In this document: piece after piece, positions 1 through 64,000 of the stretch
Layout: every line of letters starts with the position of its first letter
How positions within the stretch are numbered: position 1 is the first letter of the stretch
From: Donghicola tyrosinivorans
Lineage (GTDB): Bacteria; Pseudomonadota; Alphaproteobacteria; Rhodobacterales; Rhodobacteraceae
Direction: 5' to 3'
DNA length: 64,000 bases
Assembly: GCF_003003355.1 (NCBI RefSeq)
Contig: NZ_PVTQ01000006.1
Span: 1 to 64,000, forward strand
Notes under the pieces: model-generated
Database searches by the model: none
The model's input: only the letters and a program-made list of their open reading frames with translations
What the model was told of the DNA's origin: nothing
Position numbers and translations under genes: made by a program

Positions 1-33
1 TCTTTCATGTAAATCCAGTTCTGTGTGGGCCAT
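1..33 (-). CDS. 5' end of a gene leaving the window, possibly an IS30-type transposase
   Basis: Only the first 11 codons (MAHTELDLHER) are inside the window. They start at an ATG whose A is at base 33 and are preceded on the minus strand by a good AGGAGA ribosome-binding site at about 38-47. The HTEL-LxER opening resembles N-termini of IS30-family transposases (helix-turn-helix region), but 11 residues cannot prove a family. If correct, the window begins at the edge of an insertion sequence whose terminal repeat would lie within the next 100 bases. Confidence 0.35.
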   Translation of the reverse strand, partial: MAHTELDLHER

Positions 34-424
34 GTCCGGTCTCCTTGCTTTTCAGCAAGATAGAGAGTGTGTCGCAACGCAGATTAGAATGTGCCGGCGC
101 TACACGGGCAATACTTATAATGCAGGTTATGTTAAACAAGAACTGCTCTGTATGAGGATATTTTTCTGATGACATGGAAGTGTCAGGTGGTCTACGCGGC
201 TCTTCCGGTTTTCATGCCTTGTTGCATTGCTCGTATAGCGTGAAAAGTTCGTGCGAATTATCACTTTTCCGGATACAATGATGTCACTAAGCAGAATTTG
301 TCGTATTTTTTAAATCGAACGGATGCACCACAAAGATCCGTGTTCTTCTAAGCGTTCGCTTCGTATGTTCTTTTCCGCAAAGCTCTTGTAAATTGCTTTG
401 GACTGTTACCCCTCGAAAGACCCT
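34..424. other. intergenic region upstream of the rhamnose operon
   Basis: About 390 bases between the outgoing minus-strand gene and rfbC. It should hold the promoter of the rfbCBDA operon and perhaps an insertion-sequence end. I see no convincing coding sequence, tRNA or clear promoter motif. The open frame extends upstream of rfbC to a TTG at 398 but lacks a ribosome-binding site there. Confidence 0.5.
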
Positions 425-991
425 ATGCCTGAAATAACCCCTCTTTCCATGCCGGGCCTGACGCTGATACAGCCGCGTCGGTTTGGTGATCACCGTGGTT
501 TCTTCTCTGAGACCTGGAACCGTAAAGCCTTGCTTGATGCCGGAATCGATATTGATTTCGTGCAGGACAATCATTCGCTTTCTGCAACCGTTGGCACGGT
601 GCGTGGTCTGCATTTTCAGGCGCCGCCCGATGCGCAGGCTAAGCTGGTGCGCTGCGGTCGCGGCCGGATTTATGATGTGGCGGTGGATATTCGCAAAGGC
701 AGCCCGACCTATGGCCAGTGGTACGGCGTCGAGCTGAGCTTTGAGAATGGCACACAGCTGTTGATCCCTGAAGGTTTCCTGCACGGGTTCATGACTCTCG
801 AGCCTGATAGCGAGATCATCTACAAATGTTCCGACTATTATGCGCCGCAATCGGATGGCGCTGTGCGTTGGGATAGCTGCGGGATCGAGTGGCCGCTGGA
901 AGGGATCACGCCGGTCCTTTCGGAAAAAGATGCGGCGGCCCCTGCCCTTGCCGATTTTGATAGCCCCTTTGACTACACGGATTTGAAATGA
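425..991 (+). CDS. rfbC: dTDP-4-dehydrorhamnose 3,5-epimerase
   Basis: Cytoplasmic epimerase acting on dTDP-4-keto-6-deoxyglucose, third step of dTDP-L-rhamnose synthesis. The 188-residue length and the cupin-fold signature are typical: [10 protein letters not shown] near the start, QDNHS, RGLHFQ carrying the catalytic His, [18 protein letters not shown], and IPEGFLHGF in the second half. I chose the ATG at 425 (MPEITP) over a TTG at 398. The stop overlaps the next start by four bases (ATGA), so the gene is translationally coupled to rfbB. It is first gene of rfbC-B-D-A. Family identity is certain from the sequence; use for the local polysaccharide is inferred from context. Confidence 0.95.
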
Positions 992-2037
992 AACTGCTTA
1001 TTACTGGTGGCGCGGGCTTTATCGGCTCGGCTGTTGTGCGTCTTGCGATTGCCCGTGGTCATGAGGTCGTTAACCTTGATGCCCTGACCTATGCAGCGTG
1101 CCTTGAGAATGTGGCTTCGGTCTCTGGCAGTGACAAATACGCCTTCGAGCATGTAGATATTCGCGATCGCGCCGCATTGGACGCGGTTTTTACCAAGCAT
1201 AAGCCTGACGCGGTGATGCATTTGGCTGCGGAAAGCCACGTGGACCGGTCCATCGACGGTCCTGCGGATTTTATCGAAACCAACGTCACTGGCACCTTTA
1301 ACATGCTGGAGGCTGCGCGCAGTTATTGGGTGCAGGCGGGCAAGCCCGAGGGGTTCCGGTTCCACCATATCTCGACCGATGAGGTCTTTGGCTCGTTGCC
1401 CAATGATCCCGAGGTCAAGTTCACCGAGGACACGCCTTACGATCCGCGCAGCCCTTATTCGTCGTCGAAGGCCAGCAGTGATCACCTGGTTCGCGCCTGG
1501 CACGAGACCTACGGACTGCCGGTGGTGCTGACCAATTGTTCGAATAATTATGGTCCCTTCCACTTCCCTGAAAAGCTGGTTCCGGTCATCATTCTGAACG
1601 CGCTGGCGGGCAAGCCTCTGCCGATCTACGGCAATGGCGCAAACATCCGCGACTGGTTGTTCGTTGAAGATCACGCAGATGCGCTGCTCTTGGTGCTGGA
1701 AAAGGGCGAATTTGGTCGCAGCTATAACATCGGCGGCGAGAATGAGCGGACTAACCTTGAACTGGTCAAAACCCTTTGTGCCATTCTGGATGAGAAGCGG
1801 CCCAAGGAAAGTGGCTCTTACGCGGATCAGATCACCTTTGTGGCGGACCGCCCGGGCCATGATGCCCGCTATGCCATTGATCCTACACGTATTCGCACCG
1901 AACTTGGCTGGCGCCCCAGCGTAACGGTCGAGGAAGGTCTGGAACGGACGGTAGATTGGTATTTGGACAATCAGCCTTGGTGGCAGGCGTTGCTGGACCG
2001 TAAAGGCGTGGGCGAACGTCTGGGGACCAAGGCATGA
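988..2037 (+). CDS. rfbB: dTDP-glucose 4,6-dehydratase
   Basis: Extended short-chain dehydrogenase that converts dTDP-glucose to dTDP-4-keto-6-deoxyglucose with bound NAD. Visible features are the N-terminal Rossmann motif GGAGFIGS (residues 7-14), [11 protein letters not shown], the active-site STDEVFGSL stretch, the catalytic SPYSSSKA (Tyr-x3-Lys) and [15 protein letters not shown]. Its 349 residues match the family. It overlaps rfbC and rfbD by four bases each, so all four genes should be made from one message. Confidence 0.96.
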
Positions 2038-2885
2038 GCGTTCTGATCTTTGGCTCTTCCGGTCAGGTGGCGACAGAATTGGGGCGATATGCTCCGGATG
2101 CCACTTTTCTGGATCGCGCAGCCTGTGATCTGAGCGATCCGGGCAATTGTGTTGATGCGATCCTCTATCACAAGCCCCGCGCGGTGATAAATGCGGCGGC
2201 CTATACGGCCGTCGACAAAGCGGAAAGCGAAGAGGAACTTGCGACCCTGATCAATGGCGCAGCGCCCACACAGATGGCGCGCACCTGCGAAGGGCTGAAG
2301 ATCCCGCTCGTCCATATCTCGACCGATTATGTCTTTGATGGCACGGGCGATGCAGCCCGTCTGCCGAACGAGGCGACGGCCCCCGTGAACGCCTATGGCC
2401 GCAGCAAACTTGTGGGCGAAGACGGCATCCGCGACAGCGGTTGTGTCCATGCGATCATGCGGACCTCTTGGGTCTTTTCCTCTCATGGTAACAACTTCGT
2501 CAAAACCATGCTGCGCCTGTCCGAAACCCGTGACAGCCTGAATGTGGTCGGTGATCAGATCGGTGGCCCCACCCCTGCCCGTGCGATTGCTTATGCGGCG
2601 AACGCCATGGCCGAAGCACTGATTGCTGACCCGACCCGCACCGGAACTTATCATTTTGCCGGACAGCCTGATGCCTCTTGGGCTGACTTTGCCCGCGAGA
2701 TTTTCCGTCAGGCCGGTCGCAGTGTCACAGTGAATGACATCCCCACGACCGATTTCCCGACACCAGCGAAACGGCCGCTGAACTCGCGCATGAACTGCGA
2801 AAGTCTTAAGAATTTTACACTGGTCCGTCCCGATTGGAAGGCGGCCCTTACTAACGTTTTGAAAGAATTGGAGGTCATCGAATGA
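2034..2885 (+). CDS. rfbD: dTDP-4-dehydrorhamnose reductase
   Basis: NAD(P)H-dependent reductase performing the last step to dTDP-L-rhamnose. The protein has 283 residues with the N-terminal nucleotide-binding stretch [11 protein letters not shown], the family landmark [24 protein letters not shown], and the catalytic YGRSKLVGE (Tyr-x3-Lys). Start and stop both overlap the neighbouring genes by four bases. The C-terminal half carries the usual sugar-binding RPLNSRM element. Confidence 0.95.
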
Positions 2886-3757
2886 CCCAGCGCAAAGGCA
2901 TTATCCTTGCGGGCGGCTCTGGTACCCGCCTTTATCCCCTGACCCTTGCGGTCTCGAAACAGCTGATGCCGGTTTATGATAAACCGATGATTTACTATCC
3001 GCTGTCCGTTCTGATGCTGGCCGGAATCCGAGAGATCTGCATCATTACCACCCCTGCGGACCAGTCCCAGTTCAAACGCCTTCTGGGCGATGGCAGCCAG
3101 TGGGGTATCAGTCTGGAATACATCACCCAACCCTCGCCCGATGGTCTGGCACAAGCCTACCTGCTGGCCGAGGATTTTCTGGCCGGGGCGCCTTCGGCGA
3201 TGGTTCTGGGTGACAATATCTTCTTCGGTCACGGCCTGCCGGAAATGCTGGCGTCGGCGGATGCGAAAGAGGTGGGCGGCACGGTCTTTGGCTATCACGT
3301 CTCTGACCCCGAGCGCTACGGCGTGGTCAAATTCGACGAGGACGGTCAGGTGCTGGAGATCATCGAAAAGCCTGAAGTGCCTCCGTCGAACTATGCGGTC
3401 ACCGGTCTTTACTTCCTTGATGGCGAGGCGCCTGCCCGCGCCCGCGAAGTCAAACCCTCGCCCCGTGGCGAGTTGGAGATTGTGACCCTGCTGGAAAGCT
3501 ATCTGCATGACGGCACCCTCTCGGTCGAGCGGATGGGCCGCGGCTACGCATGGCTGGACACCGGCACCCACGGCAGCCTGCTGGACGCTGGCAATTTTGT
3601 CCGGACCCTGTCGGTCCGTCAGGGCATGCAGTCCGGCTGCCCCGAAGAGATCAGCTATTCCAAGGGCTGGATCGGTGATGATCTGATGACGGAGCATGCG
3701 AAAACCTTCGGTAAAACCGAATACGGTAAGTACCTGAAGAGCCTTATGAAAAAGTAA
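2882..3757 (+). CDS. rfbA: glucose-1-phosphate thymidylyltransferase
   Basis: Nucleotidyltransferase joining dTTP and glucose-1-phosphate, the committed first step to dTDP-rhamnose. The N-terminal pyrophosphorylase signature GGSGTRLYPLT is at residues 10-20, followed by KQLMPVYDKPMIYYPLS, LGDNIFFGHG (metal-binding Asp) and EKPEVPPSNYAVTGLYF. The 291-residue length is normal. It is the last gene of the four-gene operon; the next gene is 134 bases away behind a strong hairpin. Confidence 0.96.
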   Translation: MTQRKGIILAGGSGTRLYPLTLAVSKQLMPVYDKPMIYYPLSVLMLAGIREICIITTPADQSQFKRLLGDGSQWGISLEYITQPSPDGLAQAYLLAEDFLAGAPSAMVLGDNIFFGHGLPEMLASADAKEVGGTVFGYHVSDPERYGVVKFDEDGQVLEIIEKPEVPPSNYAVTGLYFLDGEAPARAREVKPSPRGELEIVTLLESYLHDGTLSVERMGRGYAWLDTGTHGSLLDAGNFVRTLSVRQGMQSGCPEEISYSKGWIGDDLMTEHAKTFGKTEYGKYLKSLMKK

Positions 3758-3847
3758 ATACCTTAGAGGTGTTCTGAGAATTTAATTCACCCCTGGGTGT
3801 AAATTTCAGAAATTTGTAAGGATTTGTTAAGTAAGGCAGGCGAAATT

Positions 3848-3889
3848 ATTACCCGGATCGATTAACGTTCTTGTTAACCTCCGGGTAAT
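3848..3889 (+). promoter_or_regulatory. two-tier inverted repeat abutting the sugar-transferase start codon
   Basis: Perfect 10-base arms ATTACCCGGA (3848-3857) and TCCGGGTAAT (3880-3889) enclose a second stem TTAAC (3862-3866)/GTTAA (3873-3877) with a six-base loop. The right outer arm ends two bases before the ATG at 3892, and no Shine-Dalgarno sequence is visible outside the structure. As RNA it would hide the initiation region; as DNA it could be an operator or rfbA terminator. No T-run follows, so simple termination is less likely. Confidence 0.6.
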
Positions 3890-3891
3890 TT

Positions 3892-4563
3892 ATGAGTGAA
3901 CAAACTTGGCATGAGAACCATGCATGCGCAGAATTCAAGACCTCTCGAAATCGAAGGTGTTTTTACGCGCAGAATTTGAAGCGACTGCTTGATGTGGTAC
4001 TGGCAGGGGCTGCCGTTGTCATTCTGTCACCGCTCTTTGTGATCCTGTGGCTTGTGACACGACTGGATGGCGGCCCAAGCCTTTTCTGTCAGCAGCGTGT
4101 GGGCCGAAGCGGAAAGATATTCCGGTGTTTAAAATTCCGCACGATGGTCGTTGATGCCGAAGACAGGCTTGCCACCTATCTGGCAAAGCACCCGCAAATA
4201 GCGGAGGAATGGGCGCGTCACCAGAAATTGAAAAGTGACCCGCGGATCACTGTGGTCGGGCGTTTTCTCAGAAAAAGCTCATTGGATGAGTTGCCGCAGC
4301 TTTTTAACGTTTTGCGGGGCGATATGAGTCTTGTTGGACCGCGGCCCTTCATGCCGGAACAAGCTGAAATCTATTTGGGTCAGGCGTATTACAAGCTTCG
4401 GCCCGGGTTGACGGGATACTGGCAAATTTCTGACAGACATCACAGCGAATTTGGTGAACGGGCGCGCTTCGACGACAAATATTTCAATGAAATCGGCTTT
4501 CGCACAGATTTTCGCATCCTGGTGAAAACAATTCGGGTGGTTTTACAAGCAGGCGGATGTTGA
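3892..4563 (+). CDS. ExoY-type initiating sugar-phosphate transferase
   Basis: Bacterial sugar transferase family: moves a hexose-1-phosphate from a nucleotide sugar to undecaprenyl phosphate on the inner face of the inner membrane, starting repeat-unit assembly. The 223 residues show one hydrophobic segment at about 30-52, then [43 protein letters not shown] and [11 protein letters not shown], all family hallmarks. It is single-TM and short like ExoY, not long like WbaP. A paralogue with the same layout and a similar Gly-Cys C-terminus is at 20612. The start is supported only by the frame; a hairpin occupies the usual ribosome-binding-site position. Confidence 0.9.
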
Positions 4564-4670
4564 CCGATCTACCCCCGAACGTCGGCAATCTAATACCAAT
4601 CGGCTTAAATACTCACGATTGCGCCATTGCATAGATCTCTTATTCGGTATTCATAGGGAGGGCACGATGT

Positions 4671-4925
4671 TTGCATTTTCCTAGCCTCTGGACCGAAATG
4701 TTTATTGCCTATCTCATCGCAGCCAACATCCTTGCCGCGTTTGTTACGCTTTTCTATGCGTTGACGCAGGATGGCTTTTGGGTCGGGGTTGTCGTCTATA
4801 TTGCGACTGCAAACATCGCGACCGTGGCATTGCCGATTTTGATGTGCGAGGACTGCTACAGGCGCATTATAGATATGGTCCTTTTCCGACGGGGAAAGTT
4901 GGTGCGCGCCCGGATCGAGGACTAA
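4671..4925 (+). CDS. small putative membrane protein
   Basis: An 84-residue frame with a TTG start at 4671 placed nine bases after a strong AGGGAGG ribosome-binding site (4655-4661); an internal ATG at 4698 is the alternative start. It has two hydrophobic segments (about residues 11-30 and 36-57), a CEDC motif and a basic C-terminus, suggesting a two-pass inner-membrane protein. It converges with the flippase gene, overlapping its stop by four bases. An ATG at 4667 in another frame would give only five codons. Family not recognised; existence is moderately supported. Confidence 0.45.
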   Translation: MHFPSLWTEMFIAYLIAANILAAFVTLFYALTQDGFWVGVVVYIATANIATVALPILMCEDCYRRIIDMVLFRRGKLVRARIED

Positions 4926-6376
4926 CTCCGGCGGCGCGCGTTCTTCAAGGCACTCAGCAACGACATGCTACGGCGCCGGTCAATGATCAGGGCTGCCAAG
5001 GGATAGATGATCAAGCCGCTTCCGATTCCGAGGATCAAACGTAGCACTTCTGACGAGTCTGGAATTTGTAGCACGCCTATTACTCCGGCTGCCATCACGG
5101 CGCCGCAAAGTGCAGGTCGGCAGACGGCGGAAATGACTTTCCACAAGTTCAAGTCAATGGTGCGGCCGGTATAGATCGTGAAAATCGGCACTAAGATCAT
5201 TGACATACCCAAACGGGTCAGGACGACAGCCACCAGCCCGAAACGGGCAGCAAAGATGATGGCCAATGTCGTCAGAGCCATAGAAAAGATGCTCCACCAG
5301 AACTGGAAACGCACATGACCTTTTGCCACGATAACGCTGACGTTCAGGTCACTTAGCACTGAAACCAAGGCCCACAGGGACAGGCCGCCGATGACCGGAA
5401 CGATCGGGTCCCAGTTCGGACCAAGGACCACGCGCACCATCGGCTCGGCAATCGCAAGCAGGCCGAAACAAATCGGGGACATGACGAAAAACAAGGCGTG
5501 CGCGGTATCAACATAGGCGCGGGAGGCGCGATCGTTGTCGTCTTTCATTTTCGAAAACACCGGCATCATCATCTTTTGGACGACCTGAACGATGGTCCGG
5601 ACGGGCGTACCGACAATTTGCTGGCCCATGGTAAAATACCCGAGCGCCGTCACAGACAAGAGGCCTGCAAGGATGGGGCGTTCCAGATTGGCACCAAGAT
5701 AGGTGACCATAGCTCCGAGGGAGGCCCAAACCCCGATGTGCAACAGGGGCGCAAGCGCATCGAGACTGAAGTAAAACTTGGGCCGCCAGCGCGCCTCAAG
5801 GATCAGAACGCCCGTGCTGACCGCGGAAATTGCCGCCATCTGTGCGACAAGCGCACCCACGCCATAGCCCAATAACACCAGTCCCACCGCGACGACCGCG
5901 CCAGCCACTGTGCCGAGAATCTCCGACATTGCGAGTGCACGGAATTTCAGCGCCCGCTCCAGCAGGCAGGCAGAGGTGCTTTGCAAACCCACCAACGCAA
6001 AAATCGGGGTCGCCCATCGAAGCGGCTCGGTCAGGCCGGGGGCGCCGAACGCAATGCTGATCTGCGGTGCGAACACATAGCAAAGCGATGTCAGCGCGAT
6101 TCCCAGACCAAGGTTGAACCAGAAGGCGCTCGAACTTTCGAATTCGTTAACTGTGTCTTTGCGTATAATCGCCAATCGTGTTCCGAAGTCACCGAATGTT
6201 TGCGCAAGACCGGTCATGAAAATGATCAGGCCTGCCAAGCCGAAGGCCTCGGGCGGCAAAAAGCGCGACATGATAGATAGGGTTACAAGTGCCGACACGC
6301 TGCGCAGGATTTTTGCGCCGGTCAGCCAGCCGACACCGCGGATGGCGGTGGACTTGAGGGCTTGTGGCTGGCTCAT
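4922..6376 (-). CDS. Wzx-like polysaccharide flippase
   Basis: Polytopic inner-membrane protein of the MATE-like polysaccharide exporter class (oligosaccharide flippase family), expected to flip lipid-linked repeat units to the periplasm. After the chosen start (MSQPQALKSTAIRGVGW) it shows the typical amphipathic opening helix, then about 12-14 hydrophobic segments, with FGDFGTRLAIIR and the SVTALGYFTMGQQIV region resembling the family. The frame stays open upstream to 6580, but that extension is not membrane-like and I exclude it; an ATG at 6385 is also possible. It is transcribed against the flanking genes. Confidence 0.85.
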   Translation of the reverse strand: MSQPQALKSTAIRGVGWLTGAKILRSVSALVTLSIMSRFLPPEAFGLAGLIIFMTGLAQTFGDFGTRLAIIRKDTVNEFESSSAFWFNLGLGIALTSLCYVFAPQISIAFGAPGLTEPLRWATPIFALVGLQSTSACLLERALKFRALAMSEILGTVAGAVVAVGLVLLGYGVGALVAQMAAISAVSTGVLILEARWRPKFYFSLDALAPLLHIGVWASLGAMVTYLGANLERPILAGLLSVTALGYFTMGQQIVGTPVRTIVQVVQKMMMPVFSKMKDDNDRASRAYVDTAHALFFVMSPICFGLLAIAEPMVRVVLGPNWDPIVPVIGGLSLWALVSVLSDLNVSVIVAKGHVRFQFWWSIFSMALTTLAIIFAARFGLVAVVLTRLGMSMILVPIFTIYTGRTIDLNLWKVISAVCRPALCGAVMAAGVIGVLQIPDSSEVLRLILGIGSGLIIYPLAALIIDRRRSMSLLSALKNARRRS

Positions 6377-6727
6377 GAGAGCCATCTCGGAAGGAAATGC
6401 ACTGAATACCTTGGAAAAATCGGGGCGTAAGAAAAACGCGTACGGGGAAAAAACATCAAAATCAGTCAGTAAAAACGGGCATCTTTCGTGAACACCGTAC
6501 AAAGGGCTGGTGGGGAAAGGAATAGAATTTTCCCCTAAAGGTTGAAAAAGTTTACCCCAAAATGACGCGTCCGTAAGCAATACACACCTTAGAGAACCAT
6601 GCTCTTACCCCATACATACCAAAACCCTCAGCACGGTCTCCGTTCTTAACCGTTTGCGTAAGTGAATTGTTAGTCAGTGCGCTATATATCTAAGTCATCG
6701 CCCTGAAACGTGACCCTTAGGTGAGAC
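6377..6727. other. intergenic region between divergent flippase and hypothetical gene
   Basis: About 350 bases that should carry two divergent promoters. The minus-strand flippase frame continues open through 6580 but is rejected as coding upstream of 6385. The only clear signal is the AGGTGAG ribosome-binding site for the plus-strand gene just before 6728. No RNA gene or repeat is seen. Confidence 0.4.
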
Positions 6728-7198
6728 ATGAGCCAGAACCGCAATACCCTCGCGCTCGCACATCGCCTCGAGCAAGAACTGGAAATTCTATCCGCGACAG
6801 AAATGATGTCTGCGGAAGAGATTGCAAAAGCGCCCGTGCTGGATGCTTGGTCCATCGCACAAGGCGACGGGTCGGATGTGCGTCTATATGGCGTTCTGCG
6901 GAAAGGACCCGGCTATCCGCCCGAACTTGGTTTGACAGGGCGGGTCCTGCACATTGATCTGAACCAGAACTGCGCCTTCACACGGACTGGCGTGTATCGG
7001 CTTGGTGCGCAGCAAAAGACCTGTTCGGATACGGCGTCTGACGCAAAGAATACTTCGGTTACGAAGATTCAGAGTGCTTTGGAGCAGTATCAGCGCGATC
7101 TTAAAGCAGCCCATCGTTTCATGGATGAGCTGCTGACAGGACAAAAGAGCCAAGCCCACGGGGCGTCGGGGCTAGGTTTGCGCAAAGCGCTTCACTAA
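6728..7198 (+). CDS. uncharacterised conserved-looking cytoplasmic protein
   Basis: A 156-residue soluble protein with a good ribosome-binding site (AGGTGAG) four bases before the ATG. The core around residues 38-95 (APVLDAWSIA, LTGRVLHIDLNQNCAFTRTG, VYRLG) looks like a compact beta-rich domain seen in uncharacterised Rhodobacterales proteins ending in a YRLG motif; I cannot assign a function. The last 40 residues are helical and charged. It converges with the split glycosyltransferase pair, eight bases away. No signal peptide or membrane segment is visible. Confidence 0.7.
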   Translation: MSQNRNTLALAHRLEQELEILSATEMMSAEEIAKAPVLDAWSIAQGDGSDVRLYGVLRKGPGYPPELGLTGRVLHIDLNQNCAFTRTGVYRLGAQQKTCSDTASDAKNTSVTKIQSALEQYQRDLKAAHRFMDELLTGQKSQAHGASGLGLRKALH

Positions 7199-7205
7199 GA
7201 ACGGA

Positions 7206-7670
7206 TCAAGACAGTAGCTTCGCGATGTGAGCGATCAGATGTTCACGCGCGGGGCTCATCGCCTCTGTAGCTGGTGAAAGATCAGACGCCAACAGATCCG
7301 CAAGCGCGTCAGTTTCCCAAGCCACATAGATTCCCTGGCTTCCCTCTACCTGACGGGCGGTGGCCATCTGATGGTCGTTACGATGCTCGTCCAGCGCATG
7401 GCGTCGCGGCACGATGATCAAGGGCTTGCCAAATTTCCGAGCGGACAGGATCGAGCCGATCCCCGCGTGGGACACCACCACCCTTGCTCGATTGAAAAGA
7501 TCAGAGAATTCCGCCGGTTGCAGTGATCTCATCTCTTGCATAGCCGAGCGGTTTGCCGTGGCTTCGCCAGTTTGGGCGATCACGTCCTCCGAGGTGCTGG
7601 CCGCTAAGGCGTTCAGTGCGTCCATGAGGCGGGGAAATGGTAACTGTGTGCCCACGGTTGCGAAGATCAT
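7206..7670 (-). CDS. Alg13/PssE-like glycosyltransferase catalytic subunit
   Basis: A 154-residue protein matching the C-terminal half of GT-B family 28 glycosyltransferases. It opens with MIFATVGTQLPFPRLMDAL, then has the sugar-nucleotide-binding stretch VVVSHAGIGSILSARKFGKPLIIVPRRHALDEHRNDHQ split over residues 63-101. Such proteins work with an Alg14/PssD membrane partner, which is exactly the upstream gene; start and partner stop overlap by four bases (ATGA). Together they should add the second sugar of a lipid-linked repeat on the cytoplasmic membrane face. Donor and acceptor are unknown. Confidence 0.85.
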   Translation of the reverse strand: MIFATVGTQLPFPRLMDALNALAASTSEDVIAQTGEATANRSAMQEMRSLQPAEFSDLFNRARVVVSHAGIGSILSARKFGKPLIIVPRRHALDEHRNDHQMATARQVEGSQGIYVAWETDALADLLASDLSPATEAMSPAREHLIAHIAKLLS

Positions 7671-8116
7671 AGCACCGCCCCCGCATATTCAGCACCTTCT
7701 GCCTGTGCCACATGTTGCCATTGGGATAACCAATGGTGGGCAAAGCGTTTGGCAAGTTTGCCGGACATGGACATTTCTTCAGCATTGGCAACGCTGTCGA
7801 TCCAGATCGTCTTGGCACCTAGCATGCGTCCCAGTGCCAACGCGATCACGCCTGGCAGCGCGCCTGTACTGATCACGGCATCAGGGCGAAAGCGCAGCAA
7901 TTGCCAACTAAGTTGCAGAGTGCAGATCACGATCCCGATCAGGTCATTGCGGTTGCAGTCACGCAAGATTCGCGCTGGATGCGCATCGAACTGTTCCGGT
8001 AACCCGTCGAGTGTGGTCAGAAACAGTGTCTGATGTCCTGAAAAGCTGTCCCTGAGCAGCATCATCTGCTGCCAATGTCCCCCGGCCGAGGCGACTGCCA
8101 GAACTCGTTTACCCAT
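7667..8116 (-). CDS. Alg14/PssD-like glycosyltransferase membrane subunit
   Basis: A 149-residue partner of the downstream Alg13-like subunit. It opens with MGKRVLAVASAGGHWQQMMLL, the N-terminal GT-B glycine loop (ASAGGHWQQ), has a hydrophobic membrane-associating helix near residues 64-82 and PDAVISTGALPGVIAL, all typical of Alg14/PssD. I chose the ATG at 8116, which has a GAAGGG ribosome-binding site, over an upstream ATG at 8179 without one. The gene pair is on the opposite strand to the next glycosyltransferase, so it has its own promoter in 8117-8271. Confidence 0.85.
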   Translation of the reverse strand: MGKRVLAVASAGGHWQQMMLLRDSFSGHQTLFLTTLDGLPEQFDAHPARILRDCNRNDLIGIVICTLQLSWQLLRFRPDAVISTGALPGVIALALGRMLGAKTIWIDSVANAEEMSMSGKLAKRFAHHWLSQWQHVAQAEGAEYAGAVL

Positions 8117-8271
8117 AACAAACCCTTCACTTTGCAACAGCAGCATAGTCTGGCGCCTCACGCAGGCACCAGACTGCATTCAAATTAATTTTTGCTTAAT
8201 TCCTATCGACTATGCTGGGGAAGACAAGATAAACTACCTATGATTGTGTTAGTTATTGCAAGTTGGTTTTT

Positions 8272-9216
8272 ATGACGCGCGCCCAACCCGAACTCACCGT
8301 CATTATTGTGAGCTATAATACCAAACAGCTGACCTTGGCTTGTCTTGAAACGCTGTACCGCAACACCCACCGCACGGATTTTGACGTTGTGGTGATTGAT
8401 AATGCATCGCCCGATGGGTCTGCCGAAGCGATTGCACAAGCATTTCCGCAGGTGACTCTGATCGCCTCTGATGAAAATTTGGGCTTTGCTGCCGCGAATA
8501 ATCTGATCGCGCAACAGGCGGCGTCAGAGTGGTTGCTGTTGTTGAACCCCGACACGGAGGTTCACGAAAATGCTGTCGATAACCTGCTTGCGTTTGCCAA
8601 AGCCCATCCAGAGGCCGGCATTACCGGCGGGCGCACTGTGTTTCCGGATGGCTCGTTGAATGCTCTTTCCTGTCTGAACCGGATCACCCCGTGGTCGGCA
8701 TTTTGTATGGCGACGGGGATGACGACCATCTTCCGGAACAGCTCGTTTTTTAACCCGGAAAATATGGGAAGTTGGAAGCGGGACAGCGTGCGGCAGGTCG
8801 ATATCGTGGTTGGATGCTTTTTGATGATCCGGCGTGAGCTTTGGCAGGAATTGGGCGGTTTTGATCTGAAGTTCTTTATGTACGGCGAAGAGGCGGATTT
8901 GTGTCTGCGCGCCGCCAAGCTGGGGTATCAGCCCATGGTCACGCCGGATGCACAGATCATGCATTTGGTCGGAGCCTCATCCAACAAGGCGGCCCGCAAG
9001 ATCGCGATGGTTGCCAAGGGGCGGACAACTTTGATCCGTGACCACTGGCCGAAATGGCAGGTGCCCGCAGGGGTCGCTTTGATGTGGCTATGGGGTGCGC
9101 TTCGCATCACCGGTGCGCGCGTGCTGTCCCTTCGCGGCGGCGACAAGGGCCGTGCCACCCGCGAAAAATGGGAAAGCATCTGGCAAGCCCGGCGCGAATG
9201 GCTGTCTGGGTATTAA
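8272..9216 (+). CDS. family-2 glycosyltransferase, rhamnosyltransferase-like
   Basis: GT-A fold transferase of 314 residues: ELTVIIVSYNT at the N-terminus, VVIDNASPDGS, the ENLGFAAANN motif, LLLNPDTE (DxD-type metal site), and GCFLMIRRELWQELGGFDLKFFMYGEEADLCLR. This arrangement is shared with WbbL-type rhamnosyltransferases, and a dTDP-rhamnose operon lies upstream, so a rhamnosyl donor is a reasonable inference. A C-terminal hydrophobic patch (about 258-278) may bind the membrane. The ATG at 8272 is preferred to a TTG at 8263; no strong ribosome-binding site is visible. Confidence 0.85.
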   Translation: MTRAQPELTVIIVSYNTKQLTLACLETLYRNTHRTDFDVVVIDNASPDGSAEAIAQAFPQVTLIASDENLGFAAANNLIAQQAASEWLLLLNPDTEVHENAVDNLLAFAKAHPEAGITGGRTVFPDGSLNALSCLNRITPWSAFCMATGMTTIFRNSSFFNPENMGSWKRDSVRQVDIVVGCFLMIRRELWQELGGFDLKFFMYGEEADLCLRAAKLGYQPMVTPDAQIMHLVGASSNKAARKIAMVAKGRTTLIRDHWPKWQVPAGVALMWLWGALRITGARVLSLRGGDKGRATREKWESIWQARREWLSGY

Positions 9217-9321
9217 GCCGGTTAGAAAGCTCATGTTTGCCGAAAATGCAAACTTGAAAAAACAACTTTAAGCAGTTTTGGTCAGGGCAACAGGACCAAA
9301 ATCCGAAAGGCAGACGCCAGC

Positions 9322-10758
9322 GTGGCAGATTTAACGGCGACCCCTTCTTCTGCTTCGGCCCCGTTTTTTGGGGCTGAGGCCTTTGAGACTTGGCACAAGC
9401 GCAGCTTGCTTGTCCTGTTTCTACTGTGTCTTGCACTGCCCATTGCGTTTGAGGTTGGCGGCCAGCGACTGACGCCGCTGCGGATGTACCTGATGGTCGC
9501 TATTATTCCGACCATTGTTCTGTGTTTACGTCAAAAACTAGGGGGTGTGACGCCGGTTGACCTGCTTTTCATCGCTTTCGGTCTGCTGATTTTCGTCTCG
9601 CTTGTGGTGGTCCATGGGGTGTCGCGGATTCCCTTTGCAGGGATCACTGCGGTAGAGCTTGTGGGCGGTTATTTCGTCGGTCGTACACTGATCCGGAACG
9701 CCGAAGCCTATCAGTGGCTGTTCCGTAAGCTCTTTATTATGCTTCTGATCCTCGCGCCCTTCGCGCTGTATGAGCACCTCACGACCCGGATGTTGATCGT
9801 CGAAGTTTTCGATCGCTTCTTTGAGGTCCCGACCCGCGATCCCAGTGCGCGTGGCCGTATCGGACTTGAGCGTGTGCAGGGCGTTTTTGACCACCCCATC
9901 CTTTGGGGCCTGTTCTGCTCGATGATCTTTGTGAACCTATACACCTGCACCCGAGATCGCGGCTTCACGCGCATTCTAGGTGTGGTTCTGGTCATGTGGC
10001 TGACGTTCATGTCCCTTTCCTCGGGGCCGATGCTGGCGGTGCTATTGCAATTCTGCCTGTTGTTCTGGCGCTGGGTGACCAAGGGGCGCTGGTTCCTGTT
10101 GATCGCATTGGCGGCGGCTGCCTATGTGACCGTCGATCTTCTTTCCGACCGGACACCGATCCGGATTTTTATCGGTATTGTATCGTTCAACCCAATCAGC
10201 GCGTGGACCCGTCTTGCGCAGTTGGATGCTGGTCTTGCCTCTATCGGGAACCACCCGATCATCGGGATCGGGTTTAATCCCCTGCCCCGTCCTCATTGGA
10301 TGAGCGCGTCGATCGATAATTTCTGGCTGTTGATTGCAATCAAATACGGGATGCCCTGTGTCCTTTCGATCGTCGGTGGCTTCGTCCTTCATGCATGGAT
10401 GGCGGCGCGGGTGAAGATTTCGCAAGACTGGCTAAATGACATTCGGGTTGGCCATATCATTTGCCTTGTTGCGCTAAGCTTCGCGATTTGGACCGTGCAT
10501 ATCTGGGGCTCGGTGTCGGTCTTTGTCATGTTTTATGTGGGCGCGGGCGCTTGGATTTATACCTCTGATCTGGAGGCGGACCTTGCGGATCAGGACCCGG
10601 CTTCGGCCGATCCCGCACACAAAGGGCGCTACAACATTCAGTATTCGCGCTTTCAATCTGATGAAATCGCCCCTGCGGGACGTACTGAAACCCCGCCCGA
10701 GCGTGACGGACCAATCTACAGCCGACCAAGAGTAGAAGATGAAAGGCGTCGACCATGA
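9322..10758 (+). CDS. Wzy/O-antigen-ligase-like membrane protein
   Basis: A 478-residue polytopic protein with about ten hydrophobic segments and a large periplasmic loop in the second half (about residues 280-340, with HPIIGIGFNPLP), the arrangement of Wzy polymerases and O-antigen ligases. It probably polymerises or ligates the repeat units flipped by the Wzx-like protein; these families are too divergent for a firm choice by eye. The start is GTG at 9322 with GAAAGG upstream. The hydrophilic C-terminal 60 residues are cytoplasmic-looking. It overlaps the next gene by four bases. Confidence 0.75.
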   Translation: MADLTATPSSASAPFFGAEAFETWHKRSLLVLFLLCLALPIAFEVGGQRLTPLRMYLMVAIIPTIVLCLRQKLGGVTPVDLLFIAFGLLIFVSLVVVHGVSRIPFAGITAVELVGGYFVGRTLIRNAEAYQWLFRKLFIMLLILAPFALYEHLTTRMLIVEVFDRFFEVPTRDPSARGRIGLERVQGVFDHPILWGLFCSMIFVNLYTCTRDRGFTRILGVVLVMWLTFMSLSSGPMLAVLLQFCLLFWRWVTKGRWFLLIALAAAAYVTVDLLSDRTPIRIFIGIVSFNPISAWTRLAQLDAGLASIGNHPIIGIGFNPLPRPHWMSASIDNFWLLIAIKYGMPCVLSIVGGFVLHAWMAARVKISQDWLNDIRVGHIICLVALSFAIWTVHIWGSVSVFVMFYVGAGAWIYTSDLEADLADQDPASADPAHKGRYNIQYSRFQSDEIAPAGRTETPPERDGPIYSRPRVEDERRRP

Positions 10759-11987
10759 TCATTCGTGCATTCTTGGCCTTGGTGTTTTTCTATTGCGCCC
10801 TGCCTGCCTTTGCGGCGCAGTATTACGTGGCACCTCAAGCGCCAGCTGACGGGGTTGGGTCATCTGCGCGGCCTTTTGACTCGGTGAAATCGGCGATCCA
10901 GTCTGGCATTCTTGCCGGCGGCGATCGGCTGATCTTAGCCCCCGGTAGCTATGACGCGATCACCGTGCTGTCAGACTTCAACTTTTCTCCGCCACTTGTG
11001 ATCGGGCCTGCCCGCGCGCACACGGCACACACGCCGCAGATTTTCGTTCGACAGGGTGACGGGCTTACTTTCTACGGGATTAACGTATGGCCCGAGAAAG
11101 CAAACCTTGCGCCGGATAACTTGCTGGAAACATTTTCTGGCGCGACAAATATTCGGTTTGAAAACCTAGAGGTACGCGGAAAGCCTAACGCGAACGAGAG
11201 CTATTTTTCGTGGAGTGCCGAAGATTGGGTCACCCGCTGGCGTCACAACGGCGCGCTGTTGCGAGGGGCAAAAAATTCGGTCGTGAACAGCCGTTTCACA
11301 GGGGTTGCATTCGGGATTACCATTGAGGGCCCAGATGGTCTGGTCACAGGGAACACCATCAGCGGTTTCAGTGGCGACGGGATGCGTACCCTTGGCGATA
11401 ACGGGTTGTTTGAAAACAATCAGATAGAGAACTGTTTTAAAGTAGATGGCAACCATGACGATGGAATTCAGTCGTGGGCGCGGCACGAAGGGGCAGACGG
11501 ACGAAAAATTGTTCGTGGCGTTAAAATTGTTCGCAATCGCATCTATGAATGGCGCGGGCCAGAGCCGCATCCGCTGCGGTGTTCTCTACAGGGCATCGGG
11601 CTTTTTGACGGAATTTTCAAAAATTTCTTGATCAAAGATAACCTTGTTGCGGTCACCCATTACCATGGCATTTCGCTCTATGGTGGGGACAGTTCCCAGA
11701 TTGTCGGGAATACCGTAGTTAATCTTCGCGGTGAGCAGGCGGATCGCCCTTGGATCAAGATCGACAGCAAGAAAACCGGGCCTGGAAACCGGAACAATCT
11801 GGTCATCGGGAATGTCGCGCCGAAGTACGAAGGCATTCCCGCTGCAAGCCGTCTTAACCTTTTGTTGCAACAGCCGGGCCGAGAGTTCGTCGCACCTTTG
11901 TTGCAAGATTTCAGGGTGCGGGCGGACAGCCGCTTGTATCAGATGAAAAACTACCGCCCGAATGCGTGGGTCAACTCAAACCAGTAA
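10755..11987 (+). CDS. secreted right-handed beta-helix protein
   Basis: A 410-residue protein with a clear signal peptide ([21 protein letters not shown], cut after about residue 21). The mature part is a run of short strand-turn repeats with NxI/GNTI periodicity ([64 protein letters not shown]), the pattern of parallel beta-helix polysaccharide lyases, epimerases and depolymerases. Its overlap with the polymerase gene suggests a periplasmic role in trimming or modifying the polymer. No catalytic residue set is identifiable by eye. Confidence 0.8.
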
Positions 11988-11992
11988 AAAGT

Positions 11993-12460
11993 ATGATTAA
12001 AAGCTTGAACAAGTTGCGCTGGTTGCGCGTGAAAATCGTCGGACTGAAACGTAGCTATCTGCGCAAGGTCTGGAATATGGATATCCATCCGACCACAGAG
12101 ATGTCGTTGTCGGCCAAATTCGACGTGACATATCCGGCCGGAGTTCATGTCGGCGCTCACACCTATGTTGCGTTTGAAGCGAAAATTTTGACGCACGACA
12201 TGACGCGAAACATCAAGGTCGACACCAGAATTGGCGAGAACTGCTTCATCGGCGGTCGCTCGACGATTTTGCCGGGTGTGACGATCGGCAATCAATGCAT
12301 CGTTGGTGCGGGCTCCGTCGTTACAAAGTCGGTGCCGGATAATTGCATAGTCGCTGGAAATCCGGCGAAGATCTTGTATCGAAACGTCAGATTGCTGACC
12401 TACGGTCGCATCGATCCAGAGTGGACCAGTGCGGTGCGGGTCGAGGAAACGGCTGCGTGA
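11993..12460 (+). CDS. hexapeptide-repeat acyltransferase
   Basis: A 155-residue left-handed beta-helix acyltransferase of the WcaF/NodL/CysE type. Hexapeptide turns are visible from [15 protein letters not shown] through [49 protein letters not shown]. Such enzymes move acetyl groups from acetyl-CoA to sugars; in this context the target is probably an EPS sugar. An upstream GTG at 11966 overlaps the previous gene, but the ATG at 11993 gives a normal N-terminus. Its stop overlaps the start of the SGNH hydrolase gene by four bases. Confidence 0.85.
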
Positions 12461-13167
12461 AGTGGAGCTGGATGACAGTGCTCTTGGCAGCGCTGTCGAT
12501 CTGTCTGGTTTTGATCCTTTTGTGGGATCGACGTCGGCCGGCTTCGATCCCGTTGGGGAACGAGATTTTTGAGAGTGGAACGCCACATTTCCTGTTTTTG
12601 GGAACAAGTCTGACCGAGGGTCAGGCTTGGCCTGATGTGTTGATCCAAAAACTTGAAAGTTGCGGCGTAATCGCTGCTAGTCAGAGGCTTTCTGGAAATG
12701 GGAAGACCTCCAGTTGGGGTGTGAAAACCTTGCGGGCTGCACAAAATTCAGATCTGCGTGCGCCAGATTTGGCTGTGATTGAGTTTTCCGTGAATGACGC
12801 AGATTTCAGACGTTTCCTTTCGCCTGCACAGAGTGCGGCAAATACGAAGCTGCTGATCTCAATGTTGCGGAAAATGAATCCCGAGGTGCAGATTGTTCTG
12901 TTGGGAATGTACCCCGGCTTTGGGATACGTGGCGCGTTGAGATTGCGGTATGGCGCATATCTGACAGAGCTTGAGAGGATTGCTGCCAAAGACGAGCGGA
13001 TTGGCTACCTTGACATGGCCAAAGAATGGCAGATTACGCTACACGAGGCACCTCGGACGAAGATGCCCGACGGTTTGCACCCGACCTCAGAGATCGCTAG
13101 CCAAGTGAATGCTGATTCAATCTTGAATTACTTTGCGCTTTCTCAATCCCTTAGATGTGAACGTTAA
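12457..13167 (+). CDS. membrane-anchored SGNH/GDSL hydrolase
   Basis: A 236-residue esterase-type protein. I start it at GTG 12457 (GTGA overlap with the acyltransferase stop) because the frame upstream is the shadow of that gene. An N-terminal hydrophobic anchor (about residues 6-23) precedes SGNH block [10 protein letters not shown] with the nucleophile Ser51, then [17 protein letters not shown] and the C-terminal DGLHPTSE with catalytic Asp and His. It probably acts at the periplasmic membrane face, removing acyl groups from the polysaccharide that the coupled acyltransferase adds. Confidence 0.8.
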
Positions 13168-13265
13168 CTCGTAATGCAGACAACAGTGCGCTGGGTTAAT
13201 CGGTGATTAAGAAAGCGTGAACATCCTTTGCCGCTCAAATGTTCTTCGTAAGGCAGAGGATTCAC

Positions 13266-13529
13266 ATGGCCATCGATCTTTTCAAAAGTTTCAGTACGTC
13301 CCTTTCGGCACCTGCGACGCGGCTTATCGCGATCACGCCATCTGATACCGAGGACCTAACCCACGTTACGCGTGCGATTTGTGTTGCAGAAAGTGGTCTG
13401 GTGCGTGTTCAAACTTTGGGCGGCGATGAGGCGGATTTTTATGTTGCGGCGGGCGTAGCTTTCCCCATTCGCGTCACACGCGTCATGGCAACCGGCACGA
13501 CGGCGACCGACATTCGCGGCCTGTGCTGA
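13266..13529 (+). CDS. GhsA-like spike-base protein (gene-transfer-agent head-spike family)
   Basis: An 87-residue protein with AGAGGA five bases before the ATG at 13266. The pattern TPSDTEDLTHVTRAICV, then a glycine-rich beta hairpin, then FPIRVTRVMATGTTATDI matches my memory of the family named after Rhodobacter capsulatus Rcc01079 (GhsA), the base of the head spike on the gene transfer agent RcGTA. In R. capsulatus that spike binds the capsular polysaccharide and is encoded away from the main GTA cluster. Here it is followed 42 bases later by a large spike-like gene. No other phage or GTA gene is in the window. Confidence 0.7.
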   Translation: MAIDLFKSFSTSLSAPATRLIAITPSDTEDLTHVTRAICVAESGLVRVQTLGGDEADFYVAAGVAFPIRVTRVMATGTTATDIRGLC

Positions 13530-13571
13530 AGTTCCGGCGACGCTTGTTTTGACGATGGAGGGGACGCGACC

Positions 13572-15860
13572 ATGAACATCTCGTATACCACGGCGCTGAC
13601 GTCTGCAGCCAGCTTTGGCGGCGTGCTTCGCCCCAAGCTGAAGTTCGCGAATTTGGCGAAAGGCGGCTCGCTGTCTTTTCCGCAATTCAATGGGCGCGAC
13701 AGTGATCCCAGCCACCAGCTGTCTCTTCGCCAACCGGCGCAAAACTGGTTTGAGATGTGGGGCACCAACAGTGCGCTGTTCGCCATCGTGCGCCGGTCGC
13801 GGGCGGCGACCCATTTCAACGAGACTTATGCGCTGGTCAATGGACTTAGCAACGACAACGGGCGTGACAGCTACGTGGTTCTGCATGGCGGGCGTTACGG
13901 GACAGTTGATTGGCAGCAACGGGTGGAGGCGCGGATTGCCACCTCAGGCTATCGGCCTGTCAGTCAGGTGATTACCGAAGATGCCTTCCTGTTGGTTGTG
14001 CGGCGCTCGGATGAAAGTGGTGTCGCACGCTGTTCGGTCGATTGGTATTCGCTGGCGGATGGGACGCGTTACGCGGGGGACGCGACGCAGCAGGTTTATG
14101 TGCCGCAAGCCTTGCCTGCGGATCAAAGCGAATATGGCTTCAATATTGGCGGCGCTTCGGGGACGTTGGCGGGTTGGCCCGGTGAAATAGGGTGTATCGG
14201 CTATGTGGAAGGCGCTGTGAGCGTTGCCGAATGGCAGGCTATTGCGCTAGGCGGCGAGTTCTCGGCGCTGATCGAAAATGGTCATATGATCAGATGGTTG
14301 CGATGCCTGACTGGCGATGACGGGGGGCTGGTTGCTCCCGACTGGCTTGCGACGGACAGTACGTTTGCGACCGAAGCCAATGGTGTAATGCGTGCGGGAT
14401 CATCCTTGCGGCGGACGGGACAGACGACGTTTCTTCACGTGGATGAGTGGCCCGAGGGAACGGTCTTAGGCGTTATGTCCGGCGCGACACAGGCGGCGTG
14501 CCGGTTCTCGGGTACCTCGGCTGGGCTTTCGGGCGCGATTGAGGTGCGCGTCAGCTATGAGAGTGACGGGGCCGTTTTGAGAGACTGGACCGTTGTCGCC
14601 GAAGCTGCCCCTGAATGGTCTGGCGAGGTATCATTGCCCATAAGCTCGCGCGGATGGTGTGTGGCGCAATTTCGTATGAAAGGCACCGAGCAAATCCTTT
14701 TCGAAGGCCGCCGCCGGATCGCCGCCGGTTACAAGTTTTTGCAGCTTGGTCAGTCGCAGACCGACATCTATCTGACGGCCCGTGATCGCGGACGGAAGAC
14801 TGAACATCCTTGGACGGCGTCTTATGTCACCAATGACTCGGTGGCGAATGGCGGTAAGGACATCGACGCAATTCAGCACTATTTGCTGGGGGATTTGGCA
14901 AGTGATGGGGTCTCGGCGTTTCTGGATCAGTTCCGGACGATCTGCCCGAATGTTCCCGTGCAGATTGTTGATGCAGCAGTAAGTGGGACAGGCCCGAACC
15001 AATTGATTTCGGATGCGAATGCGGGGCGAGATTGGCTCATGTTGCAGCAGAAGCTGGACTATGCGGGCAATGATGTTTCGGTAGTTCTGATGAACTGGGC
15101 GACGCAGGGCTGGAACGCTGAAGGATCTGTCGCCGAAACGCTTGATGCGCTTTTGGATGGGTCAGGCGGCTATAGTGGCGTGATCGATCACATGCTGACT
15201 GATGCATTGAAAGATGGGTTCAAGGTCGGTGTTTCCCCTGCAACCCGTCATTCGCGCGGCGCGCATGAGGGGCTGCGTCAAGAGCAGGTTGCGCAGGCGC
15301 ATATGCGGTACTTGGCCGTTGGTTTACCGGTTTCCGACTATGCCATCACCTCGGCTGGTGGACCTCATCCTGATAATCTGGGCGATGGGAATCTGGTCTT
15401 TGGGGTTCGGCAGGCTTTGTTGGCCGCTGAGGCATTGGATTTGTTGCATCTTCAGAACCCCGGGTTTGCCGCCGCTCGCCGGAACGGTGATCGGATCGAG
15501 ATTGACCTGTCTTTGCCGAATGGCGGAACAGTCTACTGCGCGACGCCTGCAGCCCTTGAAGGGTTTGAGGTCTATCAGGAAGGTGATCTTGCCTTCCATC
15601 AGGATGGTTTCACGGCTGCGCTAGAAGGCGAGACTGTTGTTCTGACCTCAACCAACGGCGATTGGACTGCCGGAACAATGGTTCGAGCCTTGGGGAATGG
15701 TCCGAAACGCAGTGATGGGGACGCGGCAGCGGAAAGCGCGATCATTGATAGCATGCTCTATGAGACATGGGTAGATGACGTTCTGGGGCGTGGTTTGCCA
15801 ATTGGCGGGAGTACTGTTTCGGGCCAATGGGAGCCTGACTGGACCGTGACACTGGATTGA
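13572..15860 (+). CDS. large GhsB-like spike/receptor-binding protein with SGNH-like domain
   Basis: A 762-residue protein without signal peptide, starting at an ATG after a GGAGGGGAC ribosome-binding site. Residues about 100-230 look like a concanavalin/LamG-type jelly roll (YVVLHGG, YGFNIGGASGTLAGWPGEIGCIGYV). From about residue 388 a sialate-O-acetylesterase-like SGNH domain is suggested by LQLGQSQTD (candidate nucleophile Ser395) and GGPHPDN (candidate His599), although the usual Asp three residues before the His is Gly. Position after the GhsA-like gene suggests the distal head-spike protein GhsB (Rcc01080 type). A strong bidirectional terminator follows. Confidence 0.55.
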   Translation: MNISYTTALTSAASFGGVLRPKLKFANLAKGGSLSFPQFNGRDSDPSHQLSLRQPAQNWFEMWGTNSALFAIVRRSRAATHFNETYALVNGLSNDNGRDSYVVLHGGRYGTVDWQQRVEARIATSGYRPVSQVITEDAFLLVVRRSDESGVARCSVDWYSLADGTRYAGDATQQVYVPQALPADQSEYGFNIGGASGTLAGWPGEIGCIGYVEGAVSVAEWQAIALGGEFSALIENGHMIRWLRCLTGDDGGLVAPDWLATDSTFATEANGVMRAGSSLRRTGQTTFLHVDEWPEGTVLGVMSGATQAACRFSGTSAGLSGAIEVRVSYESDGAVLRDWTVVAEAAPEWSGEVSLPISSRGWCVAQFRMKGTEQILFEGRRRIAAGYKFLQLGQSQTDIYLTARDRGRKTEHPWTASYVTNDSVANGGKDIDAIQHYLLGDLASDGVSAFLDQFRTICPNVPVQIVDAAVSGTGPNQLISDANAGRDWLMLQQKLDYAGNDVSVVLMNWATQGWNAEGSVAETLDALLDGSGGYSGVIDHMLTDALKDGFKVGVSPATRHSRGAHEGLRQEQVAQAHMRYLAVGLPVSDYAITSAGGPHPDNLGDGNLVFGVRQALLAAEALDLLHLQNPGFAAARRNGDRIEIDLSLPNGGTVYCATPAALEGFEVYQEGDLAFHQDGFTAALEGETVVLTSTNGDWTAGTMVRALGNGPKRSDGDAAAESAIIDSMLYETWVDDVLGRGLPIGGSTVSGQWEPDWTVTLD

Positions 15861-15863
15861 ACC

Positions 15864-15893
15864 AAAAGGCCGGGCGTTTGCCCGGCCTTTTTT
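15864..15893. terminator. bidirectional rho-independent terminator
   Basis: Perfect stem GGCCGGGC (15868-15875)/GCCCGGCC (15880-15887) with loop GTTT, flanked by AAAA and a TTTTTT run. It sits between the converging spike gene and the family-2 glycosyltransferase and should end both transcripts. Confidence 0.92.
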
Positions 15894-16782
15894 ATTGTGC
15901 GACCGCTTGTTGAAGCATCCACATTGCCCGCAAGCTGCGCAGTCGGAACAGGGTCACCAGCGCTTTGAACCGCTCGGGAAAACGTAAACTTTTCGCGAAC
16001 ATGACCTTCGGGGCATGGGCAAAGGACGACAAAACGACCGCGACTGCGCGGGCGATCCATTTCAAACGACCAGCAAAGCCTTTGGGCCAAGTTCCCCAGG
16101 CTTCATCCATCAGGCGATGCCATTTCTTTTTCAGGGCAGGCCAATCGGGACGAACTGGATGATCAACGCTCAGGGCCTCAATATATTTGATATCGGCCCC
16201 TACCCCAACGGCCCGCAAACACCAGTCTTTGTCCTCTGGCACGCCATCTCGAAATCCTCCGATCCGAGCGAACAGGCGACGGAAGGTCAGCAGGTTCGCA
16301 GTGACGGTGAAGTTCTGCTTTTCAATGTAGCTCTTGGTGTCAAAGGCAAACACGGTCTCAAACGCCGCCGAACCGGATTTTGTGCCATCCGTTTCGCAAA
16401 AGACGCCAACCGCACCGCCGACAATGTCTGCTTGACCCGCGACCTGTCGTGCTGTCGCGACCCAATTTTCAGCAGGAACACAGTCTGCATCCAGAAACCA
16501 GATCTGTTCGGCGGTTGTGGCGGCGACGCCAGCGTTGCGGGCATGGGCTGCCCCTTTGGCGCTTTCTTCAATAAAGCGCACTGCGGGGTAAAAATTGGAC
16601 CATCCTAGAATGCCCGGGGTCGAGCCGTTATCGACCACCACCACTTCGATCCCGTCCAAGTCCTGCGTACAAAGCGCGTCCAGACATCGGACCAATCTGA
16701 CGTGGTCGTTATAGTGGGGAATGATGATCGCGGCTTGGTAATCCGGATCAGCTGTAGTCGCTGTAGGAGCCGTAATATTCAT
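15892..16782 (-). CDS. family-2 glycosyltransferase
   Basis: GT-A fold protein of 296 residues with AAIIIPHYNDHVRLVRCLDAL, VVVVDNGSTPG, AKGAAHARNAG, the metal-binding WFLDADCVPAENW, and GGFRDGVPEDKDWCLRA (general-base region). The C-terminal part has hydrophobic, membrane-associating stretches. I use the ATG at 16782 rather than a TTG at 16809; it overlaps the kinase gene by 35 bases, so it is the last gene of the ATPase-Wzz-kinase operon. Donor sugar unknown. Confidence 0.87.
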   Translation of the reverse strand: MNITAPTATTADPDYQAAIIIPHYNDHVRLVRCLDALCTQDLDGIEVVVVDNGSTPGILGWSNFYPAVRFIEESAKGAAHARNAGVAATTAEQIWFLDADCVPAENWVATARQVAGQADIVGGAVGVFCETDGTKSGSAAFETVFAFDTKSYIEKQNFTVTANLLTFRRLFARIGGFRDGVPEDKDWCLRAVGVGADIKYIEALSVDHPVRPDWPALKKKWHRLMDEAWGTWPKGFAGRLKWIARAVAVVLSSFAHAPKVMFAKSLRFPERFKALVTLFRLRSLRAMWMLQQAVAQ

Positions 16783-17602
16783 CTGAGTATCTGCACTTGT
16801 TAAGAACAATTCCGGCGACGTTGGTCAGCTCGGCCACTTGCCGTTCTAGAACGTCGATCTGTTTGACGGGCGTCTTTTCCGCTTCCATGACGATCAGCGC
16901 CGCATCGACCATCCGCAAAAAGCCGTGGGCATCGTCAGCAACCATCATTGGCGGCATGTCGAAGAGGGTCACATCTGGGGCGTAGGTCGCCTCCATCTGA
17001 GCCAGCATGTCTTCGGTGGCTTCGCTCTGTAAAAGTTCGGCCGAGTTGGGCGCAGGGCCGTCATTCATGCCGAACGCAAGGTTGGAGCCGTAACGACGCA
17101 CGTGCTCATCGAACGGGATCTCGCCGTTGATGACTTGCGCCATGTTGCCGAAAAGGCTTTGACCCAGATATTTAGACAAGGTGGGGCGGCGCATATCGAA
17201 ATCGAACGCCATAACTCGCGTATCCCTCTGGCGCGCAAAGGAAAATGCAAGGTTCACGACGGTGGTCGATTTCCCCGCAGACGCGGCGGCCGAGAGGATG
17301 GCGATCCGTTTCCAGCCGTTCTTACGCACCAGCCGCATCAGTTTGGTGCGCAGCATGTCGTAGGGTGCGGACTCGGGGCCAGGTTCCAGTGCGACCAGAC
17401 GATTGTACTGAAGGATATCAGCCAGAAGGCGCAATTCCGGCAGGTTTTTCCATGCCAGATCAATCCCGCTTTGATGGCGCTGGTTCGCGGCCCATCCTGT
17501 CATGGCGGATTCAATCTTGAAGGCTTCTGACGCCGGATTGCTGGCCAGTCTTTTCTGGCGCTGCACCCGTGCTTTTTCCATTGCTGCTTGAAGACGTTCC
17601 AT
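16748..17602 (-). CDS. CpsD/CapB-type BY-kinase (PEP-CTERM/EPS system)
   Basis: Cytoplasmic bacterial tyrosine autokinase of 284 residues that regulates polysaccharide chain assembly with the Wzz-like protein encoded directly upstream. Walker A is SAAASAGKSTT (residues 104-114), Walker A' is VMAFDFDMRRP with Asp134/Asp136, and Walker B is VTLFDMPP. The C-terminus is a tyrosine cluster (YSDEYYGSYSDYS) as autophosphorylation target. It starts MERLQAAMEKAR with an AGGGGA ribosome-binding site, 11 bases after the Wzz stop. The free-standing kinase plus separate Wzz arrangement is typical of exosortase-associated EPS loci. Confidence 0.9.
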   Translation of the reverse strand: MERLQAAMEKARVQRQKRLASNPASEAFKIESAMTGWAANQRHQSGIDLAWKNLPELRLLADILQYNRLVALEPGPESAPYDMLRTKLMRLVRKNGWKRIAILSAAASAGKSTTVVNLAFSFARQRDTRVMAFDFDMRRPTLSKYLGQSLFGNMAQVINGEIPFDEHVRRYGSNLAFGMNDGPAPNSAELLQSEATEDMLAQMEATYAPDVTLFDMPPMMVADDAHGFLRMVDAALIVMEAEKTPVKQIDVLERQVAELTNVAGIVLNKCRYSDEYYGSYSDYS

Positions 17603-17613
17603 TGCGGTTCCCC

Positions 17614-19149
17614 TTAGCCCCGAAGATCGAATTTGTTCATGACCCGCTCGGCGATCAGATCGAGCGGCAGATAATATGTGTGCAGGAGGTAAATGGCCGT
17701 CGGGATCATGGTGATGATCAGGATGCCGATCAGCGCATAAGAGGATCGGCGCACCATTTTCTGGCGTTGTGTTTGCAGATAGGGGATGGTGCCGATGGGG
17801 GTTATCCCCAGTCGGTCCACAAGATCAGCGGGACGACGTGCGGTGCCATCCAGCATTTCCAACACCACAATCAGCGCAATACCGAGTATCAGTCCCACGA
17901 ACAGGCCCCCGCCTGCGATCATGGGACGGTTCGGTTTGCTCGGCTCGGTCGGCGCGGTTGGCTGTTCCACAACCGTAATCCGCTGACCACGGGCCAGCGT
18001 TTCGATCCGTTCACCGGTCGATGCTTTGGCCAATCGCTCTACTGCCAGGTTATATTGGGCTTGCGCGTTGTCGTAGTCCCGCTCCAGCGCTTGCAGCGCG
18101 ATCGAGTTCGCGGGCGTCGCCTCAATCGTGGCATTCACCTCTGTCAGACGCTGTTCGGTTTGGCTGCGTTGGACCTCCAGATCTTCAAGTCGCGCTGCGA
18201 TCTCGCCCATTTGCAGATCAAACATGACCTTCGCCGGATCGGCATCCGTCGGAGACGCGCCAACACCCGAAGTATCCAGACTTGCCCGTGCTTGGGCGAC
18301 ACGGCTGAGCAGAGATTTCAGCTTTGGGTGGTTCTCTGAATAGATCGCGCGCGCTTCGGACAGCTCATTCTCAAGATTGCGCAGGCGCTGTGCATCGGGA
18401 GACAGCGTGGTCGCAGTATCGACGCGTCCGGTTGTCTCATAAATCTGGGTCAGGCGTTCGCGTTGGTCCTCCAGCGCCTCACGATCGCGTTGAAGTTGTG
18501 CGATGCGCTCTTGCAATGACAGCTGCTGTTCGCGGCGATACTCAAGGCTTTCAGGCAGGGCTTCGGCGTTTTTGTTCTTGAACGACAGGATGGCAGCGGA
18601 CTGGGATGACAGCTCGTCCCCCAGGCGGGCAACTTCCTGCGCGAAGAATTCCTGCGTCTGACCCGCGCGGTTGGACCGGTATTCTGCATCCTCGCGCAGA
18701 ATCAACGACAGGTATTCGTTCAGAACCGCCGCTGCCGTCACCGCTTCCGAGGCCTCAAAGCTCATGGTCATCAGGGTCGCCTGGTTCCGCCCTGCCGACG
18801 TCGAGATGTCGGTACGTGCCCGCATCGCGTCAACAATCTCGTCCGGGGACATAGAGCCGGAGTCTTCCAGCACCTGAAGCCGACGCGAGATATCCAGCAT
18901 ATTCGCCCGCGTCAGAAGGCGCGTTTCGAAAATCTGAAGTTGCTCTTCGGCGGAAATTTGAACTGTAGATTCAGCCAGATCACCGGGAATTTGTGCGCTT
19001 TCGACAATTAAGCGTACCTGACTGACGTAAGATGGCGGCAGGGTCATGGCGACAGTAATTGCCAACCCCGAGATCGCGACAAAGACGACCAGGAACCAGG
19101 TCATTCTTTGAAGGAAAATTGAAAAGTAATACTTAAAACTCATAGACAT
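17614..19149 (-). CDS. Wzz-like polysaccharide chain-length determinant
   Basis: Polysaccharide co-polymerase of 511 residues with a membrane segment near residues 16-36 and a second near 418-440, separated by a long periplasmic coiled-coil region (about 150-390, with repeated LQERIAQLQRDREALEDQ-type heptads). The GNVR-like region before the second TM (residues 370-400) and the short cytoplasmic tail with another hydrophobic stretch fit the PEP-CTERM-associated Wzz class. It should control chain length with the kinase encoded downstream. Four bases separate it from the ATPase gene stop; AGGA is upstream of the ATG. Confidence 0.9.
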   Translation of the reverse strand: MSMSFKYYFSIFLQRMTWFLVVFVAISGLAITVAMTLPPSYVSQVRLIVESAQIPGDLAESTVQISAEEQLQIFETRLLTRANMLDISRRLQVLEDSGSMSPDEIVDAMRARTDISTSAGRNQATLMTMSFEASEAVTAAAVLNEYLSLILREDAEYRSNRAGQTQEFFAQEVARLGDELSSQSAAILSFKNKNAEALPESLEYRREQQLSLQERIAQLQRDREALEDQRERLTQIYETTGRVDTATTLSPDAQRLRNLENELSEARAIYSENHPKLKSLLSRVAQARASLDTSGVGASPTDADPAKVMFDLQMGEIAARLEDLEVQRSQTEQRLTEVNATIEATPANSIALQALERDYDNAQAQYNLAVERLAKASTGERIETLARGQRITVVEQPTAPTEPSKPNRPMIAGGGLFVGLILGIALIVVLEMLDGTARRPADLVDRLGITPIGTIPYLQTQRQKMVRRSSYALIGILIITMIPTAIYLLHTYYLPLDLIAERVMNKFDLRG

Positions 19150-19153
19150 AAAA

Positions 19154-20305
19154 TCAGTCCTGTTCGCTTGTCTTCGCCAGCTGGGCGCCGAAGAAAACGC
19201 CGTCCTTGATCACGGACTCGACTGTTTCCGAAGTCACAACAGTGGCGTCATCCGTCCACGCGTACATCATCGACAGGTCGGCAAGCTGGTTGATCAGTCG
19301 GGGCGTCCCGCTTGTATGCAAATAAATACGTTCTACCGCGTCGGGAGTAATTTCGGATCCGGTCCCTCCGGCGCGGCGCAAACGGTGTTGGATGTAATCC
19401 TGAACGGCCTTTGCGCTCATGCGCTCAAGGTGGAAACTGGCGGCCACACGTTGCGCCAACTGACGCAAGCCGTGCTCCAGAACCATCGCCCGCAGTTCGG
19501 GCTGGCCGACGAGCACCAACTGAACCAACTCGTCCTTGTTCGAGTTCACGTTGGTCAGCATCCGCAGTTCTTCCAGCCCTTCTGCGGACAGGTTCTGTGC
19601 TTCGTCAATGATCAGAACGACGCGACGGCCTTGGGAATACTCATCTAGGAGGAAATCAACAAAGGTCTGAAACAGCTGGACATAATCGGCATTCTGATCG
19701 GGGATCGGGACGCCAAACGCGTTCAGGGTCCAGCGCATCAACTCGCCTCTGCCCCCTTGTGCGTTGGAGATCAGGCCAACGGTCAATTCGTCGTCTACAT
19801 GTTCCAGCAGGCGGCGCAGCAGGGTCGTCTTACCCGACCCGACAGCGCCGGTAATTAATGTGATTGGTGCCCGCGAGAGCAAGCCGATCTCTAATACAGA
19901 GTAGGCGCGTTTGTGTTGCGGCGACCAATAAATGAAGTCTGGATCGGGGAGCAGCGTAAACGGACGCTCTTTCAGCCCGAAGTGGCCAGCGTACATCGCG
20001 CCGGCAGAAACCGGATGATGGCTATGGTCTTTACTCATACTTTCAAAATCCTGGGTGCGACCTTTGGAGGGGGCGCTTTGAAATAAACTTGAAGCCAAAC
20101 GAACTAACGGAGACTCTACCCAAGGTATAGTAATGCCGTCCTCTAGGGGAAAGCCTCTTGATCGATTTTGCGTAAATTTCACGTCGCTTTCGGGCACATT
20201 GCCGCTTTGCGCCGCGAGACGACGCGGACCCATCGGCGCGATTGTGCTCAAATCGTGATCAATCAGGGTCTGGGTGGCATCGGAACTGGGCAAGGCGGCC
20301 TCCAC
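19154..20305 (-). CDS. ExeA-like AAA ATPase of the exosortase/EPS system
   Basis: AAA ATPase resembling GspA/ExeA and the PEP-CTERM-associated ATPase family. The conserved region begins at YAGHFGLKERPFTLLPDPDF (from residue 104), then Walker A GAVGSGKT (153-160), Walker B VVLIIDEAQNL and sensor-like LVLVGQPELR. The first 89 residues are atypical; the alternative ATG at 20038 (MSKDHSHH) removes them and is the likelier start if the GTG at 20305 is wrong. First gene of the minus-strand operon ATPase-Wzz-kinase-glycosyltransferase, divergent from the sugar-transferase operon. Confidence 0.88.
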   Translation of the reverse strand: MEAALPSSDATQTLIDHDLSTIAPMGPRRLAAQSGNVPESDVKFTQNRSRGFPLEDGITIPWVESPLVRLASSLFQSAPSKGRTQDFESMSKDHSHHPVSAGAMYAGHFGLKERPFTLLPDPDFIYWSPQHKRAYSVLEIGLLSRAPITLITGAVGSGKTTLLRRLLEHVDDELTVGLISNAQGGRGELMRWTLNAFGVPIPDQNADYVQLFQTFVDFLLDEYSQGRRVVLIIDEAQNLSAEGLEELRMLTNVNSNKDELVQLVLVGQPELRAMVLEHGLRQLAQRVAASFHLERMSAKAVQDYIQHRLRRAGGTGSEITPDAVERIYLHTSGTPRLINQLADLSMMYAWTDDATVVTSETVESVIKDGVFFGAQLAKTSEQD

Positions 20306-20611
20306 ATCTCAGGTCATGTCGCCTTGAGTGGCTGAAAGTTCGCTAAAACAAGGGCTTAACCAGATTTGACAGTGAAAGTGTTAATATTGTCCTAACTTGA
20401 GAGGGCTTTCCTTCGGCCAAGGCGCTCTCGCAAAAAGCGAGAAAATCGACGCAAGCGGTGATTTTGTGCAACTCTAGCCTTTACAACCTGAGCGAATGTT
20501 TTGATAAGATGTTCCTATCAAGTTTACGGTCATTTCAGACCGCATTTCTCAGTATCTTTTTAGCCTATTGCAGGATGCCCACCTTACACTCGGCGTGTTT
20601 TCGATAGCCGG
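20306..20611. other. divergent promoter region of the two PEP-CTERM/EPS operons
   Basis: About 300 bases between divergent operons. It is AT-richer than the flanks and includes a small hairpin TCTCGC (20426-20431)/GCGAGA (20437-20442). It should contain the promoters for both the ATPase operon and the sugar-transferase/PrsT/export/exosortase operon, giving a natural point for shared control. No gene is visible. Confidence 0.5.
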
Positions 20612-21406
20612 ATGAACGAGAAGGCAAAATCGTGTCGTTTATTAATAGATTTGCAAGTTCTACATGCTATGACCCTGTCTGATGTCTCATTCACAGCTGA
20701 CTCGGTCAGCTATGCCACCCCGAAAGCTGCCTCTTCCGGGTACCGGCAATCATCCACTGCGCCACGTGTGGCCGCATGCCGTCGCGACCAAACCTACGCA
20801 CGTCGTTTCAAGCGGGCGTTCGATGTCACCGTGACGTTGCTGTTGCTGCTGGTGTCCGCGCCGGTTCTGGTGCCTCTGATTGGCGGCGCGCTGCTGCTCG
20901 TTTCGCTTGATGGGCACTCACCGTTTTATAAGCAGACCCGCATTGGCCGGAATGGTAAACCTTATCAATTGATTAAGATCCGTTCTATGGTGCCAAATGC
21001 GGATGAGGTCTTTGAGGCCTATCTTAACAGCAATCCTGCCGCTCGGACCGAGTGGGAGCATCACCAGAAACTGCGCCATGACCCACGGGTCACACGGATC
21101 GGTCAGCTTTTGCGGCGCACCTCTCTGGATGAGTTGCCCCAAATCTGGAATGTCCTCCGGGGCGAGATGAGCTTGATCGGACCGCGTCCTATGATGGTGT
21201 CGCAGGCCCGCCTATATCCCGGTTTGTCGTATTACGCATTGCGACCTGGAATTACAGGTCTTTGGCAGGTCTCGGGCCGTCACAACACCTGTTTTTCCGA
21301 TCGCGCAATTTACGATGATGCCTATTTGACCCATATTTCATTCGGTATGGACTTTGTCATCCTGCTGCGCACGGTTGGTGTGGTTCTACGTGGAAACGGA
21401 TGTTGA
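20612..21406 (+). CDS. second ExoY-type initiating sugar-phosphate transferase
   Basis: Bacterial sugar transferase of 264 residues: an unconserved N-terminal 65 residues, one hydrophobic segment at about 70-97, then TRIGRNGKPYQLIKIRSMV, TSLDELPQIWNVLRGEMSL, IGPRPMM and RPGITGLWQVSGRH. It presumably starts the repeat unit of the exosortase-associated polysaccharide. It is a clear paralogue of the product of 3892. The start is uncertain: ATG 20612 and ATG 20669 are both possible and neither has a strong ribosome-binding site. It leads the plus-strand operon with PrsT, export, barrel and exosortase genes. Confidence 0.9.
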   Translation: MNEKAKSCRLLIDLQVLHAMTLSDVSFTADSVSYATPKAASSGYRQSSTAPRVAACRRDQTYARRFKRAFDVTVTLLLLLVSAPVLVPLIGGALLLVSLDGHSPFYKQTRIGRNGKPYQLIKIRSMVPNADEVFEAYLNSNPAARTEWEHHQKLRHDPRVTRIGQLLRRTSLDELPQIWNVLRGEMSLIGPRPMMVSQARLYPGLSYYALRPGITGLWQVSGRHNTCFSDRAIYDDAYLTHISFGMDFVILLRTVGVVLRGNGC

Positions 21407-21466
21407 AATTTTTTTCAACATCGGCAATGTGAAAGAAATGATTACAATTTCTTTAGGCTTTGAACT

Positions 21467-23923
21467 GTGAAAAAACTACTCATTGGCGTAATTCTTGCGG
21501 CCACACTCGCTGCATGCGATTCGTCTGAGGAACGTGCCGAACGTCACTATCAGACTGCGATCACCCTTCTGGCGGAGGGTGACGAAGACCGCGCCCTAAT
21601 TGAACTGCGCAATGTCTTTGAACTGAACGGGTTTCATAGAGAGGCCCGTCGTCTTTATGCGTCCACCGTTTTGGCGCAGGGCAACTGGGCCGAGGCCTAT
21701 GGGCAATACCGGCGTCTGGTAGAACAGTACCCTGACGATCTTGAGGCCAATCTGGTCCTTGCGCGGATGTCGCTGGACAACGGCAACTTTGAAGAGTCCC
21801 GCCCTTTTATCGATCCGCTTGTCGCGGCCGACCCGCAGGACCCCTTTGTTCAGTCAATGGACGCACTCAGCACCTATCTGCTGTCAGACACCTTGCCGGA
21901 AGAAGCGGCACGGGCCTCTGCACTGGAAATGGCGCGCGGGCTTTTGGCGCAGGACCCTTCGCTGCTTTATGCCCGTCAGGTGATGCTAGCCCATCACCTG
22001 AAGCAGCGTGATTGGAATGCCCTTCTGGATGAGACCGACGCGGCGTTGGAAAACGCGCCCGAAATGGTGCAGCTGTTCCGCCTGCGTCTGATCGCGCTTG
22101 AGCAACTGGGCGATAAGGCTGGCATCGAGGCGACCCTGCGTACGATTGCCACGAACGCACCCGAGGATCAAAGCGCCTCGATGATGCTGACCCAATGGTA
22201 CATCCGCGAAGGTGCGTTGGATAAGGCCGAAGCATGGCTTGCTGCGCAGGTCACGGCGGATAATCCTGATGCGACGAACCGTATGCGATACCTCGATTTT
22301 CTGATCCAGTATCGGGATAATCAGGCGGCGATGGATGCCTTGGATCAAGCGTTGGGCGCTGAGCCGCGCCCCGCCGATGTGCTTGCAGATCCGGGTCGCT
22401 TTGTGGCTTTGCGGGCGGGGCTGATGTTCGAGTTGAACGAACAGGAAGACGCCATCACATCCATGCGCGCCTTGATCGCCGCATCCGAGGATGAAGAAGC
22501 AACGAACCGTCTCAAGGTGGCTCTGGCCAAGATGCTTTTGGACCGCGGGCAAGAAGACGAGACCTACGAACTTGTCCATGAGGTGCTTGAAAGCGATCCG
22601 TCGCAGATCGATGCACTGCAGATGGATGCGCTGCGCTTGATCGATTTGGATCAAACGGGCGATGCGATCTTGACCTTGCGCCGTGCGCTGGACCTTGAGC
22701 CTGAGAACAGCGGCTCATTGACGTTGCTGGCTCGCGCGTATGAGCGTGAAGGCAGCCGTGAGTTGGCGCTGGATATGCTAAACCGCGCGATTGAGGCATC
22801 GGGCCGCGCCGAGGCAGAGACCTTGCGGGCCGTGCAGTTTATGATGGAGGACGGCCAGTTGATGAGCGCGGAGAACGTGCTGATCGAAGGTCTGAACGTC
22901 AATAACCGCTCGGTCGCGATGGTGGCGGCGTTGGGCGATGTTCACTTGGCACTTGAGGATTGGCCCCGTCTGAAACAGGACATTGGCAGTCTACGGGAAT
23001 TCGCAACAGAAACTGCCACCACACAGGCGGACCGGTTGGAAACAGCGCGTCTGATCCAGACCGGAGCGTCTGACGAATTGCTGGATTTTGTGCAGAACCG
23101 CGCAGCGGATGATCTGGACTCTCAGATTGACTCGGTTCGTGCGATGGCTCTGACCGGCAAAGCCAGTGAGGCGCTGGATCGTGCCAGAACCTTGGTGGAA
23201 GAGCATCCTGACAATCCCACTACTTTATTCCTCTATGGCAAGCTGCTTGCGGATGCAGGCCAGATTGCTGACGCCAAAGGGACCTTTAAGTCGCTGACCG
23301 AAATTGCGCCCGAAAATGTTGATGGCTGGAGTGGTCTTTATAACAGCCACATGGCCGCGCAGGATGTGGCAGCCGCCGAAGAGGCTTTGGCCGCGGCCAA
23401 TGCGGCTCTGCCGGGCAACGATATCATCGGCTGGATGAGCGCGGCGCACTTGGAAAACACCGGCCAGTATGAGGCCGCGATCGATGCCTACCGTGCGCTT
23501 TATGAGCAAGACAGTAGTAAAATCTACATCGCCAACAATCTGGCGCACCTGCTGTCGTCCTACCGCCAAGACCCCGAAAGCCTGAAAGAGGCCTATCGTC
23601 TGGCGCGTCGTCTGCGTGATCTGAAAGTGCCTGCTTTCCAGGATACCTATGGCTGGATCGCCTATCAGCGAAACGACATTGATGACGCTGTAGCCCACCT
23701 GCGTCAGGCCGCTGCGGCGATGGAAAATGACCCCACTGTTCACTACCATCTGGCCATGGCGCTTATCGCGCAACTCAGCCTTGATGAGGCCGAAGAAGTG
23801 CTGCAACACATCGAGGCACTGCAACAAGAAACCGACGATAAAATATTGTCAGAACAGGTGGTTACTGCCCGTGCTGCCTTGGTCAAAGCCCAAGCGGAAC
23901 TGGCCGAAGCCAAAACCCAGTAG
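21467..23923 (+). CDS. prsT: PrsT-like TPR lipoprotein of the exosortase/EPS system
   Basis: An 818-residue lipoprotein: signal peptide MKKLLIGVILAATLAAC with a lipobox (LAAC, Cys17) followed by Asp, then almost continuous tetratricopeptide repeats to the C-terminus (for example residues 35-100 and 380-430, LRRALDLEPENSGSLTLLARAYEREG). It matches in size and layout the PrsT TPR protein family found beside exosortase and EPS genes, probably an assembly scaffold in the periplasm. The start is GTG at 21467 with AGG about ten bases upstream. It is followed by a Wza-like gene 149 bases downstream. Confidence 0.88.
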   Translation: MKKLLIGVILAATLAACDSSEERAERHYQTAITLLAEGDEDRALIELRNVFELNGFHREARRLYASTVLAQGNWAEAYGQYRRLVEQYPDDLEANLVLARMSLDNGNFEESRPFIDPLVAADPQDPFVQSMDALSTYLLSDTLPEEAARASALEMARGLLAQDPSLLYARQVMLAHHLKQRDWNALLDETDAALENAPEMVQLFRLRLIALEQLGDKAGIEATLRTIATNAPEDQSASMMLTQWYIREGALDKAEAWLAAQVTADNPDATNRMRYLDFLIQYRDNQAAMDALDQALGAEPRPADVLADPGRFVALRAGLMFELNEQEDAITSMRALIAASEDEEATNRLKVALAKMLLDRGQEDETYELVHEVLESDPSQIDALQMDALRLIDLDQTGDAILTLRRALDLEPENSGSLTLLARAYEREGSRELALDMLNRAIEASGRAEAETLRAVQFMMEDGQLMSAENVLIEGLNVNNRSVAMVAALGDVHLALEDWPRLKQDIGSLREFATETATTQADRLETARLIQTGASDELLDFVQNRAADDLDSQIDSVRAMALTGKASEALDRARTLVEEHPDNPTTLFLYGKLLADAGQIADAKGTFKSLTEIAPENVDGWSGLYNSHMAAQDVAAAEEALAAANAALPGNDIIGWMSAAHLENTGQYEAAIDAYRALYEQDSSKIYIANNLAHLLSSYRQDPESLKEAYRLARRLRDLKVPAFQDTYGWIAYQRNDIDDAVAHLRQAAAAMENDPTVHYHLAMALIAQLSLDEAEEVLQHIEALQQETDDKILSEQVVTARAALVKAQAELAEAKTQ

Positions 23924-24072
23924 TTCTTTTGGCGGCGGGGCGCATAACGGGTTTTCAGGTACGATTTTATAGCGTAAGTTGTGCCTAAGTATTTAAAACG
24001 CGTTGCGCGGTATTTCGACCGTGTGTGTCTTTGTGGGCCGTCCCGCGAATTGTTGAGTAATGAGGATTTAGA

Positions 24073-24705
24073 ATGAAACGCCTTTCCCAGTTGCTGGCCA
24101 TGACCAAAGTCGGTTTGGCCCTCGTTTTTTTGATCGGCGCCGGTGTCAGCAACACAGCCCAAGCCCAGTCCTATAAAATCAAGGCGGGTGACTCGCTACA
24201 GATCGAAGTGCTGGAAGACCCCAGCCTCAGCCGCAGTGTTCTGGTTCTGCCCGATGGGCAATTCAGCTTTCCCTATGTTGGTGAGGTTCGCGCAGCCGGT
24301 CGCTCGGTCGGTGCGATCAAGTCCGAACTGGCCAACGGTTTGGCACCTAATTTTGCAGTAGCTCCTACTGTGCATGTCAGTGTTGGCGAGCTTGCAGAGG
24401 TTGCTCCGCTGACACCGGCGGTCGAAATTCCCTACGGCATCTTCGCCATGGGTGAGATTAACAATCCCGGTCGTCTGGATGTTAGCCCCCGCGAAAGCAT
24501 CACCCTGTTGCAGGCGCTGGCGCAGGCGGGCGGTTTCACCCCCTATGCAGCCACCAAGCGTATCCAGCTGCGCCGTCCCGACCCCAAGACCGGTCAGGAA
24601 AAAGTCTATACTTTCAACTTCGAGACCGGCGGCGGGATCTCGGGCGCGACCAAATTGATCCAAGGGGACGTACTTGTTGTTCCAGAACGCAAGCTGTTCG
24701 AGTAA
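24073..24705 (+). CDS. small Wza-like polysaccharide export protein
   Basis: A 210-residue secreted export protein with a signal peptide ending ANTAQAQ-like (SNTAQAQS, about residue 35). The Poly_export domain starts YKIKAGDSLQIEVLEDPSL and includes LPDGQFSFPYVGEVRAAGRS; an SLBB-like domain follows (FAMGEINNPGRLDVSPRESITLLQALAQAGGFT, residues 125-160). It lacks the C-terminal amphipathic helix of full Wza, as is usual for the PEP-CTERM-associated class, and may cooperate with the barrel protein encoded next. The GAGGA ribosome-binding site is clear. A much larger Wza paralogue is encoded at 44859. Confidence 0.92.
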   Translation: MKRLSQLLAMTKVGLALVFLIGAGVSNTAQAQSYKIKAGDSLQIEVLEDPSLSRSVLVLPDGQFSFPYVGEVRAAGRSVGAIKSELANGLAPNFAVAPTVHVSVGELAEVAPLTPAVEIPYGIFAMGEINNPGRLDVSPRESITLLQALAQAGGFTPYAATKRIQLRRPDPKTGQEKVYTFNFETGGGISGATKLIQGDVLVVPERKLFE

Positions 24706-24756
24706 GTAACGATAGCGGCGCACCTGCAAGTGCCGGCTAATTTAAGGTTTGCTAAT

Positions 24757-26130
24757 ATGGTCAAGGATTTGTCGCGCGGTTTTGTTCTGTCCGCTACCGT
24801 TGCAGTGCTCGGCGCTCAGGCGGGTTATGCCCAAGAAACACAGGAACGCGGCTCTGAGCTGCGTTTTGGTTTGTCGATCGAAACCCGTGCCGAAGAGAAT
24901 GCGTCGCTGTCCCGTCCGGCAGAAAGCGCGACACACTCGATTGAGAACCGCGTGACCGTCGGGTACAGCCGCCGCACCGCAACCAGCACCTTCGATATTG
25001 GCGGCGGGATCAGCGGTTTCGTCGGTCATGACCCTTCGGGCGATTTCACGGAATTCCGGTCGCCAAACGCTTATTTGACCTATGAAAAGCAGGGGAAAGA
25101 TAGCCGGTTCCGCGCAACTACCCGTGCGGACACGTCCGAGATCGACAGCCTTGTTACGGTAGTTGACCCCGATACCGGCGAGCTGTCGCTGACCGCCGAT
25201 CCCGGTCGCCGTACCACTGTGAACCAGACCGTTTCGCTGTCGCTGATGGAAGGCGGCCCGCTTGAGCTGGACTTCGGCGCAAGCAGCGGCGCTGTGCGCT
25301 ATGAGGACACGCTGTCCTCCAGCTATTACGATAGTGATCGTGCGTCCGGCAAGATTGACGCCCGTTTCAAGCTGTCGCCCAATGCGACACTGAGCACCGG
25401 CGTCGCTTTTTCGGGTTATGAGGCCGACAACGCGGACAGCACCATCCGTGAGAATCGCAGTGCCACCGTCGGGCTGGATATGCGTCTGGATAGCCAAACC
25501 GAAGCCTCCTTTGGTGTGGGGTATACTGAGGTCGAGACTTGGAATTCCGGTCAAAGCGATCTTCAGGAAGGCGGCACATTCTCGGCAGGCGTCACGCGCT
25601 CGACCGAGACGCGTAAAATTGGCCTGAACTATGATCATAGCATCGCGGCAACTGGTGCGCGCGATAGCCTGACGGCCGCGTACGAGCAGTCGTATACCCT
25701 GTCGCGCATCTCCGCCGAGCTTGGCTATGCGATGGATGACAACGGTGATGGCGGTTGGATCGGCAGCGTAGATTATTTCCACGAACTGCAAACCGGCGAT
25801 ATCAAGCTGTCGCTGTCGCGCGATATCACCACCTCGGACAACAATCAGGACCGGTTCACCACTCAGGTCAGCGCCGATTGGCGTCATACGCTGAATGAGA
25901 CCTCTAGCGTTGCGGTGCGGGTCGTTTATGCCGAAGTTGAATATCTGACCGCGGATATTGCGACCACAGGGCGCGGCCAGATTTCGGCTAGCTATTCGCA
26001 GCAGATCAACCGTGATTGGAACGTGACAGCAGGGGTTGGTCAGCGGCGCGCAATCCAGACAGGTCTGGATGATGCAGTCTCTAATTTCGTCTTCGTGCGT
26101 CTGAATCGCGAGTTTTCGATCCGGCCTTAA
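24757..26130 (+). CDS. outer-membrane beta-barrel protein of the EPS system
   Basis: A 457-residue secreted protein with a signal peptide (cut near GYAQ, about residue 25). The mature part is strongly alternating with many amphipathic strands, and ends on a terminal strand NFVFVRLNREFSIRP, as expected for an outer-membrane barrel. It resembles the PEP-CTERM-system-associated outer-membrane family and probably serves as the exit pore or anchor for the polymer. I moved the start to the ATG at 24757 (MVKDLSRGF, AAGG upstream). It sits between the Wza-like and exosortase genes. Confidence 0.82.
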   Translation: MVKDLSRGFVLSATVAVLGAQAGYAQETQERGSELRFGLSIETRAEENASLSRPAESATHSIENRVTVGYSRRTATSTFDIGGGISGFVGHDPSGDFTEFRSPNAYLTYEKQGKDSRFRATTRADTSEIDSLVTVVDPDTGELSLTADPGRRTTVNQTVSLSLMEGGPLELDFGASSGAVRYEDTLSSSYYDSDRASGKIDARFKLSPNATLSTGVAFSGYEADNADSTIRENRSATVGLDMRLDSQTEASFGVGYTEVETWNSGQSDLQEGGTFSAGVTRSTETRKIGLNYDHSIAATGARDSLTAAYEQSYTLSRISAELGYAMDDNGDGGWIGSVDYFHELQTGDIKLSLSRDITTSDNNQDRFTTQVSADWRHTLNETSSVAVRVVYAEVEYLTADIATTGRGQISASYSQQINRDWNVTAGVGQRRAIQTGLDDAVSNFVFVRLNREFSIRP

Positions 26131-26289
26131 CTCTCTGATAAGCCTTGGGCTCTAACCTTTCCATGTGCGATCCATAACGCGGATCGCGCATAGAAAGGAT
26201 GTGCGTATTGCGTAATTGGGCTTTGATCCCCTTCTGGCGGTGATATACTTAAAGTTGTATTTCATTAATGTTATTCGCCGGAGAAATTT

Positions 26290-27891
26290 ATGGTTTTCAG
26301 TGGCAATGCCCTGAGTGCGGGAAAGAGTCTGGATGTCCGTAGTTTCTCGGTCGGGTTCTGGATCTTTGTCGGCCTGAATATTGCTTCGATTCCGGTCTTT
26401 CTGATCGGATATCAATCGCTGATCGCCGCGTGGTTGACGCCGGAATATAGCCACGGCCCGCTTATTCCAGTCATCTCCATGTATCTCTTCCTGCGAGAGC
26501 TTCGGAACCGGCCCCGCCCGGAGGCACAGGTCAGTGATCGGTTGCTTGGCGTGTTGGTGACCCTTGGTGCGCTGGTTTTGGCGACTCTTGGGAATGCGTC
26601 GCGGATTCCGGACATAGTTACCTATGCCTATATCCTCTGGGTGGCTGGCATGGTGCTGGTGCTGTTCGGATGGCAGCGGGGCAAGCTGCATATGCTGCCA
26701 GTGTTCCACTTGGTTTTCATGCTGCCCCTGCCCCAGTTCATGTATTGGAACATGAGCACGTTTTTGCAGGGCATTAGCTCTGAGCTTGGGGTCTGGTTCA
26801 TCAAGCTGATGCATGTGCCGGTGTTCTTGGAAGGCAACGTGATTGATCTGGGGGTCTATAAACTTCAGGTCGCTGAGGCGTGTTCGGGGCTGCGATATCT
26901 GTTCCCGATCCTCAGCTTTTCGTACCTGTTTTCGATCCTCTACCAAGGGCCGATGTGGCATAAAGCGGTGCTACTGCTGTCAGCAGCCCCGCTCACGGTC
27001 CTGATGAACAGCTTTCGGATCGGGGTTATCGGTGTTCTGGTGAACTCATACGGGACGCAGCAGGCAGAGGGTTTTCTGCACTTTTTCGAAGGCTGGGTTA
27101 TCTTCATTGCATGCGTTGCCATCCTGTTTGGACTGGCGTGGATGATGCAGAGCTTTGCGCGTGATCCGCGTCCCTTGTCCGAGACCATCGACATCGACAC
27201 CACAGGATTTGGCCGTATCATGGCTTGGGCCCCTGCGATCCAGGTTTCGCGCGCTCTGGTGACAATCACGGTGTTAACGGCTGTTTTCGGACTAGCTTGG
27301 GTTGGCCTTAACCAGAAGAGCATGAGTGAAATCCAGCGCGAACCGTTTGGTTTTTACCCCCAGCGGATTGGCGAATGGCGCGGGTCCAACCAAACCCTCA
27401 CGCCAGAGATCGAGCAGGTGCTTGCCGCCGACGATTACATCAACATGACCTTCGTCTCGACCGAAACGCGGGCGGTTACCAACCTGTTCGTGGCTTTCTA
27501 CAATCGGCAGACCGAGGGTCAGGGGATCCACTCACCAGAGGTTTGCCTGCCTTCCGCAGGGTGGGAGATTTTCTCGATCCAGCCCTATCAAGTTTCTTTC
27601 CCCGATAGCCCCTACAGCACGTTCGAGGTAAACCGTGCTGTGATCCAGAACGGCCAAGACCAGCAATTGGTCTATTACTGGTTCGAACAGCGCGGAAAGC
27701 GTTTGACCAACGATTTTCAGGCAAAGCTGACGGTTTTGAAGGATAGTTTGACCATCGGACGTACCGATGGCGCTTTGGTTCGGTTCATCACGCCGATTGA
27801 AGACGGTGAGACCGAGGCTGAGGCTGACGCGCGGTTGCAGGCCTTTATGGCCCCCAACCTGCAACGTCTGCCCGCCTACGTGCCGTTCTAA
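26290..27891 (+). CDS. xrtD: exosortase fused to EpsI domain, VPxPA-type (XrtD-like)
   Basis: A 533-residue integral-membrane transpeptidase. The N-terminal exosortase domain has about eight hydrophobic segments and the catalytic trio Cys198 (AEACSGLRYLFP), Arg243 (NSFRIGVIG) and His264 (HFFEGW). A ninth hydrophobic segment near 310-330 leads into a periplasmic EpsI domain (about 335-533) with HSPEVCLPSAGW. This fusion and the VPVPA-tailed protein encoded nearby point to the VPLPA-CTERM exosortase XrtD of Rhodobacterales rather than the XrtA that normally accompanies PrsT-type genes; the subtype is by memory. It ends the plus-strand operon. Confidence 0.85.
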   Translation: MVFSGNALSAGKSLDVRSFSVGFWIFVGLNIASIPVFLIGYQSLIAAWLTPEYSHGPLIPVISMYLFLRELRNRPRPEAQVSDRLLGVLVTLGALVLATLGNASRIPDIVTYAYILWVAGMVLVLFGWQRGKLHMLPVFHLVFMLPLPQFMYWNMSTFLQGISSELGVWFIKLMHVPVFLEGNVIDLGVYKLQVAEACSGLRYLFPILSFSYLFSILYQGPMWHKAVLLLSAAPLTVLMNSFRIGVIGVLVNSYGTQQAEGFLHFFEGWVIFIACVAILFGLAWMMQSFARDPRPLSETIDIDTTGFGRIMAWAPAIQVSRALVTITVLTAVFGLAWVGLNQKSMSEIQREPFGFYPQRIGEWRGSNQTLTPEIEQVLAADDYINMTFVSTETRAVTNLFVAFYNRQTEGQGIHSPEVCLPSAGWEIFSIQPYQVSFPDSPYSTFEVNRAVIQNGQDQQLVYYWFEQRGKRLTNDFQAKLTVLKDSLTIGRTDGALVRFITPIEDGETEAEADARLQAFMAPNLQRLPAYVPF

Positions 27892-29058
27892 TCAGTCCGA
27901 GCCGAACAAGTCGCGGCTAAAGACCTTTTCAGCCACATCACGGATATCGTCCGTGATGCGGTTGGCAACGATGACGTCTGCCTGAGCCTTAAAGGCCTCT
28001 AGATCGTTCACGACACGGCTACGGAAGAACTCGTCTTCTTCCAACACCGGCTCATATACGATCACTTCAATGCCCTTGGCCTTGACCCGCTTCATGATCC
28101 CTTGGATCGAGCTTTGGCGGAAGTTGTCGCTGCCCGCTTTCATGACCAGACGGTAAACGCCGACCACTTTGGGTTTTCGTGCAACGATCGCATCCGAGAG
28201 GAAATCTTTGCGGGTGCGGTTCGCATCCACGATGGCACGAATGATGTTTTGGGGAACTTCAGAGTAGTTGGCCAGCAACTGCTTGGTATCTTTGGGCAGA
28301 CAGTAGCCGCCATAGCCGAAGCTGGGGTTGTTGTAGTGGCTGCCGATCCGCGGATCAAGGCCGACCCCTTCGATGATCTGGCGGCTGTCCAGACCCAAGG
28401 ACATCGCGTAGCTGTCCAGTTCGTTAAAATAGGCCACGCGCATCGCAAGATAGGTGTTCGCGAATAGCTTGATGGCCTCGGCTTCGGTCGAGCCGGTGAA
28501 AAGAACCGGAACGTCTTTCTTGATCGCGCCGCCAATCAGGGCGTCTGCGAAGATCTTCGCGCGTTCGCTCTCTTCACCCACGACAATGCGGCTGGGGTGA
28601 AGGTTGTCGTAGAGTGCCTTACCTTCGCGCAGAAACTCGGGGCTGAAGATGACTTGGGTCGTATCCAGCTCTTCCCGGACGCGCGCGGTGAAGCCTACTG
28701 GAATGGTGGATTTGATCACGATCACAGCATCTTTGTTCACAGCGGTGACGGCTTTGATCACCGTCTCGACGCTGGAGCAGTCAAAGTAGTTGGTTTGCGG
28801 ATCGTAGTTGGTGGGCGTGGCCACAATCACATAGTCTGCGCCTTGGGCCGCCGTGGTGATGTCGGTGGTCGCGCTGAGGTTCAATTGCTTGCTGGCCAGA
28901 TAGTCTTCCAGCTCGGCATCGACAATCGGGGACTTGCGTGCGTTTACCGCTGCAACTCGGGACTCCGAGATGTCGACCGCGACCACTTCGTGGTGCTGTG
29001 CCAGAAGGACAGCATTGGAAAGACCGACATACCCGATGCCTGCGACAACAATTTTCAT
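27892..29058 (-). CDS. ugd: UDP-glucose 6-dehydrogenase family
   Basis: NAD-dependent oxidation of UDP-glucose (or a related sugar nucleotide) to the uronate for acidic polysaccharide. The start is the ATG at 29058: [21 protein letters not shown] gives the expected Rossmann motif GxGYVG at residues 7-12, while the open frame up to 29181 is not protein-like. Other landmarks are [41 protein letters not shown] split across 130-155, [19 protein letters not shown] and the catalytic Cys253 in [11 protein letters not shown]. Its 388 residues match the short bacterial Ugd class. It converges with the exosortase gene with no gap. Confidence 0.93.
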
Positions 29059-29140
29059 GATGTATAACCCGATCAGTTGTTCAAAACCGTGAACCCAGCA
29101 GTCAGAAGAGGCTTTGCACCCAACGCTCTGACCGTAAAAG

Positions 29141-29169
29141 AAAAGCCCTGCTTTTTCAGCAGAGCTTTT
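29141..29169 (-). terminator. rho-independent terminator of the VPVPA-tailed protein gene
   Basis: Imperfect stem AAAAGC-C-CTGCT (29141-29152) / AGCAG-A-GCTTTT (29158-29169) with one mismatch. Read on the minus strand it ends in TTTT, placing it between the small secreted protein gene and ugd, so the two are probably separate transcription units. Confidence 0.8.
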
Positions 29170-29216
29170 CCAAGATTTCAAGCCAAGATCACGACAGTAA
29201 GGGACAATACGTCCGA

Positions 29217-29672
29217 TTATGCCGGAGTTGCGGCTTTCCGGCGACGACCTGCGATCCCGAGACCACCAAGAGCTGCAAGCAGCAGAGGCAGAGCGGCGGG
29301 AACGGGAACCTGTGCAACGTCTGCAACGCGCGAGATGCTGATATTTACATCTGCAGGAAGCAGGCTGAACAGGACCAGGTTGTAGGTGCCAACGGTCAGA
29401 TCAACGATTTTGTCGATCATGCCACCGTTCAGGACCAGCGCACCCTCAAAGTATGCGACGCCTTGCTCGATGTAGCCAAGCAGCATGAGGGCGGTGTTGA
29501 GGCCGGTGATGGTCACTTGGTGTGCGCCAGCATCGGCTTCGGTTACTTCAAAGGCGGTGGTGTAAACAAAACCCACGGTGCCTTCATAATTTACCGAAGC
29601 AGCCGAAGCCGCACTGGTAATGGCAAAGAAACTGCCAATCACAAGCGCAAGGCGCAGAAGAATTGACTTCAT
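29217..29672 (-). CDS. VPxPA-CTERM exosortase cargo protein
   Basis: A 151-residue secreted protein. Signal peptide [26 protein letters not shown] (cut near residue 25) is followed by a short beta-rich domain and a C-terminal sorting tail at about 121-145: VPVPA, then a hydrophobic helix ([15 protein letters not shown]) and the basic end RRRKAA. This tripartite tail is the exosortase recognition signal of the VPLPA class, and the exosortase gene is 1.3 kb away. The tail should be cut and the protein retained or released with the polysaccharide. GGAG precedes the ATG by eight bases. Confidence 0.88.
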
Positions 29673-30541
29673 GTCTATACTCCGTTCAAGAAAACGCAGC
29701 GGTTTGTAACCCTTAAAAACAAGCTACCCACCAGAATCCCGCTGCGACTGTAAGTTCGTGCCAAATCAGCACAGATACCCTTATAGGGAGAGTGTTTATA
29801 AATATACATACCCCTAGAGAGAGTGATTGAAAAAAATATGCGATCCAATGCAAGTCCGATGCACAATCTTGCAATGATGTGCTGAAATGCATCCAAAGTG
29901 TAAAAAATCGGAGAGAGATTTCCCTAGAGGTTGTCGAAATCACCCACGGAGATTTACTATTTCTTGATACTAAGCCCCTTACACTTTGAGTTGAGTCGCT
30001 TTGCAGCGAACTGGGCATGTGAGGCGGCGCGTGCGTCTTGACTAAATTAGCGAACGTATAATGCTGAATTAAGGGTGCATCGAAGGCCTGATCTTGGCGC
30101 GGAACTTAAGAAGATTACCATAAGTGCATTGGCTAACTGGCGCATACAATCATGGGGCTCAACCCGTGCAGACGTTGGAACGATCCTTGGCGGCGCAGTC
30201 TTTGGCGTAGAAACGCGTGGTTACGTCAAAACCTCGGTGTAGAACAGAAATCATGCCTTCAGATTTCAAGATGTAAGTCGCGTAAACTACATATGATACA
30301 TCAGATTACAATTTATGCTTGATTTGGTATCCTTGTGCGACCTATAAGTGGTCATGAGGAATTGATTTCCCTCGGTACGATTAAACAGATAGAGGTTCGT
30401 TAACTGTATTTTTTGCAAATACGTTTTGCGGTATTTGAAGTTTCCTGACGTAGGCTGCCTGCATATTCTTAAGGCAGAAAAAGAACACCGAATTCGACCA
30501 CCACTCACTAAGTGCTGCCCTGTGTAGCGCATGTCGAACTG
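29673..30541. other. AT-rich intergenic region with a possible coding remnant
   Basis: About 870 bases with no convincing gene. It is visibly AT-richer than its flanks, which could mean foreign origin or lost genes. A stretch at 30051-30242 is open for 63 codons on the plus strand without a good start (possible GTG at 30075) and reads protein-like at its end (ADVGTILGGAVFGVETRG), so it may be a decayed 3' fragment. The first 150 bases presumably hold the promoter of the VPVPA-tailed gene. Confidence 0.4.
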
Positions 30542-30579
30542 TATCCCCGCCCCATAAATTTTTGATGGGAGCGGGGATA
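30542..30579. terminator. long stem-loop downstream of the EEP-family gene
   Basis: Arms TATCCCCGC+CCCAT (30542-30555) and ATGGG-A-GCGGGGATA (30565-30579) pair over 14 bases with one bulge and a nine-base AT loop. It begins about 36 bases past the stop of the minus-strand gene. The minus-strand side lacks a clear T-run, so it may be a weak terminator or a mRNA 3'-end protector. Confidence 0.55.
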
Positions 30580-30615
30580 TGCTTTTAAAGGGTTGCTTTA
30601 GTTTCTTGGCGCCGC

Positions 30616-31608
30616 TTATTGCGACACGTGGAAGGTTCCCAGCAACCCAAGGTGGTTTGACTGAAGATGCGCACCCCATGGTGTGATCGACGTGATCGCC
30701 ACCCCGCCCGAGACATACATCCCGTCAATTGGAACTCCGATCGAGGGCGCACCCACAGGCCATGTTTTGGGGGTGTTGTTGGCATTGCTTAGGCCGTGTT
30801 CACGCCGCAAGCCCATCATCACGCTGGACCAAGGGGCAGAGTTGAAGTCTCCGACCAGAATGTAGGGCGTCACTGCTGCGTTTAACGCTTTGTTCACGAA
30901 CCATATGTCATGGTTAACGTAGCCATAGAACCAAGGCTTGGCCAGGTGTGAGGCAAAGACGGTCACCGGCTTGCCGCTGCCGGTCTCCAGAACCAGTGTG
31001 GCCAGCCGATCCGGACGGGTTGTGGCGCGAAGCTTTGATCCTTCGCCAAACGGGAGTTTGGAAAGAACCGTGATCTGGCAGCTCCATTCGGCGCAGCCCA
31101 TTTGGTGGGGATAGGTCGCCTGTAAATCGGGGAGGACAGATTTGATCGGGGTGGACTCCCCAAGGAAAACCACGTCTGCGCCACTGTCTCTAACCTCAGA
31201 GGCCAACAGGTTCGGCGAGACCTGATTGCCCTCATAGACGTTGAACCAAAGGACTGTGATGTCGGTTGCAAGGCTACTATCAACGGCGATTGTCATCTTG
31301 TGATTGTCTAGCGCAGTCCAGACGCCGCTTACCGTTGCCAGAACGAAGGATAGACCGCCTAGCGCCAGTGCGATCATCTTGATCGGGGTGCCGCGTAAAA
31401 AGACCCAGCTTAGGAGAAACGAAAGAATGCCAACGACGTAGAGATGAGGGGCCAGACTGTCAGCCATTCTGGCGAAGGTGCCGGTGACGGATTCATCCTG
31501 CACATAAAGCGCCAGCCCCGCCGCAAGCATTGCCGCACATGCAAAAAGCAGCAACGGCGCACCTATGAAAACGCGGTAGGCGAGAGATGTCGAATACATG
31601 CGTTTCAT
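30616..31608 (-). CDS. membrane-anchored endonuclease/exonuclease/phosphatase-fold protein
   Basis: A 330-residue protein with three N-terminal hydrophobic segments (about residues 10-32, 50-66, 73-96) and an extracytoplasmic EEP domain. Recognisable elements are LWFNVYEGN, ADVVFLGEST, VFASHLAKPW, the metal-site motif GDFNSAPWS, and IDGMYVS. The usual terminal SDH is SNH here (SNHLGLLGTF), a conservative change of a catalytic residue. Substrates of such membrane EEP proteins are often unknown (phosphodiesters, lipids or nucleic acid). It stands alone between AT-rich DNA and the chemoreceptor gene, with an ATG at 31608. Confidence 0.82.
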   Translation of the reverse strand: MKRMYSTSLAYRVFIGAPLLLFACAAMLAAGLALYVQDESVTGTFARMADSLAPHLYVVGILSFLLSWVFLRGTPIKMIALALGGLSFVLATVSGVWTALDNHKMTIAVDSSLATDITVLWFNVYEGNQVSPNLLASEVRDSGADVVFLGESTPIKSVLPDLQATYPHQMGCAEWSCQITVLSKLPFGEGSKLRATTRPDRLATLVLETGSGKPVTVFASHLAKPWFYGYVNHDIWFVNKALNAAVTPYILVGDFNSAPWSSVMMGLRREHGLSNANNTPKTWPVGAPSIGVPIDGMYVSGGVAITSITPWGAHLQSNHLGLLGTFHVSQ

Positions 31609-31742
31609 TTAGATGTTCCCGTTTGTTGTCTGGATTCTTAAGTCAATCTACACACTTTAAAGTTGTTTTCCAGTCCGCAGGTCCGGCATTTCTGCTTGGC
31701 TTGGAAACATTCTGCAGAACTGGTTCCCGTTTTGAAACGAAA

Positions 31743-31772
31743 AATGCTTGGTAGGTTTCCCTACCAAGCATT
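31743..31772 (-). terminator. rho-independent terminator of the chemoreceptor gene
   Basis: Perfect 13-base arms AATGCTTGGTAGG (31743-31755) and CCTACCAAGCATT (31760-31772). Read on the minus strand it has a GAAA tetraloop and a TTTTT run. A second smaller stem GGGCGCG (31776-31782)/CGCGCCC (31791-31797) lies between it and the stop codon at 31816. Confidence 0.88.
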
Positions 31773-31815
31773 GAGGGGCGCGACGTTTGCCGCGCCCATT
31801 TTCGTGTGCTGTAAG

Positions 31816-33123
31816 TCAGAAAGTGAAAGAAAGTTCGCCCTTCTTCACAGAGGCGGCTCTGACATTTGCGCCCGCATTCAATTGCTGCACTGCGTCATCT
31901 TCGGCAATTGTGTCGATCTGCGAGATCGCGACCGAGACCTGCGACAGCCCTTCGGCCTGATGCTGGGTGACCAGCGAGATATCGGCCATCATGGTGTTCA
32001 GTTCCGCCACCGCATCCAGGATGCGGGTCAGGGCATCGCCGGTTTCGCCGACCAGATCGACCCCTTCCATCACCTGCTCGGACGAGGTGCTGACAAGATT
32101 CCGGATCTGCTGGCTGGCGTCTGCTGAACGCTGGGCCAGTTTGCGGACTTCCTGCGCGACCACCGCAAAGCCGCGACCAGCTTCGCCTGCTCGTGCCGAT
32201 TCAACGGCTGCGTTCAGTGCCAACAGGTCGGTTTGGCGGGCGATTTCGTCGATCACGGTCACGATGGTGTCGATCTCGGTCGACGAGACTTTGATGGCAC
32301 CCATCGCCTCTTTGGCGCGGTCGACGACAAGGCGCGATTGCTCGGCGTATTCTTGGGTTTTGCGAACCACTGCCTGAGCATTTGTGGCGCTGTCTTTGGC
32401 CGAGTTTGCAGCGGCTGAGATTTCCTCGACGGCCACAGCGGCTTTTTGTCCTTCGCGGCGGGTGCGTTCGGCAACAGCAAGTGCTTGTTCGCGCGAGTTT
32501 TCTGCCTCGACCTGCGCTTCTTCTGCGTCGGCAGCAGTGCGAGCCAGATTTTCACGGGCGGCGGCGATCTCTTTTGCGGCGCGGGCGCGTTGCAGCATCG
32601 ACGCCAGCAGAACGGCGGATTCAAAAATCACGATGACTGCGTGCAGAATAACGCGCTGTAGGTTTTCGAACATGCCAACAGACGGAAACACCGCGCTGGG
32701 AAGCAGTAGGCCGAATGAGAGGTGGTGAACAGCGGCGACGACCACGGCGACCCCCAAGGCGGGGATGCTGTTCATGGTGGCGATGATCGCGAGGATCGCG
32801 AAGAACAGCATATGCGCGTCGATCTGCCATTTATGTCCAGCAAATGCAGCAACAAAGGCAGCCGCATGTCCGACCAACGCAAAGCTGAGAACCATTGGCT
32901 TCGCGGTTTCGGACATCCGGATCGAGAGTAGCCCCAAAAGGCCAAAGATCACCGAGGAAACTGCAACGGCTGTCAGAGGCGCGCCGACCATAAATGCGGC
33001 CAGCGGTGACACTGGCGTCAGCCCGAGGCACACCATGCGGGCCAGCTTGGAATAATCTTCGCTGCTGCCAGGCTTGGCTTGATCCGCAGGCGCACTGGAT
33101 TGTTTAGAGGGGTCAACTGTCAT
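31816..33123 (-). CDS. methyl-accepting chemotaxis protein with six-TM sensor and no HAMP
   Basis: A 435-residue chemoreceptor. The start is the ATG at 33123 ([13 protein letters not shown] nine bases upstream); the open frame further upstream is the shadow of another gene. Residues about 30-185 form roughly six hydrophobic segments, followed directly by a coiled-coil signalling domain with the highly conserved hairpin [18 protein letters not shown], then [21 protein letters not shown] split across the tip. No HAMP domain is visible between membrane and signalling parts. It overlaps the upstream small gene by four bases (ATGA). Ligand unknown. Confidence 0.92.
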
Positions 33124-33431
33124 GATGGATATCCTGAAGCACAGAGGAATTCGAAGGTGTTCGGGTCTAATAGGAACCACGCACCAGATTGTTTTAGTGC
33201 CGCATGAGACGCGCCTGCCGCGACCGCAGACATCGGAGCATTCACCGGGCTGACCAACTCTCCCCCAGCCGCCAGCACCACTGCCTCTGCGCCGCCGTGC
33301 CATGGGGGTGCGACCACCAGCACCGGCGCGTTTTCCGCCGGGACTGGCACAGCAAGGATGCTGGCCGTTTCCGCAATGACAAAGGCCGCGAGTCCGAGAA
33401 GGACAGGAGGCAAGGGGTGAATGTGTCTCAT
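33120..33431 (-). CDS. small membrane/secreted protein coupled to the chemoreceptor
   Basis: A 103-residue protein whose stop overlaps the chemoreceptor start (ATGA), implying translational coupling. It has an N-terminal hydrophobic signal/anchor (residues 7-26, [21 protein letters not shown]), then Pro/Ala-rich sequence with [22 protein letters not shown] and a C-terminal domain ending [18 protein letters not shown] recall similar small proteins beside chemoreceptors in Rhodobacterales but know no function; a periplasmic ligand-binding or assembly partner is conceivable. The start is uncertain because the ribosome-binding site is poor. Confidence 0.62.
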
Positions 33432-33674
33432 CCTGAATGTGTGTAAATATGACTGTATAACAATCAATCGCCCCCCTACTTATGCGCACGGGGCAGACCC
33501 ATCAGGGTGTAGTTCGCGCGTCCCTATGTCCCCAGAAATATTCCAAAAAAGTTCAAATACAGGCTAAAAGTCTGGAAGGTCCGGGCAAGAGGGCTCGCGC
33601 TTTAGATGAAGCTTTGGGTATCGGTTTCAGCTTGGTTCACCTGATTCCGGTACCGCAAACATTGCGTCTGGTTT

Positions 33675-34148
33675 TCAGTCCGCGCAGAGATCGGCAGTTT
33701 GGGCTGCGGCGGCACTTAACGCATCAGAGGCTGTTAGGCGCACCATCATGCCCCGCTTTCCGCCGTTCAAGACAATCTGGCCATTCATTGCGGGGGCGTG
33801 GAAGGCGGTTGGAACTGCCCTCTTTTGACCAAATGGGCTTATGCCGCCTGTGCGGAAACCGGTCATGCGCTCGGCCTTGGCTGGGTCCATCATTTGTGCG
33901 GATTTGCCTTTGAAGACCTGAGCCGCTTTCTTCATCGACAGGCTGCGGTCTGATGGGATGGCTGTACACATGGGCTTGCTGTCGACCTCGACCATCAGGG
34001 TTTTGAGCACCGTAGCGGGGTCTGCCCCGATGGCTGCCGCCGCATGGATGCCGATTTTATCCTGACCGGCTACGTAGTCATATTCCAGCACCTCATACGC
34101 GATACCGGCTTTGTCCAAGGCGCGGGTGGCGGGTGTGGCGGTGCTCAT
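33675..34148 (-). CDS. ybaK: YbaK/EbsC-type Cys-tRNA(Pro) deacylase
   Basis: A 157-residue trans-editing enzyme that hydrolyses cysteine mischarged on tRNA(Pro). The YbaK core is visible: TPATRALDKAGIAYEVLEY at the start, LKTLMVEVD, CTAIPSDRSLSMKKAAQ with the conserved Lys, DPAKAERMTGFRTGGISPFG carrying the GxxxPxG signature. I start at the ATG at 34148 (MSTATPATRAL); the preceding 14 codons of open frame are not family-like. Housekeeping gene, not linked functionally to its neighbours. Confidence 0.92.
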   Translation of the reverse strand: MSTATPATRALDKAGIAYEVLEYDYVAGQDKIGIHAAAAIGADPATVLKTLMVEVDSKPMCTAIPSDRSLSMKKAAQVFKGKSAQMMDPAKAERMTGFRTGGISPFGQKRAVPTAFHAPAMNGQIVLNGGKRGMMVRLTASDALSAAAAQTADLCAD

Positions 34149-34224
34149 CAGATGTCTCGTCTTTGCTGCGGTCCGCCTTGTGTCCCGCAACGGGCCAAAG
34201 GGTGCAAGGGGCCAAGACGAAAAA

Positions 34225-34250
34225 GCCCCGCCTGCGGGTGCGGGCGGGGC
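34225..34250 (-). terminator. rho-independent terminator of ilvD
   Basis: Stem GCCCCGCC (34225-34232)/GGCGGGGC (34243-34250); on the minus strand it is followed by TTTTT. It lies 26 bases past the ilvD stop codon and ahead of the ybaK start. Confidence 0.88.
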
Positions 34251-34275
34251 GGTGTTTCTTACGATGCCTCAAGGC

Positions 34276-36114
34276 TTATTCAGGTAGAACCCGAACAGCG
34301 CCTTTGTCTGCCGACGAGGCAAAGGCCGCGTAGACCTTCAGTGCTTGGCTAACCTGGCGCTTGCGCTGCTCAACCGGCTTCCAGCCTGCTTCGTCTTGCG
34401 CCGTGCGGCGGGTGGCCAGCTCGGCGTCGTCGACGGCAAGGTTGATGGTGCGGTTGGGGATGTCGATCTCGATCATGTCGCCATCACGGACCAGACCGAT
34501 GGTGCCACCGGCAGCCGCCTCGGGCGAGGCGTGACCGATCGACAGACCCGAAGTGCCGCCCGAGAAGCGGCCATCGGTGATCAGCGCACAAGCTTTGCCC
34601 AGACCTTTCGACTTCAGGTAGCTGGTCGGATACAGCATTTCCTGCATGCCGGGGCCGCCTTTGGGGCCTTCATAGCGGATCACAACCACTTCGCCTGCCA
34701 GAACCTTGTTGTTCAGGATGCCCAGAACGGCTGCATCCTGACTTTCGAACACACGGGCGGGGCCGCTGAATTTCAGGATCGATTCATCCACACCGGCGGT
34801 TTTCACGATGCATCCATCCACTGCGATGTTGCCCTTCAGAACGGCCAGACCGCCGTCTTTCGAGAACGGATGCTCGGTCGAGCGGATCACGCCGCCTTCG
34901 CGGTCTGTATCCAGATCGGGCCAAGTGCTGGACTGGCTGAACGCGGTTTGGGTCGGCACACCACCGGGGGCGGCAAGGAACAGTTCGCGCGCGGTGTTGT
35001 TCTGGCTGACCGCGATGTCCCAGTTCTTGATCGCATCGCCAAGGGTCGGCGCATGAACGGTGTTACAGCTGGTGTCCAACAGGCCACCACGGGCCAGTTC
35101 GCCCAGAATGCTGATGATGCCGCCAGCGCGGTGGACGTCTTCCATATGCACGTCGGCTTTGTTCGGCGCGACTTTGCACAGGCAGGGCACGCGGCGCGAC
35201 AGGGCGTCGATGTCGTCCATAGTAAAGTCGACACCGCCTTCTTGCGCAGCGGCTAGGATGTGCAGAACCGTGTTGGTCGAGCCACCCATGGCGATATCCA
35301 GCGCCATTGCGTTCTCGAACGCGGCTTTGGTCGCGATGTTGCGGGGCAGTACGTTTTCGTTGCCCTCATCATAATACTGCTTGGTGATCTCGACGATGCG
35401 GCGGCCAGCTTCAAGGAACAGTGCCTTACGGGCCGAGTGGGTCGCCAGCGTCGAGCCGTTGCCCGGCAGCGACAGGCCCAGTGCCTCGGTCAGACAGTTC
35501 ATCGAGTTTGCGGTGAACATCCCCGAGCACGAACCACAGGTGGGGCAAGCCGCCTCTTCGATCTTGGCCAGATCGGTGTCGGAGACTTTGTCGTCCGCCG
35601 CAGCAACCATGGCGTCCACAAGGTCCAGCGCGATGGTGCGGCCATCGTCCAGCGTGACTTTGCCCGCTTCCATCGGGCCGCCCGAAACGAAGATCGCCGG
35701 AATGTTCAGGCGCATGGCGGCCATCAGCATGCCTGGGGTGATCTTGTCACAGTTCGAGATGCAGACCATCGCGTCGGCGCAGTGGGCGTTGACCATATAT
35801 TCGGTGCTGTCCGCGATCAGCTCACGCGAAGGCAGCGAATAGAGCATACCGTCGTGACCCATTGCGATGCCGTCATCCACCGCGATGGTGTTGAATTCTT
35901 TGGCGATCCCGCCTGCGGCCTCAACCTCGCGGGCGACCAGCTGGCCCAGATCTTTGAGGTGAACGTGGCCGGGGACGAACTGGGTAAAGCTGTTCACAAT
36001 GGCGATGATCGGCTTGCCAAAGTCACTGTTCTTCACACCGGTCGCACGCCAGAGGCCACGGGCCCCTGCCATATTGCGTCCATGGGTGGTCGTACGGGAA
36101 CGATATGCGGGCAT
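34276..36114 (-). CDS. ilvD: dihydroxy-acid dehydratase
   Basis: Fe-S enzyme for the third common step of valine and isoleucine synthesis. The 612-residue product matches the family. The start is ATG 36114 ([17 protein letters not shown]) with CGAAAG upstream rather than TTG at 36129. Cluster ligands and signatures are visible: [30 protein letters not shown], and near the end [20 protein letters not shown]. It is monocistronic between two terminators. Confidence 0.97.
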
Positions 36115-36210
36115 GTCTTTCGCTTTCAAACTGTCGGTTGCACGGTTTCCTGCACCCCAAAAAGAGGAAAATCAACCGCATCAGCGCTTTGGTATACAAA
36201 AATTGATAAG

Positions 36211-36233
36211 AAACCCCGCGAAGGGCGGGGTTT
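36211..36233 (-). terminator. rho-independent terminator of the GltB-like gene
   Basis: Perfect nine-base stem AAACCCCGC (36211-36219)/GCGGGGTTT (36225-36233). On the minus strand the stem is followed by TTTCTT. It lies 43 bases after the GltB-like stop and before ilvD. Confidence 0.85.
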
Positions 36234-36275
36234 TCCGTTGTTGCGTGTGATGGGCCTTGGGCTTTTCACTTTGGA

Positions 36276-37895
36276 TCAGACACCGCCGTCAAAAGGATCG
36301 AAACTGACCGAGGACGACCGGCGCCAGCGCATTAGATATCCGCCACGGTCGTCATCTTCGCGCAGCAGGAAGCCTTCGGGCATGTAGGGATAAATTTCCT
36401 GCCCTGTGACCATGTCGCGATCCTTCTCACGCATCAGCAAATGGTGTGGCAAAAAGTTAGACGGATGGGTCAGCCCCGCCGCCGAGGTCATATCCGCCAG
36501 CGCCTTCATGGTATTGCGATGGAAATTGGCCACGCGTTCAGCCTTATCCGGCACGACCAGTGCGCGATACCGCTTGGGGTCTTGGGTCGCGACGCCTGTG
36601 GGGCAGTGGTTCGTGTGGCAGGCTTGCGCCTGAATGCACCCGATCGAGAACATGAACCCGCGGGCCGAGTTCACCCAATCCGCACCAAGCGCCAAGGTGC
36701 GTGCGATATCAAACGCACTGATCAGCTTGCCGCTGGCCCCCAGCCGGATGCGATCCCGCAGGCCTACGCCGCGCAATGTGTTGTGAACAAAGGTCAGACC
36801 TTCGACCAGCGGCATCCCCATGTGGTTCGCAAACTCCATCGGTGCGGCACCGGTGCCGCCTTCTTTGCCGTCGATGACAATAAAGTCGGGCGTGATGCCG
36901 GTTTCCAGCATGGCGCGCACAATGCACATGAATTCGCGTCGGTGGCCGATGCACAGCTTGAACCCAACCGGCTTGCCCTTCGACAGGGTGCGCAGTTTGC
37001 CGATAAACTCCATCATGGTGATTGGCGTATCAAAGGCCGAATGGCTGGCCGGAGAGATACAGTCCTTATTCATAGGCACGCCGCGGGCCTCTGCGATTTC
37101 AGGGGTGATCTTTGCTGCAGGCAGCATACCCCCCTGCCCCGGTTTGGCACCTTGGCTGAGCTTCAGTTCGACCATCTTGACCTGATCTTCGGCGGCGATG
37201 CGGGCGAACTTCTCGGGGTCAAAATTGCCATGCTCATCGCGGCACCCGAAGTAGCCGCTGCCGATCTCATATATAAGGTCTCCGCCGCCTTCTTTATGAT
37301 AGCGGCTGATGCCGCCTTCGCCGGTGTCATGGGCAAAGCCGCCAGCCTTCGCGCCTTTGTTTAACGCTAAAATGGCGTTCGCCGATAGCGCACCAAAGCT
37401 CATGGCAGAGATATTGTAGATCGAGGCCGCGTAGGGTTGCGTGCAATCTGGCCCGCCAATGATGACCCGAAAATCCTTGTCCTTGATCTCCTTGGGGCGG
37501 ATCGAGTGGGTCAGCCACTGGTAGCCGCTGTCATAAACCGCCTTCTTGGTGCCGAAGGGGCGCTTGTCCTCAACGTTCTTGGAGCGCTGGTAGACGATGG
37601 CGCGGGCCTCGCGGGAAAATGGAACCTCTTCGCTGTCGCTTTCCAGCAGATATTGGCGGATTTCGGGGCGGATCATCTCGAACGCGTAACGAAAGTGGCC
37701 AAGGATCGGGTAGTTCCGCAAAACCGCGTGTCTTGGCTGGATCACATCATAGATGCCAAGCGCCAACAGCCCACCGGATATAAGTGCAAGGGCCGCAAGG
37801 CTCCAACTGCCGAACACGATGGCTGCGATCAAGAAGAGGAAAAACGCGACGCCTATTGCGATAAACGTGACGTAGCGCAGGGCGACAGAGATCAT
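36276..37895 (-). CDS. FMN-binding glutamate-synthase-like protein with membrane anchor
   Basis: A 539-residue protein with two N-terminal hydrophobic segments (about residues 8-50), then an FMN/Fe-S TIM-barrel like the synthase domain of glutamate synthase large subunit: AASIYNISAMSFGALSANA, GEGGISRYHKEGGGDLIYEIGSGYFGCR, KPGQGGMLPAAKITPEIAEARG, DGKEGGTGAAP, and Fe-S-type cysteines in GCIQAQACHTNHCPTGVAT. The amidotransferase domain is absent, so it is not a complete GltB. The GAGGTG ribosome-binding site fixes the ATG at 37895. Physiological substrate unknown. Confidence 0.92.
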   Translation of the reverse strand: MISVALRYVTFIAIGVAFFLFLIAAIVFGSWSLAALALISGGLLALGIYDVIQPRHAVLRNYPILGHFRYAFEMIRPEIRQYLLESDSEEVPFSREARAIVYQRSKNVEDKRPFGTKKAVYDSGYQWLTHSIRPKEIKDKDFRVIIGGPDCTQPYAASIYNISAMSFGALSANAILALNKGAKAGGFAHDTGEGGISRYHKEGGGDLIYEIGSGYFGCRDEHGNFDPEKFARIAAEDQVKMVELKLSQGAKPGQGGMLPAAKITPEIAEARGVPMNKDCISPASHSAFDTPITMMEFIGKLRTLSKGKPVGFKLCIGHRREFMCIVRAMLETGITPDFIVIDGKEGGTGAAPMEFANHMGMPLVEGLTFVHNTLRGVGLRDRIRLGASGKLISAFDIARTLALGADWVNSARGFMFSIGCIQAQACHTNHCPTGVATQDPKRYRALVVPDKAERVANFHRNTMKALADMTSAAGLTHPSNFLPHHLLMREKDRDMVTGQEIYPYMPEGFLLREDDDRGGYLMRWRRSSSVSFDPFDGGV

Positions 37896-38199
37896 GTGAC
37901 ACCTCATATATGATGGCCGCTTGAAGTCGGGCCTGACGGCGATTTGCGCCAACTGTGCCTCAAGCGTCCTAGAGGGTCCACCGCAGGTTCCGGTTTTCGC
38001 GAAAGTTGTGCGGTGTTCTAGAGATCTCGTCGGGGCGTAACGAGTGAACGACAGGAAAAAGTCGCGCTGTAGGTGTCATTGAAAGATTTTGTCGCGGTCA
38101 GACGTTGTCAGATCTTTAACACCGCTTGCAGGACGGGGGATAACAACCTTAAGTTGTGCCATTATTTGGTTTCCGAAGATCAGTTCTTTCAAGCGTCCT
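37896..38199. other. intergenic region between GltB-like and phosphopantetheinyl-transferase genes
   Basis: About 300 bases between divergent genes, expected to hold both promoters. The plus-strand frame is open from 38089, but the residues before 38200 do not look like the transferase family. I see no RNA gene or terminator. Confidence 0.4.
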
Positions 38200-38820
38200 A
38201 TGTCTTTCTCATCCGTGCGTCTCGCAGCCCTACCTTTTGCAAGCCTACCGACGGATGCAATCAGGGCCCAACTTACCGATAAAGAGGTTGCTCAATGCGC
38301 TGTCTATGCATCCGGTGAACAACATAAGCACCTTTGCGGTCGACTTCTCTGCCGACAAGTCGTTTCAGAGGCTTTCGGATGTGCGTTGACTGCGGCACCA
38401 GTTGCTCATCATGGCGGTCGGGGTCCGGCGATATTGGGAACATCGAACTTCTGCCTAAGTCTCAGCTACTCAGGCACCCGTGCTGTTGCGGCTATGGCCA
38501 ACGGGCCAATCGGCGTCGATGCCGAGACGATACGTCCCTTGGACGATTTGGACACATTGATCGCAGAGACCTGCCATTGTTCAGAGCAAGCCGTATTGAG
38601 TGGCCTTGATCCAACAGAACGATTGCGGAAGTTCTATGAATTCTGGACCGGTAAAGAAGCATATTCGAAGGGATTGGGCGCGGGTCTAAGCATTGCGCCA
38701 GAGCGAATCTCCCTGAGCGCGCGACCGGGAAGCGTCTTTTTTGACGGCTGCAAAACCCGTTGGTCTGTCTATTTCATGGGCGCAATAGGCGGCGAAGTGG
38801 TCAGCCTCGCAAAATTGTGA
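38200..38820 (+). CDS. Sfp/EntD-type 4'-phosphopantetheinyl transferase
   Basis: A 206-residue enzyme that moves phosphopantetheine from CoA to a Ser of carrier proteins. The two diagnostic motifs are present: GPIGVDAETIRPL (metal-binding GVDxE-type) and KFYEFWTGKEAYSKGLG (WxxKEAxxK). The ATG at 38200 gives a normal N-terminus, although its ribosome-binding site is weak; the frame is open from 38089. No polyketide or peptide synthase is in the window, so the carrier-protein client is elsewhere. Codon use appears less GC-biased than neighbours. Confidence 0.85.
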   Translation: MSFSSVRLAALPFASLPTDAIRAQLTDKEVAQCAVYASGEQHKHLCGRLLCRQVVSEAFGCALTAAPVAHHGGRGPAILGTSNFCLSLSYSGTRAVAAMANGPIGVDAETIRPLDDLDTLIAETCHCSEQAVLSGLDPTERLRKFYEFWTGKEAYSKGLGAGLSIAPERISLSARPGSVFFDGCKTRWSVYFMGAIGGEVVSLAKL

Positions 38821-39842
38821 AAGCTCAGTTTTCTGCTCAGATGGAGAGTGCTGGTCGGACAGTCGCCGTTCTCAGCGCGATGCCTGCGCGGGTGTTTTGG
38901 CGGTTGGGGGCCAAAACAGGTGTTAGAGCCCCTCACGCAGTATCAGCGGCTGTTGGGGAAATCGTGGGCCCGGAAGCGCGGAATTTCAGGGGGCTGATTG
39001 CAAAGGCTTCAGTTGACTAGGGATGTATGGTGGCCCCAGTTCGCAGACCTAGAACGCGGCAGTTTTGGTGTCCCTAGGCGCAAAATCTGTTGTGGCAAAA
39101 CGTGAATTTTTAGCAATCTTTCCTGTGATCGCACAAAATTTCATCGCCTTGTATTGCATTAATGTGCTGTTTTCCTGAACAATGGCTGCACGTGCAGAAA
39201 ATGGCCTTGCTTAGCGTTGCACCTTATTTTCTACGCTAAAAGCATTGGCAAATTGCCAGCCATCCAGCACCAGAGCGGTAGTGCGCGAGGATTACGTAGT
39301 CAATCGGATGATTTTTGCCGAACCGTATCTCATTTGATGAAGTATTTCGCCAATATCTGTGGGAAATGCATGGGGCGCTATTCTCTCATTTTACACAGAT
39401 CTTCTACAATAGATTGTATTCTCTTGTGTAGTGCAATTTTAGGGATTTCTGCCTCTGGCAATGAGAACTCGTGCGAGGACCTGAGTTGCCTCTTATCAAA
39501 TTTACGAAATAGCCATCTGTGGCGGCTATGGTGCCTCGGTCATCCTGAAAGGAGCGTCTCGTACACTTCAGTAAGAGAAGAGATTTGATACTTCTGATTA
39601 CATTTTGGGATCTTTTGGGCTTTGGTAGGCAAGACATTCTGTCGGTCTGATGTTGTCGCGTTTGCAGTTTACCTTAGGAAATTCGGGCTATTCATCTCAT
39701 GCTTGCATTTTTGCATCGAAGATTTTTCACTTTGTGATGTGACGGACGGTTCACATTCTACAACTATTCATGTAATCAAAATGATGTGGTAGGTGGGGCG
39801 TTTTTATTTATCTCTCCTTAGCCTTTGTAAAATGACTCAGAA
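38821..39842. other. long AT-rich intergenic gap
   Basis: About one kilobase without a supportable gene. Visible structure: an inverted repeat TGTTTTGGC (38893-38901)/GCCAAAACA (38910-38918) that could end the transferase transcript, and a 12-base perfect palindrome CTGCACGTGCAG at 39186-39197 that could be a regulator site. Open frames at 38760-39020 and 39217-39588 have poor starts and no recognisable family and I do not accept them. It probably contains the promoter for the second polysaccharide module. Confidence 0.45.
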
Positions 39843-40994
39843 ATGATTGACAATTTTCTTTCCCTTCATGCACGAGAACTGATCCCGATTCTTCTAGCGT
39901 CGCTTGCGGTTTGCTATTTATTAATTCGTGGCAAACATCTCAGCCCTAGGTTGACGGGAAGTCACTCGAACCTCGTCGCGGTCCAGTCTGCGCACACAAA
40001 AATCACGCCTCGAATTGGCGGGGTCGCAATTTTCGCGGCGTTGCTCGGATTGATTTTTATCGTTGATCCAAGCGATCAAAGTTTTCTGCTTAAATTTATC
40101 TTCGGCGGGAGCATTATTTTCTTTGTCGGCCTTGCCGAAGACCTCGGGTTCGGTGTTTCGCCTAAGCGGCGGTTGTTGGCGGTGTTTGCTGCGGGGATTG
40201 CTGTTGTGGTGCTGGACGGTGTCTGGTTGACTCGTCTTGGTGTGCCCTTCCTAGATACGCTCGTCGTATTTCCGCTGTTCGGCATTCTTGCCGCGCTAAT
40301 TTTGACCTCAGGGGTGGCAAATGCCTTTAACATGGTTGATGGCGTTAACGGCCTTTCGGGCGTGACTGCGATCGCCGCCGCGATGTCGCAGTCGCTGATC
40401 AGTTGGCATGCGGGATATGAGTTTGGAATCCTCTTCGGATTTGGCCTGGTCGCCGCGGTGTTCGGATTCCTCGCCTTCAATTTCCCACGTGGATTGATAT
40501 TCCTTGGGGACGCTGGCGCTTACACCTTGGGCTTCGCGGTCAGCTGGCTGGGGATCTTTGTCCTCGAAAGCAATGCCGAGGTTGCGCCTTGGGCGATCTT
40601 CCTGTCGATGTTCTGGCCGATCTCTGACATGCTTTTGGCGATCTATCGCCGTTCGCGCCGTAAGGCAGACGCTATGGCACCGGATCGGCTGCATGCACAT
40701 CAGCTAGTTATGCGCTCGCTTGAACTGCTTTTCTTGGGCCGCGCGCGCCGCTACATCTCGAACCCGCTGACGACGTTGATCCTGGCACCTTTCGTCGCGG
40801 CACCCGCGATGACCGGAGCTTACTTCTGGAACAACAACCTTGCGGCTGCTTTGTCTGTATTCGGGTATTTCACCCTCTTTTGGGGCAGCTACTTTGCAGC
40901 GCTTAAAGTGATCCCGAAGCTTCGCAAGAAGATTGCCAAACCAGCAGAGCAGGACGATCACGAAAGTGGTGTTCTGGTTTCAGACGCTGCGTGA
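39843..40994 (+). CDS. WecA/MraY-like polyprenyl-phosphate HexNAc-1-phosphate transferase
   Basis: A 383-residue polytopic protein with about ten hydrophobic segments. Cytoplasmic catalytic motifs of the family are present: AEDLGFGVSPKRRL (DDxxG-type region, Asp near 102), NAFNMVDGVNGLSG, FLGDAGAYTLGF and the terminal DRLHAHQLVMR (HxH region). It should load a HexNAc-1-phosphate on undecaprenyl phosphate, the third initiating transferase in this window and likely the starter for the gfc/yjb-like module that follows. The ATG at 39843 lacks a strong ribosome-binding site. Confidence 0.9.
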   Translation: MIDNFLSLHARELIPILLASLAVCYLLIRGKHLSPRLTGSHSNLVAVQSAHTKITPRIGGVAIFAALLGLIFIVDPSDQSFLLKFIFGGSIIFFVGLAEDLGFGVSPKRRLLAVFAAGIAVVVLDGVWLTRLGVPFLDTLVVFPLFGILAALILTSGVANAFNMVDGVNGLSGVTAIAAAMSQSLISWHAGYEFGILFGFGLVAAVFGFLAFNFPRGLIFLGDAGAYTLGFAVSWLGIFVLESNAEVAPWAIFLSMFWPISDMLLAIYRRSRRKADAMAPDRLHAHQLVMRSLELLFLGRARRYISNPLTTLILAPFVAAPAMTGAYFWNNNLAAALSVFGYFTLFWGSYFAALKVIPKLRKKIAKPAEQDDHESGVLVSDAA

Positions 40995-40998
40995 GCTC

Positions 40999-41028
40999 AA
41001 ACCGGCCAATTGATGGCCGGTTTTTCTT
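40999..41028 (+). terminator. rho-independent terminator after the WecA-like gene
   Basis: Perfect ten-base stem AAACCGGCCA (40999-41008)/TGGCCGGTTT (41014-41023) with a five-base loop and a TTTTTCTTTT run. It lies between converging genes and ends the plus-strand transcript right after the stop at 40994. Confidence 0.92.
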
Positions 41029-41039
41029 TTTCCGAAAGG

Positions 41040-41810
<771 letters not shown>

Positions 41811-41941
41811 TTCGGGATCCCCAATCGCCAAGAAGTGCTGCGAATTTTTAAACCTTCTCAACGGGTTTTATCAACAGATCAAGCCGTAAAACCACGCAAA
41901 ATCCGTTGCTGTATTGCGCAAAGTCACGTAGTTGTGTCCGC

Positions 41942-44152
41942 ATGAAAGTCGTCACGAGACAGAAATATTTACTCGCTCCTGTTCAGGATACTGCGTTGTT
42001 GAAAGCTTCCGCTCAATCAAAAGCCACCCGGGGAATTGCCTGTCTTTTAGCTGGTGCGGCAATCGTGTTTGGTGGTGGCGCACGTGCGCAGGACGGCAGT
42101 CATAGCTATTCGATGTTTGGTACCGTCGGTTTGATCGATATGCCGACAGCGGAAAGCGCCCCCGATGCGGAATTTGCGACGACGCTTACAGACTTTGCCC
42201 ATAGCTCTCGCGGTACGCTGACGTTCCAAATGACGCCGCGCTTGTCGGGCAGTTTTAGATACTCGAGGATTTCGCGTACACCTGACGCCTTCCGTTTGGG
42301 AGAAGAGTACGCACTGTACGACCGATCCTTTGACCTGCGGTTTCGCGTGCTGGACGAGACAAGCACATTGCCAGCCGTCGCGATCGGGCTGCAGGATTTC
42401 GTGGGTACAGGCGTTTATTCCGGCGAATATGTTGTCGCAACCAAGTCTTTCGGGGAGAAGCTGAAAGGCACTGTCGGTCTGGGTTGGGGCCGCTTTGGTA
42501 GTGCGAATGGCGTCACAAATCCCTTGGGCGCAATCAATAGTGCCTTCGAGACACGTCCTCAAAGGGATTACGGGAAGGGCGGCGAAGTAGAGTCCAGCCA
42601 GTGGTTCCGTGGCGATATGGGGGTCTTCGCAGGGCTGTCTTATCAGGCGACGGACAAGCTGTCCTTCAAGGTCGAGTATTCGTCCGACGATTACTCATAT
42701 GAGCGAAACCGCACTGCGCCGCTATTTGATCGGGTTTCACCGGTCAACTGGGGTGTGAGCTATGAGGTTTTTGACGGGATTTCGCTTCAGGCCTACTCGA
42801 TGTACGGCTCGGAAATTGGGGTTGCGATTTCTTCCGCGTTAAACCCTCGGAAACCCGAAGTATTTGGCGGAACTGAAACCGCGCCTGTCCCGGTGTTGGC
42901 GCGTGATCAAGCCCCTTCTTTGGACCTTGGCTGGGAAGCAGATCCCGAAATTCGCCGCGATATCAGAACCCAAACTTCGGATATGATGGCGAACGAAAAG
43001 ATGGTCCTTGAGGCCATGAAGATCACTGGGGACACAGCGACGATCTTTATCCGCACGTCGCGCTACAACACGAATGCGCAAACCATTGGTCGTGTCGCGC
43101 GGATTGCGACCGGTACCTTGCCGGCGTCGGTGAACACGATCGTCGTTGTGCCTATCGGCAATGGCCAACCTCTTTCAAAAGTTGTCCTAAGGCGACAGGA
43201 CCTTGAGGATTTTGAAAGTGCGCCCGATGGCGCGTGGGAAACTTATATTCGCGCGCAGATCAAAGACGCCTATGGCGAAACCGAGGGTGCCGAATATCCT
43301 GACGATGCCTATCCACGGTTCTCTTGGGGTCTGCAGCCATATAGCAAGGCCAGCTATTTCGATCCGGACAATCCGATCCGTATCGGCGTTGGCGCTGCAG
43401 CGACGGCCATATTTAATATCCGTCCCGGCACTTTTATCACGGGGCGTTACAACCAGCGTCTTGCTGGCAACTTGGGCGCAAGCGGGCGCAGCGATCCATC
43501 AGAGCTGCCGCGTGTTCGCACAGATGTCTATAAGTACCATGAGACCGATGGCGGGATCGATAACCTTACTCTTGGTCATTACTTCCGTCCGGGCCCCGAT
43601 CTTTATGGCCGGTTTACCCTTGGCTATTTCGAGACGATGTACGCGGGCGTCTCGGGTGAGCTGCTGTGGAAGCCGGTAGACAGTCGCTTGGCTCTAGGCG
43701 TTGAATTGAATGAGGTCGTGCAGCGTGACTTCGACAAAGGCTTTGGCCTGCGCGATTACCGGACCACGACTGGCCATGTGTCCGCCTATTACGCATTTAA
43801 TGGTGGGTATCTGGGCCAGATCGATGCGGGGCGCTATCTTGCCGAGGATTGGGGGGCGACCTTCTCGTTGTATCGGGAATTCGATAATGGCTGGTTGATC
43901 GGCGCCTATGCGACGCTGACCGATGTGCCGTTTGAAACCTTTGGCGAGGGCTCGTTCGACAAAGGGATCGTGCTGAACGTTCCGCTTGATTATTTCACGG
44001 GCAAACCTGTGGGCGGCAGTGTTGGCGGTACGATCCAGCCGATCCTTCGTGACGGTGGTGCCCGTGTCGTCGTACCCGGACGTCTCTACGATACTGTGCG
44101 CGAGGCGCAAAATCCTGTCCTGCGTAACACTTGGGGGCGGTTCTGGCGATGA
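41942..44152 (+). CDS. yjbH: YjbH/GfcD-family outer-membrane polysaccharide protein
   Basis: A 736-residue secreted protein. The N-terminus has about 30 charged residues before the hydrophobic signal (GIACLLAGAAIVFGGGARAQ), so the effective start could be a little later than the ATG at 41942. The mature protein opens with YSMFGTVGLIDMPTAESAPDAEF, the YjbH signature, followed by a long beta-strand-rich region ending VVPGRLYDTVREAQNPVLRNTWGRFWR, typical for the outer-membrane barrel family. Homologues (YjbH, GfcD) act in polysaccharide secretion with YjbF/GfcB, encoded next with a four-base overlap. Confidence 0.9.
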   Translation: MKVVTRQKYLLAPVQDTALLKASAQSKATRGIACLLAGAAIVFGGGARAQDGSHSYSMFGTVGLIDMPTAESAPDAEFATTLTDFAHSSRGTLTFQMTPRLSGSFRYSRISRTPDAFRLGEEYALYDRSFDLRFRVLDETSTLPAVAIGLQDFVGTGVYSGEYVVATKSFGEKLKGTVGLGWGRFGSANGVTNPLGAINSAFETRPQRDYGKGGEVESSQWFRGDMGVFAGLSYQATDKLSFKVEYSSDDYSYERNRTAPLFDRVSPVNWGVSYEVFDGISLQAYSMYGSEIGVAISSALNPRKPEVFGGTETAPVPVLARDQAPSLDLGWEADPEIRRDIRTQTSDMMANEKMVLEAMKITGDTATIFIRTSRYNTNAQTIGRVARIATGTLPASVNTIVVVPIGNGQPLSKVVLRRQDLEDFESAPDGAWETYIRAQIKDAYGETEGAEYPDDAYPRFSWGLQPYSKASYFDPDNPIRIGVGAAATAIFNIRPGTFITGRYNQRLAGNLGASGRSDPSELPRVRTDVYKYHETDGGIDNLTLGHYFRPGPDLYGRFTLGYFETMYAGVSGELLWKPVDSRLALGVELNEVVQRDFDKGFGLRDYRTTTGHVSAYYAFNGGYLGQIDAGRYLAEDWGATFSLYREFDNGWLIGAYATLTDVPFETFGEGSFDKGIVLNVPLDYFTGKPVGGSVGGTIQPILRDGGARVVVPGRLYDTVREAQNPVLRNTWGRFWR

Positions 44153-44787
44153 AACTACTGCGTAACTTGCTTCTGTGCGTTTCGGTGGCCTTTGCGTTTT
44201 CGGCCTGCGGTTCGGACACTTCGCCTTCTGAGACCTTCGGTGAAATCAAGACCCAAATCCAGCAATTGCGCGGGACCAAGGCGGCATCACCAAACGCCGA
44301 GCAGATCAAAGCGGCTTTGACGCCTGAGGTGCGAGCACAATTTGGCAACCGGCCCTTCATTGTGACCACAATGGACGAGCCTCCTGTCTCGGCCGGCTTG
44401 TTTTTGGTCAGCGACCGTCAGGGAAAGAAGATTTATCAGACGGTAGACAATATCGCGCTGACTTTGGACGGCGGGATTGTCGTCGCGACCCGTGGCCTTG
44501 GTTTTGACCTTATGGATGCGGATGTCCGCCAAATTCATGGGGCCATCCGGAATGGGGGTGGGCGAGCATCACGCGTCCATCGCTATCTAGATGGCGAAAA
44601 CCACACAGTATTGCGTGCCTTCGATTGCGTTATCGAAGTCCAAGGGACTTCGGCAGTCGAAAAATGTTATGGGTATGACACAGAATTTGAAAACATGTAT
44701 CGAACCAATCAGGCAGGAGCAATCGTAGCCTCTCGCCAATGGCTCGGACCGGAACGCGGCTTTATCTCGATCGAAGATCTGGGATAA
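44149..44787 (+). CDS. yjbF: YjbF/GfcB-family lipoprotein
   Basis: A 212-residue lipoprotein: signal MKLLRNLLLCVSVAFAFSAC with lipobox FSAC (Cys20), followed by Gly-Ser. The body matches the YjbF family, including NRPFIVTTM, VDNIALTLDGGIVVATRGLGFDLMDADV, RVHRYLDGENHTVLRAFDC, and EFENMYRTNQAGAIVASRQWLGPERGF. It starts at 44149 inside the yjbH stop (ATGA), so it is translationally coupled. Known relatives are outer-membrane lipoproteins required for secretion of group 4 capsule-like polymers. Confidence 0.92.
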   Translation: MKLLRNLLLCVSVAFAFSACGSDTSPSETFGEIKTQIQQLRGTKAASPNAEQIKAALTPEVRAQFGNRPFIVTTMDEPPVSAGLFLVSDRQGKKIYQTVDNIALTLDGGIVVATRGLGFDLMDADVRQIHGAIRNGGGRASRVHRYLDGENHTVLRAFDCVIEVQGTSAVEKCYGYDTEFENMYRTNQAGAIVASRQWLGPERGFISIEDLG

Positions 44788-44858
44788 GCGCCTGAATAGA
44801 AACCGATTGAACCCGTATCCGGCGTATCTGCGCGCCGGATATGAATTGAGGGGACCCG

Positions 44859-46214
44859 ATGCTAGCTAGAGCATTCGCTATTCTTGGACTTTCATTTGTG
44901 ACCGGCTGCGGCGCGATTTATGTGCCGTCAAAAGTGTCCGACGCGAACGGAAAAGTCCGTGTCGTTGCTCTGAACGCAGAGAGCGTTCTGGCTGCGAACA
45001 CCTCTGTCTATCAGCCAAAGCAACTGCCCGCGGTGTTTTTCCAGACTGCCGGTAGCGCGGGTCTGGCTCAGGCGGCGCGCCCTGCCCCCTCGCCGACGTT
45101 GGACCGTCCGTCGCGTCCTGCTTCGCTTGAACTGCGTGAACCACCTGTGGTGCCTTCGGCCCCTTATGAAATCGGTGTCGGAGATGTTCTGCTACTCGCG
45201 ACGCGCGATGTGGGCAACACCATCGAAGAACTTAGCGGTCTGCTGGCGGCGCAGAACCGTCGTCAAGGCTACACTGTTCAGGACGATGGCGCGATTGCGA
45301 TCCCCGATGTGGGCCGCGTGCCCGTTGCCGGACTGACCTTGGAAGAGGCCGAAGCACGCCTGTTCCAGCGCCTGTTGGACAACCAGATCGATCCGACCTT
45401 CAGCCTTGAGATTGCAGAGTTCAACTCGAAGAGCGTCTCGATTGGCGGTGCCGTGGGGCAACCTGCAATCATCCCGCTCAGCCTGTCGCCAGTGACGCTG
45501 GATCAGGCCCTGTCGGCTGCCGGTGGCATCCAGACCCCCGATCTGGACTATGCCTCGATCCGGATCTACCGCGATGGGAGCCTCTACCAGATTCCGCTGA
45601 CCGATTACCTGCAACGGGCAAATCTGCAAAAGACCCGTCTTGCAGCCGGTGACAGCATTTTCGTGGATACCGAGTATGAGCTGTCCCGTGCGCAGGCTTA
45701 TTTTGACGAGCAAATCCAGATTGCCCAGTACAATCAGACGGCTCGGATTCAGGCCCTGAACGAGCTTCAGGCAGAGGTGAATCTGCGGCGCGCGAACCTG
45801 CAGGAAGCCCGCGCGAACTATCAGGCCCAGTCCGATTTTGACGCGGTGGATCGTGACTACGTCTATGTGACCGGCGAAGTCAGTAAGCCCAACCGCTTTG
45901 CCCTGCCCCTTGGCCGGACGGCATCGCTGGCTGACGCGATCTACAATGACGGCGGCTTTTCTTCGCAAACCGGCAACCCCGCGCAAATCTACGTGCTGCG
46001 GGCATCCAATGATCCTGCGGCTTTTGGGGCAGTCACTGCGTGGCATCTGAATGCGCGCAATGCTGCGAACATGACGCTGGCGACCCGGTTCGAGCTGCGC
46101 CCGAATGACGTGGTCTTTATCGCCGAACAGCCGGTGACCCGTTGGAACCGCACAGTCCAACAGATCGTCCCGTCGCTGCTGTCTCAGGGCATCAGTGTCG
46201 CGAGTGCGCAGTAA
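44859..46214 (+). CDS. Wza-type outer-membrane polysaccharide export lipoprotein
   Basis: A 451-residue export protein with a lipoprotein signal (MLARAFAILGLSFVTGC, lipobox VTGC, Cys17). The Poly_export domain begins YEIGVGDVLLLATRD (about residue 106), with YTVQDDGAIAIPDVGRVPVAGLT; SLBB domains lie around 200-265 and 330-400 (VYVTGEVSKPNRFALPLGRTASLADAIYNDGGF). A coiled region (about 275-325, rich in Gln/Ala) sits between them. GAGGGGA is a strong ribosome-binding site. It pairs with the Wzc encoded downstream; a smaller paralogue is at 24073. Confidence 0.92.
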   Translation: MLARAFAILGLSFVTGCGAIYVPSKVSDANGKVRVVALNAESVLAANTSVYQPKQLPAVFFQTAGSAGLAQAARPAPSPTLDRPSRPASLELREPPVVPSAPYEIGVGDVLLLATRDVGNTIEELSGLLAAQNRRQGYTVQDDGAIAIPDVGRVPVAGLTLEEAEARLFQRLLDNQIDPTFSLEIAEFNSKSVSIGGAVGQPAIIPLSLSPVTLDQALSAAGGIQTPDLDYASIRIYRDGSLYQIPLTDYLQRANLQKTRLAAGDSIFVDTEYELSRAQAYFDEQIQIAQYNQTARIQALNELQAEVNLRRANLQEARANYQAQSDFDAVDRDYVYVTGEVSKPNRFALPLGRTASLADAIYNDGGFSSQTGNPAQIYVLRASNDPAAFGAVTAWHLNARNAANMTLATRFELRPNDVVFIAEQPVTRWNRTVQQIVPSLLSQGISVASAQ

Positions 46215-46241
46215 CCGGCGACATGAAAGAAACAATCGCGG

Positions 46242-46270
46242 AAAGGCTCGCAGAAATGCGAGCCTTTTTT
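46242..46270 (+). terminator. rho-independent terminator between wza and wzc
   Basis: Perfect 11-base stem AAAGGCTCGCA (46242-46252)/TGCGAGCCTTT (46257-46267) with GAAA tetraloop and a TTTTTT run. It lies 28 bases after the wza-like stop and separates it from the autokinase gene, which therefore may have its own promoter in 46271-46485 or depend on read-through. Confidence 0.93.
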
Positions 46271-46485
46271 CACATTTTTCTTAGCAAAATTGTGAAAAAG
46301 TCGGCGGTTTCAGCCCATAATGGCATGTTTCTTTTGGCATTCCCTCCCAATCTGGATATATCGAAGCCAATTGTGACCACTGATCTCACAGTGATATTTC
46401 GTTAATCCTTGTGACCAGCTTTTACCCACCCGTTTTGCCCAATCAGTGTATGGGCCCAATACCGGCTCGGAAGTGAAATCAATCA

Positions 46486-48603
46486 ATGCTTAGCCCCAAT
46501 CAACCGCTCCAAAATCTGAACGATGCCGATGACGAAATCGATCTTCTGGCGCTTCTTGGCACGCTGTGGCGCGGGAAAATCTGGATTCTCGCCGCGGGCC
46601 TTGCCGCTCTGATCATCGGTGCGTGGTACGTTTTGTTCGCAGCGACCCCGATGTACACCGCAAGTTCCTCGGTAGCGCTTGAAAGCCGTGAACAGCAGGT
46701 GATGGACATTGAAAGTGTCGTCACTGGCCTTAGCGGCGATACGTCAACCATCAACACCGAGGTCGAAGTTCTGCGGTCGCGCGAATTGATTGAACGTTTG
46801 GTGCTGGACCTCAAGCTACAGGACGATCCGGAGTTCAATCCGTCGCTTCTGCCCGAGCCCGCATTTTCGGTTGGAAAACTGGTCGGTTTCATCAAAGAAG
46901 CGGTGTTGGGAGAGGCCGAGGTTGTTGAACCCTTGGAAGAACAGCGTGTGATCGATGGGGTGGTGAGCCGTGTGCTGAACCAAGTCTCGATCTCAAACTT
47001 GCGTCAGAGCTATGTGTTCACCATTACCGTTCAAACGCAGGAGGCACGCAAATCCGCCGCTATCGCGAACCGGCTTGCACAGCTTTATATTGACGATCAG
47101 GTGCGCGTAAAATTCGAGAAAACAGAACAGGTTACCAAATGGCTGAGTGAGCGGGTCGTGGATCTGCAAATCTCGCTGGAAGACTCTGAAGAACGTCTGA
47201 AAACCTTCGTCAGTAACGCCGACCTGATCAGCCCTGAAGGTCTGATTGCTGTTAACCGCCAGCTCAAAGAACTGCGCGAGCGTCGCGCTCTTCTGGAGAC
47301 TTCTCTAGTCGCAAAGCAGCAAGAAATTGAGGGTTATAAGAACTGGCTTGCAACTGGTGATTTCGCGGCATTTGCGTCTGAAACCCGTGACGACATTCTG
47401 AACCGGCTGCTGTTGAATGGTGATGACGAAGCCATCCAGAAAAGCCGATTGGAAACGCGGGCGCAGACCTTGATCGCTCGGGCCGAAGGGGAAGCGGAGC
47501 GGATCAGCGGTCAGATTGCAGCTTTGGGTATTTCGATTGAGGAAGTCTCGGCTCGGGCCGCGCGTCAGTCCGATGAATTGGTCAAGCTGCAGCAGTTCGA
47601 GCGTGAAGCCGAGGCCAGCCGACTGATCTATGAGGCGTTTCTGAGCCGCCTGAAAGAGGCCAGCGTTCAGCAAGGCATCCAGCAGGCCGACAGCCGTATC
47701 CTGAGTGAAGCGGTGATCCCGAGTGCCCCCTCAAGCCCCAAAAAAGGACGCGTTCTGGCGTTGTCGCTTATTCTTGGGCTGATGATCGGTTCGGGCGGTG
47801 TTCTTGCGAAAGAGATGACCCAGAACACCTACCGTCTGGCTGAAGATCTTGAGCAGAAGACCGGTTATGCGGTGATCGGTCAGATCCCGACCATTCCGGC
47901 GCGTCGCCGCTCGAATGTTCTGAAGTACCTGACGGATAAGCCCAACTCAGCAGCGGCAGAGGCAATCCGGAACCTGCGCACCTCGCTGCGCTTGGCCAAT
48001 ATCGACCATGACCCGAAGGTGATCATGTCCACATCCTCGATCCCCGGGGAAGGTAAGACAACACAGTCTATCTCGCTGACCCAGAACTTTGCGGGGCTTG
48101 GTGAAAAGGTGCTGTTGGTCGAAGGCGACATCCGCAAGCTGGTCTTCCGCGAGTATTTCGACATCAAGAAAAAGCATGGTCTTCTGTCAGTGGTCTCTGG
48201 CGACATCCCGCTGGAGGATGCGATTGCCTATAACGACACGCTGAAGGCAGACATTCTTTTCGGTGAAAAGTCGGCTATCAACGCTGCCGACTTCTTCTCT
48301 TCTGCCAAGTTCGGCGAGTTCATCGAAATGCTTCGTAGCAAGTATGATCGCATTATCATCGACACCCCGCCGGTATTGGCGGTGCCTGATGCGCGTGTGA
48401 TCGGGCAAAAGGTCGATGCGATCCTCTATACGGTGCGTTGGGACTATACCATGAAGCGTCAAGTCACCGATGGTCTGCGTACTTTAGAGACCGTTAACCT
48501 GCGTCCGTCTGGTCTTGTCCTGGGTCAGATCGATAAGCGTGGAATGAAGCGTTACGGTTATGGTGATTACTACGGCGCCTACCACAGCTACTACGAAAGC
48601 TGA
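46486..48603 (+). CDS. Wzc-type polysaccharide co-polymerase/tyrosine autokinase
   Basis: A 705-residue inner-membrane protein. N-terminal Wzz domain with TM1 at about 32-53, long periplasmic coiled coil, GNVR-type region before TM2 (about 420-440), then a cytoplasmic BY-kinase: Walker A SSIPGEGKTT (about 514-523), Walker A' LLVEGDIRK with Glu where Asp is usual, Walker B IIIDTPP. The tail is a tyrosine cluster (YGYGDYYGAYHSYYES). With the Wza-like protein it forms the export machine of the second polysaccharide. It is one of two BY-kinases in the window. Confidence 0.93.
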   Translation: MLSPNQPLQNLNDADDEIDLLALLGTLWRGKIWILAAGLAALIIGAWYVLFAATPMYTASSSVALESREQQVMDIESVVTGLSGDTSTINTEVEVLRSRELIERLVLDLKLQDDPEFNPSLLPEPAFSVGKLVGFIKEAVLGEAEVVEPLEEQRVIDGVVSRVLNQVSISNLRQSYVFTITVQTQEARKSAAIANRLAQLYIDDQVRVKFEKTEQVTKWLSERVVDLQISLEDSEERLKTFVSNADLISPEGLIAVNRQLKELRERRALLETSLVAKQQEIEGYKNWLATGDFAAFASETRDDILNRLLLNGDDEAIQKSRLETRAQTLIARAEGEAERISGQIAALGISIEEVSARAARQSDELVKLQQFEREAEASRLIYEAFLSRLKEASVQQGIQQADSRILSEAVIPSAPSSPKKGRVLALSLILGLMIGSGGVLAKEMTQNTYRLAEDLEQKTGYAVIGQIPTIPARRRSNVLKYLTDKPNSAAAEAIRNLRTSLRLANIDHDPKVIMSTSSIPGEGKTTQSISLTQNFAGLGEKVLLVEGDIRKLVFREYFDIKKKHGLLSVVSGDIPLEDAIAYNDTLKADILFGEKSAINAADFFSSAKFGEFIEMLRSKYDRIIIDTPPVLAVPDARVIGQKVDAILYTVRWDYTMKRQVTDGLRTLETVNLRPSGLVLGQIDKRGMKRYGYGDYYGAYHSYYES

Positions 48604-48811
48604 GAATCATGTGGCCCTACTTACAGTTGAAAGTGGGGCCGCTGAAACAACTAAAAGTTTATATCTTGATATTGCGTGATTAATTGACGTTTCCAAATCT
48701 GCCTCAAGGGTCATAATGACAGCCTTTTTAACGTAAATTTCGGAAATGCACTTTTCATGGGCCTCAACGGTTTGCTATTAGATTGGCAAGCCTTTCAGAT
48801 GGAGAGTTTCC

Positions 48812-49237
48812 ATGAAAAACCTACTTCTCGGTACGACGATTGCTTTGTTTCTTCCCGCTGCAGTTATGGCACAGGGCGGCGTAGGCGCTGCTAGCGTAAG
48901 CTCTGGTGGCGCAGGTGCTGGTGCAGGCGCAGGTGCTGGTGCAGGCGCTGCTGGCGCAGGTGCCGGTGCGGGCGCTGCCGGTGCGGGCGCTGCTGCCGGC
49001 GCAGGTGCTGCTGCCGGCGCAGGTGCTGCTGCAGGTGCCGCTGCCGCAGGTGCGGCCGCCGCAGCGGGTGCTGCTGCTGCTGCCATTGGCGGTCTTGGCG
49101 CAGTTGCTGTGTTGGGTACGGGTGCGGCGATCGCAGCCGTCGGCGCAGCCGTCAAGAACAACCAGAACAAAGACGACAACAACAAGCGCGCGACCACCGC
49201 GACCACCGCGACAACCAGCACCACTGGTACCAACTAA
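48812..49237 (+). CDS. secreted Gly/Ala-repeat protein, YjbE/GfcA-like by position
   Basis: A 141-residue protein with signal peptide MKNLLLGTTIALFLPAAVMAQ. Residues about 34-91 contain only Gly and Ala: first strict GA alternation, then GAAA and GAAAAA blocks, as in silk crystallite sequence. A hydrophobic stretch (IGGLGAVAVLGTGAAIAAVGAAV), a charged KNNQNKDDNNK linker and a Thr-rich tail (TTATTATTSTT) follow. Enterobacterial YjbE and GfcA, encoded with yjbFGH/gfcBCD, are also small, low-complexity and Thr-rich at the end, so I infer an equivalent role. GGAGA ribosome-binding site and a terminator frame it as a single gene. Confidence 0.85.
   Translation: MKNLLLGTTIALFLPAAVMAQGGVGAASVSSGGAGAGAGAGAGAGAAGAGAGAGAAGAGAAAGAGAAAGAGAAAGAAAAGAAAAAGAAAAAIGGLGAVAVLGTGAAIAAVGAAVKNNQNKDDNNKRATTATTATTSTTGTN
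48911..49084 (+). repeat. coding low-complexity GGN-GCN repeat
   Basis: About 58 consecutive codons are only Gly or Ala, written with mixed GGT/GGC and GCT/GCA/GCC/GCG, so the DNA is a degenerate short tandem repeat and prone to length change. The antisense strand is consequently open and Ala/Pro-rich, but that is a by-product. Confidence 0.9.
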
Positions 49238-49265
49238 GGTTGGTCTGCTTGATCGAACAAAGAAG

Positions 49266-49289
49266 AATGGCGCTCCGGCGCCATTTTTT
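49266..49289 (+). terminator. rho-independent terminator of the Gly/Ala-repeat gene
   Basis: Perfect stem AATGGCGC (49266-49273)/GCGCCATT (49278-49285) with loop TCCG and a TTTTTT run, 28 bases after the stop codon. Confidence 0.92.
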
Positions 49290-49589
49290 GTTTCTGGATA
49301 GCCTGAAATTGGCCGAACCACCCAACCGTCAGGGTTACATCGATGGTTCCCATTAGGTTTTAACCCGCTCTTCAAATCACGCTGAGGTTTCGCCGCACTG
49401 CGCTTTCCTTACGTCGTTAAAAGCTCAGGATAGCTCTATCCTACTGATATTGTTCGATGATGGGTGCTCTGCCAACTCAGAGTCGACAGTCCAATCGGGA
49501 TTGTCATCTGACTTTCATCAAACCGTCAACGAACCGATACCTACCCCGTTCATGCACTTACCGATTACAAGTCCAACGGGGATATTCCT
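49290..49589. other. intergenic region before the phytase-esterase-like gene
   Basis: About 300 bases with no accepted gene. It should hold the promoter of the following monocistronic gene. No repeat or RNA structure stands out. Confidence 0.4.
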
Positions 49590-51758
49590 ATGTACCGCAC
49601 GCGTGTCTGCTTGACCGCAGCCATTGCGCTTTTCGCGCATGAAGCTGCCGCCGAGATGAACTTCAACCGCATCGCAAGCTTTGCCACCCCCGCCAACATG
49701 GCTGCAGGCGAAGACATGAACCGCGAAACCTCGGCCGAGATCATTTCGGTAACCGAGGATGGCATGACGCTGGTCTACACCGACAGCCCCCTTGGCGTGA
49801 TCGGTCGCATCGACATTACCGATCCCAAAGCCCCCAAGGCGATGGGTAATGTGGACATGGGCGGCGAGCCGACTTCGGTTGTCGTGGCCGGCGCCTCCGC
49901 GCTGGTTGGTGTGAATACCTCGGACAGCTATACGCAGCCGTCGGGCAAACTGGTGACCGTGGATGTGGCCTCTGGTGATATCATTTCGGAATGCGATCTT
50001 GGCGGTCAGCCGGATTCAATTGCGAAATCGGATGATAATTCGTTTGTGACTCTGGCGATTGAGAACGAGCGTGACGAAGATCTGGGCGATGGCCGTGTTG
50101 GGCAGGAACCTGCTGGTTTCATGGTGAAATTGCCGTTGCAAAACAACGCGCCTGTCTGTGACCAGATGCAGAAGATCGACGTGACCGGTCTGACCGAGAT
50201 CGCTCCGAACGACCCCGAGCCTGAGTTCGCGGATGTGAATGGTCTGGGCGAAATCGCTGTGACGCTGCAGGAAAACAACGCCATCGTCATCATCGGTGCC
50301 GACGGTAAAATCATGAACAGCTTTTCGGCGGGTGCCGTTGATCTGACCGAGATTGACGCCACAGATGAGCGCGGCGCGCTTGTCTTTACCGAAAGCCAGA
50401 TGGGCCGCTTGCGCGAGCCCGACGGTCTTGGCTGGATTGACAACGATCATTTTGTCATTGCGAACGAAGGCGACATGGACGGCGGTTCGCGCGGGATCAC
50501 CGTGTTCAATAAGAACGGCACCGTTATCTACGAGAGCGGCAACAGCTTTGAACACGCTGTCATCCAGTCCGGCCATTACCCCGACAAACGTTCGGATGCA
50601 AAAGGCGTTGAACCTGAGGGGATGGAAGTTGCCACCTTCGGCGGCACGCCCTACGCCTTCGTTTTGGCAGAGCGCGCGTCGGTCGCCGGTGTCTACGATA
50701 TGACCGACCCTGCCAACCCGGTGTTGAAGCAAATCCTACCGTCGGGCATCAGCCCTGAAGGCGCCGTTGCGATCCCCGCGCGGAACCTGCTGGCCACCGC
50801 GAATGAGGCGGACCTTGGTGAAGACGGTGCAGCCCGTGCGCATGTGATGATCTACGAATATCAGGACGCGCCCGCAGCTTACCCGACCATCACGTCGGCC
50901 GGTGCGGAAGATCTGATCGGTTGGGGTGCTCTGTCGGGGATGACCTACGCTGATGGCAAGGTCTATGCGGTGAACGACAGCTTCTACAGCTACCAGCCCA
51001 CCATCTTCCAGATCGATGCCACGCAGACACCTGCCAAGATCGAAAAAGCCATCTCTGTGACCCGCGCTGGTCGCCCTGCCCAGAAGTTGGACATGGAAGG
51101 TATCGCAGCCGTCGGCGAAGGCGGTTTCTGGATTGCAAGCGAAGGCCGGACGGACCGTGTCGTCCCCCATGCGCTGTATCACGTGAACGACAAAGGCGCG
51201 ATCAAAGAAGAAATCGGCCTACCTGCCGAGCTGATGGCCGTCGAAAAGCGTTATGGCTTCGAAGGCATCACCAAGATTGGCAACACCCTGTGGATGGCCG
51301 TTCAGCGTGAATGGGCGGACGACGAAAAAGGCATGGTCAAACTGGTGGCCTACAACCTTGAAACCGAAGAGTGGGGCGCAATGCACTACCCGCTGGACAA
51401 GGGCGAGGAAGGCTGGGTTGGCCTGTCGGAAATCACTCTGCACGGGGATGCAGTCTACTTCATCGAACGTGACAACCAGATCGGTGATGCTGCCAAGATC
51501 AAGCAAATCACACGCGTTCGTGCTGCAGATTTGGTTCCCGCACCGCTGGGTGGTGAACTGCCGGTGGTTGCCAAAGAAGTCGTGCGCGATCTGATCCCTG
51601 ACCTCAAAGCCTTCGGCGGTTATGTCGTGGACAAAGTCGAAGGTCTGACCTTCGACGGCGAAGGCAACATGCTGGTGATCAGCGATAACGATGGTGTCGA
51701 CGATAGCTCGGGCGAGACGTTCTTCCTGAACCTTGGCCCCGTGACCGCGATGAACTGA
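49590..51758 (+). CDS. periplasmic phytase-esterase-like beta-propeller protein
   Basis: A 722-residue secreted protein with signal peptide MYRTRVCLTAAIALFAHEAAAE. The first two thirds repeat propeller-blade motifs (TLVYTDSPLGVIGRIDITD, GKLVTVDVASGDII, RGITVFNKNG); the C-terminal third matches the esterase-like-activity-of-phytase family, with GWGALSGMTYADGKVYAVNDS, KLDMEGIAAVGEGGFWIASEG, RYGFEGIT and VEGLTFDGEGNMLVISDNDG. Likely a metal-dependent phosphatase or esterase, but substrate is unknown. Gene stands alone, ended by a strong terminator, next to genes for phosphorus handling. Confidence 0.85.
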   Translation: MYRTRVCLTAAIALFAHEAAAEMNFNRIASFATPANMAAGEDMNRETSAEIISVTEDGMTLVYTDSPLGVIGRIDITDPKAPKAMGNVDMGGEPTSVVVAGASALVGVNTSDSYTQPSGKLVTVDVASGDIISECDLGGQPDSIAKSDDNSFVTLAIENERDEDLGDGRVGQEPAGFMVKLPLQNNAPVCDQMQKIDVTGLTEIAPNDPEPEFADVNGLGEIAVTLQENNAIVIIGADGKIMNSFSAGAVDLTEIDATDERGALVFTESQMGRLREPDGLGWIDNDHFVIANEGDMDGGSRGITVFNKNGTVIYESGNSFEHAVIQSGHYPDKRSDAKGVEPEGMEVATFGGTPYAFVLAERASVAGVYDMTDPANPVLKQILPSGISPEGAVAIPARNLLATANEADLGEDGAARAHVMIYEYQDAPAAYPTITSAGAEDLIGWGALSGMTYADGKVYAVNDSFYSYQPTIFQIDATQTPAKIEKAISVTRAGRPAQKLDMEGIAAVGEGGFWIASEGRTDRVVPHALYHVNDKGAIKEEIGLPAELMAVEKRYGFEGITKIGNTLWMAVQREWADDEKGMVKLVAYNLETEEWGAMHYPLDKGEEGWVGLSEITLHGDAVYFIERDNQIGDAAKIKQITRVRAADLVPAPLGGELPVVAKEVVRDLIPDLKAFGGYVVDKVEGLTFDGEGNMLVISDNDGVDDSSGETFFLNLGPVTAMN

Positions 51759-51782
51759 TCTAGACGTCTGTTACTAAACGGA

Positions 51783-51814
51783 AAAGCGGCGCACAGGAAG
51801 CTGTGCGCCGCTTT
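51783..51814. terminator. bidirectional terminator
   Basis: Perfect 14-base stem AAAGCGGCGCACAG (51783-51796)/CTGTGCGCCGCTTT (51801-51814) with loop GAAG, followed by GCTTTTT. It lies between the converging phytase-esterase-like gene and the CYTH gene. Confidence 0.9.
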
Positions 51815-51886
51815 GCTTTTTGTGCCTTTGCCGAAACATGTCCGGCAAACACGGGACGTCCCATTTTTGACCCGTAGACTCTGTGA

Positions 51887-52369
51887 TCACGTGCCCGGCG
51901 GCAATGTACCCGCGCTGGCGAGGGCACTGTTCTTGTAGCGCTTATCTTCGGTGACATCTGTGCCGAACCAATCGGGCGGGCTGAAGGCTTTGGCAGCCTC
52001 TAGTTTTGCGAACTCGACCTCAACCATAACCAAACCGGTTAGTGCCCCTTCAAAAATATCGACTTCGCAAGGGAAACCATCGCTTAACGTGCCGGTATAA
52101 CGGGTCTTTTCAAGGCGGCGACCTTCGGTGGCGGGCCAGAGGGTGTCGAACTGTTCCTGGCTCAGCGCGGTTTCATATTCTGCCCGCGCCAAAGTCCCCT
52201 TGGATTTCACGGTGATGAAGTACCCCTGCCCCTTCTGGCGCACGCGGACCTCATGCCCTTCGCCGCCGACCGTGATGTAGCCTTGGCGGACCACTTCGGC
52301 GACATAACCGCTCAGGTCCGGCGCGGTCGGCACAAGGAACTTGCGTTCGATTTCTTGCACGGCGCTCAT
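51887..52369 (-). CDS. CYTH-domain protein (triphosphate tunnel enzyme family)
   Basis: A 160-residue single-domain CYTH protein. The defining N-terminal EIERKFLV (residues 6-13) is intact, followed by alternating charged strands EVRVRQKGQGYFITVKSKG, ARAEYETALS, RRLEKTRY, EVDIFEG and VEVEFAKLEAA that line the tunnel with Glu, Arg and Lys. Family members hydrolyse inorganic triphosphate or nucleotide triphosphates with Mg or Mn. It is the last gene of the RHH-CHAD-ParA-CYTH operon, four bases after the ParA stop, so a polyphosphate-related role is inferred. Confidence 0.93.
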   Translation of the reverse strand: MSAVQEIERKFLVPTAPDLSGYVAEVVRQGYITVGGEGHEVRVRQKGQGYFITVKSKGTLARAEYETALSQEQFDTLWPATEGRRLEKTRYTGTLSDGFPCEVDIFEGALTGLVMVEVEFAKLEAAKAFSPPDWFGTDVTEDKRYKNSALASAGTLPPGT

Positions 52370-52373
52370 GGGA

Positions 52374-53117
52374 TTATAGCCTTTCCATCAGTTCATCGTG
52401 AAGCGTTCCATAGGCTTGCGCGGCTTGACTGCGGGGTGCGGTTGCCATGACTGGCGCGCGCTGAACGCCCATCCTCTCGATATCGGAGGTGAAGGCGATC
52501 TGGGTCTTTAGAAAGCGCTTTTTGTGCTGTTTGCGCATATCTTCCATCGTTTGCCCATGCAGGGACTTCACGCCTTGGGTCATGGAAAAGAATGCGTGCA
52601 GCTTTTTCAGGGGCAGTTTGTTGGCCTGAAAAAACTGCTCCAACTGGATATAGGTGCGCTGGGACAAGGTCGTCGGGATCACCGGCACAATGATGCCATC
52701 GGCGGCGCTGAAGACATTCTCGGAGAGGGTCGAGATATTGGGCGGGCAGTCCAGCAAGATCACATCGTAATCCCCCTTCACTGCCTTCAGAGCCTTTTTC
52801 AACCGCGAGCGACTGTTCCGCATCCGGCTGAGAAACACGTCAAAATCGCGGAAGGTCATGTTGGCGGGCAGTATGTCCAAACCGTCAAAGTCACTGGCGC
52901 GGATCGCTTTGGTAAACCGTTCAACGTCCTCGAAAAACTTGGTTTCAGTCAGCTTTTTCGAGGGCTTTACACGAAAATAAAAGCTCGAGGCCCCCTGCGG
53001 GTCCAGATCGCACAGCAGCGTACGCTGGCCCTTTGCCGCCAAAGCGTAGGCAAGGTTCACCGCCGTCGCGGTTTTTCCCACGCCGCCTTTGTTCGAATAG
53101 CAGGCAATGATCTTCAT
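52374..53117 (-). CDS. ParA-family partition ATPase
   Basis: A 247-residue deviant-Walker ATPase: MKIIACYSNKGGVGKTATAVNLA with the ParA signature KGGVGKT at residues 10-16, TLLCDLDPQGASS (Walker A'), and VILLDCPPNISTLSENV (Walker B). It lacks an N-terminal DNA-binding domain, so it belongs to the short class (ParF, McdA, PpfA type) that usually works with a small adaptor. Lysine-rich sequence around residues 170-200 could bind DNA nonspecifically. Two bases separate it from the CHAD stop, four from the CYTH start. No plasmid replication gene is nearby, so cargo positioning on the chromosome is inferred. Confidence 0.93.
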   Translation of the reverse strand: MKIIACYSNKGGVGKTATAVNLAYALAAKGQRTLLCDLDPQGASSFYFRVKPSKKLTETKFFEDVERFTKAIRASDFDGLDILPANMTFRDFDVFLSRMRNSRSRLKKALKAVKGDYDVILLDCPPNISTLSENVFSAADGIIVPVIPTTLSQRTYIQLEQFFQANKLPLKKLHAFFSMTQGVKSLHGQTMEDMRKQHKKRFLKTQIAFTSDIERMGVQRAPVMATAPRSQAAQAYGTLHDELMERL

Positions 53118-53119
53118 TC

Positions 53120-54643
53120 TCAGCTTTTCCCCCCATGGAACAGATCGCGGAAAGTCTGTTGTGTTTCTTTGCTGTTGAACATTGCAAAACTGTCCACGAC
53201 CTTTAGCCTTTCCTCTCGCTGGCGCTGGTGCAGCACGGCAATCAAAGCACCGACGCTTTGGGCAAGCTGCATGTTGCGATCATGGTCCTTTGTGCCGAGG
53301 CTATCCAGAAACGCGGTAAGACTGTTTTGTTGCACCGAATAGTCGTTGAATAGACCAAGGTTATCCTGAAGCTTTTTCAATGGCTTGAGAAGTGACTTGA
53401 AAGCGGTTTTCGGGAATGCAGGGGCAAAGAACTCCATCAGGTAGCGCAGTTTTTTGCACTGGATGCGTAGTTCATGGACCATTTCGTCCTCGGTTTGATC
53501 GTCAATCGCCTCAGCGATCTGGCAGATCTTGCGGTAGCGTTTCCAGATCAGCTTTGCTGCATAGGTCTGCGCATTCCGATCGCCCTCGGGCCCCGGACGC
53601 AGCTTGTGGCAGGTGTCGAAGCGGTTGATCAGGGCGGTGATCTCGGCCTCATAGGCGGGGCTTTGGAGGTGCGCGGCCAGTGTTGCCAATTGGGCTGTGC
53701 GCTCTTCGGCGAACATCTGGAACATTCGCTCCAGACCGGCGTGCAGGCTTTCGGGCAGCAGATCGAAAAAGAACTGACGTTCTTGCATATAAACATCCAG
53801 ATCGCGCAGACGGCCGGTCAGGGCCATCAGGTCCGAGAATTGCTGCTTTAGCGCCAGTGTCTGTTTGTCTTTGTAGACATCTTTGAAGAGGCTCAGAACG
53901 GATCGGATTTTCCGCAGAGCGATCCGGTAATCGTGCAGGAATTCGATGTCCGTATCTGCGATGATGCCGGCCTCATTCCGGCGGGCCACTGCCAGATAGG
54001 CTTTGATGATCCCGGTCGCGGCATCATAAGCCGTTGTTTTGGCGCCTAGTTTCAGATCAGGTTTTGCCACATAGGGGCGATGGTCGGGGTTGAGTGCGGC
54101 GATAACCGAGGCTTCGGTCAGCGTCTTTGCCCCGCATGCACCCAGTGCCTTGATCAGCTGTGTATAGGCGCCATCGTAGCCGCGCAGGGCTTGCGGTTGG
54201 ACGATGGCGGCAGAGCCGTCTTGGGCCGTCAGTACGTGGAATTCTGCGCGGGCGCGGGTCTTTTCTTCCGTGTCTACCAACGCCAGCAGCACCTGCTGCA
54301 TCCGCCCCTGCGCCATAGGTAATAGACTGCGCAGTTCCGGCACGGCCCCGAGTGCCTGCCTAACCGGACCGTCAGGCAAATCCGTGACAAACTCAACCGG
54401 GTCCTTCCCAACGTACTGTGTGATCGGGCCATGGGCGGCAGGCCAAAGCAACAGATCGGATCCGCTTCGCACCAGACATATCCCACGACGGCGCAGATGT
54501 TCGTCGTGGGTGTCCAACACTTTGAAGGGAAAATCATTCTCGCCGCGCGTCAGGCGCGCCCGCAGCTTTCCGATAGGTTTGCCCGACAAGGTATCAAGCG
54601 CATCGGACCTGACAAGGTAGCTCGGCAAAAATGTCAGAGACAT
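53120..54643 (-). CDS. CHAD-domain protein (predicted polyphosphate binding)
   Basis: A 507-residue protein. The C-terminal CHAD domain (about 205-490) shows its conserved basic helical motifs: EFLHDYRIALRKIRSVLSLFK, TGRLRDLDVYM and MVHELRIQCKKLRYLMEFF, with His/Arg/Lys positioned to bind polyphosphate. The N-terminal 200 residues keep a degenerate CYTH-like fold (KLRARLTRGENDFPFKVLDTHDEHLRRRGICLV split across 27-58) but lack the ExExK start motif. Known CHAD proteins (phosins) coat polyphosphate granules. It is four bases after the RHH gene and two before the ParA gene. Confidence 0.92.
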   Translation of the reverse strand: MSLTFLPSYLVRSDALDTLSGKPIGKLRARLTRGENDFPFKVLDTHDEHLRRRGICLVRSGSDLLLWPAAHGPITQYVGKDPVEFVTDLPDGPVRQALGAVPELRSLLPMAQGRMQQVLLALVDTEEKTRARAEFHVLTAQDGSAAIVQPQALRGYDGAYTQLIKALGACGAKTLTEASVIAALNPDHRPYVAKPDLKLGAKTTAYDAATGIIKAYLAVARRNEAGIIADTDIEFLHDYRIALRKIRSVLSLFKDVYKDKQTLALKQQFSDLMALTGRLRDLDVYMQERQFFFDLLPESLHAGLERMFQMFAEERTAQLATLAAHLQSPAYEAEITALINRFDTCHKLRPGPEGDRNAQTYAAKLIWKRYRKICQIAEAIDDQTEDEMVHELRIQCKKLRYLMEFFAPAFPKTAFKSLLKPLKKLQDNLGLFNDYSVQQNSLTAFLDSLGTKDHDRNMQLAQSVGALIAVLHQRQREERLKVVDSFAMFNSKETQQTFRDLFHGGKS

Positions 54644-54647
54644 AAAC

Positions 54648-54821
54648 TCAGGACCTTTTCAAATAGTCTTCAACAAGGGTTTCAATGATCTTCTGGACGC
54701 TGCTGTCTTCTTCAATGGCCCGCAATTTCAGGGCCTTGAGCGTCTTGGCCTCCAGACGCAGTGAGGTGTTTTTCTTCTTGTCCTTGCCCTCTTTGTCGGA
54801 GGCATCTTTTTGTTTCGGCAT
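54648..54821 (-). CDS. small ribbon-helix-helix protein (ParG/CopG-like)
   Basis: A 57-residue protein too short for routine gene callers. It has a flexible Lys-rich N-terminus (MPKQKDASDKEGKDKKK), then a ribbon-helix-helix core: strand NTSLRLEA, helix KTLKALKLRAIEED, turn SSVQ and helix KIIETLVEDYLKRS. ParG, the partner of the short ParA protein ParF, has the same design: mobile basic tail plus RHH dimer. The stop is four bases before the CHAD start, making it the leader of the operon. A perfect inverted repeat lies 12 bases upstream, a likely binding site. The ribosome-binding site is weak. Confidence 0.82.
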   Translation of the reverse strand: MPKQKDASDKEGKDKKKNTSLRLEAKTLKALKLRAIEEDSSVQKIIETLVEDYLKRS

Positions 54822-54832
54822 CGGGGCACCAT

Positions 54833-54854
54833 TGATGACGTAATGACGTCATCA
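54833..54854. promoter_or_regulatory. inverted-repeat candidate operator/partition site of the RHH-ParA operon
   Basis: Perfect nine-base arms TGATGACGT (54833-54841) and ACGTCATCA (54846-54854) around the spacer AATG. The motif TGACGT/ATGACG also recurs as direct repeats inside. It lies just upstream of the RHH gene start (54821), where RHH regulators commonly bind short repeats and where centromere-like parS sites of ParF/ParG systems occur. Confidence 0.7.
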
Positions 54855-55011
54855 TTTCACGGTGGTGTGGGTATTGCAATCATGGGGCGAGTTTTTCTTG
54901 ACTGCACTCCCGCGGGGCGACAAGGCCGCGCCATGACTGTCTTTAAGGGCGACATAAAAGTTTCGTGGACCTGTCACTGTCTCTTTGCATTGCGGTGATT
55001 TCTGAAACCTC

Positions 55012-56091
55012 ATGCAAACGAGTGACCCTTTTATTCAGATCGACAACGTCCGCCGCGCCTTCGAAAACAGCATTGCGCTGGACGGCGTGTCTGTCTCGTT
55101 CGAGCGGGGTGCGTTCTCGGTTTTGCTGGGACCCTCGGGCTGCGGTAAGTCCACCTTATTGCGTCTGATCGCGGGTCTGGACCAGCCGACCGCCGGTGTA
55201 ATCTGGGTTGAGGGCAAGGATGTCACCGCCCTGCCACCAAGCGGACGGGATCTGTCGATGGTCTTCCAGTCCTACGCGCTGTTCCCGCATCTGTCTGTCG
55301 CGCAGAACATCCTGTTTGGATTGACGGTGCGCCGGACAGCCAAGGCGGATATGTCCCGCCGTTTGGCTGTTGTGGCGCAGATGATGGGGTTGTCCGCCTT
55401 TCTGGATCGCAAGCCTGCGCAGCTTTCGGGCGGCCAACAGCAGCGAGTGGCCTTGGCGCGCGCAGTGATCAGCGAACGGCCGATTTGTTTGATGGATGAA
55501 CCTCTTTCGAACCTTGACGCAAAGCTGCGGGCCGAAATGCGGGTCGAGCTGCGGGCTTTGCAGCAAAAGCTGAGGCTGACAGTGATCTACGTGACCCATG
55601 ATCAGGTCGAGGCCATGACCATGGCTGACAAGATCATTGTCATGAACGCGGGCCGTGTTGATCAGGTTGGCACGCCCGAGCAGATTTACACCCGTCCCGC
55701 ATCGACCTTCACGGCGGGCTTTATCGGGACGCCGCCGATGGCCCTGTTCGATCCGGTTGATTTGGCAGGTGGGCCTGTGCCGCAGGTGCGCCAGCCCCAT
55801 GTGATCGGGCTGCGACCCGAAGACATCCACCTTAGCCATTCGGGGCCGACTGCGCGGTTGACGGGCGTTGAATATCTGGGTGCGGACCGACTGATTTCGG
55901 CCCAAGCGGGGCAGACAGCGTTCATCATGCGCACCCCCGCCAGCGCCCCTTTGCCGGCGCCAAAATTCCGGTTTGGTTGGCTTGCCGCATCGGCCAGCGT
56001 CTTTGACGCTACCACAGGCAAACGTTTGCCCCAGTACGATTTTCCCACCCCGTCCCTAGCTCAAAAGGACACGACCCATGAAACTGCGTAA
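55012..56091 (+). CDS. UgpC/MalK-like ABC importer ATPase
   Basis: A 359-residue ATPase of a carbohydrate-type ABC importer. Walker A GPSGCGKST (about residues 43-51), Q-loop FQSYALFPHLSV, signature [14 protein letters not shown], Walker B ICLMDEPLSN and His-switch VIYVTHDQVEAMT are all intact. A C-terminal TOBE-like domain (from about 240) includes VIGLRPEDIHLS. First gene of the ugp-like operon, divergent from the RHH-CHAD-ParA-CYTH operon; its end overlaps the binding-protein gene by 14 bases. Energises uptake by the two permeases encoded downstream. Confidence 0.93.
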   Translation: MQTSDPFIQIDNVRRAFENSIALDGVSVSFERGAFSVLLGPSGCGKSTLLRLIAGLDQPTAGVIWVEGKDVTALPPSGRDLSMVFQSYALFPHLSVAQNILFGLTVRRTAKADMSRRLAVVAQMMGLSAFLDRKPAQLSGGQQQRVALARAVISERPICLMDEPLSNLDAKLRAEMRVELRALQQKLRLTVIYVTHDQVEAMTMADKIIVMNAGRVDQVGTPEQIYTRPASTFTAGFIGTPPMALFDPVDLAGGPVPQVRQPHVIGLRPEDIHLSHSGPTARLTGVEYLGADRLISAQAGQTAFIMRTPASAPLPAPKFRFGWLAASASVFDATTGKRLPQYDFPTPSLAQKDTTHETA

Positions 56092-57352
56092 CGTCTTTTT
56101 CGCCAGCAGCGCGCTTGTCGCTTTGGCAAGCGGTGCTTCGGCACTCGATCTGGAGTTCTACTTTCCCGTAGCCGTCGGTGGCGCGGCAGCGGACACCATA
56201 CAGAGCCTGACCGAAGAATACATGTCCTTGAACGAGGGCGTGAACATCGAGGCGATCTACACCGGCTCTTACGCGGACACGACCACCAAGGCGATCACTG
56301 CCGTGCGTGGTGGCAATGCACCCCAGCTGATCATTTCGCTCTCGACCGACATGTTCACCTTCATCGACGAAGACATGATCGTGGCGTGGGATGATTTCGT
56401 CACCGAAGACGAGCAGAAAGACTGGATCGGCGGCTTTTACTCCGCATTCATGGCGAACAGTCAGACCGAAGGTAAAACCTGGGGTATCCCCTTCCAGCGC
56501 TCGACCCCTGTTCTGTATTGGAACAAAGAGGCCTTTGCCGCCGCAGGTCTGAACCCCGATCAAGGCCCCGCCAACTGGGCCGAGATGGTGGAGATGGGCA
56601 AGGCCCTGACCGTCAAGGATGACGCTGGTAACGTCACCCAATGGGGCGTGCATATTCCGTCGTCGGGCTTCCCCTCGTGGCTCTGGACTGGTGTTGTCGC
56701 TGGTAACGCCGGCAAGCTGGCGGACCAGTCGGGTACCAAGGTGTCTTTTAATTCGGACGAAGCTGTTGGCGCTCTTGAGGCACTGGTTGCCCTCTCGACC
56801 ACGGACGAAGTCATGGCTCCCGGCATTCTGGATTGGGGCGGCACGCCCAAGGCCTTCTTTGACGGTCAGGCCGCGATGATCTGGACCACCACCGGCAACC
56901 TTACCAACGTGCGCACCAATGCGCCCTTTGATTTTGGCGTTGGCTTCCTGCCTGGTCTGACCCAGAACGGCGCACCCACCGGCGGCGGCAACTTCTATCT
57001 GATCAAAGGCTCGGATCAGGCAGAGCTTCAGGGCGCTGCGGATTTCGTGAAATGGGTCACCGCGCCTGAACAGGCCGCCAAATGGACCATTGCAACCGGC
57101 TATGTGGCACCCCGTCCCGACGTTTGGGAAACCGAGACCATGAAGGCCTACACCGCTGATTTCCCGCAAGCGCTTGTCGCCCGTGACCAGCTGGAGTTCG
57201 CCGTTCCCGAACTGTCGACCTTCGAAGGGCCTAAAGTCACCCAGACGCTGAATTCGGCTCTGGAGTCGGCGATCACCGGTCAGGCTAGCCCGCGCGATGC
57301 GCTGGACGGCGCTCAGGCTGCCGCTGAAGCAATCCTGAAGCCCTATTTCTAA
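56078..57352 (+). CDS. UgpB-like periplasmic substrate-binding protein
   Basis: A 424-residue family-1 extracellular binding protein with signal peptide MKLRNVFFASSALVALASGASALD. Its opening DLEFYFPVAVGGAAADTIQSL, then YTGSYADTTTKAITAVRGGNAPQLI, and WGIPFQRSTPVLYWNKEAF, resembles UgpB (sn-glycerol-3-phosphate or glycerophosphodiester binding). The substrate is inferred, but placement beside phosphonate uptake and polyphosphate-linked genes favours an organophosphate. It overlaps the ATPase gene by 14 bases. Confidence 0.9.
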   Translation: MKLRNVFFASSALVALASGASALDLEFYFPVAVGGAAADTIQSLTEEYMSLNEGVNIEAIYTGSYADTTTKAITAVRGGNAPQLIISLSTDMFTFIDEDMIVAWDDFVTEDEQKDWIGGFYSAFMANSQTEGKTWGIPFQRSTPVLYWNKEAFAAAGLNPDQGPANWAEMVEMGKALTVKDDAGNVTQWGVHIPSSGFPSWLWTGVVAGNAGKLADQSGTKVSFNSDEAVGALEALVALSTTDEVMAPGILDWGGTPKAFFDGQAAMIWTTTGNLTNVRTNAPFDFGVGFLPGLTQNGAPTGGGNFYLIKGSDQAELQGAADFVKWVTAPEQAAKWTIATGYVAPRPDVWETETMKAYTADFPQALVARDQLEFAVPELSTFEGPKVTQTLNSALESAITGQASPRDALDGAQAAAEAILKPYF

Positions 57353-57412
57353 ACCCAAGACGCGGGGTGCCTGTCACAGGTGCCCCGTTTCCCTTTCGGG
57401 CGGAGCGATACA

Positions 57413-58285
57413 ATGGTGAAACGGGAATGGATTTACGCGTGGGCGCTGCTCTTGCCTGCTTTTGTATTCCTGATCACGTTCACCCATCTGCCTGCCGTCC
57501 AAACGCTGATCAACAGCCTGTATACCACGCCCAAGGGCCGACGCGCGGCGATGTTCACGGGCCTTGGCAATTATCAGCAAATGCTCAGCGATCCGGTCTT
57601 CCTGAAGGCTATGGTGAATTCTGGGATCTATGCGCTGGTGACCATTCTGGCTTCGATCCTGCTGGCCTTGGCGATGGCGCTGCTGGTGCATCGCAGTTTT
57701 CGCGGCGTGGGCCTCATGCGGATGTCATTTTTCACTCCCACGGTGCTGCCCCTGATCGCGGTAGCGAATATCTGGCTGTTCTTTTACGCGCCGGGGTTTG
57801 GTCTGATCGACCAGATCCGCGTGTTCTTTGGTCTGGCATCAGCCAATTACGCGGGCCAGCCTGATACCGCTCTTTATGCAGTCGCAGCCGTGACGATCTG
57901 GAAAGAGGCGGGCTTTTTCATGATCTTTTTCCTTGCCGCCCTGCAGACCGTCCCCGAAACCCTGCGCGAGGCTGCCGCGATCGAGGGCTGTTCCCGTTGG
58001 ACTTTTTTTCGCCGCGTGACCTTGCCGTTGATCATGCCAACAACGCTGTTTGTCTCGGTCAATGCGGTGATCAACGCCTTCCGGCTCGTGGACCATGTAT
58101 TCGTGATGACCAAAGGCGGGCCGGACAATGCCTCGATGCTGCTGCTTTACTATATCTTCGAGACCGGCTTTCGCTACTGGGACACAGCCTATGCAGGGGC
58201 GCTGACCATGGTTCTGATTGCCATCCTCGCGGCAGTCGGGATCGGGCAGTTCTTTCTGGCTGACAAGCGGGTGCACTACAGATGA
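57413..58285 (+). CDS. UgpA-like ABC importer permease
   Basis: A 290-residue inner-membrane permease with six hydrophobic segments. The EAA-type coupling loop is EAAAIEGCSRWTFFRRVTLPLI (split around residues 190-212), contacting the ATPase. I place the start at ATG 57413 (MVKREWIYAW) behind GGCGGAG rather than the upstream frame start at 57380. It overlaps the second permease gene by four bases. Confidence 0.92.
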   Translation: MVKREWIYAWALLLPAFVFLITFTHLPAVQTLINSLYTTPKGRRAAMFTGLGNYQQMLSDPVFLKAMVNSGIYALVTILASILLALAMALLVHRSFRGVGLMRMSFFTPTVLPLIAVANIWLFFYAPGFGLIDQIRVFFGLASANYAGQPDTALYAVAAVTIWKEAGFFMIFFLAALQTVPETLREAAAIEGCSRWTFFRRVTLPLIMPTTLFVSVNAVINAFRLVDHVFVMTKGGPDNASMLLLYYIFETGFRYWDTAYAGALTMVLIAILAAVGIGQFFLADKRVHYR

Positions 58286-59100
58286 TGCAGGACACAGCCC
58301 TTGATCGCATTTTAATGCGCAGCGGTGGTGCACTGCTGGCGCTGCTTTGGTTTGTACCGCTGGCCTATGCGATTTGGGCAGCCTTTCACCCCGCCGCCTT
58401 TGAGGCACGCTTTGATCTGACCGCGCCGCTGACCCTTGGGAATTTTTCGGCGGCGTGGCAGCAGGCTCCTTTTGCCCGCTATTTTCTGAACACCTTTCTT
58501 TTGGTGGCGATGATCCTTGCAGCGCAACTAGTGCTGTGCACGCTGGCCGCCTTTGCCTTTGCGCGGCTCTCGTTTCCCGGAAAGTCGATCCTGTTCGCCT
58601 TGATCCTGCTGCAACTGCTGGTCATGCCCGACATCCTGCTGGTCGAGAATTATAAGACCATGCGGGCGCTTGGGCTGGTGGATTCAATTCTAGCGATTGG
58701 CCTGCCCTATTTTGCTTCGGGCTTTGCGATCTTTCTGCTGCGCCAAACCTTCATGACCATCCCCAAAGAACTGGATGAAGCCGCGCGGATCGAAGGCTGC
58801 TCCCTTCTTGGCGTCTTGTGGCGGGTCTATGTGCCTTTGGGCAAGCCCGCGATGCTGGCCTTTGGTCTCGTGTCGGTCAGCCATCACTGGAACAACTTTC
58901 TGTGGCCGCTGATCATCACCAATTCGGTCGAGACGCGTCCTCTGACCGTGGGTCTGTCGATCTTTGCTACCACTGACAGCGGCACCTCTTGGGCGGTGAT
59001 CAATGCGGCGACACTGATGACCGCGGCCCCGCTGCTCTTGGGATTTCTTCTGTTTCAACGCCAGTTCGTGCAAAGCTTTATGCGCGCTGGCATCAAGTAA
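58282..59100 (+). CDS. UgpE-like ABC importer permease
   Basis: A 272-residue permease with six hydrophobic segments and the coupling loop DEAARIEGCSLLGVLWRVYVPL. It starts four bases inside the first permease gene and forms the heterodimeric channel with it. The C-terminal part FLLFQRQFVQSFMRAGIK is typical of the MalG/UgpE family. Confidence 0.93.
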   Translation: MMQDTALDRILMRSGGALLALLWFVPLAYAIWAAFHPAAFEARFDLTAPLTLGNFSAAWQQAPFARYFLNTFLLVAMILAAQLVLCTLAAFAFARLSFPGKSILFALILLQLLVMPDILLVENYKTMRALGLVDSILAIGLPYFASGFAIFLLRQTFMTIPKELDEAARIEGCSLLGVLWRVYVPLGKPAMLAFGLVSVSHHWNNFLWPLIITNSVETRPLTVGLSIFATTDSGTSWAVINAATLMTAAPLLLGFLLFQRQFVQSFMRAGIK

Positions 59101-59112
59101 AGGATCACTCAA

Positions 59113-59922
59113 ATGGCTCTGTCCACCTTCGGCGCTGCCGTGACCTATGATGATTTCGGGCATCTCAAAGACTGGCTCTGCGAAGCAAACCGCCCGATTG
59201 AAATTCAGGACTTCGTTTATCCGGATGTGATCGTCGAAGATTGCACGGCGCTGGTCGAAGCCTACCAGAAGGCGCTGGACGGTCACAAAGGCCCGCGCGG
59301 CATCCACGGGCCGTTTTTCGGGCTGGACCTGTCGAACCCTGATCGCGATATCCGCGCAATCGTGCAGCAGCGCTTTATGAAAGGCCTTGAGATCGCCGAA
59401 GCCCTTAGCGCCACCCATATGGTGATCCACAGCCCATTCACCTTCTGGCACCACCTCAACCGCCGGAACTATCCAAATGTGATCCCGGATATGTATGAGG
59501 CCGCCGCCGACTGTCTGACCCCCGTGCTGGCCCACGCGGGCAATATCGGCTGCACGTTGATGCTGGAGAATATCGATGACACCGATCCGGCGACCCGCGT
59601 TGATCTGGTGCGGCAGATCGATCATCCGAACCTCAAGGTTTCAATCGACACCGGCCACGCGGATCTGGCGCATAACAACTATTCCGCGCCGCCAGTGAAT
59701 GACTTCATCGCGGCGGCCAGCGGTGTTCTGGGCCATGTCCATTTGCAAGATGTGGATGGCTATGCAGACCGTCACTGGCATCCGGGTGAGGGCGATATCA
59801 ACTGGTCACCCTTGCTGAAGGCGCTTGAGCGCCTAGAAGAATGCCCGCGCCTGATCCTTGAAGTGCGCCGCTACACGGATCAGTTGCCTAAAACTGTTGC
59901 GTGGCTTGAAGGATTGGCTTGA
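59113..59922 (+). CDS. TIM-barrel sugar-phosphate isomerase/epimerase-like protein
   Basis: A 269-residue protein of the xylose-isomerase-like TIM-barrel (AP endonuclease 2) fold: GIHGPFFGLDLS, THMVIHSPFTFW, CTLMLENIDDTDP (metal Glu), KVSIDTGHADLAH (metal Asp and His), GHVHLQDVDGYADRHWHPGEGDINW and LILEVRR. These supply the usual metal ligands. It closes the ugp-like operon 12 bases after the second permease and probably processes the imported compound. The position replaces the glycerophosphodiesterase UgpQ of enterobacteria; the reaction is unknown. Confidence 0.88.
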   Translation: MALSTFGAAVTYDDFGHLKDWLCEANRPIEIQDFVYPDVIVEDCTALVEAYQKALDGHKGPRGIHGPFFGLDLSNPDRDIRAIVQQRFMKGLEIAEALSATHMVIHSPFTFWHHLNRRNYPNVIPDMYEAAADCLTPVLAHAGNIGCTLMLENIDDTDPATRVDLVRQIDHPNLKVSIDTGHADLAHNNYSAPPVNDFIAAASGVLGHVHLQDVDGYADRHWHPGEGDINWSPLLKALERLEECPRLILEVRRYTDQLPKTVAWLEGLA

Positions 59923-60015
59923 ACTTATTTGTAAATTTGAATTGCAAAAATGGCACGCCAATCTTGAAGCGCAAATAAGGAAAAGCCCTGCCGATACAGC
60001 GAAAAACTACTTATT

Positions 60016-60046
60016 TGGCCGCTCCATTGTATGTGAGCGGCCATTT
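60016..60046 (+). terminator. likely terminator after the ugp-like operon
   Basis: Perfect nine-base stem TGGCCGCTC (60016-60024)/GAGCGGCCA (60035-60043) with a ten-base loop, followed by only TTTCC. It lies 94 bases past the isomerase stop and ahead of the phnC promoter region. Confidence 0.65.
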
Positions 60047-60181
60047 CCATTGTGGCATCTGATTTAGCCGTCCGGAGGTGCTGCACTCTAGGTCATGCAA
60101 AGCGTAATCAAACTTTAACAAAACCGTAAGGAAAGTGACACGGCCAGCCCGCATGAGACTCCGGACAAAACGGGGAACATC

Positions 60182-61006
60182 ATGCTGGACGTTAAAGCGC
60201 TGACCAAGACCTTCGGGAACAATACCGCCGTCGATAAGGTGTCGTTCAAAGTCGAAAAGCCCTGCATGATCGGGATCATCGGGCGGTCGGGCGCGGGCAA
60301 GTCGACCTTTTTGCGAATGGTAAACCGCCTGACCGACGCCTCTTCCGGTGAGTTGCTGTTCGAAGGGCGCAATGTGCTGGAACTGAAGGGCCGCGCGCGC
60401 CGCGAATGGCAGTCCGATTGTGCGATGATTTTCCAACAGTTCAATCTGGTGCCGCGCATGGATGTTGTCTCGAACGTGCTGCATGGCACGTTAGGCAAAC
60501 GCTCGACTTTGGGCACGATGTTCAACTTGTTCACCCAAGACGAAATCCACAAGGCGATTGACCTGCTGGAACGCCTCGGCATTGCCGAACACGCCGCCAA
60601 ACGGGCCGAGGCCCTGTCCGGTGGCCAGCAACAGCGCGTGGCCATCGCCCGCGCCCTGATGCAAGACCCAAAGATAATTCTGGCGGACGAGCCCATCGCA
60701 TCCCTTGATCCGATGAATGCCCAAACCGTGATGGAGGCCCTGCGCCGCATCCACGAAGAAGACGGCCGTATGGTGATCGCCAACCTGCACACATTGGATA
60801 CTGCGCGCCGCTATTGTGACCGCATCATCGGGATGCGCGATGGCCGGATGGTCTTTGACGGCACCCCCGCGCAGCTGACCACCGGTGTTGCCCGCGACAT
60901 CTACGGCGCTGACGAGAATTTCTCAGAGGCTGCGACCTCGACCGAAATCCGTGACCACATCCACTCTGATGAGGCCGAGCGCCTGATCGCCAAGGTCACG
61001 GTCTAA
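60182..61006 (+). CDS. phnC: phosphonate ABC importer ATPase
   Basis: A 274-residue ATPase of the PhnC class. Walker [10 protein letters not shown] (about residues 34-42), Q-loop [19 protein letters not shown] characteristic of PhnC, signature [14 protein letters not shown], Walker [14 protein letters not shown] and [11 protein letters not shown] at the His switch. First gene of phnC-D-E-E; uptake of phosphonates, usually induced by phosphate starvation through PhoB. I did not find a convincing Pho box in the 140 bases upstream. Confidence 0.95.
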
Positions 61007-61072
61007 CCCTTTTCCCCTAGTTTCATCACCCCGCCGATGCTGCGGCGGGTTTCAACAGTTGGAGAGAGAACG

Positions 61073-61978
61073 ATGAAAACTTTGATTGCTGCCGTACTGG
61101 CAACCACCGCGCTGACTGGCGCTGCTGCTGCTCAGGAAATCACCCAGTTCAACATCGGCATTCTGGGCGGCGAGAACGCTCAGGACCGTCTGAACAACCA
61201 CGAGTGCCTGAAGAAATACACCGAAGAGACCCTTGGCGTTGAAGCCAAACTGTTCGCCCCCGCCGACTACAACGGCGTGATCCAGGGTCTGCTGGGTGGC
61301 ACCATCGACATGGCATGGCTGGGTGCATCTGGCTACGCGGCGACCTACCTGCAGGATCCCGAAGCGGTCGAACCCGTGCTGGTCAAAGTCAACATGGACG
61401 GCTCGATCGGCTACTACTCGATCGGTTTCGCCCGCAAGGACAGCGGCATCACCTCGCTGGACGACATGGCTGGCAAAACCTTCGGCTTTGGCGATCCGAA
61501 CTCGACCTCGGGTTACCTGATCCCCTCGATCGAGATCCCCCAGTACAAAGACGGCATCACCATGGAGTCGGGCGACTACTTCAAAGAAGTCACCTTCACC
61601 GGCGGCCATGAGCAAACCATCGTTGCCGTGAACAACGGTGACGTTGACGGTGGCGTGACCTGGGCCGATGGCATGGGCGCGTGGGAAGACGGCTACAACT
61701 CGGGCGCGCTGCGCAAAGCGGTTGATGCAGGTCTGGTCGACATGAACGAACTGGTCGAAATCTGGCGCTCGAAAGAGATCCCCGAAGGCCCCGTCGTCCT
61801 GCGCAAAGCTCTGCCCGCAGACGTCAAAGCCAAGATGACCGCTCTGATCGACGGTCTTTATGAGATGGACAAGGACTGCACCTACAACATCGCGGCAGGT
61901 GACAGCCTTGGCTTCCAGCCCATCACCCACGACAACTACCTCTCGATCATCGAAGCGCGCAAAGCGAAGTCGAACTAA
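61073..61978 (+). CDS. phnD: phosphonate-binding periplasmic protein
   Basis: A 301-residue binding protein with signal peptide MKTLIAAVLATTALTGAAAAQ. QFNIGILGGENAQDRL, LFAPADYNGVIQGLLGGTIDMAWLGASGYA and GFGDPNSTSGYLIPSIEI are PhnD landmarks. The GGAGAG ribosome-binding site fixes ATG 61073. A GC-rich hairpin CCCGCCG (61030-61036)/CGGCGGG (61043-61049) precedes the gene, and a strong terminator follows, both fitting a highly expressed binding protein inside an operon. Confidence 0.95.
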   Translation: MKTLIAAVLATTALTGAAAAQEITQFNIGILGGENAQDRLNNHECLKKYTEETLGVEAKLFAPADYNGVIQGLLGGTIDMAWLGASGYAATYLQDPEAVEPVLVKVNMDGSIGYYSIGFARKDSGITSLDDMAGKTFGFGDPNSTSGYLIPSIEIPQYKDGITMESGDYFKEVTFTGGHEQTIVAVNNGDVDGGVTWADGMGAWEDGYNSGALRKAVDAGLVDMNELVEIWRSKEIPEGPVVLRKALPADVKAKMTALIDGLYEMDKDCTYNIAAGDSLGFQPITHDNYLSIIEARKAKSN

Positions 61979-61993
61979 GATCGTGACCTGATG

Positions 61994-62024
61994 AAAGGCC
62001 CCGTCCCTGTGGCGGGGCCTTTTT
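61994..62024 (+). terminator. intra-operon terminator/attenuator between phnD and phnE
   Basis: Perfect ten-base stem AAAGGCCCCG (61994-62003)/CGGGGCCTTT (62013-62022) followed by TTTTT, 15 bases after the phnD stop. It should lower permease expression relative to the binding protein and stabilise the phnCD message. Confidence 0.88.
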
Positions 62025-62047
62025 GCCTTTCTCCGGAGCCCTTCCCT

Positions 62048-62899
62048 ATGACCTATATTCCGATGGACACCCGCAGCCACTATGCGGCGCTGGTGCGCCG
62101 CAAGCGCCTTTATGGCGGTCTGACCCTTGGTATTTTCGCGCTTTTGATGATTAGCGGCTTCGGGCTGGCCAATGAGCGTAACGCGGGCGGATTCTGGACG
62201 GGCTTGCCGCAAATTTTCGATTTTCCCGCCGCCGTTTGGGCCGATACCGCCAAGCATCTGGCGGAAATTCCGGCCCATCTGGTGCATTATTTCCCTGCGT
62301 TGCTTGAGACGATCAACATCGCCGCCGTCTCGACCCTAGTGGGGGCGCTGTTCGGGACGGTCTTGTCGCTGCTGTCGACCCGCGGGCTGGCCCCTTGGCC
62401 TGCGATGATCCCCGTCTTCCGCCGGATCATGGACATCCTGCGTGCGGTGCCCGAGATCGTCATCGCGCTGATGCTGATCTTTGTGCTTGGCGGTGGACCG
62501 GTTCCCGCGATGATCGCGATTGCGTTCCACACCAGCGGCGCTTTGGGCAAGCTTTTCTCTGAGGTGAATGAGAACGCTGACCTCAAACCTGTCGAGGGGC
62601 TTGCCAGCGTTGGCGCAAAGTGGGGCCAACGTATGTGGCTTGGCGTGATCCCGCAGGTCGCCCCCAATTACTTCAGCTACGGCCTGCTGCGGTTCGAGAT
62701 CAACATCCGCGCCTCGGCAATTCTTGGCTTCGTCGGCGCAGGCGGCATTGGATACGAGCTGAAAAACACCATGTCGTGGGGTCAGGGCAAATTCGATGAG
62801 GCTGCGGCAATCTTCCTGTTGCTGTTCCTGACGATCGTCGCCTTTGACCAACTGTCCAGCTACATCCGCAACCGCCTGATCTCGGAAGGGGGCCACTGA
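62048..62899 (+). CDS. phnE: phosphonate ABC importer permease, first copy
   Basis: A 283-residue permease starting at ATG 62048 (MTYIPMDTRSHYAALVRR) with GGAG upstream; the open frame before it runs through the terminator and is rejected. It has an N-terminal hydrophobic segment, then HYFPALLETINIAAVSTLVGALFG and the typical ASVGAKWGQRMWLGVIPQVAPNYFSYGLLRFE coupling region (split around 190-220) and GAGGIGYEL. Its stop overlaps the next permease start (TGATG). Confidence 0.94.
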   Translation: MTYIPMDTRSHYAALVRRKRLYGGLTLGIFALLMISGFGLANERNAGGFWTGLPQIFDFPAAVWADTAKHLAEIPAHLVHYFPALLETINIAAVSTLVGALFGTVLSLLSTRGLAPWPAMIPVFRRIMDILRAVPEIVIALMLIFVLGGGPVPAMIAIAFHTSGALGKLFSEVNENADLKPVEGLASVGAKWGQRMWLGVIPQVAPNYFSYGLLRFEINIRASAILGFVGAGGIGYELKNTMSWGQGKFDEAAAIFLLLFLTIVAFDQLSSYIRNRLISEGGH

Positions 62900-64000
62900 T
62901 GTCCACCGACGTTCTTTCCCGCGACACGCTTTACGCGGCCTCTGACCGGATTTTCCTGCGCAAAAAGCTGGTCTCTATTGCCCTGCCTGCTGTGGTGCTG
63001 GCCTATCTGGCCTATGTGTTCTTTGCCTTTGACATCCTTGGGTTGGCGGAACGTGCTCGCTGGGACAACGCGCAGACCCTGATGTCGGACACCTATAGCT
63101 ACAAAACCCACGTCACCCGTGACAATCGCAGCGGCGAGGTCAGCGTCTCGATTGAGGGCGAGCGGAAGGGCAACTACCCGACAGGCACCGCACCGGATTG
63201 GGTGGTGCGTGATGGCCAGTCTACGCGCATCGACCTTGGTGGCGGTCAGATCGTCACCTTCCTGCCCGAAAATGCCCTGCGCTTTGAAATCCCCGATTAC
63301 GGCGTAATCGAAGCTGCCATGTCTGGCCGCGAGATCAAAACCAATTTGACCGGTGATCTGCCCGATTGGATCTCTGCCTCAAAGTCTCGCCTGCAAATCA
63401 CCACCGATGAAGGGCGCGTGTCGCTGACCCGCAGCAAGACTGAGGTTTTCAATTATTTCTTCGGGTGGGAACTGTTCTGGTTCACCTTGGACAGCCCCTA
63501 CTACGGCTACAGCCTGACTGACATCCTGTTTGGCCCGCAAATCGTGCAGGGACAAAGCAATATCGCCGGTGCCGTGCATGACTTCTGGAACAATCCCATG
63601 TGGCACCACAACATGGTGGCTTGGGCGATTTTCGAGACGATCCTGATGGCGTTCCTTGGCACATTCGGCGCGGCTATTGTCGCCCTGCCACTGGCATTTC
63701 TGGCCGCCAAGAACTTTGCCCCCCTCATGGCGGTGCGCTTTGCCTTGCGCCGCGTGTTTGACCTGTTCCGCGGTATCGACGGTCTGATTTGGACCATCAT
63801 TCTGGCCCGGGCCTTCGGCCCCGGCCCGATGACCGGCGCTTTGGCGATCCTGCTGACGGATACCGGCTCTTTCGGCAAGATGTTCTCGGAAGCACTAGAA
63901 AACGTTGATAGTAAGCAGATCGAAGGTGTGGCCTCGACCGGCGCGGCCAAATCGCATGTCTATCGCTTCGGGGTCATTCCGCAGATCACCCCGATCCTCT
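62899..64000 (+). CDS. phnE: phosphonate ABC importer permease, second copy, cut by the window end
   Basis: The frame is open from ATG 62899 to the window edge (367 codons so far), so the gene continues outside. It has a membrane segment at about residues 25-48, a large soluble insertion (about 50-180, beta-rich: VSVSIEGERKGNYPTGTAP, VTFLPENALRFEIPDYG) and then PhnE-type permease sequence FETILMAFLGTFGAAIVALPLAFLAAKNFAP and GVASTGAAKSHVYRFGVIPQ. The insertion makes it longer than the first PhnE. Tandem phnE genes are common in Rhodobacterales phosphonate operons. Confidence 0.92.
   Translation, partial: MSTDVLSRDTLYAASDRIFLRKKLVSIALPAVVLAYLAYVFFAFDILGLAERARWDNAQTLMSDTYSYKTHVTRDNRSGEVSVSIEGERKGNYPTGTAPDWVVRDGQSTRIDLGGGQIVTFLPENALRFEIPDYGVIEAAMSGREIKTNLTGDLPDWISASKSRLQITTDEGRVSLTRSKTEVFNYFFGWELFWFTLDSPYYGYSLTDILFGPQIVQGQSNIAGAVHDFWNNPMWHHNMVAWAIFETILMAFLGTFGAAIVALPLAFLAAKNFAPLMAVRFALRRVFDLFRGIDGLIWTIILARAFGPGPMTGALAILLTDTGSFGKMFSEALENVDSKQIEGVASTGAAKSHVYRFGVIPQITPIL

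Follow-up and report, generated by a model that had tools for sequence, protein, structure and literature searches.

How polyphosphate bodies are placed and shared out in bacteria is an open question. In the available text of a 2025 review (PMC13052382), AlgP alone is tabulated for polyphosphate, with its ATP dependence given as unknown, and whether energy goes into localising PHB and polyphosphate is described as still to be seen. An operon in a 64,000-nucleotide stretch of Donghicola tyrosinivorans DNA (the window) bears on this question, as it sets the gene of a ParA-family ATPase directly behind that of a CHAD protein of the polyphosphate-binding type. What would such an ATPase do there? 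We lean towards a chromosomal ParA-type positioning system with polyphosphate as its cargo and the CHAD protein as its adaptor, which suggests that the phosphate stores of some bacteria may be actively placed or divided between cells.

The four genes and their products

The operon is made of four minus-strand genes in the order RHH-CHAD-ParA-CYTH, separated in the window by intergenic gaps of 4, 2 and 4 bases; coordinates and Pfam domains agree with the gene set described in a first-pass annotation of this DNA. Downstream, a terminator-like hairpin of 14 pairs (51783-51814, no strand assigned, scored on the plus strand) lies between the CYTH gene and a convergent gene at 49590-51758, and its stem could be usable in both directions. 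This hairpin is a consensus match from a pattern scan which found 5 such hairpins against 4.4 in shuffled sequence. A scan of 51700-55100 found no sigma-70-like promoter ahead of the operon.

The CHAD protein (53120-54643, 507 aa) matched Pfam CHAD (PF05235) at 197 bits and its structure was predicted with a mean pLDDT of 90.8. Its long CHAD domain (residues ~191-505) superposed on the CtCHAD-polyP structure 6qva with a Z-score of 34.6 and 1.7 Å over 307 residues. Five residues, R240, R244, R280, R400 and Y401, were found in 98/98 alignment rows and H237 in 96/98; the rows represent 90 distinct loci, 8 of which entered twice. These correspond to the six tested contact residues of CtCHAD, to which the comparison is limited, and their mutation in CtCHAD lowered polyP binding (PMC6537752). 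CtCHAD (Chlorobium tepidum Q8KE09; 6qv7, 6qva, 3e0s) is thus alike in its long CHAD domain and polyP-contact residues, and stands at 32% identity over about 310 residues (Z about 35). Its crystal numbering starts at 207, which implies an N-terminal part similar in size to that of the window protein. This N-terminal part (~1-190) gave no Pfam match; in the predicted structure residues 3-186 form a TTM/CYTH fold (Z 9.4, 3.9 Å and 163 residues against 2gfg_C). No ExExK motif occurred within the first 40 residues of any of the 98 rows (90 distinct loci), and the domain is probably inactive, in keeping with the degenerate CYTH-like N-terminus noticed in the first pass.

The ParA protein (52374-53117, 247 aa) has no extra N-terminal domain and matched Pfam AAA_31 at 138 bits. 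Within its deviant Walker A motif, KGGVGKT, residues K10, G11-G14 and K15 were kept in 98/98 rows and T16 in 97, with serine in the remaining one; D39, Q41 and D123 were likewise kept in 98/98 (90 distinct). It therefore carries the deviant Walker A, switch Asp and Walker B Asp of the ParA/MinD superfamily. The best structural matches of its model were Soj/ParA proteins (Soj 1wcv: Z 26.4, 2.5 Å, 227 residues); FleN and BcsQ matched at Z 24.4 and 24.1, McdA at 22.6 and ParF at 22.4. A PDB sequence search placed 4pfs, labelled cobyrinic acid a,c-diamide synthase, in the top row (E 3.7e-25) and ParA 8ray next (E 2.8e-24). Among the matches listed (25 of 35), it scored 92 bits with the NCBIfam ParA_partition model NF041546 (cut-off 180) and 75.5 with the BcsQ model TIGR03371 (cut-off 157.85). 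It is predicted to bind the nucleoid.

The last gene (51887-52369, 160 aa) encodes a CYTH/TTM protein scoring 29.6 bits with Pfam CYTH (cut-off 23.2). It matched 3typ at E 6e-50 and 2fbl (NE1496) at 1e-49, and the CYTH protein of the operon copy in Nitrosomonas is identical to the solved NE1496 chain over residues 4-154, so that NE1496 is the CYTH protein of the Nitrosomonas copy. We take NE1496 to be the enzyme called NeuTTM (Nitrosomonas europaea; 2fbl, 3typ). ExExK was present in 69/70 CYTH rows, the exception (L116) being a partial frame, and the first-pass description of an intact CYTH protein is borne out. NeuTTM is a specific tripolyphosphatase whose cellular role was left open by its authors, and the available text of that study did not place it in a ParA-CHAD operon (PMC3440374). 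With its homology to NE1496 and its ExExK motif, the window CYTH protein is predicted to be a tripolyphosphatase too, and the CHAD-ParA operon may supply the physiological setting for NeuTTM.

Conservation and spread of the CHAD-ParA pair

Starting from ParA alone, we found CHAD directly upstream in 80/80 loci, at a gap of -7 to +5 nt. This count covers close relatives (>=68% identity), namely the 80 top-ranking of 377 confirmed relatives that two peptide patterns had brought up, with record titles from Alpha- and Betaproteobacteria. The 78 upstream flanks fell by blastn into 43 nucleotide-similarity groups, diverged homologous flanks counting as separate groups, and the CHAD cores into one. 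In the same best 80 of 377, CYTH was present in 60/80, RHH in 44/80 (E < 1e-3) and all four genes in 36/80. The clustering of CHAD with ParA is beyond chance, and the core of the operon is CHAD-ParA, with CYTH and RHH optional; the recurrence expected of the four-gene set in the first pass holds for this pair and for fewer than half of the loci as a whole set. The CHAD gene of one locus (L096) and the CYTH gene of another (L101) are split over two frames. Fusion of CHAD to ParA was looked for and rejected, as none occurred in the 80 named loci, where the CHAD stop codon and the start of ParA lie no more than 7 nt apart; the long open frames that do occur are start- or stop-bounded frames. Mirror-tree correlations (r 0.80 for both ParA-CHAD and ParA-CYTH) were set aside as evidence of contact, since shared descent explains them.

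At the level of the family, window-type ParA was found in 19/295 genomes (E <= 6e-127; next best 1e-40), with CHAD beside it seen directly in 18 and inferred across a contig break in the other (G220). CHAD occurred at 81 places, of which the neighbourhoods of 60 plus the window were examined; the remaining 20 lay at E >= 3e-28, one of them (G220) continuing L068. Window-type CHAD made up 21 of these 61 loci: 18 with an intact adjacent ParA, one with a truncated ParA (L045, genome G043), one with none seen, its CHAD being cut by the contig start (L056, genome G102), and one at a contig end (L068). None of the 40 CHAD loci of other types had a directly adjoining ParA. In two of them (L071, L077) the surrounding 10 kb include a ParA from a different subfamily (E about 1e-11), which in L077 lies ~0.8 kb from CHAD on the opposite strand with an open frame between. 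In class and phylum samples, CHAD accompanied 6/6 non-window ParAs at E <= 1.6e-83, one of which (L179) belongs to the alignment itself, versus 2/30 weaker ones. Counted in these samples are the listed loci within 1.5 kb of ParA (7 + 29 non-window); the second sample matched 65 genomes and contributes those of its ParA rows that come with a locus. The coupling to CHAD is thus specific to this ParA subfamily. Its patchy presence (19/295 genomes) implies that positioning is not generally needed.

Six Paracoccus plasmids also carry the module, their ParA being annotated as an AAA family ATPase. They are among nine plasmid records; these six and a Thiodictyon plasmid were read by annotation, and the others are from Photobacterium GJ3 (L210, unannotated) and Photobacterium DA100. 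A Nudix gene lies downstream in 4/6 of the Paracoccus plasmids (by annotation) and in L036, L042 and L049 (= L132), too rarely to be counted in the core. No paper on a CHAD-ParA operon was found in the literature searched, which omits most subscription papers and bioRxiv.

Phosphorus import by the next operons, claimed in the first pass, proved weak. The cassette of ABC genes at 55012-59100 resembles UgpBAEC most closely, with every gene below its NCBIfam cut-off (373/432, 157/411, 125/335 and 123/297), and the gene that comes after it encodes a xylose-isomerase-like barrel. One Paracoccus plasmid copy adjoins pstB-phoU-phoB. PPK1 was not found in 8/19 operon genomes versus 27/276 others (Fisher p 0.0005, relatedness ignored), although for G213, G215 and G220 its absence is deduced from their not appearing among the matched genomes, as 15 PPK1-negative genomes went unlisted, and G220 is only 75% complete; genomes lacking PPK1 would depend on PPK2. 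The latter was present in 33/33 genomes tested (18 of the 19 that carry the operon, G043, and 14 that have neither operon nor PPK1 match), and its co-occurrence therefore does not discriminate. Co-occurrence with ppk, the check suggested in the first pass, thus had a mixed outcome, with PPK2 present in 18/18 tested carriers and PPK1 not found in 8/19.

The RHH protein and its probable operator

The operon opens with a 57-aa RHH protein (54648-54821; Pfam RHH_1 22.3 bits, cut-off 20.5) whose N-terminal tail is Lys-rich and, in the family alignment, basic. The perfect nine-base inverted repeat reported just upstream in the first pass is present at 54833-54854 (arms 54833-54841 and 54846-54854, no strand assigned), and 11 bases separate it from the start codon of RHH; it reads TGATGACGT-AATG-ACGTCATCA on the plus strand and holds TGACGTCA at 54844-54851. 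With 0-1 mismatch, TGACGTNATGACGTCA has a single site in the 4.68 Mb genome, and six more sites are found at 2 mismatches. Upstream TGACGTCA was found in 32/36 loci with a clear RHH gene, 3/8 with a weak one and 1/35 without; the 35 are those of the 79 loci with the RHH position visible in which no RHH was found, locus L104 being left out as it begins inside CHAD and has no upstream sequence. These operator counts, like those of RHH and CYTH, depend on the E-value limits chosen. Of the 36 clear-RHH loci, 31 have a single perfect copy, one has two and 4 have none, and an imperfect second copy close by is common. Because TGACGTCA disappears where RHH is missing, the RHH protein reads as a probable autorepressor of its own operon acting at the TGACGTCA operator, rather than as an adaptor that the system requires on a centromere of repeats; TGACGTAATGACGTCA is its candidate target sequence. 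L046 and L050 have another RHH family upstream (RHH_9, scoring below cut-off). A toxin-antitoxin reading of the RHH gene was set aside: its CopG_antitoxin match scored 17.4 (cut-off 28), and the products of the flanking genes are a phytase-like protein and the ATPase of an ABC system.

Proposed polyphosphate positioning and its alternatives

These data are best read as pointing to a role in the handling or positioning of polyphosphate, which is supported by the recurrent and specific coupling of ParA to a polyphosphate-binding-type CHAD, often also to a tripolyphosphatase-type CYTH. We propose that polyphosphate is coated or gripped by the basic pore of the CHAD protein, which serves as adaptor, and that ATP-bound ParA, held on the nucleoid by non-specific binding, contacts it. 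Stimulation of ATP hydrolysis by CHAD would then release ParA locally, so that polyphosphate bodies would spread along the nucleoid and be inherited by both daughters, as carboxysomes are distributed by McdA/McdB. The NeuTTM-like CYTH would clear tripolyphosphate left from polyphosphate breakdown, and RHH would repress the operon from the TGACGTCA operator. We regard it as an even call whether the operon is a widespread, horizontally mobile, polyphosphate-dedicated ParA system with CHAD as cargo receptor, and the first ATP-driven machine to position and pass on a body made of a purely inorganic polymer. The PPK1 gaps, the CHAD genes without a working ParA, the BcsQ/FleN precedent, the 4pfs label and the patchiness were all counted against positioning.

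The McdA/McdB system of carboxysomes is alike in that the gene of a ParA-type ATPase adjoins that of the proposed cargo binder, a place held here by CHAD (upstream in 80/80), whose cargo binding is predicted by homology. McdA itself matched at Z 22.6 (2.8 Å, 226 residues) and was not the closest structure. McdB-like partners are small and largely disordered, whereas the partner here is a folded CHAD protein of 507 aa (mean pLDDT 90.8), with polyphosphate as the proposed cargo and a hydrolase and an RHH protein often added. AlgP of Pseudomonas aeruginosa, known from polyphosphate granule spacing, shares the proposed link between polyphosphate body and nucleoid but is, by description, a single histone-H1-like DNA-binding protein without ATPase. 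Assigning a ParA cargo from gene neighbourhood has precedent in the available text of PMC10241942.

The likeness to ParF/ParG-parH lies in a short ParA without N-terminal extension, a basic-tailed RHH protein and an upstream inverted repeat. In that family the RHH gene directly adjoins parA and the centromere is an array of repeats. Here the CHAD gene separates RHH from parA, RHH heads the operon and is optional (44/80, against 80/80 for CHAD-ParA), the operator is usually one perfect element, sometimes with an imperfect second, and the NF041546 score is below cut-off (92 vs 180). We therefore rejected membership of that family, and of the partition module combined with polyphosphate proteins envisaged in the first pass, polyphosphate handling or positioning stands and the ParF/ParG analogy falls. 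A DNA partition cassette for plasmid or element stability, with RHH on a centromere and CHAD and CYTH as passengers, is accordingly very improbable, even though the module resides on six Paracoccus plasmids, the RHH tail is basic and a second imperfect half often lies near the upstream site: CHAD is found in 80/80 loci and RHH is not found in 35/79, the perfect TGACGTCA is single in 31/32 clear-RHH loci having it, and RHH_9 stands upstream in two loci. Mere co-regulation without shared mechanism, as in a phosphate-stress operon, would suit an operator tied to the operon's first gene; we give it the least credence, as the CHAD-ParA pair persists without RHH, CYTH or both across many flanking contexts.

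ParA-fold ATPases may also be non-positioning regulators, as are BcsQ and FleN. A switch of this kind would bind CHAD and control how polyphosphate bodies are assembled, how large they grow or how they are consumed, or would recruit CHAD to a fixed place, and move no cargo. BcsQ and FleN score nearly as high as Soj among the structural matches, the hydrolases beside CHAD-ParA (CYTH, and Nudix in some loci) hint at metabolism, and the family is patchy with PPK1 often not found; Soj/ParA proteins nevertheless remain the top matches and the BcsQ model scored far under its cut-off, so that we hold such a switch to be possible, if unlikely. Less probable still is a static tether in which CHAD links polyphosphate to nucleoid-bound ParA in the manner proposed for AlgP, separating bodies or bringing polyphosphate to DNA without ATP-driven movement. 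Such tethers are described for polyphosphate and PHB granules in the available text of PMC9239181 and PMC13052382, but a passive one would need none of the Walker and switch residues kept in 98/98 ParA rows (T16 being S in one). For the positioning reading, CHAD-ParA provides a named pair to delete or tag in the tractable Ruegeria, Paracoccus denitrificans and Nitrosomonas europaea.

The operon and its encoded proteins

Pfam analysis bore out the four-gene operon described in the first-pass annotation: on the minus strand, from 54821 down to 51887, genes for an RHH protein (57 residues), a CHAD-domain protein (507 residues), a ParA-family ATPase (247 residues) and a CYTH protein (160 residues) follow one another with gaps of 4, 2 and 4 bases. 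The inverted repeat reported upstream was likewise recovered; it is perfect over 9 bp with a 4-bp spacer and stops 11 bases short of the RHH start codon. A CHAD search of the 4.68-Mb genome (61 contigs) returned a single match. A congener (G039) and a Donghicola mangrovi locus (L091) encode ParA and CHAD proteins identical to each other's.

The AlphaFold model of the CHAD protein (mean pLDDT 90.8) matched the Chlorobium CHAD-polyphosphate complex 6qva with a Z-score of 34.6 (1.7 Å over 307 residues). Mutation of His253, Arg256, Arg260, Arg296 or Arg418/Tyr419 in CtCHAD is described in PMC6537752 as lowering polyphosphate binding. By alignment and residue count these residues correspond to H237, R240, R244, R280, R400 and Y401 of the window protein, and they are retained in 96–98 of 98 aligned rows (90 distinct loci). 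The N-terminus had been called degenerate and CYTH-like, in keeping with the predicted fold of residues 3–186, which matched TTM/CYTH proteins (2gfg_C, Z 9.4, 3.9 Å over 163 residues). This domain is probably inactive, because no ExExK motif occurs within its first 40 residues in any of the 98 rows.

The CYTH protein aligned with NE1496 at an E-value of 6e-50 in a sequence search, and the CYTH protein of a Nitrosomonas locus carrying the module (L109) is NE1496 itself (2fbl, 3typ), identical over residues 4–154. We take NE1496 to be NeuTTM. The latter is characterised as a highly specific tripolyphosphatase in PMC3440374.

Linkage of CHAD and ParA genes across genomes

The CHAD-ParA gene set is found together beyond chance in three samples, which overlap in that the first (CHAD-anchored) and third (whole-genome counts) share genomes and eight loci occur in the named as well as the unnamed set. 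The CHAD-anchored sample comprised 61 neighbourhoods, the window included, of 81 CHAD places in the family. CHAD genes of the window type were present in 21 of them, with an intact ParA gene directly downstream in 18; of the remainder, L045 has a truncated ParA, L056 has no ParA in view and L068 ends at a contig edge. At the other 40 family CHAD loci, among them other long CHAD proteins and short CHADs, ParA was never directly beside CHAD, and two had a ParA of another subfamily elsewhere within 10 kb.

The neighbourhood search proposed in the first-pass annotation was anchored on ParA and run over 84,980 species genomes. CHAD lay directly upstream in all of the best 80 of 377 relatives, with the ParA start lying from 7 nt ahead of the CHAD stop to 5 nt beyond it; a same-strand CYTH gene was present in 60 of these 80. 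Record names include Ruegeria, Paracoccus, Salipiger, Cohaesibacter, Shinella, Alcaligenaceae and Nitrosomonas. The 1.2-kb upstream flanks of 78 loci fell into 43 nucleotide-similarity groups (the largest of 24), whereas the CHAD cores formed a single group.

Counted by genome, this ParA was found in 19 of 295 family genomes (E 6e-127 or better; next best 1e-40), with CHAD in view in 18 and across a contig break in G220. Wider specificity samples covered 385 class and 349 phylum genomes. Among the loci listed, CHAD was upstream of all six non-window ParAs with E 1.6e-83 or better (L172, L173, L174, L179, L180 and L181, L179 being a member of the query alignment), but of only two of 30 weaker ones (L188, L189); the link is therefore limited to one ParA subfamily. 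The module is patchily distributed. Two window-type CHAD genes lack a working ParA, and no ParA is annotated beside the distantly related CHAD gene of a Thiodictyon plasmid.

Probable regulator, genomic setting and polyphosphate kinases

Among the 80 top-ranking loci (of 377), 44 have an RHH gene detected at E < 1e-3. The operator-like element TGACGTCA was sought in the 330 bp before CHAD at the 79 loci long enough, alongside two control stretches. It was present at 32 of 36 loci where RHH is clear, at 3 of 8 where it is weak and at 1 of 35 where none was found; both controls scored 0 in all three classes. At many sites a second, imperfect copy lies close by. Scanning the genome that contains the window placed the 16-bp site at a single position with 0–1 mismatch and at six more with 2 mismatches; a reversed control pattern gave two matches. 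L046 and L050 have, ahead of CHAD, an RHH gene of another family (RHH_9, below cut-off). The simplest reading is that RHH is a self-repressing, replaceable regulator. At five Ruegeria and Phaeobacter loci (L127, L144, L150, L163 and L169) CHAD-ParA-CYTH persists and RHH appears to be decaying, as does the operator in most; together these loci look like natural stages in the loss of the regulator.

Paracoccus accounts for six of the nine plasmid records that contain this kind of CHAD. All six have the annotated order CHAD, AAA-family ATPase, CYTH and carry TGACGTCA upstream of CHAD; five have an annotated RHH gene, confirmed by the RHH profile, four an annotated Nudix gene, and one copy adjoins pstB-phoU-phoB. 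Import of phosphorus compounds by the operons next to the window module could not be confirmed, as the flanking ABC cassette is UgpBAEC-like yet below cut-offs. Maps of 20 other loci, read by eye, placed its ATPase gene in the same position in a congener (L041) and relatives of it in other positions elsewhere. The other neighbour (49590–51758), convergent on the operon, encodes a protein of 722 residues whose esterase domain (PF13449) is phytase-like.

The suggested co-occurrence with ppk held only in part. All 18 operon genomes tested (of 19) have PPK2, but so do G043 and 14 operon-free genomes that gave no PPK1 match, so PPK2 does not discriminate. For PPK1, no match was found in 8 of the 19 genomes with the operon versus 27 of 276 others (p 0.0005, uncorrected for relatedness). 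A third, lower-scoring PPK2 type (about 260–275 bits) was seen only in G005, G031, G043, G044, G138, G213 and G215 of 33 genomes tested, all seven carrying a window-type CHAD gene and giving no match to PPK1; this enzyme may serve them as polyphosphate synthase.

Proposed function and related ParA systems

We favour a positioning system for polyphosphate bodies. What is observed is that the genes are linked, that the motifs are intact and that the binding residues are conserved. CHAD would grip polyphosphate; by likeness to McdAB, it would contact ParA, ATP-form ParA would bind the nucleoid until its release was triggered by CHAD, and the moving bodies would thereby be spread and then inherited. 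Weighing against this reading are the operon genomes with no PPK1 match, the patchy distribution, the window-type CHAD genes that lack a working ParA and the Thiodictyon plasmid copy. The chief rival is that ParA is a regulatory ATPase resembling BcsQ or FleN. All Walker and switch residues examined in ParA are intact, and its model (mean pLDDT 82.5, weak at 41–60) is closest to Soj/ParA (Z 26), with lower matches to MinD (24.5), FleN (24.4), BcsQ (24.1), McdA (22.6) and ParF (22.4). The best solved chain by sequence was 4pfs, labelled cobyrinic acid a,c-diamide synthase (3.7e-25), followed by ParA 8ray (2.8e-24) and Soj; ParA fell under the cut-off for each of the 25 NCBIfam models listed out of 35. 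The positioning reading is directly testable. Literature searches, with most subscription papers outside their reach, found no publication on a CHAD-ParA operon. AlgP is tabulated as the polyphosphate positioning protein, of unknown ATP dependence, in the review PMC13052382. CHAD-ParA would belong with the ParA cargo systems.

ParA genes of a sister subfamily (E about 1e-66 to 1e-70) are divergent from an RnfH-type ubiquitin-fold gene at L195, L199, L200, L202 and L204 and, by eye, at L192, L193, L196 and L207; PF03658 was confirmed at L199 and L204. Several of the RnfH-type proteins have a long Lys/Ala-rich, histone-H1-like tail, and a gene near the pair is presumably truA. The two may constitute another ParA-adaptor pair. 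Directly upstream of another sister ParA, L198 encodes (939–1406) a helix-hairpin-helix protein (HHH_5) with a Lys/Ala-rich tail, recalling tethers such as PhaH that link granules to DNA. The more distant ParAs of L175 and L176 (E about 1e-49) occur in a different family and are preceded by what looks to us like rpoZ. Lastly, the ParA and CHAD proteins of L095, a record named Enemella evansiae (to our understanding an actinobacterial name), are the same as those of G002, whose genome falls in the family to which the window belongs, and the public label is probably wrong.
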